Origin: Streptomyces sp. MUM 203J
GTDB lineage: Bacteria; Actinomycetota; Actinomycetes; Streptomycetales; Streptomycetaceae
Length of the DNA stretch: 64,000 nucleotides
NCBI RefSeq assembly: GCF_022414595.1
Contig: NZ_JADWYO010000031.1
Location: 1 to 64,000, forward strand
Direction: 5' to 3'
The notes beneath the pieces were generated by a model that had not been told where the DNA came from, did not search any database, and saw only the letters and a list, made by a program, of their open reading frames with translations. A program made the translations under genes and the position numbers. Below, one piece after another: positions 1 to 64,000 of this stretch (within the stretch, counting starts at the first letter, position 1; each line of letters starts with the position of its first letter).

Positions 1-68
1 CGCGGACACACCGCGCTGAAGGGCCAACCACCTGCCAGCCGCGTTCCCAACCTCACAGGGCAATACAC

Positions 69-665
69 CTAGCCCCGCGCCCGGGAGCCGCGGACACCGT
101 TGAGAGCGATGGCCACGGCCGTGTCCGCAATGACGGCCGGGGATTCGGCCGCGCCGAGTTCGATGCGGCGGACGGCCGCGTCGACAGCTCCCTGGAGCAG
201 CATCGCGGCCAGGCGGGGCTCCGGCTGGCCGAGGTCGGCCAGCACTTGGACGATCATGGTGATGAGCCCGCCGTGCGCAGCCCGGATCTTCTCGCGTGCC
301 CGGTCGTCGAGCTCACCGGCGGAGATGGCGACGACGGCCCGGTGGCGGCGGTCACCGACCAGTTCGAGCTGGCGCCGCACATACGCCTCGACCTTGGCCT
401 CCGGGGCAGCGACCCGCGCCATGGCGTCTTCGACCTCGGCGGCCCAGACGGGGAAGTCGACGGCGCACAGCTCCTCGACGACGGCGGCCCGTGAGCGGAA
501 GTACTCGTACACGGAGGACCGCGCCAGGCCGGTGCGCTCGGCCAGGGCGGGAAAGGTCAGCGCCTCCGTCCCGCCTTCGGAAAGCAGGGTGCGCGCGGCC
601 TCCAGCAGGGCGGCGCGCTGCATGCTCCGGTGCTCGGCCACAGAGGCCGCTCGAATCCTTGGCAC
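69..665 (-). CDS. TetR-family transcriptional regulator
   Basis: A 198-residue protein with the TetR layout. An N-terminal helix-turn-helix lies at about residues 36-56 (LTFPALAERTGLARSSVYEYF), followed by an all-helical C-terminal part of the kind that binds ligand and dimerises. The GTG at 665 is chosen because a TACAGT hexamer at 672-677 lies exactly 6 nt upstream, the spacing of a leaderless promoter, and no Shine-Dalgarno sequence is present. An ATG at 621-623 is an alternative giving 184 residues. The gene lies just downstream of whiG on the same strand. Its ligand and targets cannot be told from sequence. Confidence 0.85.
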   Translation of the reverse strand: MPRIRAASVAEHRSMQRAALLEAARTLLSEGGTEALTFPALAERTGLARSSVYEYFRSRAAVVEELCAVDFPVWAAEVEDAMARVAAPEAKVEAYVRRQLELVGDRRHRAVVAISAGELDDRAREKIRAAHGGLITMIVQVLADLGQPEPRLAAMLLQGAVDAAVRRIELGAAESPAVIADTAVAIALNGVRGSRARG

Positions 666-671
666 GGGACA

Positions 672-677
672 ACTGTA
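672..677 (-). promoter_or_regulatory. Putative -10 of a leaderless promoter for the TetR gene
   Basis: TACAGT is followed by TGTCCC and then the GTG start, so transcription could begin at or next to the start codon. No clear -35 is visible upstream, in the GC-rich whiG 3' end. Confidence 0.4.
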
Positions 678-712
678 CGGCGGCGGGCCGGGCGTCGGGG
701 CGGGGTGTCGGG

Positions 713-1549
713 TCAGCGTCCGACATCCGCCAGCTTGGCGCGGAGCTGGAGGACGGACTTCGTGTGGATCTGGCTGACACGGCTTTCGGTGACGCCGAGG
801 ACGTTGCCGATCTCCGCGAGGGTGAGCCCTTCGTAGTAGTAGAGCGTGATGACGGTCTTCTCGCGCTCGGGAAGCGTGTTGATCGCGCGGGCGAGGAGGC
901 GCCGCAGTTCGCGGCCTTCGGCCACCTCGACGGGGTCGTCCGCAGCGGTGTCCTCCAGCTTGTCCATGAGGCTGAGCCGATCGCCGTTCTCCCCTCCGAC
1001 GTGCAGGAGCTCCTCGAGGGCGACGACGTTCGCGAGCGACAGCTGGCTGAACACCCCGTGCAGGTCGTCGAGAGGGATGCCCATCTCGGTGGCGACCTCG
1101 CCCTCGGTGGGGGTGCGCCGCAGCCGGGCTTCGAGGGTGGCGTAGGCGCGCTCTACCGCGCGGGCCTTCTGGCGTACCGAGCGGGGGATCCAGTCGAGGG
1201 CGCGCAGTTCGTCGATCATGGCGCCGCGGATCCGGGTGATGGCGTAGGTCTCGAACTTGATGGAGCGGTCGAGGTCGAACTTCTCGATGGCGTCGATGAG
1301 TCCGAAGACGCCGGAGGAGACGAAGTCGGCTTGTTCGACATTGGAGGGCAGGCCCACACTGACGCGGCCTGCGACGTATTTCACGAGGGGCGAGTAGTGC
1401 AGGATGAGCTGCTCCCGTAGCCGCTCGTCGCCCGTCTCCTTGTACGACCGCCACAGCTCGTCGAGCGTCGAGGGGGCGGGCGGCCGTACGGTGCTCCCGG
1501 CGGCGGGGGGAGCTGCCGCGCGGTGGGACCCGGAGGTGTGCTGGGGCAT
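713..1549 (-). CDS. whiG: RNA polymerase sigma factor WhiG
   Basis: A 278-residue sigma factor of the FliA/WhiG group, which commits Streptomyces aerial hyphae to sporulation. Region 2 spans about residues 44-120, including [18 protein letters not shown], which matches the promoter-melting segment of FliA-type factors. Region 3 lies at about 130-200. Region 4 carries a helix-turn-helix at about 242-265 ([20 protein letters not shown]). Length and neighbours (dprA upstream, TetR gene downstream) fit WhiG. In other Streptomyces WhiG is controlled by the anti-sigma factor RsiG with c-di-GMP; the sequence here does not show this directly. The start is the ATG at 1547-1549. Confidence 0.96.
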
Positions 1550-1837
1550 ACGTCGCCTTGAGCCGTTCTGCCGTGGTGAGCGGGGGGACGGATGTGAGGG
1601 CCGGGGTGTGGCTCGGATCGGGGTTCGGGTGGGGGGCTTGCCGGAAGGCGGGCGATGGTGAGCGTAGCGTGACTGGACTGTTGCTGTGAGCGAAGTCGTG
1701 GGGATCGCCCTTTGGTGGGGGCGTGCCGTCGGCCGCATCTTCGAATGGGGCCGACGGCGCGGTCGGCGGCGGAGGGACCGGCGCCGGGCAGTGATCCGAG
1801 GACCGTCGGGATTACCTTTTCACCCGAATGCCCCAGG

Positions 1838-3001
1838 TCAAGCACCGCCTCGCCGGTTGTTCGGGGCATGTGCGGCGGTCCGGACGAGATACCAACGGTC
1901 GCCCTCGCGGCGGGCGTATCCGAGGGAGTGGAGTTCGTACAGCCTGCCGAGTGTGTCGTCAACGTCGGTCCCGGCGGTTGTCGCCAGGTCGGAGAGGGTT
2001 ACCGGGCGTCCGGGAGGTGGCAGGGCTTCGAGGACGCGGGCCGTTTCGGGGTCCAGGAGATCTCTGGGGAGGACGGGTCCGCGCCGGGCGGGTGCCAGGT
2101 CCCCGATGGCGCCGACGAGCTCGGTGACGTCGTCGGCGTCCGAGACGAGCGTGGCGCCGCCGCGCAGCAGTTCGTGCACACCGGCTGAGAGTCCGCTGGT
2201 GGCGGGGCCGGGGACGCCCATCGTGTGGCGGCCGAGGTGCTGGGCGTCGCGCGCGGTGGCGAGGGCGCCGCTGCGGTGGGCGGCCTCGACGACGACGGTG
2301 CCCCGGGTCAGGGCGGCGATGACCCGGTTACGGAGGAGGAACCGGCTGGGCGTGGGGTGCTCGCCCGGTGCCAGTTCCCCGATGACGAGGCCCTGCTGGG
2401 CGATGCGCCGGATGAGGGCGTCATGCCCTCGGGGGTAGGGCACGTCGACCCCGCAGGCGAGGACGGCGACGGTTGCTCCTCCGGCACCGAGGGTGCCGCG
2501 GTGTGCTGCGGCGTCGATTCCGAAGGCGGCGCCGGAGACGACGACCCAGCCGCGTTCGGCCAGGCCGGCTCCCAGGTCCGCGGCCATATGGGCGCCGTAG
2601 GCGGTGCAGGCGCGGGCGCCGACCAGGGCGACGGACCGGAGGGCCCACCGGCGCAGGTCCTGGGTGCCGCGCACCCACAGCCCCAGCGGGCGGGCGTCGC
2701 CGAGGTCGTCGAGCTGGCTGGGCCACTCCCGGTCACCGGGCACGACGAAGCGTCCGCCGAGGGCCCGGACGGCTTCGAGGTCCTGGTCGGGGCGGCTGCG
2801 GGCGGCACGCCTGAGGAGTCCCTGTACGCGCCGCTCGCCGGCTCCGGGAAGCGATCCGGGGCGGTACGGGTGGGTGGTGAGGCGGTACAGGAGTTCCCGG
2901 GCTCCGAGTTCGCGGAGCCAGCGCCCGCCGTGTTCGTCTCCCGGCTCGATGATCCGGCAGAGAGCCGCCCGTGCGCGCCTCTCCTCATCAGGTGCGGGCA
3001 T
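1838..3001 (-). CDS. dprA: DNA-processing protein DprA (Smf)
   Basis: A 387-residue DprA. In competent bacteria it binds incoming single-stranded DNA and loads RecA. The Rossmann-like core covers about residues 120-300, with VGAR at 127-130, SGAAFGID at 156-163 and the conserved RNRVIAAL at 224-231. A winged-helix DprA-type domain follows at about 320-375. It lies 57 bp downstream of the 3' part of comM and upstream of whiG, in the usual yraN-comM-dprA cluster. Streptomyces has no well-known natural competence, so its role here is probably in recombination. The gene looks intact although comM is split. Confidence 0.95.
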   Translation of the reverse strand: MPAPDEERRARAALCRIIEPGDEHGGRWLRELGARELLYRLTTHPYRPGSLPGAGERRVQGLLRRAARSRPDQDLEAVRALGGRFVVPGDREWPSQLDDLGDARPLGLWVRGTQDLRRWALRSVALVGARACTAYGAHMAADLGAGLAERGWVVVSGAAFGIDAAAHRGTLGAGGATVAVLACGVDVPYPRGHDALIRRIAQQGLVIGELAPGEHPTPSRFLLRNRVIAALTRGTVVVEAAHRSGALATARDAQHLGRHTMGVPGPATSGLSAGVHELLRGGATLVSDADDVTELVGAIGDLAPARRGPVLPRDLLDPETARVLEALPPPGRPVTLSDLATTAGTDVDDTLGRLYELHSLGYARREGDRWYLVRTAAHAPNNRRGGA

Positions 3002-3058
3002 GCTTTCCCCTCCGGTGACGCGCAGTCGGTTTCGTCGAACCCGGTCCGACGGAGGGGG

Positions 3059-3974
3059 TCATGCCCGCTGTCCGATCGCGAGGGGGACCCCACGGGTGAT
3101 GCCGGTGCGCAGTTCCAGCGCCAGGTCGACGTCACGGGCAACGGGTCGGTCGCGTCCCGCCAGGTCGGCCAGGGTCCACGCGACGCGCAGGACTCGGTCG
3201 AGCCCACGGGCGGTCAGAAGCCCCCGCTCGATGCCTCGTTCGGCGTTGCCGAGAGCGCCGGGCGCGGGCTGCCAGCGGGTGCGCAGCTCGTGCCCCGGAA
3301 CGTCGGCGTTGAGGCTCCACGGGGTGCCGTCGAGGCGGGCTGCCGCCCGTTCTCTGGCGCTCAGGACACGGGCGGCGACGGTGGCGGTGGGTTCGCCGGC
3401 GCCGTTCAGCAGGTCGGCCCGGGAGACGGGTTCGGCCTCGACGCGCAGGTCGACGCGGTCGAGGAGGGGACCCGAGAGCCGGGCCTGGTAGCGGCGGACG
3501 GCGGAGGGCGGGCAGTCGCAGCTGTCGCCGCGCAGGGTGTGCCGCCCGCAGGGGCACGGGTTGGCGGCCAGGACCATCAGGAAGTGCGCCGGGAGCCGTA
3601 CGACTCCGGCGGCGCGGGCGACGACGACGTGACCGGACTCCAGGGGCTGCCTCAGGGCGTCCAGCGCCTTGCCGGAGAACTCGGGGGCCTCGTCCAGGAA
3701 GAGCACGCCACGATGGGCGAGGGAGCAGGCACCCGGCCGCGGTGCGCCATTGCCGCCGCCGACCAGGGACTGCATGGTGGCCGAGTGGTGCGGCGCGCAG
3801 TAGGGCGCCGAGCTGACCAGGGGTCTGCCCGGCGGGAGGGTACCTGCGACGGAGTGCACGGCGGTGACTTCGAGGGACTCGCGCCGGGTCAGGGGCGGCA
3901 GCACGCCGGGGAGGCGCTCCGCGAGCATCGTCTTGCCCGCGCCGGGCGGCCCGGACAGAAACAGATGGTGACCG
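3059..3974 (-). pseudogene. comM: comM 3' fragment (Mg-chelatase-like ATPase, C-terminal part)
   Basis: The C-terminal 305 codons of ComM/YifB, an AAA+ helicase that assists branch migration. It begins with GGHHLFLSGPPGAGKTM, so the complete Walker A motif sits on this fragment. The Walker B region (GVLFLDEAPEF) and the C-terminal Mg-chelatase domain (NPCPCG motif) follow. Upstream the frame runs into the inserted element without a good start. The first ATG, at 3926-3928, lies after the P-loop, so a functional ATPase is unlikely from this fragment alone. Joined to 9074-9765 it gives 1,608 nt, or 535 residues, in frame, a normal ComM length. Confidence 0.93.
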
Positions 3975-4037
3975 AACCGGGCGGAATTGCATCTGATGCA
4001 CGACCCTGAGGCGGCTTGCCGGGCTGATCTGCAGAGA

Positions 4038-4065
4038 TGCTAGGGCGGTAGCGATCGCCCTAGCA
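4038..4065. repeat. 10-bp perfect inverted repeat near the left end of the element
   Basis: TGCTAGGGCG at 4038-4047 and CGCCCTAGCA at 4056-4065 are separated by 8 nt. The repeat lies between the left junction and the recombinase gene. It could be an operator for the XRE-type protein of the same operon, an arm-type recombinase site, or a terminator for transcription entering the comM 3' fragment. No U-tract follows. Confidence 0.55.
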
Positions 4066-4141
4066 AGCCTCCCACCTGGCACTTTGCCAACGATCATTCA
4101 TTGGATGCATGATTCGGTCGTCTAGCGGCAAGGGGGGTTCG

Positions 4142-5245
4142 GTGTCAGATCGGTTCGAACCGGAGGGGTCCGCACGGTTGCAGGTCGTCTCGGGCGTCAC
4201 CCTGCTGCACCCCGAGGACGCGATCTTCGAGGCAATGCTTGACGGCTGGGACCGGCAGCAACGGGGCGGACGGAACTTGGAGCGCAAGACCATCAGCGAC
4301 CGGCAGGCACGCGTCCGGGATTTCATGGAATTCGCGGGCGAGTATCCGTGGCACTGGAACGCGGCCCACATGGACGACTGGTCGAGTCACCTGATCGCTG
4401 AGCTTCACAGGAAGCCCTCCACGATCCGCAACTACCAAGGTGCGATCAGGCTGTTCTGCGACTACCTGATCAACCCGCACTACCGGTGGGTGGAGGAGTG
4501 CGAGCAACGGTTCGGTACGCACCCGGTGCAGATCTGCCACGAGTGGAACACCCTCGCCCACCTCGTCGACTACGAGGGGGACGAGGACCGTCGGCCCTTC
4601 ACCCGGAACGAGTTGCAGGCATTCTTCGACTACTGCGACGGCCGGGTCGAGCGAGCTGTCCGAAAGGGGCGGAAGGGGGCTCTGCACGCCTATCGCGACG
4701 CCACGATGTTCAAGGCGATCTACGCCTGGGGCCTTCGTCGCACGGAGGCTTCGCGGCTGGACTTGTCGGATTTCCACCGCAACCCCAAGGCTCCGGAGTT
4801 CGGCCGATACGGCGGCCTCCAGGTCCGATACGGAAAGCGCACTCGTGGGTCGGCCTATCGCCGGCGCGAGGTGCTGTCAGTGATGGACTGGGCGGTCGAG
4901 GCCGTCGAGGACTACGTCACCAACGTCCGGCCTCGCTTCGGGTTCCCGGACCATCCGGCCCTGTGGGTGACTGAGCGGGGTGGCCGTGTCCGCCCGCGGG
5001 AGATCGACGATCGGTTCGCCGACTACCGCACGGATCTGGAGCTTGACGAGAAACTGGTTCCTCACTGTCTGCGGCACAGTTACGTGACGCACCTGATCGA
5101 GGACGGTGCCGATGAGACCTTCGTACAGCAGCAGGTCGGGCACCGCTACAAGTCCACGACTGCGATCTATACGTCGGTCAGCGGTGACTTCATGAACACG
5201 ATGATGCGCCAGCACCTGGACCAGACCCTCGCTCCGATGGGATGA
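4142..5245 (+). CDS. Tyrosine recombinase / site-specific integrase
   Basis: A 367-residue tyrosine recombinase with all main catalytic positions. The first arginine is in AWGLRRTEA (R199). A likely beta-hairpin lysine is in RYGKRTRG. The HxxR box is PHCLRH (H308, R311), the next histidine is in GHRYKSTT (H334), and the nucleophile is in AIYTSV (Y343). A SAM-like core-binding domain precedes at about residues 45-115. The GTG at 4142 is chosen because AAGGGGGG lies 6 nt upstream; the ATG at 4109 would add 11 residues but has no ribosome site. It should cut and rejoin the element ends. It overlaps the next gene by 4 nt (ATGA). Confidence 0.93.
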   Translation: MSDRFEPEGSARLQVVSGVTLLHPEDAIFEAMLDGWDRQQRGGRNLERKTISDRQARVRDFMEFAGEYPWHWNAAHMDDWSSHLIAELHRKPSTIRNYQGAIRLFCDYLINPHYRWVEECEQRFGTHPVQICHEWNTLAHLVDYEGDEDRRPFTRNELQAFFDYCDGRVERAVRKGRKGALHAYRDATMFKAIYAWGLRRTEASRLDLSDFHRNPKAPEFGRYGGLQVRYGKRTRGSAYRRREVLSVMDWAVEAVEDYVTNVRPRFGFPDHPALWVTERGGRVRPREIDDRFADYRTDLELDEKLVPHCLRHSYVTHLIEDGADETFVQQQVGHRYKSTTAIYTSVSGDFMNTMMRQHLDQTLAPMG

Positions 5246-5589
5246 CGATGCCTTCCAAACTTGACTACCGCTGGCACCTGCGCGAGCTCATGGCGAAGCA
5301 GGGCATGTTCTCCACCACCGCGCTTCAGCCCTTGCTCGTCGAGCGTGGGATCAATTTGTCCACCAGCCAGGTCTATCGCCTGGTGACGGAGAAGCCCGAG
5401 CGGTTGAGCATGAAGGTCCTCATGGCCCTGCTCGACATTCTCGGCTGCGCGATGGACGAGCTGATCGAGCCGGTGGCCGCAGCGGCAGCGGCCCGACCGC
5501 GCAAGGCCGCCGGCGCCGAACTGGCCGGTGACGCCGGCGTCGGTTCCTTCCGGCCGAAGCGGGCCCGGATCTCGGGGGTTGATTCCTGA
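5242..5589 (+). CDS. Small XRE-type helix-turn-helix protein of the element
   Basis: A 115-residue protein whose first 75 residues match a Cro/C1 (XRE-like) helix-turn-helix: LRELMAKQGMFSTT, then the recognition-helix part LSTSQVYRLV and the closing LLDILGCAMDELI. The C-terminal tail of about 40 residues is Ala- and Arg-rich and looks unstructured. The start overlaps the recombinase stop (ATGA) and its stop overlaps the next start (TGATG), so the three genes form a coupled operon. It may repress the operon or act as a directionality factor by binding the ends; neither is shown. A second ATG six bases in is also possible. Confidence 0.85.
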   Translation: MTMPSKLDYRWHLRELMAKQGMFSTTALQPLLVERGINLSTSQVYRLVTEKPERLSMKVLMALLDILGCAMDELIEPVAAAAAARPRKAAGAELAGDAGVGSFRPKRARISGVDS

Positions 5590-8021
5590 TGGCGACTCCC
5601 GTGCCGGCCCCGGCTTCCGTCGAGGACGACACGGCCGCGATCGTGGCCGTCGTCCACGGGGTGGAACCCCGGCTTCGGGAGTCCGTAATCCGAACCGTGC
5701 TGGCGCAGACGTGCGTCGCCCGGACCAAGCGCCGCCGAGTCGCCCGCGCATTGGAAGGCGATCCGGGCCTTCTCACCTGCGGGCGTCCCGACGGGCCGGT
5801 CGCCGTCGATCAGCTGATCCACGCTCTGATTGCAGCTGGCGCCCGACAGCTGGTCGCCCCCCGCTGCCCCAAGTGCGGCACCCAGACGGCTCTGCTCAGC
5901 GAGAAGCTGGATGGCCAACGCGTTTGCCAGACCTGCAAAACGTCGTTCCGTGCCAACACGCGACCTTGTTCGGCCTGCGGGTCCACCCTCAACGTCAACT
6001 GCCGGGACCGTCAGGGACGTCCCGTCTGCCGCGGCTGCCGACCGGGCGACGGAGAAGACCCGGTGGCCCGCTTGATTGGCCAGGTCGCCCCTTTGGCCCC
6101 GGGCCTGAAATCCGAACAACTTCAGGCAGCGATTCAGGCTTCCAACAAGCAGTCGTACGCCCTGCTCAAGGTCTCCTGGGAGATCGAGGATCGTCCCGCG
6201 CTCCTGACGGGTGAGGGTGCCCAGGGCTCGCCGCATCTGATGCGGCTCCTCATAGAACTTCACAAGATCGGCGCGAGCGGCATCGTTGTCCCAGCCTGCC
6301 CGCAGTGCTCGGATGCACGCCCGCTGTTGTTCCGCGGCAAGAGTGGCCTTCGTGTCTGTCGCGGCTGCTATGACGCAGAACGAGCCCAGCCCTGCACAGG
6401 CTGCGGGAATGACCGCCCGGTCGTCTCCCGTTCTAACAGTGGCGGAGCCCTCTGTGGCACGTGCTCAGCCCAGGACCCCGAGAAGTTCGAGCAGTGCATC
6501 CAGTGCCGCCGCCATCGCCCCGTCGGACGGCGGACACCCGACGGGCCTCACTGTCGGGCCTGCTACCGACTGCCCGTCGACCGCTGCGGCCTCTGCGGCC
6601 GGAACCGGCCATGCATCGGAGCCAGTACGACGACGCCTCGCTGCGAAACCTGTTACCAGGTCAAGCACCCCTGTCACCGATGCGGAAAGACCTTCTACCC
6701 CCGAGCCCGCACACCGGATGGCTACCTCTGCCAGACCTGCTACAGAGTGGACCCGGTCGCCTACCGCACCTGCACCGGCTGCGGTCAGTCCGCCATTCTC
6801 TGGCACCACGGACTCTGCCCTCGTTGCGCCTGCACCCGCCGCCTCACGGAACTCCTTGCCGGCTCCGACGGCTCCATCCGCCCCGGTCTACAGCTGGCAT
6901 TCGAGGCCCTCAGCTCTGCTGACGACCCAAGATCGGTCCTCTCGTGGATCGCGCCCAGGACCAGGGCTGCCACCGTGCTGGCTCAGCTGGGAACCGACGG
7001 GTTCCCAGTCGATCACAGCACGCTCGATCAGTACCCTCGCAGCCGAGCCATCGACTACCTGCGAGGAGTCCTGGTCACCGCGGGCGCCCTTCCGCACCGT
7101 GATGAGCAGATGGTGGCCCTCCACCGGTCACTGAGCGAGATCTTCAACAGCATCTCGGACAGCGACGACCGCAAGTTGCTCCAGGCCTTCACCCAGTGGG
7201 ACCAGCTCGGCAGGCTCCGGCGACGCCTCGCAGGTCGTCCGGCGACCTACAACCAGATCAACACCATTCGGGTCCAGGTGAAGCAAGGTGCCCGCCTGAT
7301 GGCGTGGCTCCGCAATCACGACACTGACCTGTCCAGATGCAGCCAGCGCGAGATTGATCTATGGCTGTCGGAGGGCAAGTCCGTGCACCTGCATGCCCGC
7401 GCTTTCGTGAAGTGGGCAGCCGCCCGCGGCCACACCGCTGGTCTGCAGATCCCGCCACCGAGCCGCACCAACCCGACGCCGCCCCTCGACACCGAGAAGC
7501 GGATCGAGCTCTCCCGGCGGCTCCTGACGGACGCCACCCTCGCATTGGACCTGCGCGTCGCCGGCCTCATGGTCGTACTCTTCGCCCAGCCCGTTACGAC
7601 CATCACGAAGATCCGCATCGACCAGGTTCTTCACACCGATGCAGGCGTCCATATCGCCTTCGGACGAGAACCACTCCACCTGCCAGGCGCCATCGGAGAG
7701 CTGGTGACACACCTGTCAACCGACCGACGCGCTTACTCCGCCATTGGGCGAAACAGCACAAGCCCCTGGCTCTTCCCTGGCCGGCATCCCGAACAGCACC
7801 TCAGCCCAGCGACACTCCTGGAACGGCTCAAAGAGCTCGGAATCACGGCACGAGCCACCCAGCACGCCGCCCTCCGGGACCTCACCACAGCCCTGCCCGA
7901 GGCCGTGATCAACCGGCTCCTCGGCATCAGCATCTCCTCGGTCGACCGCTGGAAGGCCGGCGGTCAGTGGGCGAACTACGCGGCCGAGGTGGCCCGCCGT
8001 CGCATGCCACCCAAGGCGTGA
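5589..8021 (+). CDS. Zinc-array protein with degenerate tyrosine-recombinase domain
   Basis: An 810-residue protein. Residues 93-413 hold sixteen CxxC pairs that group into eight four-cysteine sites: 93/96+113/116, 127/130+147/150, 237/240+257/260, 269/272+289/292, 303/306+322/325, 333/336+352/355, 362/365+381/384 and 395/398+410/413. Pairs within a site are 15-20 residues apart. Residues about 550-615 resemble a SAM-like core-binding domain. Residues about 650-800 resemble a recombinase catalytic fold, but the first-arginine region reads FAQPVTTITK, the HxxR box reads AALRD, and the tyrosine position is W788. It is probably a catalytically dead architectural or target-choosing partner of the recombinase. 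I recognise no named family. Confidence 0.8.
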   Translation: MATPVPAPASVEDDTAAIVAVVHGVEPRLRESVIRTVLAQTCVARTKRRRVARALEGDPGLLTCGRPDGPVAVDQLIHALIAAGARQLVAPRCPKCGTQTALLSEKLDGQRVCQTCKTSFRANTRPCSACGSTLNVNCRDRQGRPVCRGCRPGDGEDPVARLIGQVAPLAPGLKSEQLQAAIQASNKQSYALLKVSWEIEDRPALLTGEGAQGSPHLMRLLIELHKIGASGIVVPACPQCSDARPLLFRGKSGLRVCRGCYDAERAQPCTGCGNDRPVVSRSNSGGALCGTCSAQDPEKFEQCIQCRRHRPVGRRTPDGPHCRACYRLPVDRCGLCGRNRPCIGASTTTPRCETCYQVKHPCHRCGKTFYPRARTPDGYLCQTCYRVDPVAYRTCTGCGQSAILWHHGLCPRCACTRRLTELLAGSDGSIRPGLQLAFEALSSADDPRSVLSWIAPRTRAATVLAQLGTDGFPVDHSTLDQYPRSRAIDYLRGVLVTAGALPHRDEQMVALHRSLSEIFNSISDSDDRKLLQAFTQWDQLGRLRRRLAGRPATYNQINTIRVQVKQGARLMAWLRNHDTDLSRCSQREIDLWLSEGKSVHLHARAFVKWAAARGHTAGLQIPPPSRTNPTPPLDTEKRIELSRRLLTDATLALDLRVAGLMVVLFAQPVTTITKIRIDQVLHTDAGVHIAFGREPLHLPGAIGELVTHLSTDRRAYSAIGRNSTSPWLFPGRHPEQHLSPATLLERLKELGITARATQHAALRDLTTALPEAVINRLLGISISSVDRWKAGGQWANYAAEVARRRMPPKA

Positions 8022-8022
8022 A

Positions 8023-8559
8023 TCAGCCGACCTCGACGGCCCACAGGCCGAGCCGAGAGCCGTCGTCACCATCCAGGTGATCGATTAGAGCCATCCCTGC
8101 CCGGGCCGCCAGGGCCTCGCTCGCCTTGTTCCGCGTGTCGATCTTGCCGAGAACAAGAATGGGACTCCCCGAGTCTGAACCCCGGATCGTGGACAGAGCG
8201 TGCTCGAAGGTGGCGTCCGCGACCTTCCGTCCCGCTCTGCGATGTTTCATGGACACGGCAAGCGCCATGATCAGGCGCTGAGGGCCTGCATAGTCGACGA
8301 GAGAACAGCGAGCGTGGGCATAGGCAGCGGCGATGCGGCCGTTCTCCGGCAGAATCCACAGCTGTTGATCTGCAGCGGCAGCCTTTGCAGTGCTGGTGAG
8401 GGACTCATCCCGAAACCAGGACTGAACACTGCGTTCCCACGGCAAGCTGTTATGCAGAGGCCGCCCTTTGCGGTCCTTCTTCGGCTTCGGAGTGCAGGTG
8501 AAGCCGTTCAGAAGGGCACGATCTTGCTTGATCGCCCTGCGCCAGTTGACAGAGTTCAC
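8023..8559 (-). CDS. GNAT-like acetyltransferase (element cargo)
   Basis: A 178-residue protein. The C-terminal half looks like a GNAT fold: a strand and acetyl-CoA loop region (LIMALAVSMKHRRAGRKVAD), a strand ILVLGKID, then N-K-A-S-E-A-L-A-A-R-A-G-M, the usual helix before the last strands. The acetyl-CoA loop is less glycine-rich than normal, so activity is uncertain. The GTG start at 8559 overlaps the upstream stop (GTGA). The gene ends one base from the end of the zinc-array gene, tail to tail. GNAT proteins coupled to a small basic partner include toxins that acetylate charged tRNA, but the partner here is not a recognised antitoxin type. Confidence 0.68.
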   Translation of the reverse strand: MNSVNWRRAIKQDRALLNGFTCTPKPKKDRKGRPLHNSLPWERSVQSWFRDESLTSTAKAAAADQQLWILPENGRIAAAYAHARCSLVDYAGPQRLIMALAVSMKHRRAGRKVADATFEHALSTIRGSDSGSPILVLGKIDTRNKASEALAARAGMALIDHLDGDDGSRLGLWAVEVG

Positions 8560-8981
8560 TCGGCGGGTGCCACAGTTCGACGTGGGATGGTTCCTTCGGC
8601 CAACCGTCGTTCCAGCGATTCGCGAGCTTTGTCCGGAAGAGCCGCCTTCATTTCGGCCTCGTACTTGGCACCCCGGGTCCGGGTCCGCTGGTTGGCAGCC
8701 TTCCAGGCGACAACCTGCTCTGCCATGCGTCGCTGGGTCGAAGAGAGGGTCTGTTTCGCCCCGCGTTGCGCCGAGCGCGGGCGGCGGATCCGCGCGAGAC
8801 CCTTGGAGCCATACGCGCCAAGCAGAGCCCGGAGCTCGGCTTCGGGCTTCCCTGCCATTCGCGCAACGTTCGCGCGACTGATCGGGTCGCTGGGCTCTTT
8901 CTTGGCGCCCTGCTTCTTGGCACCTTCGGCCTTCGCGGCAGCGCGGGTCCCCCGATCTGCCCCTGCTGCCTTCCGTCCCAT
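8556..8981 (-). CDS. Basic protein of unknown function (element cargo)
   Basis: A 141-residue, very basic protein. The first 30 residues are Lys/Ala/Gly-rich and look disordered. A helical middle part follows (ISRANVARMAGKPEAELRALL), then an Arg/Lys-rich region and a last helix ending LERRLAEGTIP. I recognise no family. The charge suggests nucleic-acid binding. The ATG at 8979-8981 is preceded by TATGCT 6 nt upstream, a possible leaderless promoter, and this upstream space lies inside the element. It is coupled to the GNAT-like gene by a GTGA overlap. Confidence 0.65.
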   Translation of the reverse strand: MGRKAAGADRGTRAAAKAEGAKKQGAKKEPSDPISRANVARMAGKPEAELRALLGAYGSKGLARIRRPRSAQRGAKQTLSSTQRRMAEQVVAWKAANQRTRTRGAKYEAEMKAALPDKARESLERRLAEGTIPRRTVAPAE

Positions 8982-8987
8982 GGGACG

Positions 8988-8993
8988 AGCATA
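8988..8993 (-). promoter_or_regulatory. Putative -10 of a leaderless promoter for the cargo operon
   Basis: TATGCT, then CGTCCC, then the ATG of the 141-residue gene. The 92 bp between this gene and the comM junction are the only place for its promoter inside the element. Confidence 0.4.
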
Positions 8994-9073
8994 CCCAGAC
9001 GGGGGACCCGAACCGCTGACGAAGCTCAGAAGGAGGGCCATTGCGCAACTTCTGATATCCGCCTCCACCAATA

Positions 9074-9765
9074 CCGGCCGCGGCGACCTCCAGGGCGAGG
9101 CGGGCCGCCCGCTGCCCCGCGACGTCCTTGAGGTCCGGGGTGTCGGCGGGCGTGGTGGCCAGTCCGGTGCCGAGGCCGGCACCGGGCACGAGGAGCCCGG
9201 CGAGTGCCGGATCGGGCCTGCCCTCCTCGCGCGGTCCCTCGTCGGGGAGGGGGGCGTCGTTGAGGACGGCGAGGAGCTGGCGCAGCGTGCGGACGCCGAG
9301 GACGGAGACGCCGGGGACGAGTGCGGCCTCCCCCGCGGTCTGCTCCGGCACCACGACGTGGTCGTATCCGGCCTCGGCGGCGGCGAGGACCGCCGGGAGG
9401 ACGCCCCGGACCGGCCTGACGCGGCCGTCGAGCCCGAGTTCTCCGATGAGGACGAGGTCGGCGATGGCGCGCGGGTCGACGAGTTCGGCGGCGGCGAGGA
9501 CGGCGACCGCGACCGCGAGGTCGAAGCCGGATCCCGCCTTGGGCACGGACGCGGGGCTGAGGCCCACGGTCAGTTTCCTCTGCGGCCACTCGGCGCCGGA
9601 GTTGCACACGGCGGCCCTGACTCGCTCTCTGGCCTCCGAGAGGCTCTTGTCGGGCAGCCCGACCAGGGTGAACGCGGCGACGCCGGGTTCCAGATCGGCC
9701 TGGACCTCCGCCACGACGCCGTCGACGCCGACGAGTGCGACGGAACAGGTACGCGCGAAGCCCAT
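9074..9765 (-). pseudogene. comM: comM 5' fragment (N-terminal Lon-protease-like domain)
   Basis: The first 230 codons plus two bases of ComM. It begins [16 protein letters not shown] and contains the Lon-like N-terminal domain (FTLVGLPDKSLSEARERVR, VGLSPASVPKAGSGFDL). It ends at DVAGQRAARLALEVAAAG, just before the ATPase P-loop. The ATG overlaps the yraN stop (TGATG), so translation should still start. After the junction the frame stays open through the element and runs into the GNAT-like gene, ending at 8023 (580 codons from the comM start). The ATPase part lies 5.1 kb away. Confidence 0.93.
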
Positions 9766-10127
9766 CACGCCACCCCCCGTACGTGCTCGACGACCGGCGC
9801 GCCGCGGCGCGGCAGGAGCACTCCGACCAGGTCGATGCGGATGCCGCCGGGCGGTGGCGCCCCGTGCCGGTCGAGCCAGCAGGCGGCCAGCCTCCTGAGC
9901 CGGTCGGCCTTGGCCGGGGTGACGCCCGCAGAGGGGTGCTCGAAGGTGCCCGCCCTGCGGGTCTTGACCTCGCAGACGACGACGGCGTCTCCGTCCCGGG
10001 CGACGATGTCGATCTCGCCGCGCCGCCCGCAGCGCCAGTTCCTGGCGATCACGGTCATGCCGGCCTGGCTCAGCCGGCGTACCGCCAGCCTTTCTCCGTA
10101 CTGTCCGAGTGCCCCGGTCGCGTTCAT
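9765..10127 (-). CDS. UPF0102 protein YraN (endonuclease-fold)
   Basis: A 120-residue protein of the YraN/UPF0102 family, with the restriction-endonuclease-like core GEID (E38, D40) and EVK (E53, K55). These are the residues that would hold metal in an active nuclease. Its cellular role is not established. The position directly before comM, with overlapping stop and start, is the standard arrangement. It reads [16 protein letters not shown] at the N-terminus, typical of the family. Confidence 0.92.
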
Positions 10128-10231
10128 TCGGCACCACCTCCGGTACCGACGGTGACGCCTCGCGCACTCAGTTGTGGATCTTGGTGGACAGCTCGCCCGA
10201 TGTGGATATCGCCGTCACCCGCCCGAGTGAC

Positions 10232-10540
10232 TCAGCTGCCGGGAAGCTCCAGGTCCGTCTTGTTCAGCTCCTCGATGTTCACGTCCTTGAAGGTCAGAAC
10301 ACGGACCTTCTTCACGAAGCGGGCAGGCCGGTACATGTCCCAGACCCAGGCGTCCGCCATCGCCACCTCGAAGAAGACCTCGCCGTGCACCGAATGCACC
10401 TGCATCTCGTAGTCGTTCGTCAGGTAGAAGCGGCGCTCGGTCTCGATGACGTACTTGAACAGCCCGACGACATCGCGGTACTCCCGGTAGAGCTTCAGCT
10501 CCATCTCGGTCTCGTACTTCTCGAGGTCCTCGGCGCTCAT
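10232..10540 (-). CDS. DUF2469 protein
   Basis: A 102-residue acidic protein beginning MSAEDLEKYETEMELKLYRE, a very conserved actinobacterial family (DUF2469) of unknown function found between the signal-peptidase/NUDIX genes and yraN-comM. No enzyme motif or membrane segment is visible. An AAGGGG sequence lies 8 nt before the ATG at 10538-10540. Confidence 0.92.
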   Translation of the reverse strand: MSAEDLEKYETEMELKLYREYRDVVGLFKYVIETERRFYLTNDYEMQVHSVHGEVFFEVAMADAWVWDMYRPARFVKKVRVLTFKDVNIEELNKTDLELPGS

Positions 10541-10595
10541 GGCATGTTCCCCTTCAGCCGTGCGTGCCCCCATTGTGCGCCAGTCATCCGTACCC

Positions 10596-11138
10596 CTAGA
10601 CGATTTCCGGGGACAGGACGAGCGGCGTTCGCGGAGGGCCGTCGTCGAGCAGTGTGCGCAACAGCCCGGCGAGTCGTGTCGGGTACACGGTCTCACGTGC
10701 CGCCGACAGTTCGCCGGAGGTCCACCACCGCAGTCCTGTGACGCTGCGGGTCTCCAGTTCGGTGAGGTCGGCGCCCAGGCCGACCTCGGTACGGGAGGTG
10801 CGGGCGAGGTAATACCACTCGTCCTGGTTCCAGCGCCGCCCGTCGAACGGGAACGAGCAGACCCGCCGCCACACGACCGGCCCGAGTTCGGCGTCGGTCA
10901 CGCCGGTCTCCTCGGCCAGCTCCCGCAGCGCGGCCTGCTCCCGGGTCTCGTCGCCCTCCACGCCGCCGCCCGGGGTGAACCACCAGTCCTGGGCCGGGTC
11001 ACCCGGCTCACAGCCGTGCAGGAGCAGGATCCGGTCGTCGGGGTCGAGCAGCACGACCCGCGCGACCTTCCGCAGCTCACCGGGCGGCAGCCCTCCCGGC
11101 AGCCCTTCGGGCGGCACACCTCCGCCCGCCGCCGGCAT
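10596..11138 (-). CDS. NUDIX hydrolase (MutT-like)
   Basis: A 180-residue protein with a full Nudix box at about residues 57-79 (GGGVEGDETREQAALRELAE), the motif that binds metal and cleaves nucleoside diphosphate-X compounds. The substrate cannot be read from the sequence. The ATG at 11138 lies one base after the sipZ stop (TGA-C-ATG), so it is the last gene of the sip operon. This matches the mutT-like gene that follows sipZ in other Streptomyces. Confidence 0.92.
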   Translation of the reverse strand: MPAAGGGVPPEGLPGGLPPGELRKVARVVLLDPDDRILLLHGCEPGDPAQDWWFTPGGGVEGDETREQAALRELAEETGVTDAELGPVVWRRVCSFPFDGRRWNQDEWYYLARTSRTEVGLGADLTELETRSVTGLRWWTSGELSAARETVYPTRLAGLLRTLLDDGPPRTPLVLSPEIV

Positions 11139-11139
11139 G

Positions 11140-11937
11140 TCACCCACGCGCCACCGCCTCGCCGGAACCGGCCCCGCGCCCGCCCGCGCCGCCGGAGCCA
11201 CCGCGGCCCACGGCCCGCCGCAGCACCCCCGCGACCGGCCCGTACGCGGCACCGCCCAGGATCAGCCCCACACCCGCGGCCAACGCCCAGGCCAGCGGCT
11301 CCACCGGCCCCGGCCGCGACACCCCGCCCGGCAGCGAGGCGAACGCGGCGGGCCGCTCCAGAACCCCCTCCAGCGGCCACACCACGGCGTCCAGCCGTCC
11401 CGTCACCGCGCTTCTGGGAACCGAACCCTGTCCGGGCTCCGTGAGGTGCACCCGGGAGTCCTGGGAGCTGGCGCGCTGGTCGCCGAGCAGGAACAGATGC
11501 CCGTCGGGCACCGTCGCGGAGAACGCGCCGGGCGAGGCGGCCTTCGCGTCCTCCCACACCTGCGGGTGCAGATACGGCTCGTCGACCGCCGTGCCGTTGA
11601 CGGTGAGCCGCCCGTCGGCGTCGCAGCAGACGACCTCGTCGCCGTCCACCCCCACGACCCGTTTGATCATCGTGACGCCGCCCCAGCGGGGGTCGCTGAA
11701 CACCACGATGTCGCCGCGCCGCACGTCGGCGCCGCCGACCCGCTCGGCCAGCACCCGGTCCCCCGCCGTCACCGTCGGGCTCATGGAGTCGGTCGGCACG
11801 GTGTACGGGTGGTAGACCAGGGCCGCCCATGCGAACCCGCCGAGGAACAGCACACAGCCGACGGCCACGGCCAGCCCCGACAGCATTCTGCCGAGGCGGC
11901 CGTGGCCGTCGCCACCGCTGCCTGTCGTTCCGCCCAT
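11140..11937 (-). CDS. sipZ: Type I signal peptidase SipZ
   Basis: A 265-residue membrane serine protease that removes signal peptides from Sec/Tat-exported proteins. A transmembrane segment lies at about residues 18-41. The catalytic serine is in VPTDSM (S51) and the general-base lysine in MIKRVVG (K92). The substrate-side motif GDQRASSQDSR follows. A second hydrophobic stretch lies near the C-terminus (about 205-230). The ATG at 11937 has GGAG 8 nt upstream; a GTG at 12003 would add 22 residues. It is the last of four tandem paralogues. Confidence 0.9.
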   Translation of the reverse strand: MGGTTGSGGDGHGRLGRMLSGLAVAVGCVLFLGGFAWAALVYHPYTVPTDSMSPTVTAGDRVLAERVGGADVRRGDIVVFSDPRWGGVTMIKRVVGVDGDEVVCCDADGRLTVNGTAVDEPYLHPQVWEDAKAASPGAFSATVPDGHLFLLGDQRASSQDSRVHLTEPGQGSVPRSAVTGRLDAVVWPLEGVLERPAAFASLPGGVSRPGPVEPLAWALAAGVGLILGGAAYGPVAGVLRRAVGRGGSGGAGGRGAGSGEAVARG

Positions 11938-12036
11938 ACCGGCGCTCCCCCGCTTCCGGATCGGTGCCCGCACCGGTCCTCGACCGGTGCCCTGGAACGG
12001 CACCCTACCCGCGGGTCGCTACCGGCGGTACGCCCC

Positions 12037-13188
12037 TTACGCGTCCCGGTGCGTCCGGTCAGGGCCGGCCGTGCCGGGAGCCGTCGCACCGTCGGCGGAC
12101 GCCGACGCGGACACCGCCCCGGCGGAGGCCGACGCCACCGCCCGCCGGCGCCGCCACAGCACCAGCGGCACCGCGCCCGCGAGGCCCAGCGCCCCGGGCC
12201 CGGCCGCGAGGGCGGCGGCCGCGTTCAGCCCCGGCTGGTCGAAGGTGTCCGGCACGGGCAGCGTGGCCCAGCGGCTGACCGGCCAGGCCACGACGACCGC
12301 CCGGCCGACGACCTCCTTGTTCTCGACCGTGCCGCCGCCCGGGAGCTCCTGGTGATAGCGGGAGTCCAGGGAGTTCTGGCGGTTGTCGCCCATCACCCAG
12401 ATCCTGCCCTCGGGCACCTTGATCGGCCCGAACGGCTGGTCGTCACACGGCGTCGAGCCCGGGTAGAGGTAGGCGGTCTCGTCCAGTTCCTTGCCGTTGA
12501 GGACGACCTTGCCACCCTTCTTGCACTCGACGGTGTCGCCGCCTACCGCGATGACGCGCTTGATCAGGTTCTGTTCGTCGGACTCCGGCATCAGTCCGAT
12601 CCAGCTCAGCACCCGCTGCACCGGGTTCGGCTCCGGCGCGGGCTCGTTGAGCCAGCCGCCCGGGTCGTGGAAGACGACGACCTCGCCGCGCTCGGGCTCC
12701 GAACCGAACCACGGGGTCAGCTTGTCGACCAGCACCCGGTCGCCGCGCTGCAGAGTGTTCATCATCGACTCGGACGGGATGGAGAACGCCTGCACCAGGA
12801 AGGACTTGATCAGCAGCGCCAGAACCAGCGCGATACCGATGAGCAGCGGCAGTTCCTTCCAGAAGGACCGCTGTTTCCCCGGCCCCTCACCGTCCGGGGT
12901 GCCGTCCCCGTCCGGGGTGCCGTCCCCGCCCCCGGACGCGCCGCCGGTGCCGTCATTGCCGTCGGTGTGGTTGTCCACGCTGCCGCCCTCGGCGTTCTCC
13001 GCGTTGTACGTGTTGCCCGCGCCCTGCGGGGCCGCGCCGACCGCGTCCCGCGGTCCCCCCGGGGCCGCCTCGCCGGTGCCGTCCACGGCGGGGCCTCCGG
13101 CCGGACCGGGGGATCGCTCAGCGACTTGCTCGCGCCCCGGCTCCGGCTCGTCTCGTCCGGATCGTGCGCCGACCGCCAGATCCCCCAC
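12037..13188 (-). CDS. sipY: Type I signal peptidase SipY
   Basis: A 383-residue signal peptidase with a long polar N-terminal cytoplasmic part (about 105 residues, with a GTPDGD/GTPDGE repeat). A transmembrane segment lies at about 113-131, the catalytic serine in IPSESM (S141), the lysine in LIKRVIAVGGD (K210), the GDNRQNSLDSR motif, and a second membrane segment near 320-345. The GTG at 13188 is chosen because GAGGAG lies 5 nt upstream; a GTG at 13194 is the alternative. The start lies inside the 3' end of sipX, a 71-bp overlap. Confidence 0.9.
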   Translation of the reverse strand: MGDLAVGARSGRDEPEPGREQVAERSPGPAGGPAVDGTGEAAPGGPRDAVGAAPQGAGNTYNAENAEGGSVDNHTDGNDGTGGASGGGDGTPDGDGTPDGEGPGKQRSFWKELPLLIGIALVLALLIKSFLVQAFSIPSESMMNTLQRGDRVLVDKLTPWFGSEPERGEVVVFHDPGGWLNEPAPEPNPVQRVLSWIGLMPESDEQNLIKRVIAVGGDTVECKKGGKVVLNGKELDETAYLYPGSTPCDDQPFGPIKVPEGRIWVMGDNRQNSLDSRYHQELPGGGTVENKEVVGRAVVVAWPVSRWATLPVPDTFDQPGLNAAAALAAGPGALGLAGAVPLVLWRRRRAVASASAGAVSASASADGATAPGTAGPDRTHRDA

Positions 13189-14158
13189 ATCCACTCCTCA
13201 GTCCATGCGTTCGCCCGCCCCAGAGCAGGGGAAGGCCCACTACTCCCATAACGAGCGGGAGTTCCGCAGGGGTCGGGAGCCGTAGCGATCCATTCGGATT
13301 CCGAGAGGACACACTATGCGACGCGCCGAGTGCCGTCGTGGCACCGGGCGACGGCGCGTCCGGTACGGCCCCGAACACATCCCGTCGCTCCAGCCCCTGC
13401 CAGTGGCCCACCGGCCAGCCGATGTAGACGGCCCGGCCCACGACGCCTTCTTCGGGGATCGTGCCCTGGAACTCCTCGTCCAGATGAAACCGGGAGTCGG
13501 CCGAGTTGGCGCGGTGGTCCCCCATGACGAAGAGGCGCCCGGGCGGTACCCGGACCTCGAATCTGATCTCCGAGGGGGAGTTGCCCGGATGCACGTACGG
13601 CTCGTCCAGGGGAACGCCGTTGACGGTGAGGCGCCCGCTGTCGTCGCAGCACTTCACGGTGTCGCCGCCGACGGCCACCACACGTTTGATGAGGTCCTGT
13701 TCGTCGTCCGAGGGCAGCAGCCCGATGAACGTCATGCCCTCCTTGACCTGCTTGATGAGGAACGGGTCGTCCTCCTCGGGAAGCTGGTCCTGCTGGAGCC
13801 ATCCGCCGGGATCCTCGAACACGACCACGTCGCCGCGCTGCGGCTTCGTCCCGAACCAGGGTGTCAGCTTGTCGACGAGCACCCGGTCGTCGATCTGGAT
13901 CGTCTCCTCCATGGAGCCGGAGGGAATGACGAACGCCTGCACCAGGAAGGTCTTCAGGACGAGCGCTATCAGCACGGCGGCCGTGACGAGGAGCGGGATC
14001 TCCTTGACCGCGGACCGTCGGCGGCGCCGCTTGACCTTGCGGGCGAGCCTGCGCCGCTCCGCGCGCCCGGGGAGCGGGGAGCGCCCGTCGGTGGGCCGGG
14101 TCCCGGTGGGCAGCCGGGTGTCGGCACCGTGACCGCCGGGCCGCCCGCGCCTACCCAT
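13118..14158 (-). CDS. sipX: Type I signal peptidase SipX
   Basis: A 346-residue signal peptidase. A short basic cytoplasmic region (RRRRR at 44-48) is followed by a transmembrane segment at about 53-73, the catalytic serine in IPSGSM (S82), the lysine in LIKRVVAVGGD (K158), and GDHRANSADSR. A C-terminal membrane segment (PLVMGVVGLPLLW) follows, then about 35 Arg/Gly-rich residues that overlap sipY out of frame. This tail looks like read-through past a lost stop rather than a designed domain. The ATG at 14158 overlaps the sipW end by 8 nt and has GGCGGAGG upstream. Confidence 0.9.
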   Translation of the reverse strand: MGRRGRPGGHGADTRLPTGTRPTDGRSPLPGRAERRRLARKVKRRRRRSAVKEIPLLVTAAVLIALVLKTFLVQAFVIPSGSMEETIQIDDRVLVDKLTPWFGTKPQRGDVVVFEDPGGWLQQDQLPEEDDPFLIKQVKEGMTFIGLLPSDDEQDLIKRVVAVGGDTVKCCDDSGRLTVNGVPLDEPYVHPGNSPSEIRFEVRVPPGRLFVMGDHRANSADSRFHLDEEFQGTIPEEGVVGRAVYIGWPVGHWQGLERRDVFGAVPDAPSPGATTALGASHSVSSRNPNGSLRLPTPAELPLVMGVVGLPLLWGGRTHGLRSGCGGSGGRRTIRTRRAGAGARASR

Positions 14159-15026
14159 GGCCTCCGCCGACCACCGCTCCCCCGGCCGGTACGGCGTCGA
14201 AGGCACCGGTCCGGCCGACGGTGGACCACCGCCCGGCCGGCCACGCGATCCAGTCGGCCCGGCCGATCACCCGGTCGACCGGGACCATGCCGCCGCCGGG
14301 CGCGCCGAGCAGTTCGCGGGAGTCCCGGGACTGGCTGCGGTGGTCACCCATCACCCAGAGCCTGCCGGGCGGCACGACGATGTCGAACGGCACCCGGGAC
14401 GGGGAGTCGCCCGGATACAGGTACGGCTCGTCGACCACTGCTCCGTTCACCTGGACCCTGCCTTCCTTGTCACAGCACGTCACCCGGTCACCGCCCACGC
14501 CGATCACGCGCTTGACGAAGACGGTGTCCGACGGCTCGGCCAGCCCGAGCCCCGCGGCGAGTCCGCGCAGTGCTCCGGTGACCGGATTCTCCTCGGGAAC
14601 GTTCCGGACGAACGATCCGGTTCCGTCGAAGACGATCACGTCCCCGCGCGGGGGCGGGTCGTCGGAGCCGTACGCCAGTCTGTTCACGAGGACCCGGTCA
14701 CCGACCTGAAGCGTCGGATCCATCGAACGGCTGGGGATCTGGTAGGGGGAGAGGACGAACCGGCCCACCAGCAGCACGGCCACCGCGCAGACGAGGCCGA
14801 TGATCCCGATCCGCCGCCAGGACAGCCCGCCCAGCCACGCCACGCCCTCGGCGCCGCCGTCGGCGGGCGGGCCGGCGTCCGGGGCCTCAGGATCCGCGGA
14901 GTCGGCCGGATCCGAGGGGTCCGGCGCGGCCGGTCGCCGGAAACGCGCAGAGCGCGACCCGCCCTCCGTGCGCCTGTCGGCGTCGGGAGGCAGATCGCGC
15001 TCCGTGTGCTGTGCTTCGGTGTCCAT
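14151..15026 (-). CDS. sipW: Type I signal peptidase SipW
   Basis: A 291-residue signal peptidase, first of the four tandem genes after rplS. A 65-residue Pro/Asp/Ala-rich cytoplasmic part precedes a transmembrane segment at about 72-93. The catalytic serine is in IPSRSM (S101) and the lysine in FVKRVIGVGGD (K172). GDHRSQSRDSR is the later conserved motif. Unlike SipX and SipY there is no clear second membrane segment near the C-terminus, in line with the single-anchor type described for SipW of S. lividans. Confidence 0.91.
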   Translation of the reverse strand: MDTEAQHTERDLPPDADRRTEGGSRSARFRRPAAPDPSDPADSADPEAPDAGPPADGGAEGVAWLGGLSWRRIGIIGLVCAVAVLLVGRFVLSPYQIPSRSMDPTLQVGDRVLVNRLAYGSDDPPPRGDVIVFDGTGSFVRNVPEENPVTGALRGLAAGLGLAEPSDTVFVKRVIGVGGDRVTCCDKEGRVQVNGAVVDEPYLYPGDSPSRVPFDIVVPPGRLWVMGDHRSQSRDSRELLGAPGGGMVPVDRVIGRADWIAWPAGRWSTVGRTGAFDAVPAGGAVVGGGHG

Positions 15027-15096
15027 GGAGGCCAGAGCCTATCCGGCCTGCCTGTGAGGACTCATCCGCTGCGCACCGCGCGGGCTGAGCGGATGC

Positions 15097-15447
15097 TCAG
15101 TTCTCGCGCTTCTCCTTGATCTTGGCGGCCTTGCCGCGCAGGTCACGGAGGTAGTACAGCTTGGCGCGGCGGACGTCACCACGGGTGACGAGCTCGATCT
15201 TCTCGAAGATCGGGCTGTGCACCGGGAAGGTACGCTCGACGGCCACCGAGAAGGAGACCTTGCGGACGGTGAAGGTCTCGGAGACGCCCGCGCCCTGGCG
15301 GCGGATGACGACACCCTTGAACTGCTGGATACGGGAGCGGTTGCCCTCGATGACGCGAACGTGGACGTTCACGGTGTCACCGGGACGGAACGCCGGGATG
15401 TCGGTCCGCAGGGAGGCGGAGTTGACGGCGTCGAGCACGTGAGACAT
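15097..15447 (-). CDS. rplS: 50S ribosomal protein L19
   Basis: A 116-residue L19 ([20 protein letters not shown]...), a protein of the subunit interface. It is complete, with the typical [16 protein letters not shown] and [10 protein letters not shown] segments. It lies between trmD and sipW, the usual order rpsP-rimM-trmD-rplS-sip. The ATG at 15445-15447 is favoured over an upstream ATG because the family starts here. Confidence 0.97.
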
Positions 15448-15575
15448 GTCGTCTGCTTCCTCACTGATGCCACAGGTCATCAGCGGCAACTAGAAACGGG
15501 GTTCGAGCGACTGTCCGTCGGGGGCGGCGCACGACCCCCTGTGGCAGGGGCGCCGTCCGGACGTACAGCAGCGGT

Positions 15576-16397
15576 CTATTCTTCCACGGCCTCGGTCTTA
15601 CGCCAAAATCGGCCACCGGGCTCGGGGGCCCAGCCCAGGATGGAGAGGGTCTCCCGGTCCTTCTTGTCGAAGACGGCGGGGTCGCAGCGCTCGATGAGGT
15701 CGGGCCGGTTCTCCGCGGTACGGCGGAATGCCTCGTCACGGCGCCAGCGGGCGATCTTCCCGTGGTGGCCGCTCAGGAGCACGTCGGGAATGCCGCGGCC
15801 CCGCCACTCGGGCGGCTTGGTGTAGACGGGGCCCTCCAGCAGGTTGGCCATGGCTCCCGGGGCGAAGGAGTCGTCGCGGTGCGACTCCGCGTTGCCGAGG
15901 ACGCCGGGCAGCAGCCGGGCCACGGCCTCGGTGATCACCAGGACGGCGGCCTCGCCCCCGGCCAGGACGTAGTCCCCGATGGACACCTCGTACACCGGCA
16001 TCCGGGTGGCGTACTCGTCCACGACGCGCCGGTCGATGCCCTCGTACCGCGCGGGGGTGAAGACCAGCCACGGGCGCTGGGACAGCTCGACCGCGACCTC
16101 CTGGGTGAAGGGGCGACCGCTGGGGGTGGGGACGACAAGGACGGGACCGTGGGCTCCGGCCTCGTATCCGGAGGCCAGGACGTCGTCCAGGGCGTCGCCC
16201 CAGGGGTCGGTCTTCATGACCATGCCGGGGCCGCCGCCGTAGGGAGTGTCGTCGACGGTGTGGTGCCGGTCGTACGTCCAGCGCCGCAGGTCGTGCACAT
16301 GGACGTCCAGCCGGCCGCGCGCGCGTGCCTTGCCGACGAGGGAGACGTTCAGCGGGTCGAGGTACTCGGGGAAGATCGTGACGACGTCGAGCCTCAT
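15576..16397 (-). CDS. trmD: tRNA (guanine-N1)-methyltransferase TrmD
   Basis: A 273-residue SPOUT methyltransferase that makes m1G37 in tRNAs, preventing frameshifts. Family motifs are YGGGPGMVM (53-61), RYEGID (117-122) and the knot segment IGDYVLAGGE (140-149). The start ATG shares one base with the rimM stop (TGATG), so the two are translationally coupled. Confidence 0.97.
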   Translation of the reverse strand: MRLDVVTIFPEYLDPLNVSLVGKARARGRLDVHVHDLRRWTYDRHHTVDDTPYGGGPGMVMKTDPWGDALDDVLASGYEAGAHGPVLVVPTPSGRPFTQEVAVELSQRPWLVFTPARYEGIDRRVVDEYATRMPVYEVSIGDYVLAGGEAAVLVITEAVARLLPGVLGNAESHRDDSFAPGAMANLLEGPVYTKPPEWRGRGIPDVLLSGHHGKIARWRRDEAFRRTAENRPDLIERCDPAVFDKKDRETLSILGWAPEPGGRFWRKTEAVEE

Positions 16398-17002
16398 CAG
16401 CGCGCGTCCTCACCGGATCCGGAGCCTGCGTCGGCGTCGGCGTCGGCGTCGGAAGCAGCGCCGGAGCCCTCGCGTGCGGAGGCGACCTCGGCGCGGTCGT
16501 CGATGAGGCCGGGCGGCGGGGTGATGACCGCCTTCTGCTCGTCGAGATCGATGCCGGCGACGATCTCCTCGACGAACGGGACCATGACCTCGCTGCCGTC
16601 GGGCCGTTCGACGATGAACAGGTCCTGGGAGGGCAGGTGGGAGATCTCGCTGATCCGGCCGACCGGGGTGCCGTCGGCCAGGACCACGTCCAGGTCGATC
16701 AGCTGGTGGTCGTAGTACTCGTCGGGGTCCTCCGGCCGCTCCTCCGGGTCGACGTCCGCGATGAGCAGGGTGTTCCGCAGCGCCTCCGCCGCGGTCCGGT
16801 CACGGACGCCTTCGAACCGAAGGAGGAGTCGGCCGCTGTGCACCCGGCCGCTCTCGATGGTCAGCGGCCCGGTGCCGGCCGGGTCGGTGGCCAGCACGGC
16901 TCCGGGCCCGAGCCGCAGCTCGGGCTCGTCCGTGCGTACCTCGACGGTGACTTCGCCCTTGATGCCATGGGCGCGGCCGATCCGTGCGACTACCAGCTGC
17001 AC
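16397..17002 (-). CDS. rimM: Ribosome maturation factor RimM
   Basis: A 201-residue RimM, which binds S19 and helps mature the 30S head. The N-terminal RimM domain ([20 protein letters not shown]) and a PRC-barrel domain at about 95-170 are both present. The last 25 residues are an acidic Asp/Ala/Gly tail. The GTG at 17002 is chosen because the conserved domain begins right there. Confidence 0.95.
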
Positions 17003-17140
17003 TTTCTGACACTCTCCTGTCGTACGACGACGGGCCGGGGTGGGCCGCAGCCCTCCCCGGCCCGTGCGCCGGTGCTCATCCAGCTTCGCCGTGCGAGGCC
17101 CATGCCGGCCAGGTCGGCAGACCTGCTGTCCGGCTGGGAG

Positions 17141-17160
17141 TCCGGGGGTCATCCCCCGGA
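17141..17160 (-). terminator. Hairpin between the KH gene and rimM
   Basis: TCCGGGGG, loop TCAT, CCCCCGGA: an 8-bp perfect stem in the 175-bp gap. There is no U-tract, so it may attenuate rather than end transcription from rpsP-KH into rimM-trmD. Confidence 0.45.
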
Positions 17161-17177
17161 GAACACAGCGACTTCGC

Positions 17178-17417
17178 TCAGCGAACCTGGTCCACGTCGA
17201 CGAGGTCGACCCGGATCCCGCGCCCGCCGAGGGCCCCCACGACGGTGCGCAGCGCGCGGGCGGTGCGGCCGTTGCGGCCGATCACCTTGCCGAGGTCGTC
17301 GGGGTGCACCCGGACCTCCAGCACGCGTCCGCGGCGCAGGTCGCGGGAGGCGACCCGCACATCGTCGGGGTTGTCGACAATGCCCTTCACGAGGTGCTCA
17401 AGAGCCTCGTCGAGCAT
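17178..17417 (-). CDS. khpA: KH-domain RNA-binding protein (KhpA-like)
   Basis: A 79-residue single KH domain with the GxxG loop as GRNG at 47-50. It sits between rpsP and rimM, the standard place of KhpA, which pairs with KhpB in other Gram-positives as a global RNA chaperone. The start lies three bases past the rpsP stop. Function here is inferred from family and place. Confidence 0.92.
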
Positions 17418-17419
17418 GC

Positions 17420-17854
17420 TCAGGCCTCGGTCGACTCGTCGGCGGACTCGGCGTCAGCCTTGTCAGCCTTCTTGGCCTTGGGGGTGATGGCCTCACCCTT
17501 GGTGTCGTCGCCCTCGAGCGTCTTGGCGAACTCCTCGAAGGTCGAGCGCTTCTCTTCCTTCGTGGCCGGGGTCAGGAGCGGCTTCTCCGGGGCGGGCAGG
17601 CCCTTGTGCTTCTGCCAGTCACCGGTCAGCTTCAGGATGGCGAGAACCGGCTCGGTCGGCTGGGCACCGACGGACAGCCAGTACTGCGCGCGCTCCGAGT
17701 CGACCTCGATGCGCGAGGGGTTGTACGTCGGGTGGTACAGACCGATCTCCTCGATGGCCCGGCCGTCACGGCGGGTGCGGGAGTCGGCGACGACGATGCG
17801 GTAGTGAGGCGAACGGATCTTGCCCAGACGCTTCAGCTTGATCTTGACTGCCAC
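17420..17854 (-). CDS. rpsP: 30S ribosomal protein S16
   Basis: A 144-residue S16. The core ([20 protein letters not shown]) is complete, and the last 50 residues form an acidic and Lys-rich extension ending [10 protein letters not shown], as in other actinobacteria. It is the first gene of the rpsP-khpA-rimM-trmD-rplS run; the roughly 190 bp upstream should hold the promoter. Confidence 0.97.
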
Positions 17855-18048
17855 GGGTGTGGTGTCTCCTGGTCTTGACGAGGTGGGGCACGACGAGATG
17901 CCGCGTGGGGTTGCGGTACTCGAATTGCCCGATGGACGCGTCAGCCGGAGGAGAGAGGGGTCCTGTTCGACTGTCGAGTACAGCTAGCCATTGTGCCACA
18001 CCCCGCGCGCCTGTCCGGCCGCGGGGCGTGGCACCCGGCGACGGCCTG

Positions 18049-18642
18049 TCACCGTGCCGCGCCGACGGTCTCCGGGATGCGGAACGGCTTTCCGCAGCCG
18101 CCGCAGACGATCGGCGCCTGCGCCAGGACAGAGGGGACGACCCGCACGTTGCGGCCGCAGTCGCACACCGCCTTGACCCGCACACCGCCGCCCGAAGAGC
18201 CGTGCCGTGCGGCCGGCCCACGGAAGGAGCGCTTGGTGTCGGCGGCCGTGGCGGCCGTGTGCGCCTTCAGGGCGCGCTGGAGCCGCTCGATGGTCGGCCG
18301 GTACCGGCGCCGCGCCTCGGGATTGAGCGCGACCAGGGAGAAGCCACTGCTCGGATGTGGCTCGTCCGGGTGGTCCAGGCCCATCTCCTCGGCGATCGCC
18401 AAGAAACGGCGGTTGTGGTAGCGGCCGGCGCGCGAGGTGTCACGGACACCTCGCGCGGCGGCGATGCCGTGGACTGCCTCATGGAGCAGTCGCTCGAAGG
18501 AGAGCTCGGCGCCACAGGCGGACGACGACTCTCCGATCAGGGACTCGGGTGCGGCGAGATCGGGCAGCTCGGGGTGGTACCGCTGAATGTCGGCCCACGC
18601 CTGTGCCAGTTCTGCGGCGAGGACAGGTGGTGTCGTGCTCAC
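18049..18642 (-). CDS. SprT-like metallopeptidase-domain protein with zinc ribbon
   Basis: A 197-residue protein. HEAVH at 54-58 is the zinc-metallopeptidase motif, with RYHNRRF (74-80) likely giving a further ligand. A C-terminal zinc ribbon uses C160, C162, C180 and C183. This layout matches SprT-like proteins, related to Spartan/Wss1 that cleave DNA-protein crosslinks; its activity here is inference. The start is uncertain: GTG at 18642 is adjacent to the conserved domain, while ATGs at 18678 and 18693 are in frame; none has a clear ribosome site. Confidence 0.82.
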   Translation of the reverse strand: MSTTPPVLAAELAQAWADIQRYHPELPDLAAPESLIGESSSACGAELSFERLLHEAVHGIAAARGVRDTSRAGRYHNRRFLAIAEEMGLDHPDEPHPSSGFSLVALNPEARRRYRPTIERLQRALKAHTAATAADTKRSFRGPAARHGSSGGGVRVKAVCDCGRNVRVVPSVLAQAPIVCGGCGKPFRIPETVGAAR

Positions 18643-19158
18643 GTCGTGACAACGAGCCGGAGGTCCAGGGGGTTCCATTACGGGGCATCCCAAATAATTT
18701 GCACGTACCCGTCAGTTGCCGTTGATGTGCTCTGACGAGGGCCAGTGCGCCGATGTAGGGCCGGTGCGCCGTTGTACGGAACAAGCCGTGCAGCCCGCCG
18801 CAAGGTGGTACGTAGCTCCTGCCGGGCCGGTGGGGCGGGGAGGCGAGCCGGAGTGCGCGGAGGCGACAGTACCCGGGCGACACGGTGCACGGGGCACCGA
18901 CCTCGCTGGCATGGCGGGAATCGTACGGCGCCCTCACTATGGAGAAGGTTCGTGCCGGCCCAGGGGGCGCACGACCGGGGCACGCGCGCATTGCGCCGCC
19001 CAACCCGCGCCCGCCCCCTGGACGCGGGGCCGGATGCGGAGTTCTCTGGCATGGATGCGGAGTACTCCGGCATCACGGACGTGCGGGCGCGCACACGGGG
19101 GCTGTCAATCAGGGCACGGACGCACAGGTGGACCTCTCGGCTGATTGGGGCGCTTTCG
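18643..19158. other. 516-bp intergenic region with a tandem dyad
   Basis: Divergent promoters for the SprT-like gene and the methyltransferase must lie here. The only clear structure is the two-copy 21-bp repeat at 19032-19073. Open frames running through it extend the methyltransferase frame upstream but show no family-like sequence. Confidence 0.6.
19032..19073. repeat. Two tandem 21-bp repeats with a palindromic core
   Basis: GGATGCGGAGTTCTCTGGCAT (19032-19052) is followed without a gap by a second copy (19053-19073) differing at two positions. The second copy holds the perfect 12-bp palindrome CGGAGTACTCCG at 19058-19069. A 21-bp step puts both dyads on one DNA face, as expected of an operator about 90 bp upstream of the methyltransferase start. 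Confidence 0.6.
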
Positions 19159-20061
19159 ATGACACCCATGCTCGTCCAGCACCACCCCCACCCGGCCCCG
19201 GCCGCTCCGGCGGTGTCCCGCGCGCCGGGGCGCGCCCGCGACTGGGCGGAGATCCAGGAGCGCATGCTGGTGCCGCTCTACGAGGCGGTGTACGAGCGCC
19301 TGGAAGTGGGCACCGGAACGCGGCTGCTCGGCCTCGGCTGCGGCTCCGGCCTGGCCCTCCTCATGGCCGCCGCGCGCGGAGCCCGGGTCACGGGTGTCGA
19401 CACCGACCACGCACGGGTGGACCTCGCCCGGCAGCGGCTGCTGCCCGACCCCGCCGTCACCGCCCACCCGGCTGTTTCCGGGACACGTCACAGGGACGCG
19501 CCCCGGCTGGAGACCACCCTCCTGTACGGCGGGCCGGACGAGGCCGCGCAGGCCACCGACCCCGGCCGGCCCGCGTACAACCTCGTCACCGCGCTTCAGC
19601 CGATCGGGTGCACCGCCGGGGACGCCGACGCCCTGGTACCCACCCTCAGCGCCGCCGCACGGCTGGCGGAACGCGGCGGCACCGTCGTCCTGGCCGGGTG
19701 GGGACCGCCCGAACGCTGCGCCACCTCCGGCGTCCTGCAGGTCGCCGCCCGGCTCACCGAACGGCTCCGCCCCGGCGACGCCTGGCGGCCCGCACTCCGC
19801 GACGAGCTGGAGGACGTCGCCGCCCGCGCGGGCCTGCGCCCTGACGGCTCGGGCCGTGTGTCCTGTCCCTTCGGCTACGCCGACACCGACAGCGCCGTCC
19901 GCGGACTGCTGTCCACCGGGCACTTCGACGCCGCGGTGCGGGCCTGCGACCTGGCCACGGTGGAGAAGGAGATCACCGAGGCGCTGCACCCGCACACCCG
20001 GCCCGACGGCACGGTGTGGATGCCGAACGTGTTCCGTTACCTCGTCGCTAGGATTCCGTAA
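19159..20061 (+). CDS. Class I SAM-dependent methyltransferase
   Basis: A 300-residue protein with motif I LLGLGCGSG (56-64) and the acidic residue after strand 2 (VTGVDTD, D81), the SAM-binding signature of class I methyltransferases. The rest is a single Rossmann-like domain with a C-terminal helical part. Residues 1-25 are Pro/Ala/His-rich. The substrate is unknown; nothing around it (ftsH, SprT-like gene) points to a pathway. The ATG at 19159 is chosen because a longer in-frame extension upstream lacks family-like sequence. Confidence 0.85.
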   Translation: MTPMLVQHHPHPAPAAPAVSRAPGRARDWAEIQERMLVPLYEAVYERLEVGTGTRLLGLGCGSGLALLMAAARGARVTGVDTDHARVDLARQRLLPDPAVTAHPAVSGTRHRDAPRLETTLLYGGPDEAAQATDPGRPAYNLVTALQPIGCTAGDADALVPTLSAAARLAERGGTVVLAGWGPPERCATSGVLQVAARLTERLRPGDAWRPALRDELEDVAARAGLRPDGSGRVSCPFGYADTDSAVRGLLSTGHFDAAVRACDLATVEKEITEALHPHTRPDGTVWMPNVFRYLVARIP

Positions 20062-20097
20062 ACCCAGCCGGACCCCGGGTCGGGCCGGGGCCGCGGG

Positions 20098-22029
20098 TTA
20101 CCCCTGGTCGCCGTTCTTCCTGAGACGGGGGACACCGGCGGCACGGTACGCGGCGTCCTCGTCGAGCGTCTCGCTCTCCAGCAGTGCCCCGGCCAGCCCG
20201 TCCAGCCGGGCCCGGTTGTCCCGCAGCAGCCGGCAGGCGCTCTCGTAGCACTCGTCGACGATCCGCCGCATCTCACTGTCCACCGTGTCCAGCGTGCCCG
20301 GCGCGGCCGACAGCCCGTAGGCCTGCTGCGCATCCGACGGAATCGCGGTGAGCCGCCCCACCCGGTCGCTCATCCCCCAGCGCCCCACCATGCCCCGCGC
20401 CAGATTCGTCACCTGCTCAAGATCGCTCTCCGAGCCCGTCGTCACCACCCCGAACACGACCTCCTCGGCCGCCATCCCGCCCAGCGCCCCGATGATCCGC
20501 CCCCGCAGGTACTCCTCGGTGTACGCGTACTTGTCGGTGTCCGGTGTCGACAGCGTCACCCCCAGCGCCCGCCCGCGCGGCACGATCGTCACCTTCCGCA
20601 CCGGGTCCGCGCCCGGCTGCAGCATCCCCAGCAGCGCGTGACCGCTCTCGTGAAAGGCCGTCCGGCGCCGCTCCTCCACCGGCATCACCAGCTGCCGCTC
20701 GGCCCCCAGCTGGACCTTCTCCAGCGCGTCCGACAGGTCCGACTGCGTCACCTGCTCCTGCCGCCGTTTCACCGCCAGCAGCGCGGCCTCGTTCGCCAGG
20801 TTGGCCAGGTCCGCGCCCGTCATCCCCGGCGTCGTCCGCGCCACCTGCAGCAGGTCCACGTCCGGGGCCAGCGGGATGCCCCGCGTGTGGATCCGCAGGA
20901 TCGCCTCACGACCGCCCCGGTCCGGCGGGCTCACGCTGACCACCCGGTCGAAGCGGCCCGGCCGGGTCAGCGCCGGGTCGAGAACGTCCGCCCTGTTCGT
21001 CGCGGCGATCACGATGACGCCCTCGGAGCCCGAGAAGCCGTCCATCTCGGTGAGGATCTGGTTCAGCGTCTGCTCACGCTCGTCGTGCCCGCCCATCCCG
21101 GCGCCCGCGCCCCGGGCCCGCCCGATGGTGTCGATCTCGTCGATGAAGATGATCGCGGGAGCCACCTTGCGGGCCTCGTTGAACAGCTCCCGCACCCGGG
21201 ACGCGCCCACACCCACGATCATCTCGATGAACTCGGACGCCGAGGCCGAGAAGAACGGCACCCCCGCCTCTCCCGCCACGGCCCGCGCCAGCAGCGTCTT
21301 GCCCGTTCCCGGCGGACCGGACAGCAGCACCCCGCGCGGCATCTTGGCACCCATGCGCCAGTACGCCTCGGGGTTCCTCAGGAAGTCCACGACGTCGTTC
21401 AGCTCGCCCCGCACCTCGTCGATCCCCGCCACGTCGTCGAACGTCGTCCGCCTCCCCGCCTCCACCTCCACCGGCTTCGGCGGCTCCTTCCGCCCCAGCA
21501 TGCCGCCCGCTCCCCCGGCCAGTCCCGCTCTCATCCGCCGGGCGATGAACAACCACAGCACCACCAGCAGCACGATCGGCGCCATCGAGAACAGCAGATT
21601 CGTGAGGAGCCCGGGCCGCTCCACCACCGGCTCGGCCGTCACCGTCACGTTCTGCGCCGTCAGCTGCTGCCACAGGTCGTCCTCGGCGAACAGCGGCCGC
21701 TGCGTCGTGAACTTCGTGTAGTCGCCGTCGCCGTCCGGGACCGGCTGCTTGTCCTTCAGTTCCCCCTCGATCGCATCGCCCTTGGAGTAGATGGTCGAGA
21801 CGTTGCCCGCCGCGACCTGCCTGCTGAACTCCGTGTACGAGATCGTCGGCTCGTCGCCGCCGTTGAAGGACTGCAGGATCAGGTTCGTCACCAGGAACAC
21901 CACCGCGGCGGCGAGCAGCAGCCCCAGCCAGCCCCCGGGCATCTTCCGCCTGGCGGGCGGGGGCGGCGGCGCCCCCTCGGAGCGCCAGGGCTGATCGGTG
22001 CGGTCGCGCGGGGGCACGGAACTGGTCAC
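20098..22029 (-). CDS. ftsH: ATP-dependent zinc metalloprotease FtsH
   Basis: A 643-residue membrane AAA+ protease. Membrane segments lie at about 33-53 and 143-163 around a short extracytoplasmic domain. Walker A is SGPPGTGKT (ending near 245), Walker B IIFIDE (293-298), the second region of homology [19 protein letters not shown] (345-363), and the zinc site HESGH (460-464). It is probably the second FtsH of Streptomyces, as the better-known one lies near folE. The GTG at 22029 has GATAAT 6 nt upstream and no ribosome site, suggesting a leaderless mRNA. Confidence 0.94.
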
Positions 22030-22031
22030 GG

Positions 22032-22079
22032 AGCGATTATCGCTGTATGACCATAACTCCGACATATGGGATGCATATG
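22032..22079. promoter_or_regulatory. AT-rich ftsH promoter with two dyads
   Basis: AGCGATTATCGCT (22032-22044) is a perfect dyad lying over the proposed -10 (GATAAT on the minus strand). CATATG at 22063-22068 and 22074-22079 form a second inverted pair with a 5-bp spacer. Such AT-rich sequence stands out in this genome. A repressor at the first dyad would block ftsH transcription; the protein is unknown. Confidence 0.5.
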
Positions 22080-22111
22080 AGTGGGCGATCTGCCCGTACG
22101 TCGCGGCATGC

Positions 22112-22146
22112 GCAAGGGGCACCCTCCAGGGAAGGGTGCCCCTTGC
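22112..22146 (-). terminator. Terminator downstream of ffh
   Basis: GCAAGGGGCACCCT and AGGGTGCCCCTTGC make a 14-bp perfect stem with a 7-nt loop, 24 bp after the ffh stop. It could act in both directions. Confidence 0.8.
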
Positions 22147-22169
22147 CGGTCCGCCACGAGGACGGGCCG

Positions 22170-23729
22170 TCAGCCCATGAACTTCTTGAACTCGTCCGGC
22201 AGCTCGAAGTCCTTGCCGGGCTCGCCCGCCGGAAGCCCGAAGGCCGTTCCGGCCTGCTCGGCCTGCGTCTGCTCCCGGCGCGCGGCGGCGGCCTGCTCCT
22301 CGGCCTTCCGCTTCATCGGGTTGCCGCTGCGCCGCTTGCCCTTCGCCTGCTTCTGCTGCTTCTTCTGCCGCCCGGGGCCACCGCCCATGCCGGGGATGCC
22401 CGGCATCCCCGGCATGCCGCCGCCCTGCGCCATGCGGGACATCATCTTCCGCGCCTCGAAGAACCGCTCCACCAGCGACTTCACGGTGCTGACGTCCACA
22501 CCGGAGCCCTTGGCGATACGCGCGCGGCGCGAGCCGTTGATGATCGTCGGGTCCTGCCGCTCGCCCGGAGTCATGGACTTGATGATCGCGGCGGTGCGGT
22601 CCACGTCCCGCTCGTCGATGTTGTTGATCTGGTCCCGCATCTGCGCCATGCCGGGCAGCATCCCCAGGAGCTTCGAGATGCTGCCCATCTTCCGGACCTG
22701 CTCCATCTGGGCCAGGAAGTCGTCGAGTGTGAAGTCCTTGCCCTTGCTGCTCGCCAGCTTGGAGGCCATCTTGGCGGCCTCTTCCTGGCTGAAGGTCTGC
22801 TCGGCCTTCTCGATCAGCGAGAGGACGTCGCCCATGCCGAGGATGCGGGACGCCATGCGGTCCGGGTGGAACGCGTCGAAGTCGTCCAGCTTCTCGCCGT
22901 TGGAGGCGAACATGATCTGGCGGCCGGTGACGTGCGCGACGGAGAGCGCGGCACCACCGCGGGCGTCGCCGTCGAGCTTGGAGAGGACCACGCCGTCGAA
23001 GCCGACGCCGTCGCGGAACGCCTCGGCGGTGTTGACGGCGTCCTGACCGATCATGGCGTCGACGACGAACAGGATCTCGTCGGGGCCGACGGCGTCGCGG
23101 ATGTCCGCGGCCTGCTGCATCATCTCCTGGTCGATGCCCAGGCGACCGGCGGTGTCGACGATCACGATGTCGTGCTGCTTGGTCCGCGCGTACTCGATCG
23201 AGTCCTTCGCGACCTGCACCGGGTCACCGACGCCGTTGCCCGGCTGCGGCGCGTAGACCCCGACGCCCGCACGCTCGGCGACGACGCTGAGCTGGTTGAC
23301 GGCGTTGGGCCGCTGAAGGTCGCAGGCGACGAGCAGCGGCGCGTGGCCCTGGCCCTGGAGCCACTTGCCGAGCTTTCCGGCGAGGGTGGTCTTACCGGCA
23401 CCCTGGAGACCGGCCAGCATGATCACCGTCGGGGACTGCTTGGCGAAACGGAGCCGGCGGGTCTCGCCGCCCAGGATCCCGACGAGCTCCTCGTTGACGA
23501 TCTTGATGACCTGCTGGCTGGGATTCAGCGCCTTGGAGACCTCGGCGCCGGTCGCCCTCTCCTTCACGCTCTTGATGAAGGCCCGCACCACGGGCAGGGC
23601 GACGTCCGCCTCAAGCAGCGCGATACGGATCTCGCGGGCGGTGGCATCGATGTCCGCCTCGCTCAGACGGCCTTTGCCGCGGAGGCCCTTGAAAGTCGCT
23701 GCAAGGCGGTCGGAGAGGGTATCGAACAC
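22170..23729 (-). CDS. ffh: Signal recognition particle protein Ffh (SRP54)
   Basis: A 519-residue SRP GTPase that brings nascent membrane proteins to FtsY and the Sec translocon. The N domain covers about 1-90. The G domain has GLQGAGKTT (108-116), DTAGR and the later TKLDGDARGG segment. The Met/Gly-rich M domain follows from about 325. The C-terminal tail is charged, with GMPGMPGIPGMGGG and a Lys-rich block. Confidence 0.97.
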   Translation of the reverse strand: MFDTLSDRLAATFKGLRGKGRLSEADIDATAREIRIALLEADVALPVVRAFIKSVKERATGAEVSKALNPSQQVIKIVNEELVGILGGETRRLRFAKQSPTVIMLAGLQGAGKTTLAGKLGKWLQGQGHAPLLVACDLQRPNAVNQLSVVAERAGVGVYAPQPGNGVGDPVQVAKDSIEYARTKQHDIVIVDTAGRLGIDQEMMQQAADIRDAVGPDEILFVVDAMIGQDAVNTAEAFRDGVGFDGVVLSKLDGDARGGAALSVAHVTGRQIMFASNGEKLDDFDAFHPDRMASRILGMGDVLSLIEKAEQTFSQEEAAKMASKLASSKGKDFTLDDFLAQMEQVRKMGSISKLLGMLPGMAQMRDQINNIDERDVDRTAAIIKSMTPGERQDPTIINGSRRARIAKGSGVDVSTVKSLVERFFEARKMMSRMAQGGGMPGMPGIPGMGGGPGRQKKQQKQAKGKRRSGNPMKRKAEEQAAAARREQTQAEQAGTAFGLPAGEPGKDFELPDEFKKFMG

Positions 23730-23940
23730 GGCGGTCGCGGATCCTTGGGTCTAGGGGGCGGGTGGACAGTCGGACTCAAGGGTATCTGGCCGCGCAATGG
23801 GAACGCCCTCGCCCGCCGGATTCGGAAGAAGGGGCCGAGCCCCGCGTGTGCGGGGAGCAGGTGACCACGCCGGGCGCGGACACGGTCGGCGCGGGAAGCG
23901 CTCCGGCCCGTCCAGCACCTCGGCGGCGGCCGGGACTCGC

Positions 23941-26394
23941 TCAGGACAGCGCCCTCTGCACCATGCCCGCCACCTCGGCCGCCTCCGCCGCCGGCAGCGA
24001 GGCACCCTCCGGTGACGTCACGTACACCGTGTCCACGGCATTGGCCCCCAAGGTGCTCACATGCGCGCTCCGCACCCGCACGTCCGCCCCCTCCAGCGCC
24101 CGCCCGATCCGGTGCAGCAGCCCCGGCGCGTCCTGGGCCCGCACCTCCAGCACCGTCGCACGCGCCGCCGACCCCGCGGGGGCGACCGTCACCCGGGGCG
24201 GAGGCGCCTGGACCCCGCGCCGTCTCGGGTAGGCGGCGTCCCGCTCCGCCAGCCGGGCGGCCACGTCCAGGGACCCGTCCAGCACCCGTACGAGATCGGC
24301 CCGCAGCCGCGCGGCCTGCGGAAGCGACCCGTACTCGGCCGCCACCCGCCAGTTCAGCACCAGGACAGGGGGCCCGGCGGCGCCCATGGCGTCCAGGTCG
24401 ATGGCCCTCAGGTCCGCCGACCGCACGGTCAGCCGGTGCAGCGCCAGCACCCCGGCGACGGCCGGGAGGACACCCGCCTGGTCGGGCAGGGCGATCAGCA
24501 GCTCCACGCCCACCGGCTCGGGCTCGTCGTCCTGCGGGGCGGCCTCGGCGTGCAGGCTCAGCACCGGCTCCCCGGTGCGCAGCGCCTCCACGGCCAGCCG
24601 TTCCTCCTCGGCGCTGGGCGCCGCGACCGCCGCGACCGGCGGGGCGTCTCCGGCCAGCGCCGCCGCCACTCGGGCGACCAGGTCCGCGACCAGGGAGGCC
24701 CGCCAGGAGGACCAGGCGGCGGGCCCGGTCGCCAGAGCGTCGGCCTCGGTCAGGGCGTGCAGCAGCTCAAGGGCCGGCACGCTGCCCACCGCCTTGGCCA
24801 CGGACTCGACGGTGGCCGGGTCGTCCAGGTCGCGCCGGGTCGCCGTGTCGATGAGGAGAAGGTGGTGCCGTACGAGGACGGCCAGGACCTCGGCGTCGTC
24901 CTGGTCGAACCCGATCCGCACCGCCACGTCGCGCGCGATGGTCTCGCCCGCGACGGAGTGGTCTCCGGGCCAGCCCTTGCCGATGTCGTGCAGGAGCGCC
25001 GCGACGAGCAGCAGGTCGGGACGGCCGACGCGGCGTGTCAGGGAGGAGGCCCGTACGGCGGCCTCGACCAGGTGGCGGTCCACGGTCCAGGTGTGCACGG
25101 GGTTGCGCTGGGGACGGAAGCGGACCCGCTCCCAGTCGGGGATGAGCCGGGTGACCAGGCCCTCGGCTTCCAGCGCCTCCCATACGGCGAGGGTGGCCTC
25201 ACCCGCGCCGAGCAGGGTGACGAGCTGTTCGCGGGCCTCGGCGGGCCAGGGCGTGGGCAGCGGCTTGGCGCCCTCCGCGAGGCGGCGTACGGCGTGCCGG
25301 GACAGCGGGAGTCCGGACTGGGCGGCGGCCGCGGCGGCGCGCAGGGGCAGGACGGGATCGCGTTCGGGGCGGGCGGTCCGTGCGAGGACGGCTTCCCCGT
25401 CCATCTCGACGACGCCTTCGGCCAGCGGTGTGCGCTCGGGCTGGGGTTTCCCGCCGGACGGGCCGCGGGCGCCGAGCAGGGCGCGGAGCCGGGGCCGGGT
25501 GGAGCGGGCGCGCAGGACGCGGTGGACCTCGCGCCAGGTGACGTCGGAGGCGTACGCGATGGTGCGTGCCGCTTCGTACACGTGCCGCAGCAGGGTGTCG
25601 GCGTCGAGGAGGCCGAGGGCGGCGGCGACCTGGTCCTGTTCCTGGAGGCTGAGGCGGTCGGTGGCGCGGCCGGTGGTGAGGTGGAGGGCGTCGCGGGTGT
25701 CGAGGAGAGTGCGGGCGGCGTCGCCGAGGCCTTCGCGGGGAGCGTCGGCGAGCCAGGAGGCGGCGACGGCGCGCAGGGCGGTGGCGTCGCGGAGACCGCC
25801 GCGGGCCTCCTTGAGGTCGGGTTCGAGGAGGAAGGACAGTTCGCCGGCCCGCTCGGCCCGCTCGGTGCACAGCTCGTGGAGTTCGGGGAGGCGCTTGGGG
25901 GCCTGGTTGCGCCAGTCCGCGAGCACCGTGGTGCGCAGGGCGGCGACGAGGCCGAGGTCCCCGGCGAGGGGGCGGGCGTCGAGCAGTCCGAGCTGGACCT
26001 TCAGGTCCTCTCCGGCGGTCCTTCGGGCTTCGGCCGGGGTGCGGACCGAGTGGTCGAGGGCGAGGCCGAGGTCCCAGACCGGGTACCAGACGCGGTCCGC
26101 GAGGGCGGCGACGGCGCCGGGGTCGGCGGTGCCGTCGTGCAGGAGGAGCAGGTCGAGGTCGCTGCGCGGGGAGAGGGCGCCGCGGCCGTAGCCGCCGACG
26201 GCGACGAGGGCGGTGCCGCGGGGCGGGGCGGCGGCGGTGAAGAGCGCGGCCAGCCAGTCGTCGGTGAGCCGGGCGAGGGCGGCACGGCGCGGCGGCCCGG
26301 GCCGGGCCTCCTGCCGGAGGAGGCTCAGCCGGGCCGCCGCGTAGCCGCTGGGTCCCGAGTCTTCGTCGGTGTCGTTCACATCGAGGCTCGTCAC
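23941..26394 (-). CDS. glnD: Bifunctional PII nucleotidyltransferase GlnD
   Basis: An 817-residue GlnD. The nucleotidyltransferase site GGYGRG (67-72) is followed by SDLDLLLL (D79, D81). A central HD domain carries LLHDIGKGWPGDHS, and two C-terminal ACT-type regions follow (LLIALPDQAGVLP and VLEVRAQDAPGLLHRI). In Streptomyces GlnD adenylylates GlnK rather than uridylylating it. The GTG at 26394 has GGAG 10 nt upstream. Order amtB-glnK-glnD is that of the known operon. Confidence 0.95.
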   Translation of the reverse strand: MTSLDVNDTDEDSGPSGYAAARLSLLRQEARPGPPRRAALARLTDDWLAALFTAAAPPRGTALVAVGGYGRGALSPRSDLDLLLLHDGTADPGAVAALADRVWYPVWDLGLALDHSVRTPAEARRTAGEDLKVQLGLLDARPLAGDLGLVAALRTTVLADWRNQAPKRLPELHELCTERAERAGELSFLLEPDLKEARGGLRDATALRAVAASWLADAPREGLGDAARTLLDTRDALHLTTGRATDRLSLQEQDQVAAALGLLDADTLLRHVYEAARTIAYASDVTWREVHRVLRARSTRPRLRALLGARGPSGGKPQPERTPLAEGVVEMDGEAVLARTARPERDPVLPLRAAAAAAQSGLPLSRHAVRRLAEGAKPLPTPWPAEAREQLVTLLGAGEATLAVWEALEAEGLVTRLIPDWERVRFRPQRNPVHTWTVDRHLVEAAVRASSLTRRVGRPDLLLVAALLHDIGKGWPGDHSVAGETIARDVAVRIGFDQDDAEVLAVLVRHHLLLIDTATRRDLDDPATVESVAKAVGSVPALELLHALTEADALATGPAAWSSWRASLVADLVARVAAALAGDAPPVAAVAAPSAEEERLAVEALRTGEPVLSLHAEAAPQDDEPEPVGVELLIALPDQAGVLPAVAGVLALHRLTVRSADLRAIDLDAMGAAGPPVLVLNWRVAAEYGSLPQAARLRADLVRVLDGSLDVAARLAERDAAYPRRRGVQAPPPRVTVAPAGSAARATVLEVRAQDAPGLLHRIGRALEGADVRVRSAHVSTLGANAVDTVYVTSPEGASLPAAEAAEVAGMVQRALS

Positions 26395-26464
26395 GCCCAG
26401 CAGCTCCTTGTCCGTACGCCGGAACCCGTGGGCCGGGTTCCGTCTGCCGTGTCCGTTCGTCGGG

Positions 26465-30036
<3,572 letters not shown>

Positions 30037-30477
30037 TGGAAGGCCCCCATCCGCCGTGTCGCTGTGTGTTGCCCGAACCTGTATCAGACTGCCGCCTGTT
30101 GTGGCCTGCCGTCCCGGAGTTGACCCCTCCGCACGGGAATCCGGCGTGAACTCGTTGCCTCCGGCATACCCACGAGCCAGGACCGTACCCGGGGTTCGGG
30201 CACCGAAAGTAATCCTACGATCACCCGCCCCGCGAGGCGGTTTCCGTAAACGCCACCATTCGCCACCCCTTCGAATGAACCCGCCTGAGGTGGGGCGCGA
30301 TTCACTTGACACATGACGATCTGGAGCCCGGCGCACTGACGCTCCGGGCGGCGCGCGCGAGCGGGCGCACTACGGCGCTCACTTCCGTACGCCACTCGAA
30401 AGAGGGACGGCGGTACACAGCGTCACACGAGAACTCCGGGTCGTAACCACCGGCGAGGCGGACCCGTTGGAGGGGGC
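30037..30477. other. Divergent intergenic region between nsdA and the primase-like gene
   Basis: It must hold both promoters. A TTGACA hexamer lies near 30306 on the plus strand but without a good -10 at standard spacing. No repeat or small gene stands out. Confidence 0.5.
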
Positions 30478-31170
30478 ATGGGCTTCACGATCGGCGGCAC
30501 GCGCATCCGCGACATGCGCTCCGGGTGGACGGGATTCACCGGGTTCACGGGGTTGACGGGGTCCCGTCGGCGGGCGGTCCGCTCGGCGGAGTGCACGGCC
30601 GCGGCCGAGTACACCGGCCTGTGGGGCTGGGACGTGGTGCCGGGCACGCGGGCCTCGGCGGGCGAGTGCTCCTGCGGCGACGCCTCGTGTACGGCCCCGG
30701 GGGCGCACCCGCTGGGTTTCGCGCCGGTGGTGCCGTCGGGGGCACCGCTGGACGCGGTGACGGACGCCTGGTCCCGGTTCCCGGGGGCGTCGTTGCTGCT
30801 GCCGGTGGGGCGGGCGTTCGACGTGCTGGAGGTGGCGGAGGAGGCGGGGCGGCGGGCCCTGGTGCGGCTGGAGCGGATGGGGCTGCCGCTGGGCCCCGTG
30901 TGTGTGACGCCCACAGGACGGGCGCAGTTCCTGGTCGCGCCCGGCGCGGCGCGGGAACTGCCGGGGCTGCTGTACCGGATGGGGTGGGACGACGCGGACC
31001 TGGACCTGCGGTGCCTCGGGCCGGGCGCGCACATGACGGCGCCGCCGTCGGACCTGGGCGGCGAGGGTCCCGTGCGCTGGCTGCGGGCCCCGTCGCTGGA
31101 CGCGCCCCACGCGCCGCCGCAGGCACGGCTGCTGCTGGGCACGCTGGCGTACATCTGCCACCGGGCGTAG
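30478..31170 (+). CDS. Bifunctional primase/polymerase-domain protein
   Basis: A 230-residue protein resembling the N-terminal prim-pol type domain seen in many Streptomyces proteins: LWGWDVVPGT, a Cys cluster CSCGDASCTAPGAHP likely to hold zinc, and the later PGAHMTAPPSDLGG segment. The clear catalytic Asp pair of active enzymes is not obvious, so it may not polymerise. The ATG is preceded by GGAGGGGGC. It sits at the same place, between nsdA and ftsY, as in S. coelicolor. Confidence 0.8.
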   Translation: MGFTIGGTRIRDMRSGWTGFTGFTGLTGSRRRAVRSAECTAAAEYTGLWGWDVVPGTRASAGECSCGDASCTAPGAHPLGFAPVVPSGAPLDAVTDAWSRFPGASLLLPVGRAFDVLEVAEEAGRRALVRLERMGLPLGPVCVTPTGRAQFLVAPGAARELPGLLYRMGWDDADLDLRCLGPGAHMTAPPSDLGGEGPVRWLRAPSLDAPHAPPQARLLLGTLAYICHRA

Positions 31171-31196
31171 TCGGGGGTCCGCCCCCGGACCCCTGC

Positions 31197-31242
31197 TCCT
31201 CGAACGCCGGAGGGCCGGACAAGCCCGCCCGGCGTTCGAGGA
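31197..31242. terminator. Bidirectional terminator-like repeat between converging genes
   Basis: TCCTCGAACGCCGG (31197-31210) and CCGGCGTTCGAGGA (31229-31242) form a 14-bp stem. Flanking GC blocks (GGGGTCCG with CCCCCGGACCCC, and GGGGGCGGAGCCCCC) can form further stems. This type of sequence recurs in Streptomyces intergenic regions. Confidence 0.7.
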
Positions 31243-31297
31243 CGAGTGACGAAGCCGCGGCAGCGGGGGCCTGGGGGCGGAGCCCCCGGCGGTCAGG

Positions 31298-32530
31298 TCA
31301 GGCCCCGTCGCCGATCAGGGCGTCGACGAACGCCTCCGGTTCGAACGGCGCCAGGTCGTCCGGGCCCTCGCCCAGGCCGACGAGCTTGACGGGGACGCCC
31401 AGTTCGCGCTGGACCGCGACGACGATGCCGCCCTTCGCGGTGCCGTCGAGCTTGGTGAGGGCGATGCCGGTGATGTCGACGACCTCCGCGAAGACCCGCG
31501 CCTGAACGAGCCCGTTCTGACCGGTCGTGGCGTCCAGGACCAGCAGGACCTCGTCGAGCGGTGCGTGCTTCTCCACGACGCGCTTGACCTTGCCCAGTTC
31601 GTCCATGAGCCCGGTCTTGGTGTGGAGGCGGCCGGCGGTGTCGATGAGCACGACGTCGGCGCCCTCGGCGATACCTTCCTTCACCGCGTCGTACGCGACC
31701 GAAGCCGGGTCCCCGGCCTCCGGCCCGCGCACGGTACGGGCACCCACACGCTCGCCCCAGGTCTGGAGCTGGTCCGCGGCGGCGGCGCGGAAGGTGTCGG
31801 CGGCACCCAGGACGACGGAGCGGCCGTCGGCCACGAGGACCCGCGCGAGCTTGCCGGTCGTGGTGGTCTTGCCGGTGCCGTTGACGCCGACGACCATGAC
31901 GATGCCCGGGGCGTCCGTGTCGCTCTCGGTCCTGACCGTGCGGTCGAAGTCGGTGCCCACCAGGGCCAGCAGCTCCTCGCGGAGGAGGGCGCGCAGCTCG
32001 TCGGGGGTGCGGGTGCCGAGCACCCTGACCCGCTCACGCAGGCGCTCGACGAGTTCCTGGGTGGGCGCGACACCGACGTCCGCGGTGAGGAGGGTGTCCT
32101 CGATCTCCTCCCAGGTGTCCTCGTCGAGGTGTTCGCGGGAGAGCAGCGTGAGCAGACCCTTGCCCAGGGAGTTCTGGGACCGGGCCAGCCGGGCCCGCAG
32201 GCGGACGAGGCGGCCCGCGGTCGGCGCCGGGACCTCGATCTCGGGCGCCGGGGGAGCGGCCATGACCGGGTCTTCGACGGCGGTCGGCTCCTCGACGATC
32301 TCCTCGGCGGTCGGGAGGGCGACCTCCTCGATCGTGCGGCGAGGCTCTTCTCGTGGCTCCTCCGCCTCCTCGCCGACGTGCGGTTCGGCGGGCGGGGCGG
32401 TGATGGTCGGGGTGGCGGTCGGGGCCCCGGACGGCGGCAGCTGCTTGCTCCGGCGGCCGGTCACCACGAGGTAGCCGGCCGCTCCGACCGCGACCAGGGC
32501 GATGACTACAGCGAGGATGACGAATTCCAT
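31298..32530 (-). CDS. ftsY: Signal recognition particle receptor FtsY
   Basis: A 410-residue SRP receptor. A membrane segment at about 3-22 is followed by a Pro/Glu-rich linker to about residue 105, then the NG domain with GVNGTGKTT (215-223), DTAGRLHTK and the TKLDGTAKGG motif. It docks Ffh-ribosome complexes at the membrane. A single N-terminal membrane anchor is usual in actinobacteria. Confidence 0.96.
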   Translation of the reverse strand: MEFVILAVVIALVAVGAAGYLVVTGRRSKQLPPSGAPTATPTITAPPAEPHVGEEAEEPREEPRRTIEEVALPTAEEIVEEPTAVEDPVMAAPPAPEIEVPAPTAGRLVRLRARLARSQNSLGKGLLTLLSREHLDEDTWEEIEDTLLTADVGVAPTQELVERLRERVRVLGTRTPDELRALLREELLALVGTDFDRTVRTESDTDAPGIVMVVGVNGTGKTTTTGKLARVLVADGRSVVLGAADTFRAAAADQLQTWGERVGARTVRGPEAGDPASVAYDAVKEGIAEGADVVLIDTAGRLHTKTGLMDELGKVKRVVEKHAPLDEVLLVLDATTGQNGLVQARVFAEVVDITGIALTKLDGTAKGGIVVAVQRELGVPVKLVGLGEGPDDLAPFEPEAFVDALIGDGA

Positions 32531-32612
32531 GGTGCGTCCAGTATGCGCGACACCACCGGAACACCCCTGGCCCCCTTGCCCGAATGTCCCCTTTTAGGGA
32601 ATTGTGCGGTGA

Positions 32613-34073
32613 ATGTACGAGAGCCGGGGCCTGGAGCCCGTCCCCGACAGCGAGCGTGTGGGCCGGGTCCGTGAACTGTTCCCGACCTGGGTGGCGGCGA
32701 ACATCACGGTGCTGCTGCTGACGATCGGCGCGGGCCTGGTCGTGCTGCACGGGCTGAACTTCTGGCAGGTGCTCGCCGTGGCCGCGACGGCGCCGGTCGT
32801 GTCGTACGGGATCGTCGGTCTGGTCTCGGTCGCGGGCAAACGTGGTGGCGCGCCGGGCATGGCGCTGTCGCGGGCGGTGTTCGGGCAGCGCGGGAACCTG
32901 CTGCCCGGGTCGGTGATCTGGGTGGCGCGCTGGGGGTGGGAGGCGGTCAACGCGGTGACCGGCTCGTACGCGCTGCTGACGGTGCTGGACCTGCTGTTCG
33001 GGGTACGGGGCGGCACCCCGCTGACCGTGGTCACACTGCTGCTGTTCGTGGGCGGCACGTTCCTGGTGTCGGGCCTGGGGATCGGTGCGCTGCACTGGTG
33101 CTGCCGCTGGTCGGCGTATCTGTTCGGGGTGTTCTCGCTGCTGGTGCTGGGCCATCTGGTGGCGTACACGGACTGGGGCGCGGTGTTCTCGCGCCCGGCG
33201 GGTCCCGTGCCGCTGATGGTGGTGGGGGTGGGGACGCTGGTGGCGGGGGCGATCAGCTGGGCGCCGTCCGCGCCGGACTTCACGCGTTATCTGCCGTGCA
33301 CGGCGTCAGCCCGGGCGGTGGTGGGGGCGACGGTCGCGGGCGCGGTGGTCGTGGTGCTGCCGCTGGTGGTGATGGGGGCGGTGATGGCGGACTCCGCGCC
33401 GGGGCTGGCACGCGCTCAGGATCCGGTGTCGTTCATCGGGGCGCTGCTGCCGCTGTGGCTGTCGGTGCCCTATCTGCTGATCGCGCTGGTCGGCATGCTG
33501 CTGATCAACGCGATGTCGATGTACTCGGCCGGGTTCACCGCCCAGACGCTGGGTTTCCGGCTGCCGCGGGCGTGGGCGGTGGCGCTGAACGCGGTGATCA
33601 GCGTGGTGCTGGGGGCGCTGCTGATGCTGGTGGCGACGGGCTTCCTGGACGCGTTCGTGTCGTTCCTGGCGCTGCTGGGAGTGGCGTTCTCCGCGTGGAT
33701 CGGGGTGTTCGGAGCGGACATGCTGCGCCGCAGGTCGTACGACGGCGGGGCGCTGCTCGACACGTCCCGGTCGAGTCGCTACTGGTACCGGGGAGGGTTC
33801 GCGTGGCGGGCGGTGGCCGGGTGGGCTTCAGGACTGGTGGTGGGGCTGCTGTTCACACGCGTGGAGTGGTTCGCGGGGCCGCTGGCGGACAGCTGGCCGG
33901 GACGGCACGGGCTGGGGTGGATGCTGACGGCAGTGGTGGCGGCGCTGGTGTACGGGGCCCGGCGGCCCTTTCGTACGACCGCGCACTCCGCACGGCGAGC
34001 GGCTGCCCCGGACCGCGCTCTGGAGGCGGGCCGGGGCAGCCGGAGGAATGAGGAGAGGGGCAGCGGGGATTAG
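32613..34073 (+). CDS. NCS1-family permease (cytosine/purine type)
   Basis: A 486-residue membrane protein with about twelve hydrophobic segments. The opening SERVGRVRELFPTWVAANIT matches the start of cytosine permease-like NCS1 transporters, as does the later WAPSAPDFTRYLP segment. Substrate within nucleobases and related compounds cannot be fixed. It converges on glcP with a 4-bp overlap of the ends. No strong ribosome site precedes the ATG. Confidence 0.87.
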   Translation: MYESRGLEPVPDSERVGRVRELFPTWVAANITVLLLTIGAGLVVLHGLNFWQVLAVAATAPVVSYGIVGLVSVAGKRGGAPGMALSRAVFGQRGNLLPGSVIWVARWGWEAVNAVTGSYALLTVLDLLFGVRGGTPLTVVTLLLFVGGTFLVSGLGIGALHWCCRWSAYLFGVFSLLVLGHLVAYTDWGAVFSRPAGPVPLMVVGVGTLVAGAISWAPSAPDFTRYLPCTASARAVVGATVAGAVVVVLPLVVMGAVMADSAPGLARAQDPVSFIGALLPLWLSVPYLLIALVGMLLINAMSMYSAGFTAQTLGFRLPRAWAVALNAVISVVLGALLMLVATGFLDAFVSFLALLGVAFSAWIGVFGADMLRRRSYDGGALLDTSRSSRYWYRGGFAWRAVAGWASGLVVGLLFTRVEWFAGPLADSWPGRHGLGWMLTAVVAALVYGARRPFRTTAHSARRAAAPDRALEAGRGSRRNEERGSGD

Positions 34074-35497
34074 CCCATCTCCTCCAACGCCTTGCCCTTG
34101 GTCTCCTTCACGAACTTGAGCACGAAGGGGATGGAGAGCACGGCGAAGACCGTGTAGATCACGTAGGTGCCGGACAGGTTCCAGTCGGCCAGCGACGGGA
34201 AGGTCGCGGTGATCAGCCAGTTGGCGATCCACTGAGCGGCGGCGGCGACGCCGAGCGCGGCGGCGCGGATGCGGTTGGGGAACATCTCGCCGAGCAGCAC
34301 CCAGACCACGACGCCCCACGACAGGGCGAAGAAGAGCACGAAGGCGTGGGCGGCGACGAGGGCGACGACGCCCTGGGTCCCGGGCAGCTTCCCGCCGACG
34401 AGGTCGGCGGAGAACGCCCAGGCCTCCAGGGCGAGGGCGAGGGCCATGCCGGCGGACCCGACGAGGGCGAGCGGACGGCGGCCGACCCGGTCGACGAGGA
34501 CCATCGCGATCACGGTGCCGACGATGTTGATGATCGAGGTGGTGAATGAGTAGAGGAAGGAACTGGAGGGGTCGACGCCGACGGACTGCCACAGGGTGGC
34601 GGAGTAGTAGAAGGCGACGTTGATGCCGACGAGCTGCTGGAAGACGGACAGTCCGATGCCGATCCAGACGATCGGCAGGAGCCGGAACCGGCCCGGGCCG
34701 CCGGTGAGCAGGTCCTTGAAGGTGGACTTGTGCTCTCGGTGCATGGCGTCCTCGATCTCCGCGACCCGCGCGTCGAGGTCGACGCCCCGCCCCTCGACCT
34801 CCGCGAGGACCTCGCGGGCCCGGTCGTGACGGCCCGCCGAGATGAGGAAGCGCGGGGACTCGGGGATGGCGAAGGACAGCAGCCCGTACAGCACGGCGGG
34901 CAGCACCTCGACGCCGAGCATCCACTGCCAGGCCTCCAGCCCGGCGATCTCACCGCGCTGCCGGCCGTCCGCAAGGTTGAGGACGGCCCAGTTGACCAGC
35001 TGGGAGACGGCGATACCGATGACGATGGCAGCCTGCTGGAAGGAACCGAGGCGGCCCCGGTAGGCGGCCGGCGCGACCTCCGCGATGTACGCGGGTCCGA
35101 TCACCGAGGCCATGCCGATGGCGACGCCGCCGACGACCCGCCAGAGCGCCAGGTCCCACAGGGTGAAGGGCAGGGCGGAGCCGATCGCACTGACGGAGAA
35201 GAGGGCGGCGGCGATCCGCATGACGCTGATACGGCCGATCCGGTCCGCGAGGCGGCCGGCGATCGCCGCGCCGACGGCGCAGCCGATGAGGGCGATGGCG
35301 ATGACCTGCGCCAGGGCACCGGACCCCACGGCGTAGCGGTCCCGGATCGCCTCGACGGCGCCGTTGATGACAGCGCTGTCGTAGCCGAAGAGGAAGCCGC
35401 CCATCGCGGCGGCGGCCGTGATGAAGACGACGTGGCTGAGGTGGTCCGCCTGGGCCTGTCCGGCGCCCGATGCCGGGGGCCGCGTGGTGCTGGTCAC
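34070..35497 (-). CDS. glcP: Sugar/proton symporter, glucose permease GlcP type
   Basis: A 475-residue MFS sugar porter with twelve hydrophobic segments. Family signatures are GFLFGYDSAVINGA, GRLADRIGR after helix 2, the mid-loop PESPRFLI, and VDRVGRRPLAL after helix 8. In S. coelicolor the gene at this place beside smc is glcP, the main glucose transporter. The assignment rests on family and position. Confidence 0.88.
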   Translation of the reverse strand: MTSTTRPPASGAGQAQADHLSHVVFITAAAAMGGFLFGYDSAVINGAVEAIRDRYAVGSGALAQVIAIALIGCAVGAAIAGRLADRIGRISVMRIAAALFSVSAIGSALPFTLWDLALWRVVGGVAIGMASVIGPAYIAEVAPAAYRGRLGSFQQAAIVIGIAVSQLVNWAVLNLADGRQRGEIAGLEAWQWMLGVEVLPAVLYGLLSFAIPESPRFLISAGRHDRAREVLAEVEGRGVDLDARVAEIEDAMHREHKSTFKDLLTGGPGRFRLLPIVWIGIGLSVFQQLVGINVAFYYSATLWQSVGVDPSSSFLYSFTTSIINIVGTVIAMVLVDRVGRRPLALVGSAGMALALALEAWAFSADLVGGKLPGTQGVVALVAAHAFVLFFALSWGVVVWVLLGEMFPNRIRAAALGVAAAAQWIANWLITATFPSLADWNLSGTYVIYTVFAVLSIPFVLKFVKETKGKALEEMG

Positions 35498-35660
35498 GAG
35501 TTCTCCTGGGCGCCGGCCTCGTCGCCGGGCATGAAGGCAAAAAGCAACGCTGGAGAGACTATGCGTTCAAGACTCGAAGTCAAGACCTAGCGAGATGTGA
35601 TGCGAGCCGAAGCCGCCCCTGATGAATCTTCAGAAGTTGAACGAAAAGGGTTCTCTCGGC

Positions 35661-38600
35661 TCAGCGGAGCCGCTGACTGACGACCTTCGACACCCCGTCG
35701 CCCTGCATCGACACCCCGTACAGCGCGTCCGCGACCTCCATGGTCCGCTTCTGGTGGGTGATGACGATGAGCTGCGAGCTCTCCTGGAGTTCGCGCATGA
35801 TCCCGATGAGCCGCTGGAGGTTGGTGTCGTCCAGCGCGGCCTCCACCTCGTCCATCACGTAGAACGGGCTGGGCCTGGCCTTGAAGATGGACACGAGCAG
35901 GGCGACCGCCGTCAGCGAACGCTCCCCGCCGGACAGCAGCGACAGCCGCTTGACCTTCTTGCCGGGCGGCCGGGCCTCGACGTCCACGCCCGTGGTGAGC
36001 ATGCTGCCGGGGTCGGTCAGCACCAGCCGCCCCTCGCCACCCGGGAAGAGCCGGGAGAACACGCCCTCGAACTCCCGGGCGGTGTCCTGGTAGGCCTCGG
36101 TGAAGACCTGCTCGACCCGCTCGTCGACCTCCTTCACCACCTGCAGCAGGTGCGTGCGTGTCTTCTTCAGGTCTTCGAGCTGCTCGCTGAGGAACCTGTG
36201 GCGTTCCTCCAGTGCCGCGAACTCCTCCAGTGCGAGCGGGTTCACCTTCCCGAGCTGCTGGTACGCCCGCTCGGCGGCCTTCAGCCGCTTCTCCTGTTCG
36301 GCCCGTACGAAGGGACGGGACCGGTTGCGGGGGTGCTCGGGCCCCTCAGGCAGCTGCTCGCCGTCGGCCGGGGGCGCGGGCGGTACCGGCCGGTCGGGTC
36401 CGTACTCCGCGACGAGCGCGGCCGGTTCGACACCCAGCTCCTCCAGGGCACGGGTCTCCAGCTGCTCGATCCGCAGCCGTTTCTCGGCGCCCAGCACCTC
36501 CCCCCTGTGCACGGAGTCGGTCAGTGTGTCCAGCTCGGCCTTGAGGTTTCGGCCCAGGGCGCGGGCGGCGCCCAGCTCCTCCTCACGGGCGGCCTTGGCG
36601 GTCTCGGCGGCCGACCGTTCCTGCTCGGCGCGTACGAGGGACACCTCGATGTGCGCGAGCAGCTGCCGGGCCCCGGCGGCGACGGCCCCGGCGACCTCGG
36701 CCTCGTGGCGCAGCCGGGCGCGGCGCTGTGCGGCGCGGGCGCGGGCCTCGCGCTCGGCGCGGGCGGCGCGGTCGAGGGAGTCGGCCCGTCCGGCCAGCGC
36801 CTTGACGCGTTCCTCGTGGGTACGGACCTGGAGGCGGGCCTCCATCTCGGTCTGGCGCGCGTTGGCCCCGTCGGCGTTGAGGCGGTCCCGTACGCAGGTG
36901 TCGGGCTCCTCCTCCACGGGTTCCTCCTGGGCGGTCAGCAGCCGTTCGGCCAGCTCCTCGGCATCCTCCACCGCCCGGTCCAGGGCCTCCTGCGCGCGAG
37001 CGACGGCGGCTGCGGTGCGTTCGGCCTCGCCCGCCGCGGCGCGGGCCTGCCCGGCGAGGCGGGCGACCTGCTGCGCGGCGGCGGACCGCTCCCGGTCGGC
37101 GGCGCGGCGCCGCTGGGCCAGTTCCTCGACGCGGACCGCGGCCTGCTGCCGCCGCTCGGCGGCCCGTTCCCTGCGGGCGGCCAGCTCCTCACACCGCACG
37201 GCGAGCTCTTCGAGCTCGGCGGCGGCCTCGTCGACGGAGGCCTGGATCTCCAGGAGGCTCGGGGCGCCGGCGGAGCCGCCCGCCGCGAAGTGGGCGCCCA
37301 GCACATCGCCCTCGGCGGTGACCGCGACGAGCGAGGGCCGCGCGTACACGAGTTCCTCGGCGTCCTCCAGGGTGCCGACCACCACGACGTCCCGCAGCAG
37401 GCGCCGCACGGCGGGCAGGAGTGTGTCGGGTCCGCTCACGAGACCGGCCGCCCAGGTCAGGCCGGCGTTCCCGGGGCGGGGCTCCTCCTCGGGCGCGCCG
37501 CCCGGCAGCAGCGCCGCGCGCCCCGCGTCCTGTTTGCGGAGCAGCCTGATGGCTTCGGCCGCGGCGGCGGGCCCGGTGACGGCGATGGCGTCCGCGGCGG
37601 CGCCGAGCGCGGCGGCGAGGGGAACCTCGTAGCCGGGGGTGACGGTGAGCAGTTCCGCTGCGGGGCCCAGCAGTCCGGTGAGCCGGTCGCGGGCTTCCAG
37701 AAGGGCGCCGGTGCCGTCCTTGCGGCGCAGTCCGAGGGCGAGGGCGTCGTGGCGGGCCTGGGTGGCGGCGCGGCGCCGCTCCGCGTCGGTGACGGCGTCG
37801 CGTGCGGCGGCGAGGGCGGCTTCGGCGTCCGTCAGCTCCGCCTCGGCGGCTTCGTGGGCCTGTCCGGTCCCGGCGTCGTCGGCGTCGAGCGCGTCGGCTT
37901 CGGCCTTGAGCCGCTCGTACTCCTCCTGAGCGGTGAGGGCCCGTTCGGTGGCGTCGTCGCGGCCCGCGGCGAGCCGGTCGATCTCGGCCTGTGCGGCGGC
38001 GGCGCGGGAGCGGGCGGCACCGGCCTGGGCGGTGAGCCGGGCGAGGACCTCGCGGCGGTCGGCCAGGGCACGGGCGGCGTCCTTGAGGCGGCGCTCCTCC
38101 GCGGCCAGGGCCCGTTCGAGTTCGGCACGGTGGGCGACGGTGTCGTCCAGGGCGTGTTCCGCTGCCTCCAGGGCGGCCTGGAGTCCTGCTTCCTGTTCCC
38201 GTACACGCGCGGCTTCCCGTTCCAGGTCCTCCGGGTCGCGGCCGTGCCGTTCCTCGGGGGGCCGACTGGTGGCGCTGGTGACGCGGGCCTCGGCCAGGGA
38301 GACGGTGCCGCGTACGCGTTCGGCCTGCCGGGACAGCTCGTGCCAGGTGTGCTGGGCGCGCTGGAGGCGGGGGGCGAGGCGGCGTACCTCGTCCTCTAGG
38401 GCGGCCTCGCGCGCATGGGCGTCCTTCAGCGCGGCCTCGGCGGCCTCCTTCCGTTCCTTGAGGGCGGCCTCGTCGGCCAGTTCCGCCTGCAGGGCCTGCC
38501 GGAGACGTACGAGATCGTCGGCGAGGAGGCGGAGGCGGGCGTCACGCAGTTCGGCCTGGACGACGGCGGCGCGGCGGGCGGCGGCGGCCTGGCGGCCGAG

Positions 38601-39212
38601 GGGTTTGAGCTGGCGGCGCAGCTCGTCGGTGAGATCCTGGACGCGGGACAGGTTTGCCTGCATCGCGTCCAGTTTCCGCAGCGCCTTCTCTTTGCGCTTG
38701 CGGTGTTTGAGGACTCCGGCGGCCTCCTCGATGAAGGCGCGGCGGCCGGTGGGGTCGGCGTGCAGGACGGAGTCGAGCTGGCCCTGGCCGACGATGACGT
38801 GCATCTCACGGCCGATTCCGGAGTCACTGAGGAGTTCCTGGATGTCGAGGAGACGGCAGGTGTCGCCGTTGATCTGGTATTCGCTGCTGCCGCCCCGGAA
38901 CATGATCCGGGTGATCGTGACTTCGGTGTAGTCGATGGGCAGGGCGCCGTCGGAGTTGTCGATGGTGAGGGACACCTCGGCGCGGCCGAGGGGCGGGCGG
39001 CCGGTGGTGCCGGCGAAGATGACGTCCTCCATCTTGCCGCCGCGCAGGGTCTTGGCGCCCTGTTCTCCCATGACCCAGGAGAGCGCGTCGACGACATTGG
39101 ACTTTCCGGAGCCGTTGGGACCGACGACGCAGGTGATGCCCGGTTCGAACCGCAGGGTGGTGGCGGAGGCGAACGACTTGAAACCACGCAGGGTCAGGGC
39201 CTTGAGGTGCAC
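35661..39212 (-). CDS. smc: Chromosome segregation ATPase SMC
   Basis: A 1,183-residue SMC. Walker A is GPNGSGKSN (31-39). Two long coiled-coil arms flank a hinge at about 500-650 (GYEVPLAAALGAAADAIAV). The C-terminal head carries the signature LLSGGERSLTAVAL and Walker B FYVMDEVEAALDD. With ScpA/B it compacts and separates chromosomes, including during sporulation septation. Confidence 0.97.
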   Translation of the reverse strand: MHLKALTLRGFKSFASATTLRFEPGITCVVGPNGSGKSNVVDALSWVMGEQGAKTLRGGKMEDVIFAGTTGRPPLGRAEVSLTIDNSDGALPIDYTEVTITRIMFRGGSSEYQINGDTCRLLDIQELLSDSGIGREMHVIVGQGQLDSVLHADPTGRRAFIEEAAGVLKHRKRKEKALRKLDAMQANLSRVQDLTDELRRQLKPLGRQAAAARRAAVVQAELRDARLRLLADDLVRLRQALQAELADEAALKERKEAAEAALKDAHAREAALEDEVRRLAPRLQRAQHTWHELSRQAERVRGTVSLAEARVTSATSRPPEERHGRDPEDLEREAARVREQEAGLQAALEAAEHALDDTVAHRAELERALAAEERRLKDAARALADRREVLARLTAQAGAARSRAAAAQAEIDRLAAGRDDATERALTAQEEYERLKAEADALDADDAGTGQAHEAAEAELTDAEAALAAARDAVTDAERRRAATQARHDALALGLRRKDGTGALLEARDRLTGLLGPAAELLTVTPGYEVPLAAALGAAADAIAVTGPAAAAEAIRLLRKQDAGRAALLPGGAPEEEPRPGNAGLTWAAGLVSGPDTLLPAVRRLLRDVVVVGTLEDAEELVYARPSLVAVTAEGDVLGAHFAAGGSAGAPSLLEIQASVDEAAAELEELAVRCEELAARRERAAERRQQAAVRVEELAQRRRAADRERSAAAQQVARLAGQARAAAGEAERTAAAVARAQEALDRAVEDAEELAERLLTAQEEPVEEEPDTCVRDRLNADGANARQTEMEARLQVRTHEERVKALAGRADSLDRAARAEREARARAAQRRARLRHEAEVAGAVAAGARQLLAHIEVSLVRAEQERSAAETAKAAREEELGAARALGRNLKAELDTLTDSVHRGEVLGAEKRLRIEQLETRALEELGVEPAALVAEYGPDRPVPPAPPADGEQLPEGPEHPRNRSRPFVRAEQEKRLKAAERAYQQLGKVNPLALEEFAALEERHRFLSEQLEDLKKTRTHLLQVVKEVDERVEQVFTEAYQDTAREFEGVFSRLFPGGEGRLVLTDPGSMLTTGVDVEARPPGKKVKRLSLLSGGERSLTAVALLVSIFKARPSPFYVMDEVEAALDDTNLQRLIGIMRELQESSQLIVITHQKRTMEVADALYGVSMQGDGVSKVVSQRLR

Positions 39213-39304
39213 GGCGGGACTCTACCGGGCGGGTTTCGTTTGGCCCGGGAACACGAAGGGCAGATCACTCGGTAAGCAGGAACGGGGGAGGGCGGAAAAG
39301 AAGG

Positions 39305-39326
39305 AAGGGACGCCGGAGCGTCCCTT
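39305..39326 (-). terminator. Terminator after the small coiled-coil gene
   Basis: AAGGGACGC, loop CGGA, GCGTCCCTT: a 9-bp perfect stem about 70 bp after the stop at 39397, between that gene and smc. Confidence 0.7.
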
Positions 39327-39396
39327 GCATATCTGTCTCGCGAGATTGTTTCTCACCGTCCCGCAGGTTCACATGCGCGGGAGTCCCTTGCGGGGG

Positions 39397-39609
39397 TCAG
39401 GTGAGCGCAGGCTCGCTCTTGGGTACGTCGATGTCGATGCCGTCGAGCAGCGGCTCACGGTGAGCGGCGGCGGCGGTCAACGCGTCGTTCTCGGACTGGA
39501 TCCGTACGAGCTCGGATTCGAGGTCCTGGACGCGCTGCTGCAGCCGTCGCATCTCGGCGAGCAGTCGCGGGTCGGTACCGCCGACATAACCGAGAAGCGC
39601 CTTTGCCAT
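39397..39609 (-). CDS. Small coiled-coil protein of unknown function
   Basis: A 70-residue protein (MAKALLGYVGGTDPRLLAEM...) with a heptad-like helix at about 17-45 (RRLQQRVQDLESELVRIQSE) and an acidic end. It looks like a conserved Streptomyces small protein. No function is recognised. A GGACCATCC stretch lies before the ATG. It has its own terminator, so it is probably transcribed apart from smc. Confidence 0.75.
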   Translation of the reverse strand: MAKALLGYVGGTDPRLLAEMRRLQQRVQDLESELVRIQSENDALTAAAAHREPLLDGIDIDVPKSEPALT

Positions 39610-40037
39610 GATGGATGGTCCTCCACACTGAGTGACCGACCGAAGCGGTGTGGGTCGTGAGGGATTCGCACCCCGCGGTGCTCGGCAGTATGGGGTGGTG
39701 CCGCTGCGCTCTTACTGCCACACAACTGAGGTGCCCGGGGCTTCCAGCGTCTCACCAAAAAGTTTGACGGTCAACACGATCACGCCCCGTATCACGGGGC
39801 AACCGGGGGGTCCGCGGCCGCCGAGGTGGGCGGCAGCGCCTCGCGCGCGGTGATCCGTGGGGCGTGGAGATCATCCTTGCGCGCCGACGCGCGCATCACA
39901 AGCCCTTCTCGCCAATCACCTGGCCCTTTCCGTCCCGGAGGGCGGCGCGAGAGGCGCTCCCGGTCGCCCCGCGGGCGCCCCGCGTACCCCTTGACGGTGG
40001 CGTTCTCCGGGCCTGCCGGGGATCAGGACGGAACCCG
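39610..40037. other. 428-bp intergenic region
   Basis: It contains the promoter of the small coiled-coil gene and, near 39784-39800, the hairpin after acyP. The rest shows no gene-like sequence; open frames here belong to an upstream extension of the CAP gene frame without family-like sequence. Confidence 0.55.
39784..39800 (-). terminator. Hairpin downstream of acylphosphatase
   Basis: GCCCCGT, loop ATC, ACGGGGC: a 7-bp perfect stem, about 240 bp past the acyP stop. Confidence 0.5.
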
Positions 40038-40319
40038 TCAGCGGATTTCGAATCCGTCGTAACCCCCGCGTGGCGTGGCCCATATCTCAGTGACTCCGTC
40101 AACGCGTCCGGGTGTGTCGCCGGTACGCAGCCAGTCGAGCAGACGGTGGCAATTCTCACGCGGGCCTTCCGCGACGACCTGGACGCGGCCGTCGTCGAGA
40201 TTGAGGGCGAAACCGGTGAGGCCGCCGATCCGCATGGCGTTCTCCCTGGTGAACCAGCGGAATCCCACTCCCTGTACCCGGCCGCGCACCCAGGCGGTCA
40301 TCCGTGCGTCGTCGTTCAT
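40038..40319 (-). CDS. acyP: Acylphosphatase
   Basis: A 93-residue acylphosphatase. The active-site loop is [10 protein letters not shown] with catalytic R21, and the partner asparagine is in [11 protein letters not shown] (N40). It hydrolyses acyl phosphates. Small soluble enzyme, found near smc and mutM in Streptomyces. Confidence 0.95.
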
Positions 40320-40505
40320 GGCTGCACGCTAACCGGCCATCGCCTCCGGCATCACTTCCGCTCCACTCGCCATGGCGTACAGTCCCCACCCAATGAGCCT
40401 CACTCGTTCGGGTGTGTCCCAGGTGCACCACCTGGACGAGCGGGCCCGAAGGCCCACGCGGCACACCGCAACGAGAACAGCGACCGGACAGGAAGGGCGC
40501 AGCAG

Positions 40506-41429
40506 ATGGGACGCCACCGACGCTCGGACGCCGCAGCCTCAGCCGCTACCACGGGCGGGGCCACCGAGGACCACGCCTCCGGCCGGCGGCGGCGCAGGAA
40601 GCGCTCCGGCGGACTGCCGGTCAAGGGCGGACTGCTCGGCGCCTCCGCCGCGATGGCGGTCGGCGCGGTCGCGGTCGCGTCGGGCCTGCTGCCGGGCGGG
40701 GACACCTTCACCCTGGGCAGCAGCTCCCCGGACGAGCAGATACGTTCCGGCGACCCTTCGGGGCTGAACGCGCAGGGCGGCTCCACCGACGGCCCGGGCG
40801 CGGGCGGGGCCTCGGCCTCCGCCCCGGCCACCCCCACCGCCCCCACGTCGGCGGCGGCCCCGTCGACGAGCCCGTCGCCGTCGCCCTCCCGGACGACGGC
40901 CTCGCCCTCCCCCAGTCCGTCGAAGACGGCTGAGAAGAAGAAGCCGTCCCCGACCCCCACGAAGGTGGCGACCACCGCCCCCCGCACGACGGCACCCGCC
41001 CCCACCCAGAAGCCCAAGCCCCCGACCACCCCCGATACGGACGTCAGCCGGGCCGACGCCGCCGAGGCGGCGGTGCTGGACCTGGTCAACAAGGAGCGCG
41101 CCAAGGCCGGCTGCTCCCCGGTGCGGGCCTCCAAGGACCTGGGCGCGCTGGCCCGCGCGTACAGCACGGACATGGCCGAGCGGGACTTCTTCTCGCACAC
41201 CGACCCGGACGGCAACTCGCCGTGGGACCGGGCGGCCAAGGCGGGCATCGAGGGACTGGGCGGCGAGAACATCGCCCGCGGCCAGGCCGACGCGGCTGCC
41301 GTGATGGAGGCCTGGATGAACAGCGAGGGCCACCGGGCGAACATCCTGAACTGCGACTTCAACACGCTGGGCGTGGGCGTCCACTTCGCGGACGGCGGTC
41401 CCTGGTGGACGCAGAACTTCGGCTTCTGA
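40506..41429 (+). CDS. Secreted or membrane-anchored CAP-domain protein
   Basis: A 307-residue protein. A basic N-terminus (RRRRRKR) precedes one hydrophobic segment at about 40-60, which serves as signal or anchor. A long Ser/Thr/Pro/Lys-rich linker spans to about 175. The CAP (SCP/PR-1) domain follows, with VLDLVNKERAKAGCSPV, FFSHTDPDGNSPWDR, GENIARG and HRANILNCDFNTLGVG. Two Cys in the domain could pair. The role of bacterial CAP proteins outside the cell is not settled. The ATG has GGAAGGG 9 nt upstream. Confidence 0.88.
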   Translation: MGRHRRSDAAASAATTGGATEDHASGRRRRRKRSGGLPVKGGLLGASAAMAVGAVAVASGLLPGGDTFTLGSSSPDEQIRSGDPSGLNAQGGSTDGPGAGGASASAPATPTAPTSAAAPSTSPSPSPSRTTASPSPSPSKTAEKKKPSPTPTKVATTAPRTTAPAPTQKPKPPTTPDTDVSRADAAEAAVLDLVNKERAKAGCSPVRASKDLGALARAYSTDMAERDFFSHTDPDGNSPWDRAAKAGIEGLGGENIARGQADAAAVMEAWMNSEGHRANILNCDFNTLGVGVHFADGGPWWTQNFGF

Positions 41430-41778
41430 GCAGACCTGTCGGCTGAGCCGCACAGCAGCCGCGGCCGTCTTCTGCGCGGGCACACGGGGGCGCTCGCCCC
41501 TCGATGAGGCCGGACAGGGCCTCGACGGCCCCCCTCGCCCGGCAACGCGGAAGCACAGGGCGCCGTCACAGCGGCCCGGCCGTCACCGATGGACCATCGA
41601 ACGGACCGCGGCCCGGCCCTCCGGTCACCGCCGACCTGACCGGCGCTGCGAACGCGAAGCCGACCGCATCCTCGCCTGCACCGGCATGGCCCTGCACTCT
41701 CATCTGCCGCGGCGGACTCGGGGGCGCCGCGGCGGTAATTCGGTCGCGCGCGCGAAGCGGTGTGATCACGCTGGTCCG
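41430..41778. other. 349-bp region with no recognisable gene
   Basis: This marks the left edge of the accessory patch at 41.4-44.7 kb. I see no gene or clear repeat; a CCGCGGCGG-type GC stretch near 41707-41735 could fold but has no terminator features. Confidence 0.5.
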
Positions 41779-42372
41779 GTGACACAACCGAGGCATCAGA
41801 TCAGAGCCCTTCACACGGACTCGACGATCACCGTCTACCAGGCGTACGCGCCGGGGATCGGGCCGGAGGCGGCCCGGGACGGTCGATTCCCGGCAGCGTG
41901 GCGGCGCGACCGGATGACGTGGATCAAGCCGTCCTTTCTGTGGATGATGTACCGCTCCGGGTGGGGCACCAAGGAAGGTCAGGAGCACGTCCTCGCCGTC
42001 GAGATCACCCGGGAGGGCTTCGAGTGGGCACTGCGGCACGCCTGCCTGTCCCACTACGAGCGCGGACTCCACGCCGACCGCGACACGTGGAGGCGCGAGC
42101 TGAGGCGGGCTCCCGTGCGCGTGCAGTGGGACCCCGAGCGCGACCTGCACCTTCAGCCCCTTCCTCACCGGTCGCTGCAGCTCGGCCTCACCGGCGAGGC
42201 CGCACGCCGCTACGCGGACGAGTGGATCGTCTCCATCACCGAGGTCACACCCCTGGCCCGCATGATCCACGCCCGCGTACAGGGTGGAGAGCTGGGCGCC
42301 GCCCGGCGGCTCCTGCCGGACGAACGCCCCTGTCCCGTGAGCGAGGAGACGATGACTCACCTGTACCGATAG
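41779..42372 (+). CDS. DUF4291 protein
   Basis: A 197-residue protein of the DUF4291 family, recognised from TITVYQAYAPGIGPEAA, RMTWIKPSFLWMMYRSGW and the TKEGQEHVLAVEITREGF segment. The function is unknown. The GTG at 41779 is chosen because the conserved part (QPRHQIRALHTD) starts right after; no clear ribosome site. It lies in a patch of accessory genes between conserved acyP/CAP and mutM. Confidence 0.85.
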   Translation: MTQPRHQIRALHTDSTITVYQAYAPGIGPEAARDGRFPAAWRRDRMTWIKPSFLWMMYRSGWGTKEGQEHVLAVEITREGFEWALRHACLSHYERGLHADRDTWRRELRRAPVRVQWDPERDLHLQPLPHRSLQLGLTGEAARRYADEWIVSITEVTPLARMIHARVQGGELGAARRLLPDERPCPVSEETMTHLYR

Positions 42373-42541
42373 GCAGGAAGGTCATGTGAGACGGCTGTCC
42401 GCCGCGTTCCCTTCCCGAGGCGGGCGGACAGGGCGTCCGGCACCTCCCGTACCCGGCTGCAGGAGGCTCTGGACGCCGGACACGGGAGGCAGTCAGAGGC
42501 CGCTCCCCTTCACCCGATTGCGGAGAGGCGGGACGGACTGT

Positions 42542-42766
42542 CTACACGGTGACCACCTGCCGCCGGACCGGGCGGCCCGCGTGGCACGCGCACGTGCACC
42601 TGATCGAGACGACCGGCGGACCGACCACCGGCCGCCCGCGCGTCACCACGTACACGTCCAGGGGCGGGGTGCAGTAGCCGCACTCACCGATCACGCAGGC
42701 CCCCGACCTCCCGGTACGGTCCATCTCCACCCACGCGGCCGTGACCGCGGGGCCCCGCCCGCTCAC
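42542..42766 (-). CDS. Cys-rich small protein (fourth gene of the coupled operon)
   Basis: A 74-residue protein with CVIGECGYC and CTCACH, enough ligands for one zinc site. The middle, PPLDVYVVTRGRPVVGPPVV, looks like beta strands. The GTG at 42766 overlaps the previous stop (GTGA), which fixes the start. No family recognised. Confidence 0.68.
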   Translation of the reverse strand: MSGRGPAVTAAWVEMDRTGRSGACVIGECGYCTPPLDVYVVTRGRPVVGPPVVSIRCTCACHAGRPVRRQVVTV

Positions 42767-42915
42767 CGGTCGCCGCCTTCGGGTGCGCCGGTGTCCGCGG
42801 ACGTCCGCACCCTGTGGGGCTGCGGCGCCTCCCGGCCGTGCCCCCGGCACCGCTCCGGCTCCGCCGCCGGGCCGCGGTCAAGGGTGTACGCGGTGACCGT
42901 GCGGCGAGCGCTCAC
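42763..42915 (-). CDS. 50-residue protein (third gene of the coupled operon)
   Basis: A very small polar protein (VSARRTVTAYTLDRGPAAEP...) with a single C-x-G-H. It starts with GTG overlapping the upstream stop (GTGA) and its own stop overlaps the next start the same way. That double coupling is the main reason to accept it as a gene. Confidence 0.5.
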   Translation of the reverse strand: MSARRTVTAYTLDRGPAAEPERCRGHGREAPQPHRVRTSADTGAPEGGDR

Positions 42916-43136
42916 AGGGCCCCGTCCTCGCTGCCGGGCCAGTCGGACCGGCCCTCGGGGTGCGCGAAGTAGTACCGGGCGCACTCCGGGCAGCAGTAGA
43001 CGTTGAACCCGGGCCCGGTCGCGGAGTCGATCTCCGCCACCACCATGGGCGTGTCCGTGATGTGCCGGCACCGCACGCACATGCGGACCGGCCTCCGCGC
43101 CGTCGGCCGCGCGGCGCCGGACGTCACCTCGCTCAC
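42912..43136 (-). CDS. Zinc-ribbon small protein (second gene of the coupled operon)
   Basis: A 74-residue protein with MCVRCRH and CCPEC about 30 residues apart, a likely zinc ribbon, and between them DTPMVVAEIDSATGPGFNVY. The GTG at 43136 overlaps the upstream stop. I have the impression of similar proteins in other Streptomyces, but no function is known to me. Confidence 0.7.
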   Translation of the reverse strand: MSEVTSGAARPTARRPVRMCVRCRHITDTPMVVAEIDSATGPGFNVYCCPECARYYFAHPEGRSDWPGSEDGAL

Positions 43137-43444
43137 CGGCCCGCCCCCGCTCCGTGCAGAACCCGCCGGTCAAGGTCGATACCGAAGTGCGCCGCCGTCA
43201 CGAGCGTCAGGCACCGCCGCCGCTGACGGGCCCGCTCCTGCCGGTGCCCGTACGGGGACCAGGGCCGCGCGGTCCACCCCCACCCCGGGCCGCACCACGC
43301 GACCTGTCGGCGCGAGGGGCGCGGGGTCCGGGGCTTGGCGGCGGGAGCCGGTGCGGCCGGACGGGCATCCGCCCGCCGACGGCCGGTACCGGGCGCGAAC
43401 ACCAGTCGGAGCCGGGTGGGGATCCGGTGGGTAGGGTCTGTCAT
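43133..43444 (-). CDS. Basic small protein (first gene of the coupled operon)
   Basis: A 103-residue Arg/Pro-rich protein (MTDPTHRIPTRLRLVFAPGT...). The C-terminal half (RQRRRCLTLVTAAHFGIDLD) may be a helix. GAGGAG lies 7 nt before the ATG, the best ribosome site of the operon. It faces the XRE regulator across a 181-bp region with repeated half-sites. Confidence 0.65.
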   Translation of the reverse strand: MTDPTHRIPTRLRLVFAPGTGRRRADARPAAPAPAAKPRTPRPSRRQVAWCGPGWGWTARPWSPYGHRQERARQRRRCLTLVTAAHFGIDLDRRVLHGAGAGR

Positions 43445-43534
43445 GTCGACGCTCCTCGTAAGCGTTGGCCATGCCCCCGGACGGCTCCACCCGTCGCGGG
43501 GGCCTTCTACGTCCTCACGATCATGAGCCCCCGT

Positions 43535-43611
43535 AAGGGACGTATCTGGCCATGGGCAGGGACAGTTGGGCCTTGCGGCGCTAGGGTCGTAAGAAGGCCC
43601 AAACGTCCCTG
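43535..43611. promoter_or_regulatory. Repeated half-sites between the small-gene operon and the XRE gene
   Basis: CAGGGACAGTTGGGCC (43557-43572) and GGCCCAAACGTCCCTG (43596-43611) form an inverted pair matching at 14 of 16 positions. AAGGGACGTATCTGGCC at 43535-43551 is a third, direct copy of the GGGAC...GGCC pattern. The pair just precedes the XRE start, so the XRE protein may bind here and control both directions. Confidence 0.55.
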
Positions 43612-43625
43612 TCGAAGGGGTTGAC

Positions 43626-44381
43626 TTGAACGTCAGACTTCGTTCTGCCATGGATGACGCGGGGCTCACCGCCCGGCAGCTCGCTTACCGAGTGGGGGTA
43701 TCCCCGAAGCAAGTGGAACGATGGGTTTCGAACGAGGCGTTAACGCCACACGCCAGGAACCGCGAAGACACCGCCCGCGCTCTGGGAGTGGACGAGGAAA
43801 TGATCTGGCCCCAGGCAGTCAAGGACCGCATCAAGACCGGCACGGATCGCGAGATCACCCACAGCTACCCATACCGGTCCGCAGCCCCGTCCTCTCTGTG
43901 GGCCGAACTGGTCGACGGTGCCGCGCGGGAGATCTACCTTGCCGGGTACACGAACTACTTCCTCTTCACGTCCGTTCCAGCATTCTCGGAGATGCTGCGC
44001 CGCAAGATCGATTCCGGGGTGCGGGTCCGCTTCCTGCTCGGGGATCCCGACGGCGAGGTAACACGACAGCGGGAGGCCATCGAGGACACGGCCCTGACGG
44101 TCTCCACTCGGATCCGTATCACCCTGGAGCACCTGGGCCGCCTCGGTTCGCCGGAAGGACTTGAGACAAGGTTCTCGGCTTCCTCCGACGCGGTGAACCA
44201 CGTGAGCTTGAGCGTCTTCCGATTTGATGAAGACGCGCTGGTCACGCCTCACCTCGCACGACTGGTCGGCCACGACTCGCCCTTGTTGCACCTCCACCGG
44301 CAGGGCAGCGGCGGCATGTTCGACCGCTTCCGCGACCACGCGGAGGAGCTCTGGAGTCGCGCCTTGCCGGTCACGCCCTGA
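43626..44381 (+). CDS. XRE-family regulator with C-terminal effector-like domain
   Basis: A 251-residue protein. An XRE helix-turn-helix covers about 1-60 (LTARQLAYRVGVSPKQVERW). The remainder, from about 85 (PSSLWAELVDGAAREIYLAG), resembles the phospholipase D-like or DUF5919-type domain found behind XRE heads in Streptomyces; catalytic HKD motifs are not visible. The start is TTG, chosen because AAGGGG lies 5 nt upstream; an ATG nine codons in is the alternative. It is divergent from the four-gene operon. Confidence 0.82.
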   Translation: MNVRLRSAMDDAGLTARQLAYRVGVSPKQVERWVSNEALTPHARNREDTARALGVDEEMIWPQAVKDRIKTGTDREITHSYPYRSAAPSSLWAELVDGAAREIYLAGYTNYFLFTSVPAFSEMLRRKIDSGVRVRFLLGDPDGEVTRQREAIEDTALTVSTRIRITLEHLGRLGSPEGLETRFSASSDAVNHVSLSVFRFDEDALVTPHLARLVGHDSPLLHLHRQGSGGMFDRFRDHAEELWSRALPVTP

Positions 44382-44385
44382 CTCA

Positions 44386-44556
44386 GAGACGATTCAGGAG
44401 CACGCGAATCTCCTGGGCATCCACCCCGGGGACCTGCTGCTCATGATCGAGCGGACCTATTACGACACCGACGGCCGCCCCGTCGAGACAGCCGACATCG
44501 TCGTGCCGGACGTCCGGTGGGAAGTGGCGTACGAGTTCGGCGTCGACCACCCCTGA
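44386..44556 (+). pseudogene. Remnant of a GntR-type regulator (UTRA domain end)
   Basis: About 55 codons reading TIQEHANLLGIHPGDLLLMI, then RTYYDTDGRPVETADIVVPD and RWEVAYEF before a stop. This is the end of a UTRA ligand domain of GntR-family regulators. No GntR DNA-binding part is present upstream, where the XRE gene lies in another frame. It looks like a leftover from an insertion or deletion. Confidence 0.7.
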
Positions 44557-44720
44557 ATCGCTGCGTCCCAGGGCGCACCGAGGGCACCCGAGGGCAGGAA
44601 TCCACCGGAACAGCTGAGCATGACCGGGAGCCACCCGCGCGCCGGGCTCTGCCCGCTCTCGCGCTGAAGAAGGGAAAGCGCCCTCCGCCGGGTGGCGCTG
44701 TGCGGCGTATCGTGGGTCCC

Positions 44721-45125
44721 ATGGACGCGACCGCCGCCGCTGAGACCCGCCCGCAGAGCGGTGAGCCGCCGTTCGACGTCTTCGCCCGGGCGTGCCCGTC
44801 GCGGGGCACGCTGGAGCATGTGACCGGCCGCTGGGGCGCGCTGACCGTGGGAGCGCTGTACGAGGGCAGCCTGCGCTTCAACGAACTGCGGCGGCGGGTG
44901 GACGGTGTGAGCGAGAAGATGCTCTCCCAGACCCTGCACGCCCTGGAGCGCGACGGGCTGGTGCACCGCGAGGCGCAGCTCACGAACCCGCCGCGCGTCG
45001 ACTACGAGCTGACACCCCTCGGCCGGGAGGTCGCCGCGCGCCTTCTGTCCCTCATCGGCCTGCTGGAGTCCCGCATGCCGGAGGTCCTGTCGGCGCGCGA
45101 GCGGTACGACGCGGGGCGCGGCTGA
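44721..45125 (+). CDS. HxlR-family transcriptional regulator
   Basis: A 134-residue winged-helix protein with the HxlR pattern: a conserved Cys near the N-terminus (ARACPSRG), then LRFNELRRRVDGVSEKMLSQ and the wing YELTPLGREV. Such proteins often respond to oxidative or electrophile stress, with Cys as a sensor, but no partner gene is adjacent. It converges on mutM. Confidence 0.9.
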   Translation: MDATAAAETRPQSGEPPFDVFARACPSRGTLEHVTGRWGALTVGALYEGSLRFNELRRRVDGVSEKMLSQTLHALERDGLVHREAQLTNPPRVDYELTPLGREVAARLLSLIGLLESRMPEVLSARERYDAGRG

Positions 45126-45135
45126 GGACGATCCG

Positions 45136-45993
45136 CTACGCCGCGCGGGGTGCGCGCTGGCAGCGGGGGCAGTAGTAGCTGGAGCGGTTCATCCAGGGGC
45201 GGCGGCGTATCGGTGTGCCGCAGCGCCGGCAGGGCTCGCCCTCGCGCCCGTAGGCGTCCAGGGAGCGGTCGAAGTACCCGGACTCGCCGTTCACGTTCAC
45301 GTACAGGCTGTCGAAGCTGGTGCCGCCGACCTCCAGCGCCGCGTTCATCACGTCCCGTACATGGCCCAGCAGCTCGTACGAGCGGGGCCGGGTGAAGGTC
45401 GCCGTCGGCCGCTCGTAGTGCAGGCGGGAGCGCCACAGCGCCTCGTCCGCGTAGATGTTGCCGACGCCGCTGACGAGGCTCTGGTCCAGCAGCGCCCGCT
45501 TGATGGTCGTGGTCTTCCGGCGCAGCGCGGCATGGAACGCGGCGTCGTCGAACCCCTCGTCCAGCGGGTCGCGGGCGATGTGCCCGATGACGTCGGGCAG
45601 TCCGTCCGGTGTGGTGTCGTGCAGCGACAGCCCGCCGAACGTGCGCTGGTCCACGAACCGCAGCTCCGTGCCCAGCGCGTCGTCGAAGCGGATCCTGATC
45701 CGCAGGTGCTTCTCGTCCTCGGCCCCCTCGGGCTGGACGAGCAGCTGACCGCTCATGCCGAGATGCCCCAGCACGGCGGCCCCGGCGTCCTCCAGCGGCA
45801 GCCACAGGTACTTGCCGCGCCGCCGCGCCACCCCGAAGCGGTGCCCCTTCAGCCGGGCGGCGAAGTCCTCCCCGCCTCCGAGGTGACGCCGCACCGCCCG
45901 TGCGTGCAGCACCTCGACGCCGGCGACGGTACGGCCGCCGACCCAGCGTTCGAGGCCCCGGCGGCACACTTCCACCTCGGGCAGTTCGGGCAC
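45136..45993 (-). CDS. mutM: Formamidopyrimidine-DNA glycosylase MutM (Fpg)
   Basis: A 285-residue base-excision repair glycosylase/lyase for 8-oxoguanine. The sequence begins VPELPEVEV, so the catalytic Pro and Glu follow the start residue. The beta-hairpin lysine region is RRRGKYLWL. The H2TH motif holds [18 protein letters not shown], and the C-terminal zinc finger is CRRCG...YYCPRCQ. The start is the GTG at 45993. Length and place before rnc are normal. Confidence 0.96.
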
Positions 45994-46192
45994 GGGACGG
46001 ATCTCCTTCACAGCGGGGCAACGGGAGAGCCCCGCCGCACCGGGATGGTACGACGGGGCACGGAAGCGAAGACAGCCGATGTCACGGCCGACCGCACAGC
46101 GCGGGGCGAACCCCCGCGGCCCGGCATCGGCGCGAGGAACCGGCCCGCTCACGCGGGCCGGCCGCACCAGCCGCTGCCGGTCCCTTCGGCTG

Positions 46193-47053
46193 TCAGGCCG
46201 AGGGCGCGCTGCCGGGGGTGTCGGGTGCGGAAGAGGAGTCGGCGGCCTCTCCTGTGCCCGCGCTCCCGCCGGTCGCGGCGGCAGTGCCCTCGGCCGCGGC
46301 CTTCGCCGCCGCCTCGCGCTCGTCCGCCGCGGCGCGGATGGACCGCCACGCGGACTCCGCCGCCTGCTGCTCCGCTTCCTTCTTGCTGCGGCCGGTGCCG
46401 GTGCCGTACGAGACACCACCGACGCGGGCGGCAGCAGTGAAGGTCTTCTCGTGGTCCGGGCCGGTCTCGCTGACCAGGTACTCCGGAACACCGAGGCCCT
46501 CGGCCGCGGTGAGTTCCTGGAGGCTGGTCTTCCAGTCCAGTCCGGCACCGAGGTTCGAGGACTTCTCGATCAGCGGGTCGAACAGGCGGTGCACCAGCTC
46601 GGAGGCCGCCTCCAGACCCCGGTCGAGATAGACCGCGCCGATCACCGCTTCCAGGGTGTCGGCGAGGATGGACGCCTTGTCCCGGCCTCCTGTGCCCTCT
46701 TCACCCCGGCCGAGCCGGATGAAGGCGCCCAGATCGAGGCCGCGTCCGACCTCCGCCAGCGCACGCGAGTTGACCACCGCGGCCCGCAGCTTGGCCAGCT
46801 GGCCTTCGGGCAGGTCGGGGTGGGTGCGGTACAGCGTGTCCGTGACCACCAGGCCGAGCACGGAGTCCCCGAGGAACTCCAGCCGCTCGTTGGTGGGCAG
46901 GCCGCCGTTCTCGTACGCGTAGGAGCGGTGGGTCAGCGCACGCACCAGAAGGGCGGACTCGACTTCATAGCCGAGCCGCCCTTCCAGAAGCGTGTGGGAC
47001 GAGGCCGTGTTCTCCGCCTGCTTCTTGGCGTCATCCGCCATTTTCTGGCCAGA
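46193..47053 (-). CDS. rnc: Ribonuclease III (AbsB)
   Basis: A 286-residue RNase III. The signature [16 protein letters not shown] and the acidic site [13 protein letters not shown] form the catalytic domain, and a double-stranded-RNA binding domain follows at about 185-255. The last 40 residues are Ala/Gly/Ser-rich. In S. coelicolor this gene (absB) also controls antibiotic production. The GTG at 47053 has GAGAGG upstream; the ATG at 47041 is the alternative. Confidence 0.95.
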
Positions 47054-47075
47054 CACGGTGCCTCTCACCAGCCGC

Positions 47076-47249
47076 TCAGACCGCGAGGACCTGGCGCTTG
47101 TTGTACGTGCCGCAGCTGGGGCACGCGATGTGCTGCTGCTTCGGCTCCTGGCAACGCTCACACGAAACCAGGGTGGGGACCGCAGCCTTCCACTGCGACC
47201 GGCGGTGGCGCGTGTTGCTGCGCGACATCTTCCGCTTCGGAACAGCCAC
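47076..47249 (-). CDS. rpmF: 50S ribosomal protein L32
   Basis: A 57-residue L32 ([20 protein letters not shown]...) with zinc ligands in [17 protein letters not shown]. It starts GTG and lies between the YceD-like gene and rnc in the standard order. The four Cys are present, so this is the zinc-binding form. Confidence 0.96.
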
Positions 47250-47251
47250 GG

Positions 47252-47890
47252 CTACTTCTCCTGCTTCTCGTCGACGCCCGAATCGGCGCCGCTCATGTCG
47301 TCCTTCTCACCGGCTCCGAGTGAACCGGCGAGTCCCTGCAGTGCCGCCCAACGGATGTCGACGGCGTCATGGTGGTGGTCCGGGTTCTCGTTGAGACCGA
47401 CCCCGCACTCGGGGCACAGTCCCGCACAGTCCTCCCGGCACACCGGCTGCATCGGCAGTGCGAGCACCACCGCATCGCGCAGCACGGGTTCGAGGTCGAA
47501 CATGCCGTCCTCGAGGGGGATCATGTCCTCGTCCTCGGCGTCGTCGCCGGGCTCCGCCTGCTTGCTGCGGCCCCGGTCGTCGGCGTCGGGGTACGAGAAC
47601 ATCTCCTGGAAGTCCGCTTCGACCTCACGGCCCAGCGGCTCCAGACACCTTACGCACTCCCCCTCGGCGGTCGCACGGGCGGTGCCTGTGACAAGCACCC
47701 CTTCCATGACCGACTCGAGGCGGAGCTCCAGCTCGACGGGCGAGCCCTCCGGTACGCCGATGACTCCTTCGATCCCGAGGTCGGCGGGGGCCGCCACCTC
47801 GCGGGCCAGCCGCTGGAGGGCACCGGGACGCCGCCCCAGCTCGTGTGTGTCGAACACGAGGGGGTTGCGGTGGTCGAGGCGCGTGCTCAG
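47252..47890 (-). CDS. YceD/DUF177-family protein
   Basis: A 212-residue protein ([20 protein letters not shown] after the start). Zinc-ligand-like Cys lie in CVRCLEPL and in [13 protein letters not shown]. The family sits before rpmF in most bacteria and has been linked to 23S rRNA/L32 processing. The likely start is a CTG at 47890: AGGAGA lies 5 nt upstream and no ATG/GTG with a ribosome site is close by. A 2-nt gap separates it from rpmF. Confidence 0.9.
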
Positions 47891-48054
47891 GGCTTCTCCT
47901 GCGTTTCGGGTTCCTGCGGAATCGTGAAGGGGGCCGCCCCGTGCGTTCCGGGTGGTGAAACGGGCAGCCGGGATCGCGGACGTACTCGCGACCGAAGAGC
48001 CAGGATACTGGACGCTCCGCCCCAGGCCCAATCCGGCCGCCGCGACGCAGCGGC

Positions 48055-49158
48055 TCAGTGGCCCTGACCGTGGCCCTGCTCGTACCGGCGGAGCTGCTCC
48101 AGGTCGATCATGCTCGTGTCGAAGAAGCTGGTCTCGTCGAGCGCGGCCGTCGGCTGCGCCTGTTCCTGCGGGGCCGCCTGAGGGTGCTGCTGGTACGCGT
48201 ACGGGTCGGGCTGCTGGGCGTAGCCGCCCTGGCCGTAGCCGTGGGTCTGGTCGTGGCCCTGGTCGTATCCGGTCTGCTGCTGGTAGGCGTACGGGTCCTG
48301 CTGGCCGTAGCCGTAGCCGTCCTGGGCCGGCTGGGCCTGGTAGGCGGCGGCGTACGGGTCGGGCTGGTGTGCGGGCTGCGGCGGCAGCTGCTGGGGGATC
48401 GCGGCGGGCTGCGCGGCGGGCGCGGGGTCCGCGAGCTCGGCCAGGCCCGCGAGGTAGTCGGCGTCGCTGGTGTGCACCTGGGCCTGTCCGGCCGCGTCCT
48501 GGGCGGCCATGTGCTCCCCGAGGTCGTCGGAGGTGGTCCGGCCGTGCAGCTTCTGGCGGCCCCGTCCGACGGCCTCCAGGGTCTTGGAGAGGACCGCTTC
48601 GAAGGCGCTCAGCTTGGCGTCCACGTACTCGTCGGCGCGGCCGACGAGGGTGCGGGGGTCCTCGCTGTACTCGGGGGCGTCCTCGTCGGCGTAGCCGTCC
48701 GCGTCCAGGCCGGGACCGCGGCCGAGGAGCTTCTCACGGCCCCGGTCGACGGAGCCGATGGTCTTGGTGAGAACGACCTCGAAGTTGGCGAGTTTGGAGT
48801 CGACGTAGTCGTCGGCCTCCGCCCTGATCTCCTCGGCCTCGCGGCGGGCGTCCGAGAGGATGCGGTCGGCCTGCTCCTGGGACTGGCGGGCGACCTGGGT
48901 GTCCGAGACGAGCGTGCCGCGCTCGGCGTGGGCGGCCTCGATGATCCGCTGGGCCTCCTGGCGGGCCTGCTCGACCATCTGCTCACGGCCGCCGATCAGC
49001 TCCCGGGCCTCGGCCAGGGAGCCGGGCAGGGCCTGGCGCAGGTCCTCCAGCATGGCGAGCAGCTCGGCGCGGTTGACCACGCAGGAGGCCGACATGGGCA
49101 TGGACCGGGCGTTCCCGACCGCTTCGACGATCTCGTCGAGCTTCTTCTGCACGTCCAC
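48055..49158 (-). CDS. Coiled-coil protein (DivIVA/ATP-synthase B-like)
   Basis: A 367-residue protein. Residues about 35-135 are a long charged coiled coil (EQARQEAQRIIEAAHAER). A similar segment is repeated twice: YVDSKLANFEVVLTKTIGSV and YVDAKLSAFEAVLSKTLEAV. From about 240 a Gln/Tyr/Pro/Gly-rich low-complexity tail follows. Such proteins are conserved in actinobacteria beside coaD and are often called cell-division initiation proteins; the function is not proven. The start is a GTG at 49158. Confidence 0.85.
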   Translation of the reverse strand: MDVQKKLDEIVEAVGNARSMPMSASCVVNRAELLAMLEDLRQALPGSLAEARELIGGREQMVEQARQEAQRIIEAAHAERGTLVSDTQVARQSQEQADRILSDARREAEEIRAEADDYVDSKLANFEVVLTKTIGSVDRGREKLLGRGPGLDADGYADEDAPEYSEDPRTLVGRADEYVDAKLSAFEAVLSKTLEAVGRGRQKLHGRTTSDDLGEHMAAQDAAGQAQVHTSDADYLAGLAELADPAPAAQPAAIPQQLPPQPAHQPDPYAAAYQAQPAQDGYGYGQQDPYAYQQQTGYDQGHDQTHGYGQGGYAQQPDPYAYQQHPQAAPQEQAQPTAALDETSFFDTSMIDLEQLRRYEQGHGQGH

Positions 49159-49259
49159 CGTGTGCTCGCCACTCTCTACAGCCGTGTTTTGGAGACGGAC
49201 GGGACGACTGTACGGCCACTCGGCACCACGCGGACACCGGGTGACGGCCTGTCAGCGGA

Positions 49260-49751
49260 TCACTTCTCCGAGGACCTGCCGCGGAGCCGTTCGACGAGCG
49301 CCTCGTGGACGATCGGGGGCAGCAGGTGGGAGACGTCGCCGCCCCAGGCCGCGACCTCCTTGACCAGCGAGGACGACAGGAAGCTGTACGTCGGGTTGGT
49401 CGGTACGAACAGGGTCTCGACACCGGTCAGGCCGTTGTTCATCTGGGCCATCTGGAGTTCGTAGTCGAAGTCGCTGACCGCGCGCAGGCCCTTGACGATG
49501 GCGGGGATGTCCCGCTCCTTGCAGAAGTCGACCAGGAGGCCGTGGTGGGACTCCACCACGACGTTGTCGAACTCCGCGGTGACCCGGCGGATGAGGTCCA
49601 TCCGCTCCTCGACGGTGAAGAGGCCCTTCTTGGACTGGTTGATCATCACCGCGACGTGCACGACGTCGTACAGCTTGGAGGCGCGGGCGATGATGTCGAG
49701 ATGTCCGTTGGTGATGGGGTCGAACGACCCCGGACAGACTGCTCGGCGCAA
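49260..49751 (-). CDS. coaD: Phosphopantetheine adenylyltransferase
   Basis: A 163-residue CoaD, which makes dephospho-CoA from phosphopantetheine and ATP. The nucleotide-binding motifs are [16 protein letters not shown] and [13 protein letters not shown]. The TTG at 49751 gives the family length; an ATG at 49781, overlapping the rsmD stop as ATGA, would add 10 residues and is a real alternative. It follows rsmD in the usual order. Confidence 0.95.
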
Positions 49752-49777
49752 CTGAAGTCCCTCGCTCTCCGGTCCGG

Positions 49778-50362
49778 TCATGGTGCGTCTTCGCACGTAG
49801 AGGCGGCGCGACCGTACCAAAACGTTCCCTCGCCGTAGCGACGGGCCCGCAGCGGCTCGAAACCTCGGGGCCAGGCGAATTCCCCGCCTCTGGTGCTGCG
49901 CTCCACGGTGGCGATCGCGTCGTCGGCGAGCCACCCCTGGCGGCGGAGTGTGAGGAGTATCTCCCGAAGATCGTCGTCCGGGACGGCGTAGGGCGGGTCG
50001 AGGAAGACCACGTCGTACGGCTCCGTGGGCGCGGGGCCGGTGACGAGCTGCTCGGCCTTGCCGGTGCGTACCTCGGCTCCGGGCAGGCGCAGGTTCCTGA
50101 CGTTCTCGCGGACCGTGCGGGCGGCCCGGTTGTCGGCCTCGACGAGCAGGGCGTGGGCGGCGCCCCGGGAGAGGGCCTCCAGGCCGACGGCGCCGGATCC
50201 GGCGTACAGGTCGGCGACGCGGATGCCCCGGAGGGTGCCGAGGAGCGCCTCCCAGGTGGAGAACAGGCCCTCGCGCGCACGGTCGGAGGTGGGGCGGGTG
50301 CCGTTGCCCGGCGGGACGGCCAGGCGGCGTCCGCCGGCGGCACCGGCGATCACGCGGGTCAT
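49778..50362 (-). CDS. rsmD: 16S rRNA (guanine966-N2)-methyltransferase RsmD
   Basis: A 194-residue methyltransferase. SAM-binding motif I is [16 protein letters not shown] and the catalytic motif is FLDPPY. It methylates G966 of 16S rRNA. N-terminal [19 protein letters not shown] is typical of the family. Confidence 0.95.
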
Positions 50363-50440
50363 GTCTGTGGGGTCCTTGTCGCTGAGGTCCTTCGGGGGCT
50401 CGCCTCCACGATATGGGCTCCGGGCTCGGGGAGGGCCGCC

Positions 50441-52633
50441 TCAGCCCTTGTCGAGGTACTCCTCCCGCTCCTTGTCGAGCAGGGCGTCCAGTGCGGTGCG
50501 CAGCGCCGGGTGCCGGTCCAGGCCGGGGTCGGCGCGGACGAGGGTGTCGGCCTCGGCGCGGGCGGCGGCGATGACCTCCTCGTCCTCGATGACGGCGAGC
50601 ATCCGCAGGGAGGAGCGGGCCCCGGACTGGGCCTGGCCCAGGACGTCGCCCTCGCGGCGCTGTTCGAGGTCGATGCGGGACAGTTCGAAGCCGTCGAGGG
50701 TGGCGGCGACGGAGGCGAGGCGCTGCCGGGCCGGGGTGGCCTGGGGCATGTCGGTGACGAGGAGGCACAGCCCGGGGGCGGAGCCGCGGCCGACCCGGCC
50801 CCGGAGCTGGTGGAGCTGGGAGACGCCGAAGCGGTCGGCGTCCATGATGACCATCACGGTGGCGTTGGGGACGTTGACACCGACCTCGATGACGGTGGTG
50901 GCGACCAGGACGTCCACGTCGCCTGCGGCGAAGCGGCGCATGACGGCGTCCTTGTCGTCCGGGTGCATGCGGCCGTGCAGGATCTCGACGCGCAGGCCGG
51001 TCAGGGGGCCCTTGGCGAGCTGTTCGGCCACGTCGGTGACGGCGAGCGGGGGCCGCTTCTCGGCGGCGTCCTCGGCGGACTCCTTCCTGCCCTTGCCGTT
51101 CTCCGTCGCCTCGTCGAGGGCGTCCCCGATGCGCGGGCAGACGACGTACGCCTGGTGGCCGCCCTGGACCTCCTCACGGACGCGTTCCCAGGCGCGGTCC
51201 AGGAAGTGCGGCTTGTCCTGGGCGGGGACGACGTGGCTGGCGATCGGGGAGCGCCCGGCCGGGAGCTGGTCGAGGACGGAGGTCTCCAGGTCTCCGAAGA
51301 CGGTCATGGCGACGGTGCGCGGGATCGGTGTGGCGGTCATGACCAGCAGGTGTGGCGGCTGCTTGCCCTTCCCCCGCAGGGCGTCCCGCTGTTCGACGCC
51401 GAAGCGGTGCTGCTCGTCGACGACGACCAGGCCCAGGTCGTGGAAGAGGACCTTGTCCTCGATGAGGGCGTGGGTGCCGATGACGACGCCGGCTTCGCCG
51501 GTGGCGAGGTCCAGGAGGGCCTGGCGGCGGGCGGCGGCGCCCATGGACCCGGTGAGCAGCACGACCTTGGTGCCCTGTTCGGACCCTCCGAGCATCCCTC
51601 CCTCGGCCAGGTCGCCCATCATCTCGGTGACGGACCGGTGGTGCTGCTGGGCCAGGACCTCGGTGGGCGCGAGCATGGCGGCCTGGCCGCCCGCGTCCAC
51701 GACGGCGAGCATGGCCCGGAGGGCGACGAGGGTCTTGCCGCTGCCGACCTCGCCCTGGAGGAGCCGGTGCATGGGGTGCTCGGTGGCCAGGTCGTCGAAG
51801 ATCTCCTGGGACACGGCCTTCTGGCCGTCGGTGAGCGTGAACGGCAGCCGGGCGTCGAAGGCGTCGAGGAGCCCGCCGGGCACCGGTCTGCGCGCGACGG
51901 CGGGCAGCTGTGTCTCGGCGTGGCGGCGGCGGGCGAGGGCGACCTGGAGGACGAACGCCTCGTCCCACTTGAGACGGTCGCGGGCGTCCGCGATGTCGGC
52001 CTGGGTCCGGGGCCGGTGGACCTTGCGGAGCGCGTCCGGAAGCTCCAGGAGCCCCCGCCCCTCGCGCAGGGCGGGCGGCAGCGGGTCGACGGCGTCGTGG
52101 GCGCGGGGCAGGACGGCGTCGACGGCCTTGGCGATCTTCCAGGACTCCAGTCTGGTGGTGGCGGGGTAGATCGGGATGAGCGCCCCGGCCCAGGAGCCCA
52201 CGGCGTCGGCGCCGTCCTCGGCGCGCAGCAGCTCGTAGGCCGGGTGGGCGAGCTGGAGCCTGCGGTTGAAGAGCGACACCTTGCCGGCGAACATCGCGCG
52301 GGTGCCGGGCAGCAGCTCCTTGTGGGGCTTGTGGACGCCCTTGCCGAAGAAGACCAGCTGGAGCCGCCCGCTGCCGTCGGTGATGGTCACCTCCAGCCGC
52401 TGCCCCCGCCCCCGGGACCCGCTGTAGGTGTGCACGCGCGCGTCCGCGACCTGCGCGACGACCGTGACATGCTCGTCCAGCGGCAGTTCCGCCAGCCGCG
52501 TCAGCTCCCCGCGCTCGGCGTACCGGCGCGGATAGTGATGCAGCAGGTCCCCGACGGTCCGCAGGTCGAGGTACTCGGCCATCACCTTGGCGGTGGCCGG
52601 TCCGAGGACCTTCGCCAGTGGTTCGCTCAGCAC
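50441..52633 (-). CDS. recG: ATP-dependent DNA helicase RecG
   Basis: A 730-residue RecG, which reverses stalled replication forks. The wedge OB-domain lies at about 50-150 ([10 protein letters not shown]). The helicase core has Walker [10 protein letters not shown] (ending near 301), the DEQH box ([11 protein letters not shown]) and C-terminal helicase motifs such as [10 protein letters not shown]. The GTG at 52633 is used; upstream lies a degenerate copy of its own 5' end. Confidence 0.96.
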
Positions 52634-52689
52634 GGGAACGACACCTCGTCTCGCACGTTCATCGGGCGGTGCCTCCGAGAGGCGACAGG

Positions 52690-52782
52690 CCCCGGACGGT
52701 CCGCAGGCCGGGGCGCTCGGCCAACACCTCGGCGGTGGCGGGGCCGGTGGCCTTGGTCAGGGGTTCTTCGAGCGCGGGCACG
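52690..52782 (-). pseudogene. Degenerate duplicate of the recG 5' end
   Basis: The minus strand here encodes VPALEEPLTKATGPATAEVL and then AERPGLRTV, close to the RecG start [20 protein letters not shown] and AEYLDLRTV. At DNA level 52690-52782 aligns over about 90 bp with 52549-52640, roughly three-quarters identical. After that the frame runs into unrelated sequence. It lies about 140 bp before the true recG start, as a tandem direct repeat. Confidence 0.75.
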
Positions 52783-52919
52783 CAACCTATTGCACACCAC
52801 GACTCTGACAGAGGCGGTGTGTCAGCCCGCCCGGTGTCCGGGGGCGCGTGTCGCTCCGGGGCGGCCCTGCCCGAAGAGGCTGCTGGGACGGACCGGGTCC
52901 GGGGGCGGGGCACCCGGGT

Positions 52920-54533
52920 TCACTCGACGCCGATCAGCAGCGGGGCCTGCTGGCTGCCGCCGTGGTGGACGCAGGTGTCGACCGCCAGGTAGCGGTCGCG
53001 TACATGGGCTTCGAGGCGTTCCGCGAGGGCCGGGGGCGTGTCCTCGGCGAGGATGAGCGTGACGAGTTCGCCGCCCGCCGCGAGCATCCGGTCCAGGACC
53101 GTCTCCGCGGTCGCCGCCAGGTCGCGGCCGATCACCGCGACATCGCCCTCGATGAGCCCCAGGACGTCCCCGGCCTGGCAGACCCCGGCGGAGGTGAAGG
53201 ACTGGCGTGCCGCGACGGCCAGTTCGCCGTAGCGGGTGGCGCCGGCGGCGGCGGTCATGGCGACCACGTCCTCGTCGAAGCGGCGCTCCGGCTGGTGGAC
53301 GGCGAGGGCGGCGACGCCCTGGACGGCGGCCCGGGTCGGGATGAGCGCCACGCGGACGCCCTCGGCGCGGGCCTGCTCGGCCGCCGCGGCGGCGGGGTGC
53401 CACAGGTCGGCGTCGTTCGGCAGCAGCACCACCTCGCGTGCGTGGGCCCGCCGCACGGCGTCGAGCAACTCGCCGCTGGCCGGCGGTTCCCCGGGCCGGG
53501 CGACCACGGGCGTGGCGCCCGCCTCGGCACAGAGGGCCGCCAGCCCCTCCCCCGGGACCACGGCGACGACGGCCCGCTGGGCGGGCTCTCCCGCGAGGGC
53601 CGGTCCCTCAGCCGCGAAGTGCGTGATCCGGATCCGGTAGGGGCGTCCCGCCTCGATGCCGGCCTCCACGGCGGCACCCGCGTCGTCCACGTGCACATGG
53701 ACGTTCCAGAGCCCTTCGCCGCCCACGACGACCAGCGAGTCGCCCAGCCCGTCCAGCCGGTCCCGGAGCCGGGTCACGGCCGCGTCGTCGGCCTCCAGCA
53801 GGTAGATGACCTCGTACGCGGGCCCGCCGCCCCCGCAGCTCACCTCGGGCACCGCGTGCGGGGCCACGACGGCCCGCTGGTGGCGGGGTGTCCGCGCGGG
53901 CGCCTCGCCCGACAGTGCCTCCACGAGCGCGCCCAGCACGGTCACGAGCCCCCGTCCCCCGGCGTCCACGACCCCCGCCTCCCGCAGCACCGCGAGCTGT
54001 CCGGGCGTCGCCTCCAGGGCCGTGCGGGCCCCGTCGTACGCGGCACGGGCGACCGCGGCCGGTCCGCTGCCCGCACCGGACGGTGCGGCCTCCGACGCGG
54101 CGGACGCCACGCTCAGGATCGTGCCCTCCACGGGGTGGGCGACGGCCTGGCGGGCGGAGGCGGACGCCGCCCGCAGGGCGTCCGCCAGGTGGTCCCCGTC
54201 ACAGCCGCGGGCCAGCACCTCGGCCATGGACCGCAGCAGCTGCGCCAGGATCGTGCCCGAGTTGCCGCGGGCGCCGATGAGCGCGCCGTGCGCCATGGCC
54301 CGTACGACGTCGGCCAGGTCCGGGGTCCCGGTCCCGTGCGCGGTGAAGACAGCCTCCACGGCCCGGCTCGCGGACTCCGCGGTGAGGTACAGGTTCGTGC
54401 CGGTGTCGCCGTCGGGGACGGGATAGACGTTGATCGCGTCGATCTCCTCGCGCTCGCGGCCGAGGGCCTGAAGCGCCAGGGTGCACCAGGCGCGGACCGC
54501 TGCGGAGTCGATGGTCTCGGCGGTCTGCGGCAC
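52920..54533 (-). CDS. DAK2-domain protein (fatty-acid kinase FakA-like)
   Basis: A 537-residue protein. An N-terminal DAK2 kinase-like domain has NVYPVPDGDTGTN (35-47), whose Asp residues hold Mg-ATP, and GARGNSGTIL. The C-terminal part resembles the DegV-less FakA tail (NVHVHVDDAG and later EDTPPALAERL). FakA proteins phosphorylate fatty acids bound to FakB; the partner is not in this window. The place between recG and rpmB is conserved. Confidence 0.9.
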   Translation of the reverse strand: MPQTAETIDSAAVRAWCTLALQALGREREEIDAINVYPVPDGDTGTNLYLTAESASRAVEAVFTAHGTGTPDLADVVRAMAHGALIGARGNSGTILAQLLRSMAEVLARGCDGDHLADALRAASASARQAVAHPVEGTILSVASAASEAAPSGAGSGPAAVARAAYDGARTALEATPGQLAVLREAGVVDAGGRGLVTVLGALVEALSGEAPARTPRHQRAVVAPHAVPEVSCGGGGPAYEVIYLLEADDAAVTRLRDRLDGLGDSLVVVGGEGLWNVHVHVDDAGAAVEAGIEAGRPYRIRITHFAAEGPALAGEPAQRAVVAVVPGEGLAALCAEAGATPVVARPGEPPASGELLDAVRRAHAREVVLLPNDADLWHPAAAAAEQARAEGVRVALIPTRAAVQGVAALAVHQPERRFDEDVVAMTAAAGATRYGELAVAARQSFTSAGVCQAGDVLGLIEGDVAVIGRDLAATAETVLDRMLAAGGELVTLILAEDTPPALAERLEAHVRDRYLAVDTCVHHGGSQQAPLLIGVE

Positions 54534-54795
54534 CTGCGTGATCCTCCTCGATTCGGCTGCACCGCAGGGTAGACCCCGTGGCGGGGGCCGTCCCCGCCCC
54601 GGGCCCGGGGCGGGGTCCCGGCCGTCCGTGGTAGTTTCGTACTGCCGAAGTGGCCGTTGTATGCTGCTCCGGTTGCCCGACGAAAGTCGGGCCGTCCCGG
54701 CAACGCCACTTCAGTCACCGACCCTCATGTCACCGATCTGATTCCGGCTCTGCCGGATTTCAATGTAAGTGCATCTGAAGTCTTTGGAGTGACCC

Positions 54796-54981
54796 GTGGC
54801 TGCCAACTGCGACGTCTGCGGCAAGGGGCCGGGCTTCGGCAACAACATTTCGCACTCGCACCGCCGTACGTCCCGTCGCTGGAACCCGAACATCCAGCGC
54901 GTGCGTGCCGTGGTCGGTCGGACGCCGAAGCGGCTCAACGTCTGCACCTCGTGCATCAAGGCCGGCAAGGTCTCGCGCTAA
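54796..54981 (+). CDS. rpmB: 50S ribosomal protein L28
   Basis: A 61-residue L28 ([20 protein letters not shown]...) with zinc-type Cys pairs CDVC and CTSC. It is transcribed alone, divergent from the DAK2 gene, and ends at a strong terminator. Confidence 0.97.
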
Positions 54982-55022
54982 TCGCGACGTTCTGTCGTAG
55001 CGCAGCCTCTGCGGTTGCCTTG

Positions 55023-55055
55023 AAAGCCGGTCCACCTCCTGGTGGACCGGCTTTT
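55023..55055. terminator. Rho-independent terminator between rpmB and thiD
   Basis: AAAGCCGGTCCACC, loop TCCT, GGTGGACCGGCTTT, followed by a further T. A-tract and T-tract on the two sides make it bidirectional for the converging rpmB and thiD. Confidence 0.9.
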
Positions 55056-55081
55056 GCCATGTCCGGGGGCCGCGACCGGAC

Positions 55082-55909
55082 CTAGGCGCGCAGACGCCAC
55101 CCGTGATCGACCGGCCCGATGCCCGCCCCCAGCGCGAATCCGGCGGCGATCGCGCCCGTGACGTACGCCTTCGCCTCGCGCGCGGCCTCCGGCACCGTGA
55201 GTCCCCTGGCCAGACCGCAGGCCACGGCGGAGGCGAGGGTGCAGCCGGTGCCGTGGGTGTGCCGGTTGTCGTGCCGGGGGGCGCGCAGCCAGTGTTCCTC
55301 GGTGCCGTCGGTGAGCAGGTCCACGGCCTCCGCGGCGTCGCCGGGGAGGTGCCCGCCCTTGATGAGCGCCCAGCGCGGGCCGAAGCCCAGGAGGGCGTCG
55401 GCGGCCCGCCGCAGGTCGTCCTCCGTCTCGACCCGTACGCCGGTGAGCCGGTCCACCTCGTCCAGGTTGGGGGTGGCGACCGTGGCGACCGGGAGGAGCC
55501 GCTTCCGTACCGACTCCAGGGCGGAGGCGGCGAGCAGCGGGTCGCCGTGCTTGGAGACGCCGACCGGGTCGACGACGGCCGGGGCGCCGGTCCCCGCGAG
55601 CAGTTCCGCGACCAGTTCCACGAGGGGCGCGGAAGAGAGCATGCCGGTCTTGACGGCCTGGACGCCGATGTCGTCGACGACGCTGCGGTACTGGGCGCGT
55701 ATCGCCTCGCCGGGCAGTTCCCAGGCGCCTTGGACGCCCTGGGAGTTCTGGGCGGTGACGGCGGTGAGGACGCTCATGCCGTGGACGCCGTGGGCCAGCA
55801 TGGTCTTGAGGTCGGCCTGGATACCGGCCCCGCCGCCGGAGTCGGAGCCGGCGACGGTCAGGACGCGCGGCGGGGCCGCGACAGGGGCCGCGGGGGCGGA
55901 GGAGGTCAC
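55082..55909 (-). CDS. thiD: Hydroxymethylpyrimidine (phosphate) kinase ThiD
   Basis: A 275-residue ribokinase-fold enzyme of thiamine synthesis. Motifs are [18 protein letters not shown] at the start and [12 protein letters not shown] near the end, where the catalytic base region lies. The GTG at 55909 overlaps the thiL stop (GTGA). Confidence 0.95.
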
Positions 55910-56868
55910 TCGTGGCCTCCGAAGTGGTCCCAGCCGCCCTTGGTGTGCCAGGGGGCGCCGTCGACGGTCACCTGGGGCAGTGCGGAGGGGTTGAGGACCT
56001 CGCCGATGACCTTCCAGCGGGCGGGCAGCTTCACGTCCTGCGGGAAGGTCGCGACGATCGCGTGGTCCTCTCCCCCGGTGAGCACCCACTGGAGCGGGTC
56101 GACGCCGACGGCCTGGCCGATGTCGTTCATCTGCGTGGGGATGTCGATGGCGGCGGAGCGCAGGTCGATGCGGACCTTGCTGGCCTCCGCGATGTGCCCG
56201 AGGTCCGCGATCAGGCCGTCGCTGACGTCGCACATGGCGGTGGCGCCGAGCCCGGCCGCGGCGGGCCCGGCGTGGTAGGGCGGTTCGGGGCGGCGGTGCG
56301 CCTCGACGAAGGCGCGGGGGGAGCGGAAACCGCGGGACAGGACGGCGAACCCGGCGGCCGACCAGCCGAGCCAGCCGGTGTAGGCGACGACGTCGCCGGG
56401 CTGGGCGCCGCCGCGGGTGACGGGCTCGTGGTTCCGGAGGTCTCCGAGGGCGGTGATGGAGACGGTGATGGTGTCGCCGCGTACGACGTCGCCTCCGACG
56501 ACCGCGGCTCCGGCGACCTGGCACTCGTCGCGCAGCCCGTCCATGAGTTCGCTGGGCCAGGTCGCGGGGAGTTCGGCGGGGACGACCAGTCCGAGGAGAA
56601 GGGCGGTGGGGACGGCACCCATGGCGGCGATGTCGGCCAGGTTCTGGGCGGCGGCCTTGCGGCCGACGTCGTAGGCGGTGGACCAGTCGCGCCGGAAGTG
56701 GCGGTTCTCCACCAGGATGTCCGTGCTGGCGACCACGCGCCGGTCGGGCGCCACGACCACGGCCGCGTCGTCGCCCGGGCCGATGCGCACGGCCGGGGTG
56801 GTGGTGAGCCGGGACGTGAGCTCCCTGATCAGCCCGAACTCCCCGAGCTCGCCGACTGTGCCCTTCAC
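55906..56868 (-). CDS. thiL: Thiamine-monophosphate kinase ThiL
   Basis: A 320-residue ThiL, which makes thiamine diphosphate. GPGDDAAVV near the N-terminus and GGDVVRGD are Mg-ATP motifs, and [11 protein letters not shown] the later conserved part. Coupled to thiD, so the two last steps of pyrimidine activation and cofactor formation are made together. Confidence 0.95.
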
Positions 56869-57183
56869 CGAGGTTCACCTCTCCATGTCGTCGTGGGCTC
56901 ACCGTACGACCGGTTCGGTTCCGGTGGTGTTCCGGTGCGGTTGCGGTCGCGAGCCGTCACTGCTGTAGGTACGGTCGGGCAGACGGGCCGAGCCGTCAAC
57001 TTCTGTCTGCCGTGCGCCCGCCGCGGGCGCGCCACCGGCCCCGCGGGTCTCCCCGCGACGTGCGGCGACGCGATACCGTGGCGTCTCTTTCTTCCCTGGG
57101 TTTCCTGGGTTCCGCTGGTTTTCCCGGGGTTCTCCCGGGGAGGCCCCACCCAGGATGATCCTCGCGGCCGCCCTGGAGGTTTC
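56869..57183. other. 315-bp divergent region between thiL and the Lrp-like gene
   Basis: It should hold both promoters. TPP-riboswitch elements were looked for upstream of thiL and not recognised. No small gene is evident. Confidence 0.45.
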
Positions 57184-57417
57184 GTGGTACAGGCGTACAT
57201 CCTGATTCAGACCGAGGTGGGCAAGGCGTCGACGGTCGCCGAGACCATCGCACGGATCCCCGGCGTGATCCAGGCCGAGGACGTGACAGGTCCGTACGAC
57301 GTGATCGTGCGTGCCCAGGCGGACACGGTGGACGAGCTGGGCCGGATGGTGGTCGCCAAGGTCCAGCAGGTGGAGGGCATCACGCGGACGCTGACCTGCC
57401 CCGTCGTGCACCTGTGA
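57184..57417 (+). CDS. Stand-alone Lrp/AsnC ligand-binding (RAM) domain protein
   Basis: A 77-residue protein consisting only of the AsnC-type RAM domain (VQAYILIQTEVGKASTVAET, later GPYDVIVRAQADTVDEL). It lacks the DNA-binding half, as do known single-RAM proteins; it may bind amino acids and pair with full-length Lrp proteins. GGAGG lies 4 nt before the GTG at 57184. Confidence 0.93.
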   Translation: MVQAYILIQTEVGKASTVAETIARIPGVIQAEDVTGPYDVIVRAQADTVDELGRMVVAKVQQVEGITRTLTCPVVHL

Positions 57418-57486
57418 GGGTGCGCCGACAAGGCTGAGCGGGCCGCCGTGGGACCGGCGGCCCGCAGCCGTGTACGGGGTCGGGGA

Positions 57487-58635
57487 TCAGCGCAGACCGG
57501 TGGGGCGGCGCAGAGCGGCCTGGATGAGGCGGTCGACGAGCTCGGCGTAGCCGATGCCGGTGGCCTCCCACATGCGCGGGTACATGGAGATGGGCGTGAA
57601 CCCGGGCATGGTGTTGATCTCGTTGATGACGAACTCGCCGTCGTCGGTGAGGAAGAAGTCCGCGCGGACCAGGCCCTCGCAGGAGGTGGCCTCGAAGGCG
57701 GCGACGGCGAGGCGCCGCACCTCGGCGGTCTGCTCGGGAGTGATCGGGGCGGGGACGACTCCGGAGGCGGAGTCGATGTACTTGGCCTCGAAGTCGTAGA
57801 AGTCGTGGTCGCTGACCGGCGGGATCCAGGCGGGGAGGCTGGCGCGGGGGCCGTCCTCGAACTCCAGGACGCCGCACTCGATCTCGCGGCCGGTCAGCAG
57901 GGACTCGACGAGGATCTTCGGGTCATGGCGGCGGGCCTCCTCGACGGCCGCGTCCAGGCCCGACTCGTCGTCGACCTTGGTGATGCCGAAGGAGGACCCG
58001 GCGCGGGCGGGCTTCACGAACAGCGGCCAGCCGTGCTCGTCGGCGAAGTCCACGATCCGCTTGCGGGCGGCGGCCGGGTCCTGATCCCACTCGCGGGGGC
58101 GGATGACCTCGTACGGGCCGACGGGCAGCCCGAAGGAGGTGAACACCCGCTTCATGTACTCCTTGTCCTGGCCGACAGCCGAGGCGAGGACTCCGGCGCC
58201 CACGTACGGCACGCCCGCGAGTTCCAGCATGCCCTGGAGGGTGCCGTCCTCGCCGTACGGGCCGTGCAGCATCGGGAAGACCACGTCGACCTCGCCCAGG
58301 GCCTTCGGGACGGCGCTGGGCTCGGTGTAGACGACCTCCCGGCTGGTGGGGTCGGCGGAGAGGACGACGGTGCCGTCCCCGGGTTCCGCGACGTCGTCGA
58401 CGCTCGGCAGCGTCCGGCCGGTGATGGCCATCCGCTCCGGGGAGTCTGCGGTCAGCGCCCAGCGGCCGTCGGTGGTGATGCCGATGGGCAGCACGTCGTA
58501 CTTCGTACGGTCGATGGCGCTGAGGATGGCGCCGGCGGTGACGACGGAGATGGCGTGCTCGGAGCTGCGTCCGCCGAAGACGACGGCCACACGCGGCTTG
58601 CGCCCGGGGGTGGTGGGGAGGTTCTCGCTGCTCAT
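57487..58635 (-). CDS. ddlA: D-alanine--D-alanine ligase
   Basis: A 382-residue ATP-grasp enzyme making D-Ala-D-Ala for peptidoglycan. [17 protein letters not shown] opens the protein; the ATP-grasp part holds [17 protein letters not shown] and the metal-binding [13 protein letters not shown]. The residues do not show the D-Ala-D-Lac type changes of resistance ligases as far as can be judged by eye. Confidence 0.95.
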
Positions 58636-58732
58636 ATCGCGATGAGCGTACCCGCTCGTACGGTTGGCGTCAGCGTCCGGCGTGGGGGTTCCGCGCCGGG
58701 GTCGCGTCCGGGTTCCGCTTCCGGGTCCTGCG

Positions 58733-59743
58733 TCAGCGCCGTTCGGCCTTGGCGCTGCGGGACATCAGCTCCTTGAGGGCCACCATGGGCGGCTTCCCCT
58801 CGTGGACGATGCCGACGACGGTCTCGGTGATGGGCATGTCGACGCCGTGCCGGGTCGCCAGGTCCAGCACGGACTGGCAGGACTTGACGCCTTCGGCGGT
58901 CTGCCGGGTGACGGCGATGGTCTCCTGGAGGGTCATGCCCTTGCCGAGGTTGAAGCCGAAGGTGTGGTTGCGGGACAGCGGCGAGGAGCAGGTGGCGACC
59001 AGGTCCCCGAGTCCGGCGAGGCCGGAGAAGGTCAGCGGGTCGGCCCCCATGGCCAGGCCGAGGCGGGTGGTCTCCGCGAGGCCGCGGGTGATGAGGGAGC
59101 CCTTGGCGTTGTCCCCGAGGCCCATGCCGTCCGCGATGCCGACGGCGAGACCGATGACGTTCTTGACGGCGCCGCCGAGTTCGCAGCCGACGACGTCGGT
59201 GTTGGTGTACGGCCGGAAGTACGGGGTGTGGCAGGCGGCCTGGAGCCGCCGGGCGACCGTCTCGTCGGTGCAGGCGACGACGGACGCGGCCGGCATGCGG
59301 GCGACGATCTCCTTGGCGAGGTTGGGCCCGCTGACCACGGCCACGCGCTCGGCGGGAACGTCCGCGACCTCCTGGATGACCTGGCTCATCCGCTTGCACG
59401 TGCCGAGTTCGATGCCCTTCATCAGGGACACGAGCACGGTGTCGGGGGCGAGCTTGGGCGCCCAGGCGGCGAGGTTCTCGCGGAGGGTCTGGGAGGGAAT
59501 CGTCAGGACCGTGAAGTCCGCGCCCTCGGCGGCCTCGGCGGCGTCGGTGGTGGCGCGGAGGCCCGCGGGGAGCCGGACACCGGGGAAATACTCGGGGTTG
59601 GTGCCGGTGGCGTTGACGGCGTCGGCGACCTCGGCACGGCGGGCCCAGAGGGTCACGTCGCAGCCTGCGTCCGCGAGCACCATGCCGAAGGCGGTACCCC
59701 AGGAGCCGGTCCCGTAGACGGCTGCCTTGACCGGGCGTGTCAC
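58733..59743 (-). CDS. gpsA: Glycerol-3-phosphate dehydrogenase [NAD(P)+]
   Basis: A 336-residue GpsA. The dinucleotide-binding motif is VYGTGSWGTAFGMVL, and the catalytic lysine region is GGAVKNVIGLAVGIADG. It makes glycerol-3-phosphate for phospholipids. The start overlaps the plsC stop by 4 nt, so acyl-glycerol synthesis steps are coupled. Confidence 0.95.
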   Translation of the reverse strand: MTRPVKAAVYGTGSWGTAFGMVLADAGCDVTLWARRAEVADAVNATGTNPEYFPGVRLPAGLRATTDAAEAAEGADFTVLTIPSQTLRENLAAWAPKLAPDTVLVSLMKGIELGTCKRMSQVIQEVADVPAERVAVVSGPNLAKEIVARMPAASVVACTDETVARRLQAACHTPYFRPYTNTDVVGCELGGAVKNVIGLAVGIADGMGLGDNAKGSLITRGLAETTRLGLAMGADPLTFSGLAGLGDLVATCSSPLSRNHTFGFNLGKGMTLQETIAVTRQTAEGVKSCQSVLDLATRHGVDMPITETVVGIVHEGKPPMVALKELMSRSAKAERR

Positions 59744-60492
59744 TTGGCTTCCTCCCCTGCGCCCCTGCGGCGCTGTTCCAGCCGGGCCTTGCGGTGATCG
59801 TACGGCTCGCCGGGGGCCTGTTCGCCCCGGACGTCCTCAAGGAGGCGGGTGATGGCCGCCATGATCTCCTCGGTGGCCTCGCGCAGCACCTCGCTGGTGG
59901 GTTCGAGGCCGTGGAAGCGGGACAGGTCGACCGGCGGTCCCGCGACGACGGTCAGCGTCTTGCGGGGAAGGAGCCGGAGCTTCTTCTCCTTCGCGTACGG
60001 CGGCATCGCCAGGTTGGCACCCCACTGGGCCACCGGGATGACCGGGGCCCTGGTCATCAGGGCGACGCGGGCGGCACCGGTCTTGCCGGCCATGGGCCAC
60101 ATGTCGGGGTCGCGGGTGAGGGTGCCCTCGGGGTAGAAGGCGACGCACTCGCCGCGCTCGATGGCGCCGACGGCGGCGCGGAACGCGTCCAGGGCGTTGG
60201 CGGTCTCGCGGTAGACGGGGATCTGGCCGGTACCGCGGAGCATGGTGCCGACGAACGCGCCCTTGAAAAGCCCGGCTTTCGCCAGGAAACGCGGCACCCG
60301 GCCGGTGTTGTACTGGTAGTGCGCGTAGGACAGCGGGTCGAGATACGAGTTGTGGTTCACGGCGGTGATGAATCCGCCGTCGGCCGGAATGTGCTCCATT
60401 CCGCGCCAGTCCCGCTTGAACAACACCACCAGCGGCGGTTTGGCGATGGCCGCCGCGAGGCGGTACCAGAAGCCGATTCTGCGGCGGGACAC
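59740..60492 (-). CDS. plsC: 1-acyl-glycerol-3-phosphate acyltransferase
   Basis: A 250-residue acyltransferase with the HX4D motif (NHNSYLD) and the substrate motif FYPEGTLTRD. It adds the second acyl chain to make phosphatidic acid. The N-terminus has a hydrophobic stretch likely to touch the membrane. Confidence 0.94.
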   Translation of the reverse strand: MSRRRIGFWYRLAAAIAKPPLVVLFKRDWRGMEHIPADGGFITAVNHNSYLDPLSYAHYQYNTGRVPRFLAKAGLFKGAFVGTMLRGTGQIPVYRETANALDAFRAAVGAIERGECVAFYPEGTLTRDPDMWPMAGKTGAARVALMTRAPVIPVAQWGANLAMPPYAKEKKLRLLPRKTLTVVAGPPVDLSRFHGLEPTSEVLREATEEIMAAITRLLEDVRGEQAPGEPYDHRKARLEQRRRGAGEEAK

Positions 60493-60645
60493 GCGGACAC
60501 CTTCCTGTGGACCTGCTGGTGGTTCTCGTCTTGCCGGGGGTCAAGTGTCGCCCCATGCCCCTGGTCTGTCGAGAACACCGTACGCCCAGGTTCCGGCGGC
60601 GGTGTCCCGCCCCCGGCGTCGGCGGGGCGGGACACAATGGGGCGG

Positions 60646-61323
60646 ATGGACACGGGGAGGGATCCGGACGGGCGGCGGGGGCGCTGGTCGCTGGTGGTGC
60701 CGCTGAAGCCGCTGGGCGCGGCGAAGACCCGGCTGGCTGGCGCGTTCGGCGCCACCGAGCGGCGTGCGCTGGCACTGGCGTTCGCGCTGGACACGGTGGC
60801 GGCGGCGCTGACCTGCGGAGCGGTACGGGATGTGGTGGTCGTCACGGACGACCGGGAGGCGGCGGGGGCACTGACGGGGCTGGGTGCCCGTGTGGTGCCG
60901 GACCGCCCCGGCGCGGGCCTCAACGCGGCGCTGGCGTATGGCGCGGCGATGGCGCGGGCACGGCGGCCGGGGGCGGCGGTGGCGACGCTGAATGCGGACC
61001 TTCCGGCGCTGCGGGCGGCGGAACTGGCGCGGGTGCTGACAGCGGCGGGGCGTTTTCCGCGGGCCTTTCTGGCGGATGCGGCCGATATCGGTACGACGTT
61101 TCTGTCGGCTCGCCCGGGAATTGAATTGCACCCGGCTTTCGGGGGTGCGTCACGGGTGCGGCATTTGTCGTCGGGAGCGGCGGAGATCCGGCTGCACGGG
61201 GTCCCGTCCGTGCGCCGGGACGTGGACACGGCCACGGACCTGCGGGCCGCGCTGGCGCTGGGGGTGGGGGTCCGGACGTCGGCCCGCCTCGGTGCCGGGG
61301 CCGGGGCCTGGGACGGGCGGTAG
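60646..61323 (+). CDS. cofC: 2-phospho-L-lactate (PEP) guanylyltransferase CofC/FbiD
   Basis: A 225-residue nucleotidyltransferase for coenzyme F420. WSLVVPLKPLGAAKTRLAG and the later LNADLPAL (a divalent-metal site) and FLADAADIGTT match CofC. In actinobacteria the FbiD type uses phosphoenolpyruvate. It is divergent from plsC. Confidence 0.92.
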   Translation: MDTGRDPDGRRGRWSLVVPLKPLGAAKTRLAGAFGATERRALALAFALDTVAAALTCGAVRDVVVVTDDREAAGALTGLGARVVPDRPGAGLNAALAYGAAMARARRPGAAVATLNADLPALRAAELARVLTAAGRFPRAFLADAADIGTTFLSARPGIELHPAFGGASRVRHLSSGAAEIRLHGVPSVRRDVDTATDLRAALALGVGVRTSARLGAGAGAWDGR

Positions 61324-61332
61324 GGTGCGGGT

Positions 61333-61536
61333 ATGCAGGCGACCGCGTACACGTACGACCCAGAGACCCGCAGCGGGAGTGTGCTGCTGGACGACGGCAC
61401 CCCGGTGGAGTTCGGCGCGGAGGCGTTCGACGCGGGCGGTCTGCTGCTGCTGCGCCCGGGGCAGCGGGTGCGGATCGAGACGGAGGGCGAGGCGGGGCCG
61501 CCGCGGATCACGCTGGTGACACTGCAGACGCTCTGA
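61333..61536 (+). CDS. Small OB-fold-like protein (cold-shock-like)
   Basis: A 67-residue protein (MQATAYTYDPETRSGSVLLD...) with the strand pattern of a cold-shock/S1-type fold, but without the RNP motifs of CspA. It starts 9 bp after cofC, so the two are probably co-transcribed. Conserved in Streptomyces; function unknown. Confidence 0.82.
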   Translation: MQATAYTYDPETRSGSVLLDDGTPVEFGAEAFDAGGLLLLRPGQRVRIETEGEAGPPRITLVTLQTL

Positions 61537-61598
61537 AGCGGGCCGCCCGGAGCGGTCCGGGCCTGGCGCCGCCGGCGCCGCACACCGCCACAACACAC

Positions 61599-61635
61599 CG
61601 CGGGCCGGGCTCCCTGAGGGGAGTCCGGCCCCGCG
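61599..61635. terminator. Hairpin between converging cofC operon and hup
   Basis: A stem of about 13 bp (GGGCCGGGCTCCC with GGGAGTCCGGCCC) around loop TGAG, with one bulge and closing CG pairs. It lies after both stops. Confidence 0.75.
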
Positions 61636-61676
61636 TGTGAGTGGCTCGGTGCCGCCGCGCCGCTTACGCGCTGGTG

Positions 61677-62288
61677 CTACTTCTTGCGTGCGGTGGCCTT
61701 CTTGGCCGCCGTCTTGCGCGCCGTGGTCTTCTTCGCGGGCGCCTTCTTCGCCGTGGTCTTCTTGGCCGGCGCGGTCTTCTTCGCCGTGGTCTTCTTGGCC
61801 GCGGCGGTGGTCTTGGCCGCCGTCTTCTTGGCGGTGGTCTTCTTGGCGGTGGTCTTCTTCGCCGTCACCTTCTTGGCGGGTGCCGCCTTCTTCGCCGCCG
61901 CCTTCTTGGCCGTGGCCTTCTTCGCCGCGGCCTTCTTCACCGTCGCCTTGCCGCCGGTGAGGCTGCCCTTGGGGGCCTTCTTGACGGAGACCTCGCCCGC
62001 CTTGGGCAGCCGCTTGGAGCCGCTGACCAGGTCCTTGAAGCCCTGACCGGCACGGAAGCGCGGAACGGAGGTCTTCTTGACCCGGACGCGCTCGCCGGTC
62101 TGCGGGTTGCGGGCGTAGCGGGCCGGACGCTCGACCTTCTCGAACGATCCGAAACCGGTGACCGAGACCCGGTCGCCTGCGACGACGGCGCGGACGATGG
62201 CGTCCAGCACCGCGTCGACGGCGTCGGCGGCCTGCTGGCGGCCACCCATCTTGTCGGCAATCGCTTCTACGAGCTGCGCCTTGTTCAC
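61677..62288 (-). CDS. hup: Histone-like DNA-binding protein HupS
   Basis: A 203-residue HU with the standard HU domain at 1-93 ([29 protein letters not shown]) and a 100-residue tail of [11 protein letters not shown] repeats, as in HupS of Streptomyces. It compacts spore DNA. The lysine tail is long in repeats, which makes length variation likely. Confidence 0.95.
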
Positions 62289-62430
62289 GTCTTCCCCTTC
62301 GGAGACATTGCCGGAACGAAAGTGTTCAAGCTTTTTCGCACGTTAGGCAGATATATACCGCAAATCAAACACGAAACGGGCTAATCACCCTTGTGCCGCA
62401 ACGCAGTACGCTGCCGAGCACATCGGATGG

Positions 62431-62658
62431 TCAGTCCCCTTCAGGGAATCGGCCCTCGTCGAGGTCCTTCATCAACCGGTCGAGACGCCTTGCCGCGTCC
62501 GCGAGATCGTGCTTCGCCGCTGCCGTGACGACCAGCAGCTTCCGGGACAGCGCCATCCTTACGCCCTCCGGGACTTGCAGTGTGCGCACTCGGGCGTGCG
62601 CTTCTTTCAGCCGGGCTGCGACGGCCTCGTAGAGTTCGAGTTGGCTGTCGCGTTCCAT
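62431..62658 (-). CDS. Small helical protein of unknown function
   Basis: A 75-residue all-helical protein (MERDSQLELYEAVAARLKEA...), conserved as a neighbour of hup in Streptomyces by my recollection. Ends EGRFPEGD. No motif known. Confidence 0.72.
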   Translation of the reverse strand: MERDSQLELYEAVAARLKEAHARVRTLQVPEGVRMALSRKLLVVTAAAKHDLADAARRLDRLMKDLDEGRFPEGD

Positions 62659-63041
62659 GCGCCGATTGTGCCATCTGGGGCGAGTTGTCGCCTCCGTAGG
62701 GGGTAACTGGCGTCTGCGGGAAGGGGTTGCGGGCTCAGCGCGAGAAGCTTCCTCCGGTACCCGGCGAATGCCCAACTACCTGCGGCGCAAACCATTTTGG
62801 CCCCTTCGGGGGACGGGTGCGGCAGGGGTGCGAGGGGGTCTCGGGATTGGTCGGCCGACATCAGCCGGATGGCCGCCCTGCCGTCGTGCGGGCGTCGCCC
62901 GGGAGCCCGCAAAGGGCGGTTTCACGCCACCGGTCCGGGGTGCCGGTCCTCGGTACGCCCGTGGCGCCACGGCATGACGATGCCCCCGGCCGGAAGGTCG
63001 GCCGGGGGCACGGTGGACCGTCGGGTGGGACGGCTCCGGGG
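62659..63041. other. 383-bp region downstream of leuD
   Basis: It contains the leuD terminator at 62981-63010 and the promoter of the small gene ending at 62431. No other gene or repeat is evident. Confidence 0.5.
62981..63010 (-). terminator. Terminator of leuCD
   Basis: TGCCCCCGGCC, 8-nt loop, GGCCGGGGGCA: an 11-bp perfect stem about 30 bp past the leuD stop. Confidence 0.85.
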
Positions 63042-63635
63042 TCAGAGCGGGAGCGTGCGCGGCTTGTGTGAGGGCCGCCCGGCCTCGTACGCGGCGATGT
63101 CCGCCTCGTTCTGGAGCGTGATGCTGATGTCGTCCAGGCCGTTCAGCAGCCGCCAGCGGGCGTTCTCGTCGAGCTCGAAGTCCGCGGTGACGCCGTCCGC
63201 GCGGACCTGGCGGTTCTCCAGGTCGACGGTGATCTCGGCGGTCGGGTCGGCTTCGGTCAGCTCCCACAGCGCGTCGACCGTCTTCTGGTCGAGGACTACC
63301 GTGAGCAGGCCGTTCTTCAGCGAGTTGCCGCGGAAGATGTCAGCGAAGCGGGACGAGACGACGGCTTTGAACCCGTAGTTCTGCAGGGCCCAGACCGCGT
63401 GCTCGCGGGAGGAGCCGGTGCCGAAGTCGGGTCCGGCGACCAGGACCGTGGCGCCCTGCCGCTCGGGGCGGTTGAGCACGAACTCGGGGTCCTTGCGCCA
63501 GGCCTCGAAGAGCCCGTCCTCGAACCCGTCGCGGGTGACCTTCTTGAGCCAGTGGGCGGGGATGATCTGGTCGGTGTCGACGTTGCTGCGGCGCAGCGGA
63601 ACGGCGCGGCCGGTGTGGGTGGTGAAAGCTTCCAT
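63042..63635 (-). CDS. leuD: 3-isopropylmalate dehydratase small subunit
   Basis: A 197-residue LeuD, which with LeuC isomerises isopropylmalate in leucine synthesis. Motifs are [13 protein letters not shown] and [14 protein letters not shown]. It follows leuC by 8 bp on the same strand. Confidence 0.96.
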
Positions 63636-63643
63636 GGCTGTTC

Positions 63644-64000
63644 TCAGACCCCCGCGGGAGTGGTGGCGTCGGCGGTGGACAGGTCGGCGGGCGAGGCCAG
63701 GCGGCCCAGGACCGCGGTGGCGGCGGCGACCTGCGGCGACACGAGGTGGGTACGGCCGCCCTTGCCCTGCCGGCCCTCGAAGTTGCGGTTGGAGGTGGAC
63801 GCGGAGCGCTCACCGGGGGCCAGTTGGTCGGGGTTCATGCCCAGGCACATGGAACAGCCCGCGTGCCGCCATTCGGCGCCCGCGGCCTTGAACACCTGGT
63901 CCAGGCCCTCGTCGACGGCCTGGAGGCCGACCCGGACGGAGCCGGGGACGACCAGCATCCGCAGGCCGTCCGCGACGCTCCGGCCGCGCAGCACGTCGGC
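63644..64000 (-). CDS. leuC: 3-isopropylmalate dehydratase large subunit (3' part)
   Basis: The last 118 codons of LeuC, cut by the window end. The iron-sulfur cysteines appear in [12 protein letters not shown], and the substrate segment is [20 protein letters not shown]. The rest lies beyond base 64000. Confidence 0.95.

Follow-up and report, generated by a model that had tools for sequence, protein, structure and literature searches.

A probable Tsy-like mobile element at a preferred site in comM of Streptomyces sp. MUM 203J

We analysed a window of 64,000 nucleotides from Streptomyces sp. MUM 203J (GCF_022414595.1, contig NZ_JADWYO010000031.1, positions 1 to 64,000), in which the competence-related DNA-helicase gene comM is found in two pieces. 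The 5' part (9074..9765, minus strand; residues 1–231, the Lon-like N-domain) and the 3' part (3059..3974, minus strand; residues 231–535, with Walker A and all the rest of the AAA+ motor) are separated by 5,099 bp (3975..9073). A sequence-only reading of this DNA had described a 5.1-kb recombinase element whose removal restores comM exactly, and both statements hold: when 3975–9073 is deleted and position 3974 is joined to 9074, a single in-frame minus-strand ORF of 535 codons is obtained (...LALEVAAAGGHHLFLSGPPGAGKT...), and its junction residues (223–248) align without a gap to intact Streptomyces comM (30 out of 30 compared). No duplicated target base is seen at the element ends when the flanks are joined. 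The same reading placed the break one codon before the P-loop, which needs correction: the break lies between the second and third bases of codon 231, and the Walker A codons (GPPGAGKT, residues 239–246; 3929..3952, minus strand) begin 22 nt (7 codons and 1 nt) from it, on the end1 side. G+C content is ~0.62–0.70 inside the element versus 0.73–0.76 in the flanking parts of comM. A search of the genome found one copy of the recombinase, the two comM halves and no second intact comM.

The element has five genes, not the three first counted. Its first end (end1, 134 bp, 3975..4108) starts with AACCGGGCGGAATTGCATCTGATGCA, and a second GATGCATGATTC motif adjoins the start of the recombinase gene. 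The module that follows consists of three plus-strand genes: a tyrosine recombinase (YRec; 378 aa, 4109..5245; Pfam Phage_integrase, E = 3.8e-19), a small helix-turn-helix (HTH) protein (115 aa, 5242..5589; Pfam HTH_26, E = 3.4e-15) and an 810-aa protein (5589..8021) that is our candidate for a TnsF-like target selector. The recombinase had been credited with all its catalytic residues, and they are indeed invariant in 15 aligned relatives (R210, K243, H319, R322, H345 and Y354). The HTH_26 gene overlaps the 3' end of the YRec gene and is kept in all full-length relatives. The two genes overlooked are on the minus strand: cargo gene 1 (141 aa, 8556..8981), described as an ORF only, and cargo gene 2 (178 aa, 8023..8559), whose GTG start overlaps the stop of cargo gene 1 and which has four distant plasmid homologues (29–31% identity). 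Neither cargo gene matches a family in Pfam or PADLOC. The second end (end2, 8982..9073) finishes with ...CACCAATA, and ACCAATA also terminates the copies in two other genomes (G083 and G197, see below).

Two further features of this region were looked at. A partly palindromic motif containing GATGCA lies at the inner boundary of end1 in most relatives (3984–4117 is the corresponding region of the window); the window, G083 and G155 have it a second time, at the outer boundary. The HTH protein or the recombinase may bind there. We also considered whether the ComM N-part is fused to the cargo, as the frame is open for 714 codons from one into the other (8023–9765, minus strand). This candidate was rejected: the frame stops soon after the junction in G083, and because it is not conserved there we treat the open frame running from the ComM N-part into cargo gene 2 as probably due to chance in G+C-rich DNA.

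The 810-aa protein has no Pfam match above threshold, and a profile search against the PDB found nothing. Conserved CxxC pairs (zinc ribbons) follow one another in a long array up to residue 413, and the AlphaFold2 model of the protein (mean pLDDT 79.9, pTM 0.42) has a tyrosine-recombinase fold at about residues 520–800. The top Foldseek match of the model is 5vfz (E = 6.7e-6). VIA-align superposed it on XerA (Z = 14.0, rmsd 13.1 over 233 residues) and on XerH (5jk0; Z = 12.8, rmsd 6.2 over 249 residues, among the best matches), XerH being the structure that TnsF matched in Faure et al. 2023 (PMC10293859). At the profile level HHalign aligns the C-terminus of the protein with YRec only weakly (probability 0.5%, E = 0.11). 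On the residue mapping that this weak alignment provides, Y797 is invariant, the first arginine and the histidine are off their canonical places, and R758 of the relatives is replaced by glutamine in the window, so the CAT domain apparently is without most of the canonical catalytic residues and degenerate. Architecture, predicted fold and gene order together point to homology with TnsF; by analogy, the 810-aa protein may be the one that selects the target.

The closest description that we know for such an element is Tsy, which has a YRec, a small HTH protein and a TnsF-like protein with zinc fingers followed by recombinase CB and CAT domains, in some cases also a GIY-YIG nuclease, and which is inserted in comM (PMC10293859). 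The window element has the same three kinds of genes in identical order, splits comM cleanly, lacks inverted-repeat ends and keeps its cargo outside the module; its end1 of 134 bp compares with 135 bp in ZooTsy, a Tsy element that has a circular intermediate and requires an active CAT domain (PMC10293859). There are differences, however. ZooTsy is anchored at Walker B, no more than 40 bp from its insertion site (PMC10293859), whereas the window site is on the Walker A side of comM; the 3' part of comM adjoins YRec in the window and the 5' part does so in ZooTsy; the CAT domain is active in ZooTsy and apparently degenerate in the window; no GIY-YIG gene was recognised in the window element; and relatives of the window element also interrupt many other genes. 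We call the element Tsy-like, and not a proven Tsy, because the published Tsy was compared by its description and not by protein sequence.

Other known systems share fewer of these features. Tn6022 of the AbaR family (TnsABC-TniQ-TnsF) also interrupts comM, and it selects its target through TnsF, which is related to the Tsy protein that joins zinc fingers to a recombinase fold (PMC10293859) and has an architecture like that of the third gene of the window element; the earlier opinion that AbaR islands are unrelated to this module is thus wrong. Tn6022, however, uses Tn7-type transposition with target-site duplication, and no TnsA, TnsB, TnsC or TniQ Pfam family is found in the window element. 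Van Houdt et al. 2012 (PMC3414803) described transposons of Actinobacteria that are related to Tn554 and include one abnormally long recombinase; like the window element, these combine a recombinase-like protein of 611–828 aa with an adjacent recombinase of ~350 aa. They occur on both plasmids and chromosomes of Actinobacteria, and the window element may belong with their Famint36/41 pairs, which lack TnpC. Tn554 proper differs in having TnpC (DUF6262-like in Streptomyces), as the small protein of the window belongs to HTH_26. Strand-biased circularizing elements, GInts and RIT are likewise small multi-recombinase elements that insert precisely without target duplication, but they have other gene sets; the window element has, as judged from its residues, one active recombinase, together with the zinc-ribbon protein.

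Relatives of YRec (E ≤ 1e-40) were found at many genes in 94 out of 393 Streptomyces genomes, and in nine of 296 genomes sampled across the phylum (the window genome included). Among 72,556 plasmid records 192 have a relative, chiefly from Streptomyces and Rhodococcus; phage records have none, and a single one in viral contigs sits in a recombinase gene. All three module genes are present in full-length relatives. Three genomes (G158, G090 and G355) each carry a relative in triplicate, as identical or near-identical copies at separate loci, and the flanks of these copies, read from the junctions, rejoin without duplicated or missing target bases. This is a mobile family with precise ends and the anatomy described above. 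Present activity of the window element, and a circular intermediate, we infer by analogy with ZooTsy. Neither the zinc-ribbon protein nor an attL pattern gave a match when scanned against GTDB r220 contigs, so the count of sites rests on the 393 sampled Streptomyces genomes.

The comM site itself has been used repeatedly and independently. In two other species (G083 and G197) the module lies at exactly the comM site of the window, with the same boundaries, and the comM halves are separated by 5.0 kb and ~28.8 kb, respectively. The YRec genes of G083 and G197 are 88.1% identical and their comM halves 75%; because the recombinases are closer than the genes they interrupt, we regard the two insertions as independent. 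With the window, this element family occupies the comM site in three of the 393 Streptomyces genomes. In the YRec tree the comM-site elements and a clade found at recombinase genes lie in separate parts, and the window YRec groups with the comM-site elements, where the branching is not resolved.

comM is also the target of other elements. It was matched in 392 out of the 393 genomes and is whole in most of them, but in at least 24 it is interrupted, with both halves on one contig and 2 to 77 kb apart. The other comM elements inspected (L093–L109) are not all of one class: tyrosine-recombinase trios that include a DUF6262 TnpC-type protein, or comparable sets with large proteins, lie at about residues 325, 366 and 53–80 (e.g. 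DUF6262 is found in L100 of G054), and large serine recombinases lie at about residues 245 and 325. Streptomyces comM is a landing pad common to unrelated elements. Further interrupted examples are L095 (G033), L106 (G170) and L104 (G092), and in contig C24 of G192 (64.5–86.1 kb; L096 and L097) comM carries two separate insertions, at about residues 247 and 325.

The genes interrupted by relatives of the window element are of several kinds. In one large clade all 25 distinct end1 junctions lie directly after a tyrosine codon. Most of these are the codon of the catalytic tyrosine (GHxxxxTTxxY) of other tyrosine recombinases (L081–L089, L031–L036, L118/L129, L121, L126 and L128), including the YRec of sibling elements, which results in nested elements (L082, L085 and L128); a few others interrupt genes of LigT-type phosphoesterases, at HVTLAY or HISLGY. 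Other relatives are found in ATP-dependent DNA ligases on Rhodococcus plasmids (at YIGNVGTG; L120 and L124), in transglycosylase-type genes (at DHIHxG; L110 of G555 and L111 of G393) and in an ATP-grasp gene (L122). The triple copies of G355 are exceptions, as they lie in unrelated places, one of them in a P450 gene. On a Streptomyces halstedii plasmid (L125) the target is possibly a GNAT acetyltransferase gene.

In G155 the element lies in a polynucleotide kinase-phosphatase (Pnkp) gene, 22 nt from the first glycine codon of Walker A, which is the register seen in comM of the window, G083 and G197. The flanking bases of comM and Pnkp agree at 24–28 out of 45, which is not higher than the 18–30 found for any pair of Walker A genes set in this register, so only the equal 22-nt distance is informative, and Pnkp is a single independent gene. 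We propose the Walker A codons (3929–3952) as the candidate anchor for target recognition in the window.

What is new here is that target choice follows the recombinase clade, and that catalytic-motif codons of several genes are hit repeatedly. This suggests that the selector reads conserved catalytic-motif codons on the end1 side. We put the chance that such anchoring is a rule for the whole family at about one half. A wider reading, in which the selector of an actinobacterial Tsy-like family reads catalytic-motif codons and each clade has been retuned to another motif, seems to us evenly balanced between true and false; the motifs would include Walker A (ComM and Pnkp), the catalytic-tyrosine box of tyrosine recombinases (the YRec of sibling elements among them), LigT HxT/S, DNA-ligase YxGxVGTG and others. 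If true, it would describe a naturally diversified, protein-guided targeting system.

In the clade that targets recombinases, the interrupted recombinase keeps its tyrosine and is extended in frame by element sequence (Y-x-NPRELHQ...; e.g. L031, L034 and L081–L087), and 20 out of the 25 distinct junctions have an end1 tail of 33 codons. Such a tail may keep the host recombinase working. We tried to recognise the tail as coding sequence, and set this aside, as the signal is too weak (pN/pS 0.74 in frame versus 0.92 and 1.11 out of frame).

Very probably, then, 3975–9073 is a Tsy-like mobile element that occupies a preferred site in comM. If it works as ZooTsy does, the 810-aa protein with its zinc ribbons and recombinase fold (5589–8021) would bind comM codons on the end1 side, most likely those of the Walker A region, and YRec, aided by the HTH protein, would then recombine the circular joint of the element into the comM site; these roles of the individual proteins are carried over from the published system. 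As no target is duplicated, the insertion would leave comM in two non-functional parts, and excision would restore the gene. The element would be a mobile parasite with comM as its conserved landing pad, and the loss of comM a by-product, or of benefit to the element, and not a switch run by the host.

It had been suggested that the element is such a switch, its conditional excision turning comM on as with the comK prophage of Listeria. The comK prophage also interrupts a competence-related gene precisely, excision of the window element is possible and would restore comM exactly, the recombinase is intact with its catalytic residues kept, and both comM halves are undamaged: their dN/dS relative to the closest relative is about 0.1 (~0.10–0.13; dN 0.065–0.070, dS 0.51–0.71), as in intact genes (0.13–0.18 for pairs of intact comM), and no excess of amino-acid changes is seen on the window branch. 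However, exact restoration is no evidence for switching, because any duplication-free insertion gives it, and the dN/dS values fit either an insertion that is recent on the window branch or continuing selection. The trio is not dedicated to comM: across the 393 Streptomyces genomes it lies in many other genes, with identical or near-identical copies at three places in each of three genomes, an outcome that the earlier reading had itself named as refuting its idea. Because of this, and because the comM site is occupied in only three of 393 genomes while most comM genes are whole, we consider a host-run switch highly improbable. The element also differs from the comK prophage in that it is not a phage, its family is not dedicated to one gene, and it has no sign of regulated excision; and to our knowledge natural competence has not been described for Streptomyces.

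An immobile remnant, inserted once and leaving comM permanently dead in this strain, is a less remote but still unlikely explanation: the genome has a single copy, and one related element, in G007, is degraded, with its YRec split in two places, but the three module genes of the window are full length, the YRec catalytic residues are intact and the comM halves are without decay. That a divided comM is the natural state of this lineage, with ordinary neighbours between the two parts, has practically no chance of being right. No supporting evidence was found for it; the closest relatives (85–88% identical) have a single unbroken comM without a gap at the junction, and the G+C content of the intervening region is lower than that of its flanks.

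The Tsy-like reading would extend to Actinobacteria the range of the recently described Tsy transposons, which are known but have received little study, and would add a second site in comM. The change of target from clade to clade offers a natural series for decoding how a zinc-ribbon selector recognises DNA, and that recognition code bears on programmable insertion. Elsewhere in the window, three adjacent minus-strand ORFs (11140–14206) resemble type I signal peptidases, such as are known from the sip clusters of Streptomyces.

Follow-up and report, generated by a model that had tools for sequence, protein, structure and literature searches.

A probable Tsy-like transposon in Streptomyces comM carrying a TnsF-type protein that has lost the tyrosine-recombinase active site

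Introduction

Tn554 and the RIT elements carry several tyrosine-recombinase genes in tandem and insert site-specifically; they are not known to encode a zinc-rich TnsF-like protein. GInt islands (ginABCD) likewise place tyrosine recombinases and a small helical protein at one end, insert site-specifically, and carry cargo, and the recombinase-like GinC lacks the first arginine (PMC5385486). Among the closest described systems are also those that use TnsF, in which zinc fingers, core-binding domains, and a recombinase-like domain are combined (Faure et al., 2023; PMC10293859). TnsF binds comM DNA and selects comM for two kinds of element, Tn6022, with a catalytically dead TnsF, and Tsy, with an active one, and both Tn6022 and the Zoogloea representative ZooTsy require TnsF for insertion (PMC10293859). 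Briefly, the Tsy transposon comprises a tyrosine recombinase (YRec), a helix-turn-helix (HTH) protein, and TnsF and inserts into comM; in ZooTsy, TnsF catalysis is essential, the catalytic tyrosine of TnsF is Y584, and 135 bp of the recombinase-proximal end and 20 bp of the distal end are needed (PMC10293859). In the literature searched, in which few subscription journals and preprints were covered, PMC10293859 is the only article describing TnsF and Tsy biology, and no recombinase-gene-homing transposon of the kind reported below was found at the level of titles and abstracts. The terms “Actinobacteria” and “Actinomyc” are absent from the main text of PMC10293859, the supplement of which lists 1,099 TnsF homologues. 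This report is focused on a three-gene set interrupting comM in Streptomyces sp. MUM 203J, found in a stretch of 64,000 nucleotides that is referred to in its entirety as the window, and on the actinobacterial family to which it belongs.

Structure of the Inserted Element

The window was compared by blastn with 19 comM loci of related genomes. In the closest relatives among these, the two comM halves join at a single point, and the boundaries of the insert were set on this basis (Table 1). The insertion splits comM between the codons for ..LEVAAAG and GHHLxLSGPPGAGKT, right ahead of the Walker A motif, and no target duplication is present. The 5,099-bp element contains genes for YRec, the HTH protein, and the TnsF-like protein together with two small minus-strand ORFs, and neither its ORFs nor Pfam searches of it yielded tnsA, tnsB, tnsC, or tniQ. 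No convincing terminal inverted repeat was found at its ends, which were therefore defined by the empty comM site and by relatives.

Table 1. Coordinates of the element and its flanks within the window.
Feature	Position	Strand	Basis
Whole inserted element, 5,099 bp	3975..9073	.	Window blastn against comM loci; junctions of relatives
comM 3′ part, Walker A to C-terminus	3059..3974	-	Pfam Mg_chelatase E 1e-63; blastn
Recombinase-proximal end, AACCGGGCGGAATTGCATCTGATGCA...	3975..4108	+	Start conserved among compared elements
Tyrosine recombinase (YRec)	4109..5245	+	Pfam PF00589 E 3.8e-19
Small Cro/C1-type (XRE-type) HTH protein, 115 aa	5242..5589	+	Pfam PF13443 HTH_26 E 3.4e-15
TnsF-like protein, 810 aa	5589..8021	+	Cys pattern, conservation, AlphaFold2, Foldseek, hhalign, self-comparison
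Cargo ORF stretch, start uncertain	8023..8559	-	Weak GNAT-like, Pfam PF00583 E 0.14 only
Cargo ORF, 140 aa	8556..8978	-	Without Pfam match
Distal end, ..CTTCTGATATCCGCCTCCACCAATA	9034..9073	+	Comparison with relatives
comM 5′ part, start approximate	9074..9770	-	ORF reading, blastn

The recombinase-proximal end includes a palindrome, TGCATCTGATGCA, at 3988-4000, and its family consensus is AACCCTCGGGAATTGCATCAG; that of the distal end is AGGCATTC.GA.AGTTCCAATACCCGACT.CACCATTA. A pattern search with the recombinase-proximal end matched 4 of 61 genomes and gave zero control matches; one match, in G312, belongs to a 3-kb locus without the family recombinase. Elements in two genomes of the same genus, G190 (28,781 bp) and G378 (5,044 bp), occupy the identical comM position in the same orientation, and their TnsF-like proteins are about 39-40% identical to that of the window, so that, judging from their sequences, three independent elements are located at one comM site. 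They share AAC.G.GCGG.ATTGCA.C.GATGCACGA on the recombinase side and ACCAATA on the far side, and their TnsF proteins may or may not form a single clade, the fork in the trees being open. The insertion of the three-gene set into comM, already proposed in the preliminary description of this DNA, is thereby borne out, both by the flanks that join in relatives and by the junction common to G190 and G378.

The catalytic residues of YRec (R210, K243, H319, R322, H345, and Y354) are intact and invariant in all 21 aligned sequences. In relatives, the HTH gene is kept between the YRec and TnsF-like genes, and a search for the trio recovered the order recombinase, HTH, TnsF-like at 115 loci out of 130, a total in which some loci overlap and some had been retrieved for other reasons. 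The three genes mostly abut or overlap, in several actinobacterial families and in some metagenome-assembled genomes (MAGs) of other phyla. The fixed place of the 810-residue protein behind an active recombinase and an XRE protein, as described earlier, is thus a feature of the family.

Structure of the 810-Residue Protein

The 16 CxxC pairs of the protein form eight four-cysteine zinc sites, as first reported, at residues 93/113, 127/147, 237/257, 269/289, 303/322, 333/352, 362/381, and 395/410, and this regularity far exceeds chance. Nearly all of these cysteines are invariant in alignments with 18 and 45 relatives, C116, C150, and C352 being merely near-invariant in the latter. An internal duplication relates residues ~10-152 to residues ~154-293 (29% identity, E 9e-16), and in each copy two zinc sites come after a helical bundle. 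The duplicated modules are followed by four further zinc sites (residues 303-413), a helical part, and a core-binding and dead catalytic domain (~525-807). No Pfam or NCBIfam family was matched above threshold, and a PDB sequence search returned chance zinc proteins only (best E 0.014) and no relative.

With 45 sequences as input, AlphaFold2 gave a model of mean pLDDT 85.4, and the 50 best-listed Foldseek matches to it in the PDB are all tyrosine recombinases (best E 1.8e-3, probability 1.00). Structural re-alignment to these enzymes spans residues 525-807, with a Z score of 10.9 for XerH (237 aligned, rmsd 12.0) and of 9.7 for the C-domain of Cre (148 aligned, rmsd 3.9). Foldseek, structural re-alignment, and profile comparison agree on the tyrosine-recombinase catalytic-domain fold, which upholds the core-binding and recombinase-like domains read earlier from the sequence. 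The TnsF-like profile gave no hhalign match to the YRec profile of the same element, and the kinship to recombinases is accordingly drawn from the fold and from a match of the C-terminus to 51 diverse outside ORFs (see below).

The position of the catalytic tyrosine is occupied by W788, as the preliminary description stated, and every relative aligned, 18 of 18 in the smaller set and 45 of 45 in the larger, shares this tryptophan; in a 31-row alignment, no row reaching the column has a tyrosine. The HxxR box had been placed on AALR, which is the sequence of residues 760-763. A profile alignment of the C-terminus with the 51 outside ORFs, mostly recombinases, instead puts the box on R755-A-T-Q758 at a modest probability of 87.6, and an H..R pair is absent under either placement, so that the loss of the box stands and its location is revised. 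The first arginine, both histidines, and the tyrosine position are lost across the TnsF-like family, and the homologues do not keep R-H-R-H-Y. An unusual active site that leaves the protein alive could be built around Y797, which is invariant in 45 of 45 sequences, with R758, near-invariant in relatives, as a possible second catalytic arginine. The family-wide loss just described argues against such a site, as do the Q758 of the window copy and the location of Y797 on the helix next after that of W788 in the AlphaFold2 model, and this reading is considered very improbable.

Relationship to TnsF, Tsy, and Other Elements

The profile of the actinobacterial family was aligned by hhalign with two Variovorax TnsF-like proteins (probability 99.8, E 4.5e-30, 547 columns), and W788 is paired with their Y585. 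Both Variovorax genes lie behind a YRec gene, with an HTH gene that is annotated in L209 and was read as an ORF in L211. Through this alignment, W788 is by position the presumed counterpart of Y584 of ZooTnsF. The zinc part of the protein additionally matches the TnsF of Acinetobacter Tn6022 (profile probability 96.5). The statement in the preliminary description that no family with this layout was described has therefore to be withdrawn, since the layout had been published for Tsy and TnsF (PMC10293859). The same homology bears on whether the zinc protein is cargo, i.e., a regulator or defence factor riding with the recombinase. The lack of a Pfam or NCBIfam assignment would fit such a passenger, but neither the kinship to TnsF nor a fixed order of genes that usually touch or overlap, in several families of actinobacteria as well as in certain MAGs from other phyla, would be expected of it, and of the readings considered here this one is the least credible.

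The window element has the intact upstream YRec, the intervening HTH gene, and the zinc- and recombinase-like TnsF homologue by which Tsy is recognised. As compared with the account in PMC10293859, both share the operon YRec-HTH-TnsF, a TnsF with zinc fingers and core-binding and recombinase-like domains, and entry into comM; ZooTsy and the window element, furthermore, both have a long recombinase-proximal and a short distal end, and inverted repeats are not obvious in either. By contrast, TnsF is active in ZooTsy and dead in the window element (W788, no H..R box), and the GIY-YIG gene of ZooTsy is not present (PMC10293859). Tsy as described enters comM at Walker B, so oriented that the 5′ part of comM precedes YRec, whereas the window element lies at Walker A in the opposite orientation. 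The window protein has an extra N-terminal duplicated module of helices and zinc sites of about 230 aa as compared with Tsy TnsF, and its family, unlike the Tsy described so far, additionally targets tyrosine recombinases and RNA ligases.

The TnsF of Tn6022, an AbaR-type Tn7-like element, resembles the window protein in that zinc fingers precede an inactivated tyrosine-recombinase domain. The selector role for comM belongs to the Tn6022 protein and is presumed for the window protein; moreover, Tn6022 relies on tnsABC-tniQ and a DDE transposase, whereas the window element has its own tyrosine recombinase, predicted to be active. GInts, as described in PMC5385486, possess three integrases and no zinc-rich target selector, and the word “zinc” is absent from the text of that article. 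The window element, by contrast, has one recombinase that is predicted to be active, and only one Pfam integrase was detected in it in place of three integrases and ginD.

Targets of the Family

Junctions in relatives were marked by the consensus of the recombinase-side end. From 115 upstream regions, 85 distinct junctions were obtained after those with <90 nt outside, with an end that was not recognisable, or with a 120-nt junction identical to another were dropped. An in-frame tyrosine is located at codon -2, the second-last before the element, in 59 of the 85, and 41 of these 59 display the full G-H...Y signature. The outside ORFs of at least 60 residues comprise 51 with the tyrosine and 9 without, 24 short ORFs and the window having been set aside. 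Among the 51, Pfam (E <= 1e-3) identifies Phage_integrase in 41 and 2′-5′ RNA ligase in 4, and weaker matches comprise a fifth RNA ligase, an ISL3 transposase, and two diverged recombinases. Mutual column identity of the outside ORFs is ~15%; different recombinases are therefore cut at one and the same codon, one past the catalytic tyrosine. In annotations, such insertions go under the labels “hypothetical protein” and “site-specific integrase.”

The far end ..AGTTCCAATACCCGACT.CACCATTA was located 60 times in relatives, and the target gene continues in frame beyond it in the cases read. Openness of the right flank (42/44 in frame 0, 42/44 in frame 2, and 34/44 in frame 1) is uninformative in GC-rich DNA and was discarded in favour of a search for intact relatives of the joined flanks. 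For those of L195, Streptomyces plasmids contain an unbroken counterpart (348 nt, 116 residues, 87.9%), and those of L052, an RNA-ligase target, likewise have intact relatives (438 nt, 146 residues, 75.3%); the relatives obtained for L200 were all partial or gapped. In L038, L041, L045, and L199, the interrupted recombinase is itself a member of the same element family, and its own HTH and TnsF-like genes come next, which represents nested insertion.

The DNA of recombinase and RNA-ligase targets has ACC-N6-TAC-N3| in common at equal offset, and this sequence encodes the catalytic-tyrosine motif in recombinases or the HxT/S..Y motif in 2′-5′ RNA ligases; the comM site differs from it. As far as genome sequences tell, an actinobacterial family with conserved ends and duplication-free insertion at particular coding motifs is new. 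The earlier reading of this DNA had overlooked the further targets, and comM is one of several for the family. The tail that the element encodes at the junction runs for exactly 32 codons to a stop in 42 of 93 left ends, with a pN/pS of 0.76 in frame and of 0.90 and 1.12 in the shifted frames. The idea that the tail is selected as protein sequence was dropped; the coding signal is weak, and the stop may reflect a conserved DNA motif.

Target Recognition and Proposed Mechanism

The mechanism proposed here starts from the element anatomy, the family-wide catalytic loss, the ends, the precise insertion without duplication, and the target classes, as these are read from the genomes. The element is probably a Tsy-like tyrosine-recombinase transposon in which the 810-residue protein acts as a TnsF-type target selector without catalysis and the upstream recombinase performs the chemistry. 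The selector assignment is drawn from the TnsF precedent, the hhalign alignment with Variovorax, and the match of the zinc part. Since TnsF catalysis is essential in ZooTsy, a dead TnsF in such an operon must work differently. The upstream recombinase, the active-site residues of which are intact, would cut and rejoin all strands, whereas the zinc modules and core-binding domain of the 810-residue protein would bind the target DNA. This protein would hold the target in one complex together with the HTH protein, the element ends, and the recombinase, and such a complex would place the insertion at a constant spacing from a conserved motif of the coding sequence. In the window lineage, this motif would be the part of comM next to Walker A, and in sister lineages it would be ACC-N6-TAC-N3|. 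The 810-residue protein would thus have lost catalysis and yet stayed in its original recombinase-based element. It presumably contacts the recombinase, and the window element may pass through a circular intermediate.

Alternatively, the recombinase could read the target through its own core-binding domain, and the zinc and dead-recombinase protein would be an architectural or regulatory partner that bridges the ends, governs directionality, or occupies the inactive protomer positions in the synapse. The trees bear on this question. On the TnsF tree, elements of the same target class group together (14 changes, as against 31.3 on average after shuffling, with 0 of 200 shuffles as low), and on the YRec tree they do so equally well (15 changes against 30.6); the “recombinase target” label was assigned from the junction signature and, in a few cases, by eye, and targets were resolved for all but 24 of the 85 elements. 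Co-inheritance hence cannot tell which protein selects the target. The RNA-ligase group requires one change on the YRec tree and two on the TnsF tree, and the palindrome near the junction is a putative recombinase or HTH site, both of which lean towards the recombinase. However, identity to the window copy is 58-66% for the main YRecs and 33-39% for the TnsF-like proteins, such that YRec is the better conserved despite diverse targets, and the TnsF proteins of Tn6022 and ZooTsy bind comM directly and select it (PMC10293859). Target reading by the recombinase is therefore regarded as unlikely, if clearly more plausible than a cargo role or an unusual active site, and we infer on the TnsF precedent that the 810-residue protein, rather than the recombinase, reads the target. 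Target recognition, one of the roles suggested in the preliminary description, is accordingly judged its likeliest function.

Distribution of the Family

Matches were found in 115 of 297 genomes of the same family, Streptomycetaceae (E <= 1e-3), in 52 of 392 genomes of the same genus (E <= 1e-60), and in 247 of 72,556 plasmid records; 50,697 phage records gave none, and 1 of 106 candidate stretches in viral contigs is a relative. A search of genome contigs with the single 810-residue protein returned nine stretches, none of which is a relative, whereas 164 of the 181 stretches obtained with an alignment as query are relatives, of which the best 80 were retained. The named loci include Streptomyces, Kitasatospora, Nocardia, Mycobacterium, Rhodococcus, Pseudonocardia, and Salinispora, and family loci also occur in MAGs labelled Nitriliruptorales, Dormiibacterota, and Acidobacteria.

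Perspective

TnsF was known before from one site, comM, in two contexts. The larger claim, on which our confidence is evenly divided, is that a large actinobacterial transposon family uses a dead zinc-module recombinase as an evolvable selector of DNA encoding catalytic motifs, and that its members may be termed “integrase hunters.” If this is true, the sites hit would be the catalytic-tyrosine codon in the recombinases of other mobile elements, the second catalytic motif of 2′-5′ RNA ligases, and, next to Walker A, comM. Members of the main lineages would enter the integrases of rival elements, those of their own family included through nested insertion, one codon past the catalytic tyrosine; this residue would stay and the element-encoded tail would join in frame, so that the host integrase would be disarmed or captured with an altered C-terminus. 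The precise homing of these transposons to the recombinase genes of other mobile elements is itself a kind of element-on-element parasitism. The family supplies many naturally diverged TnsF-like selectors, each with a mapped target, with the chemistry apparently provided by a single recombinase. Through it, the reading of DNA by a dead tyrosine recombinase and the moving of target choice between elements may be tested, and the latter would be relevant to builders of site-specific insertion tools.

Cargo and Neighboring Genes

The features accompanying the Tsy-like element in the window are listed below.

Cargo and neighboring genes in the window
Feature	Position (nt)	Strand	Remark
Two small cargo ORFs	8023-8978	−	Flanked by the TnsF-like gene on one side and the element's far end on the other; no clear Pfam family
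Several consecutive signal-peptidase-I-like genes	10898-14515	−	Judged by eye

Nested and Tandem Elements

Among the compared relatives, the recombinase gene of one family member is interrupted by another member at loci L038, L041, L045, and L199, constituting a nested insertion, and the HTH and TnsF-like genes of the interrupted member are found beyond the far end of the inner element. At L051/L124 and L044/L116, the far end of another element directly adjoins the recombinase-side end on its outer side; these are tandem elements with one site common to both.

TnsF Relatives in Variovorax and Acidovorax

In Acidovorax carolinensis pACNA2.1 (L210), a TnsF relative with approximately 23% identity to Acinetobacter TnsF is located downstream of a Tn7-like operon comprising TnsA, TnsB-like, TniB, and one more ORF. 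Two proteobacterial YRec-HTH-TnsF loci (L209 and L211) are present on plasmid 2 of Variovorax sp. PBL-E5, and the tyrosine (Y585) is retained in their TnsF-like protein, but a normal H..R box seems to be absent from it. The TnsFs of Tsy-type elements may differ in their degree of activity.
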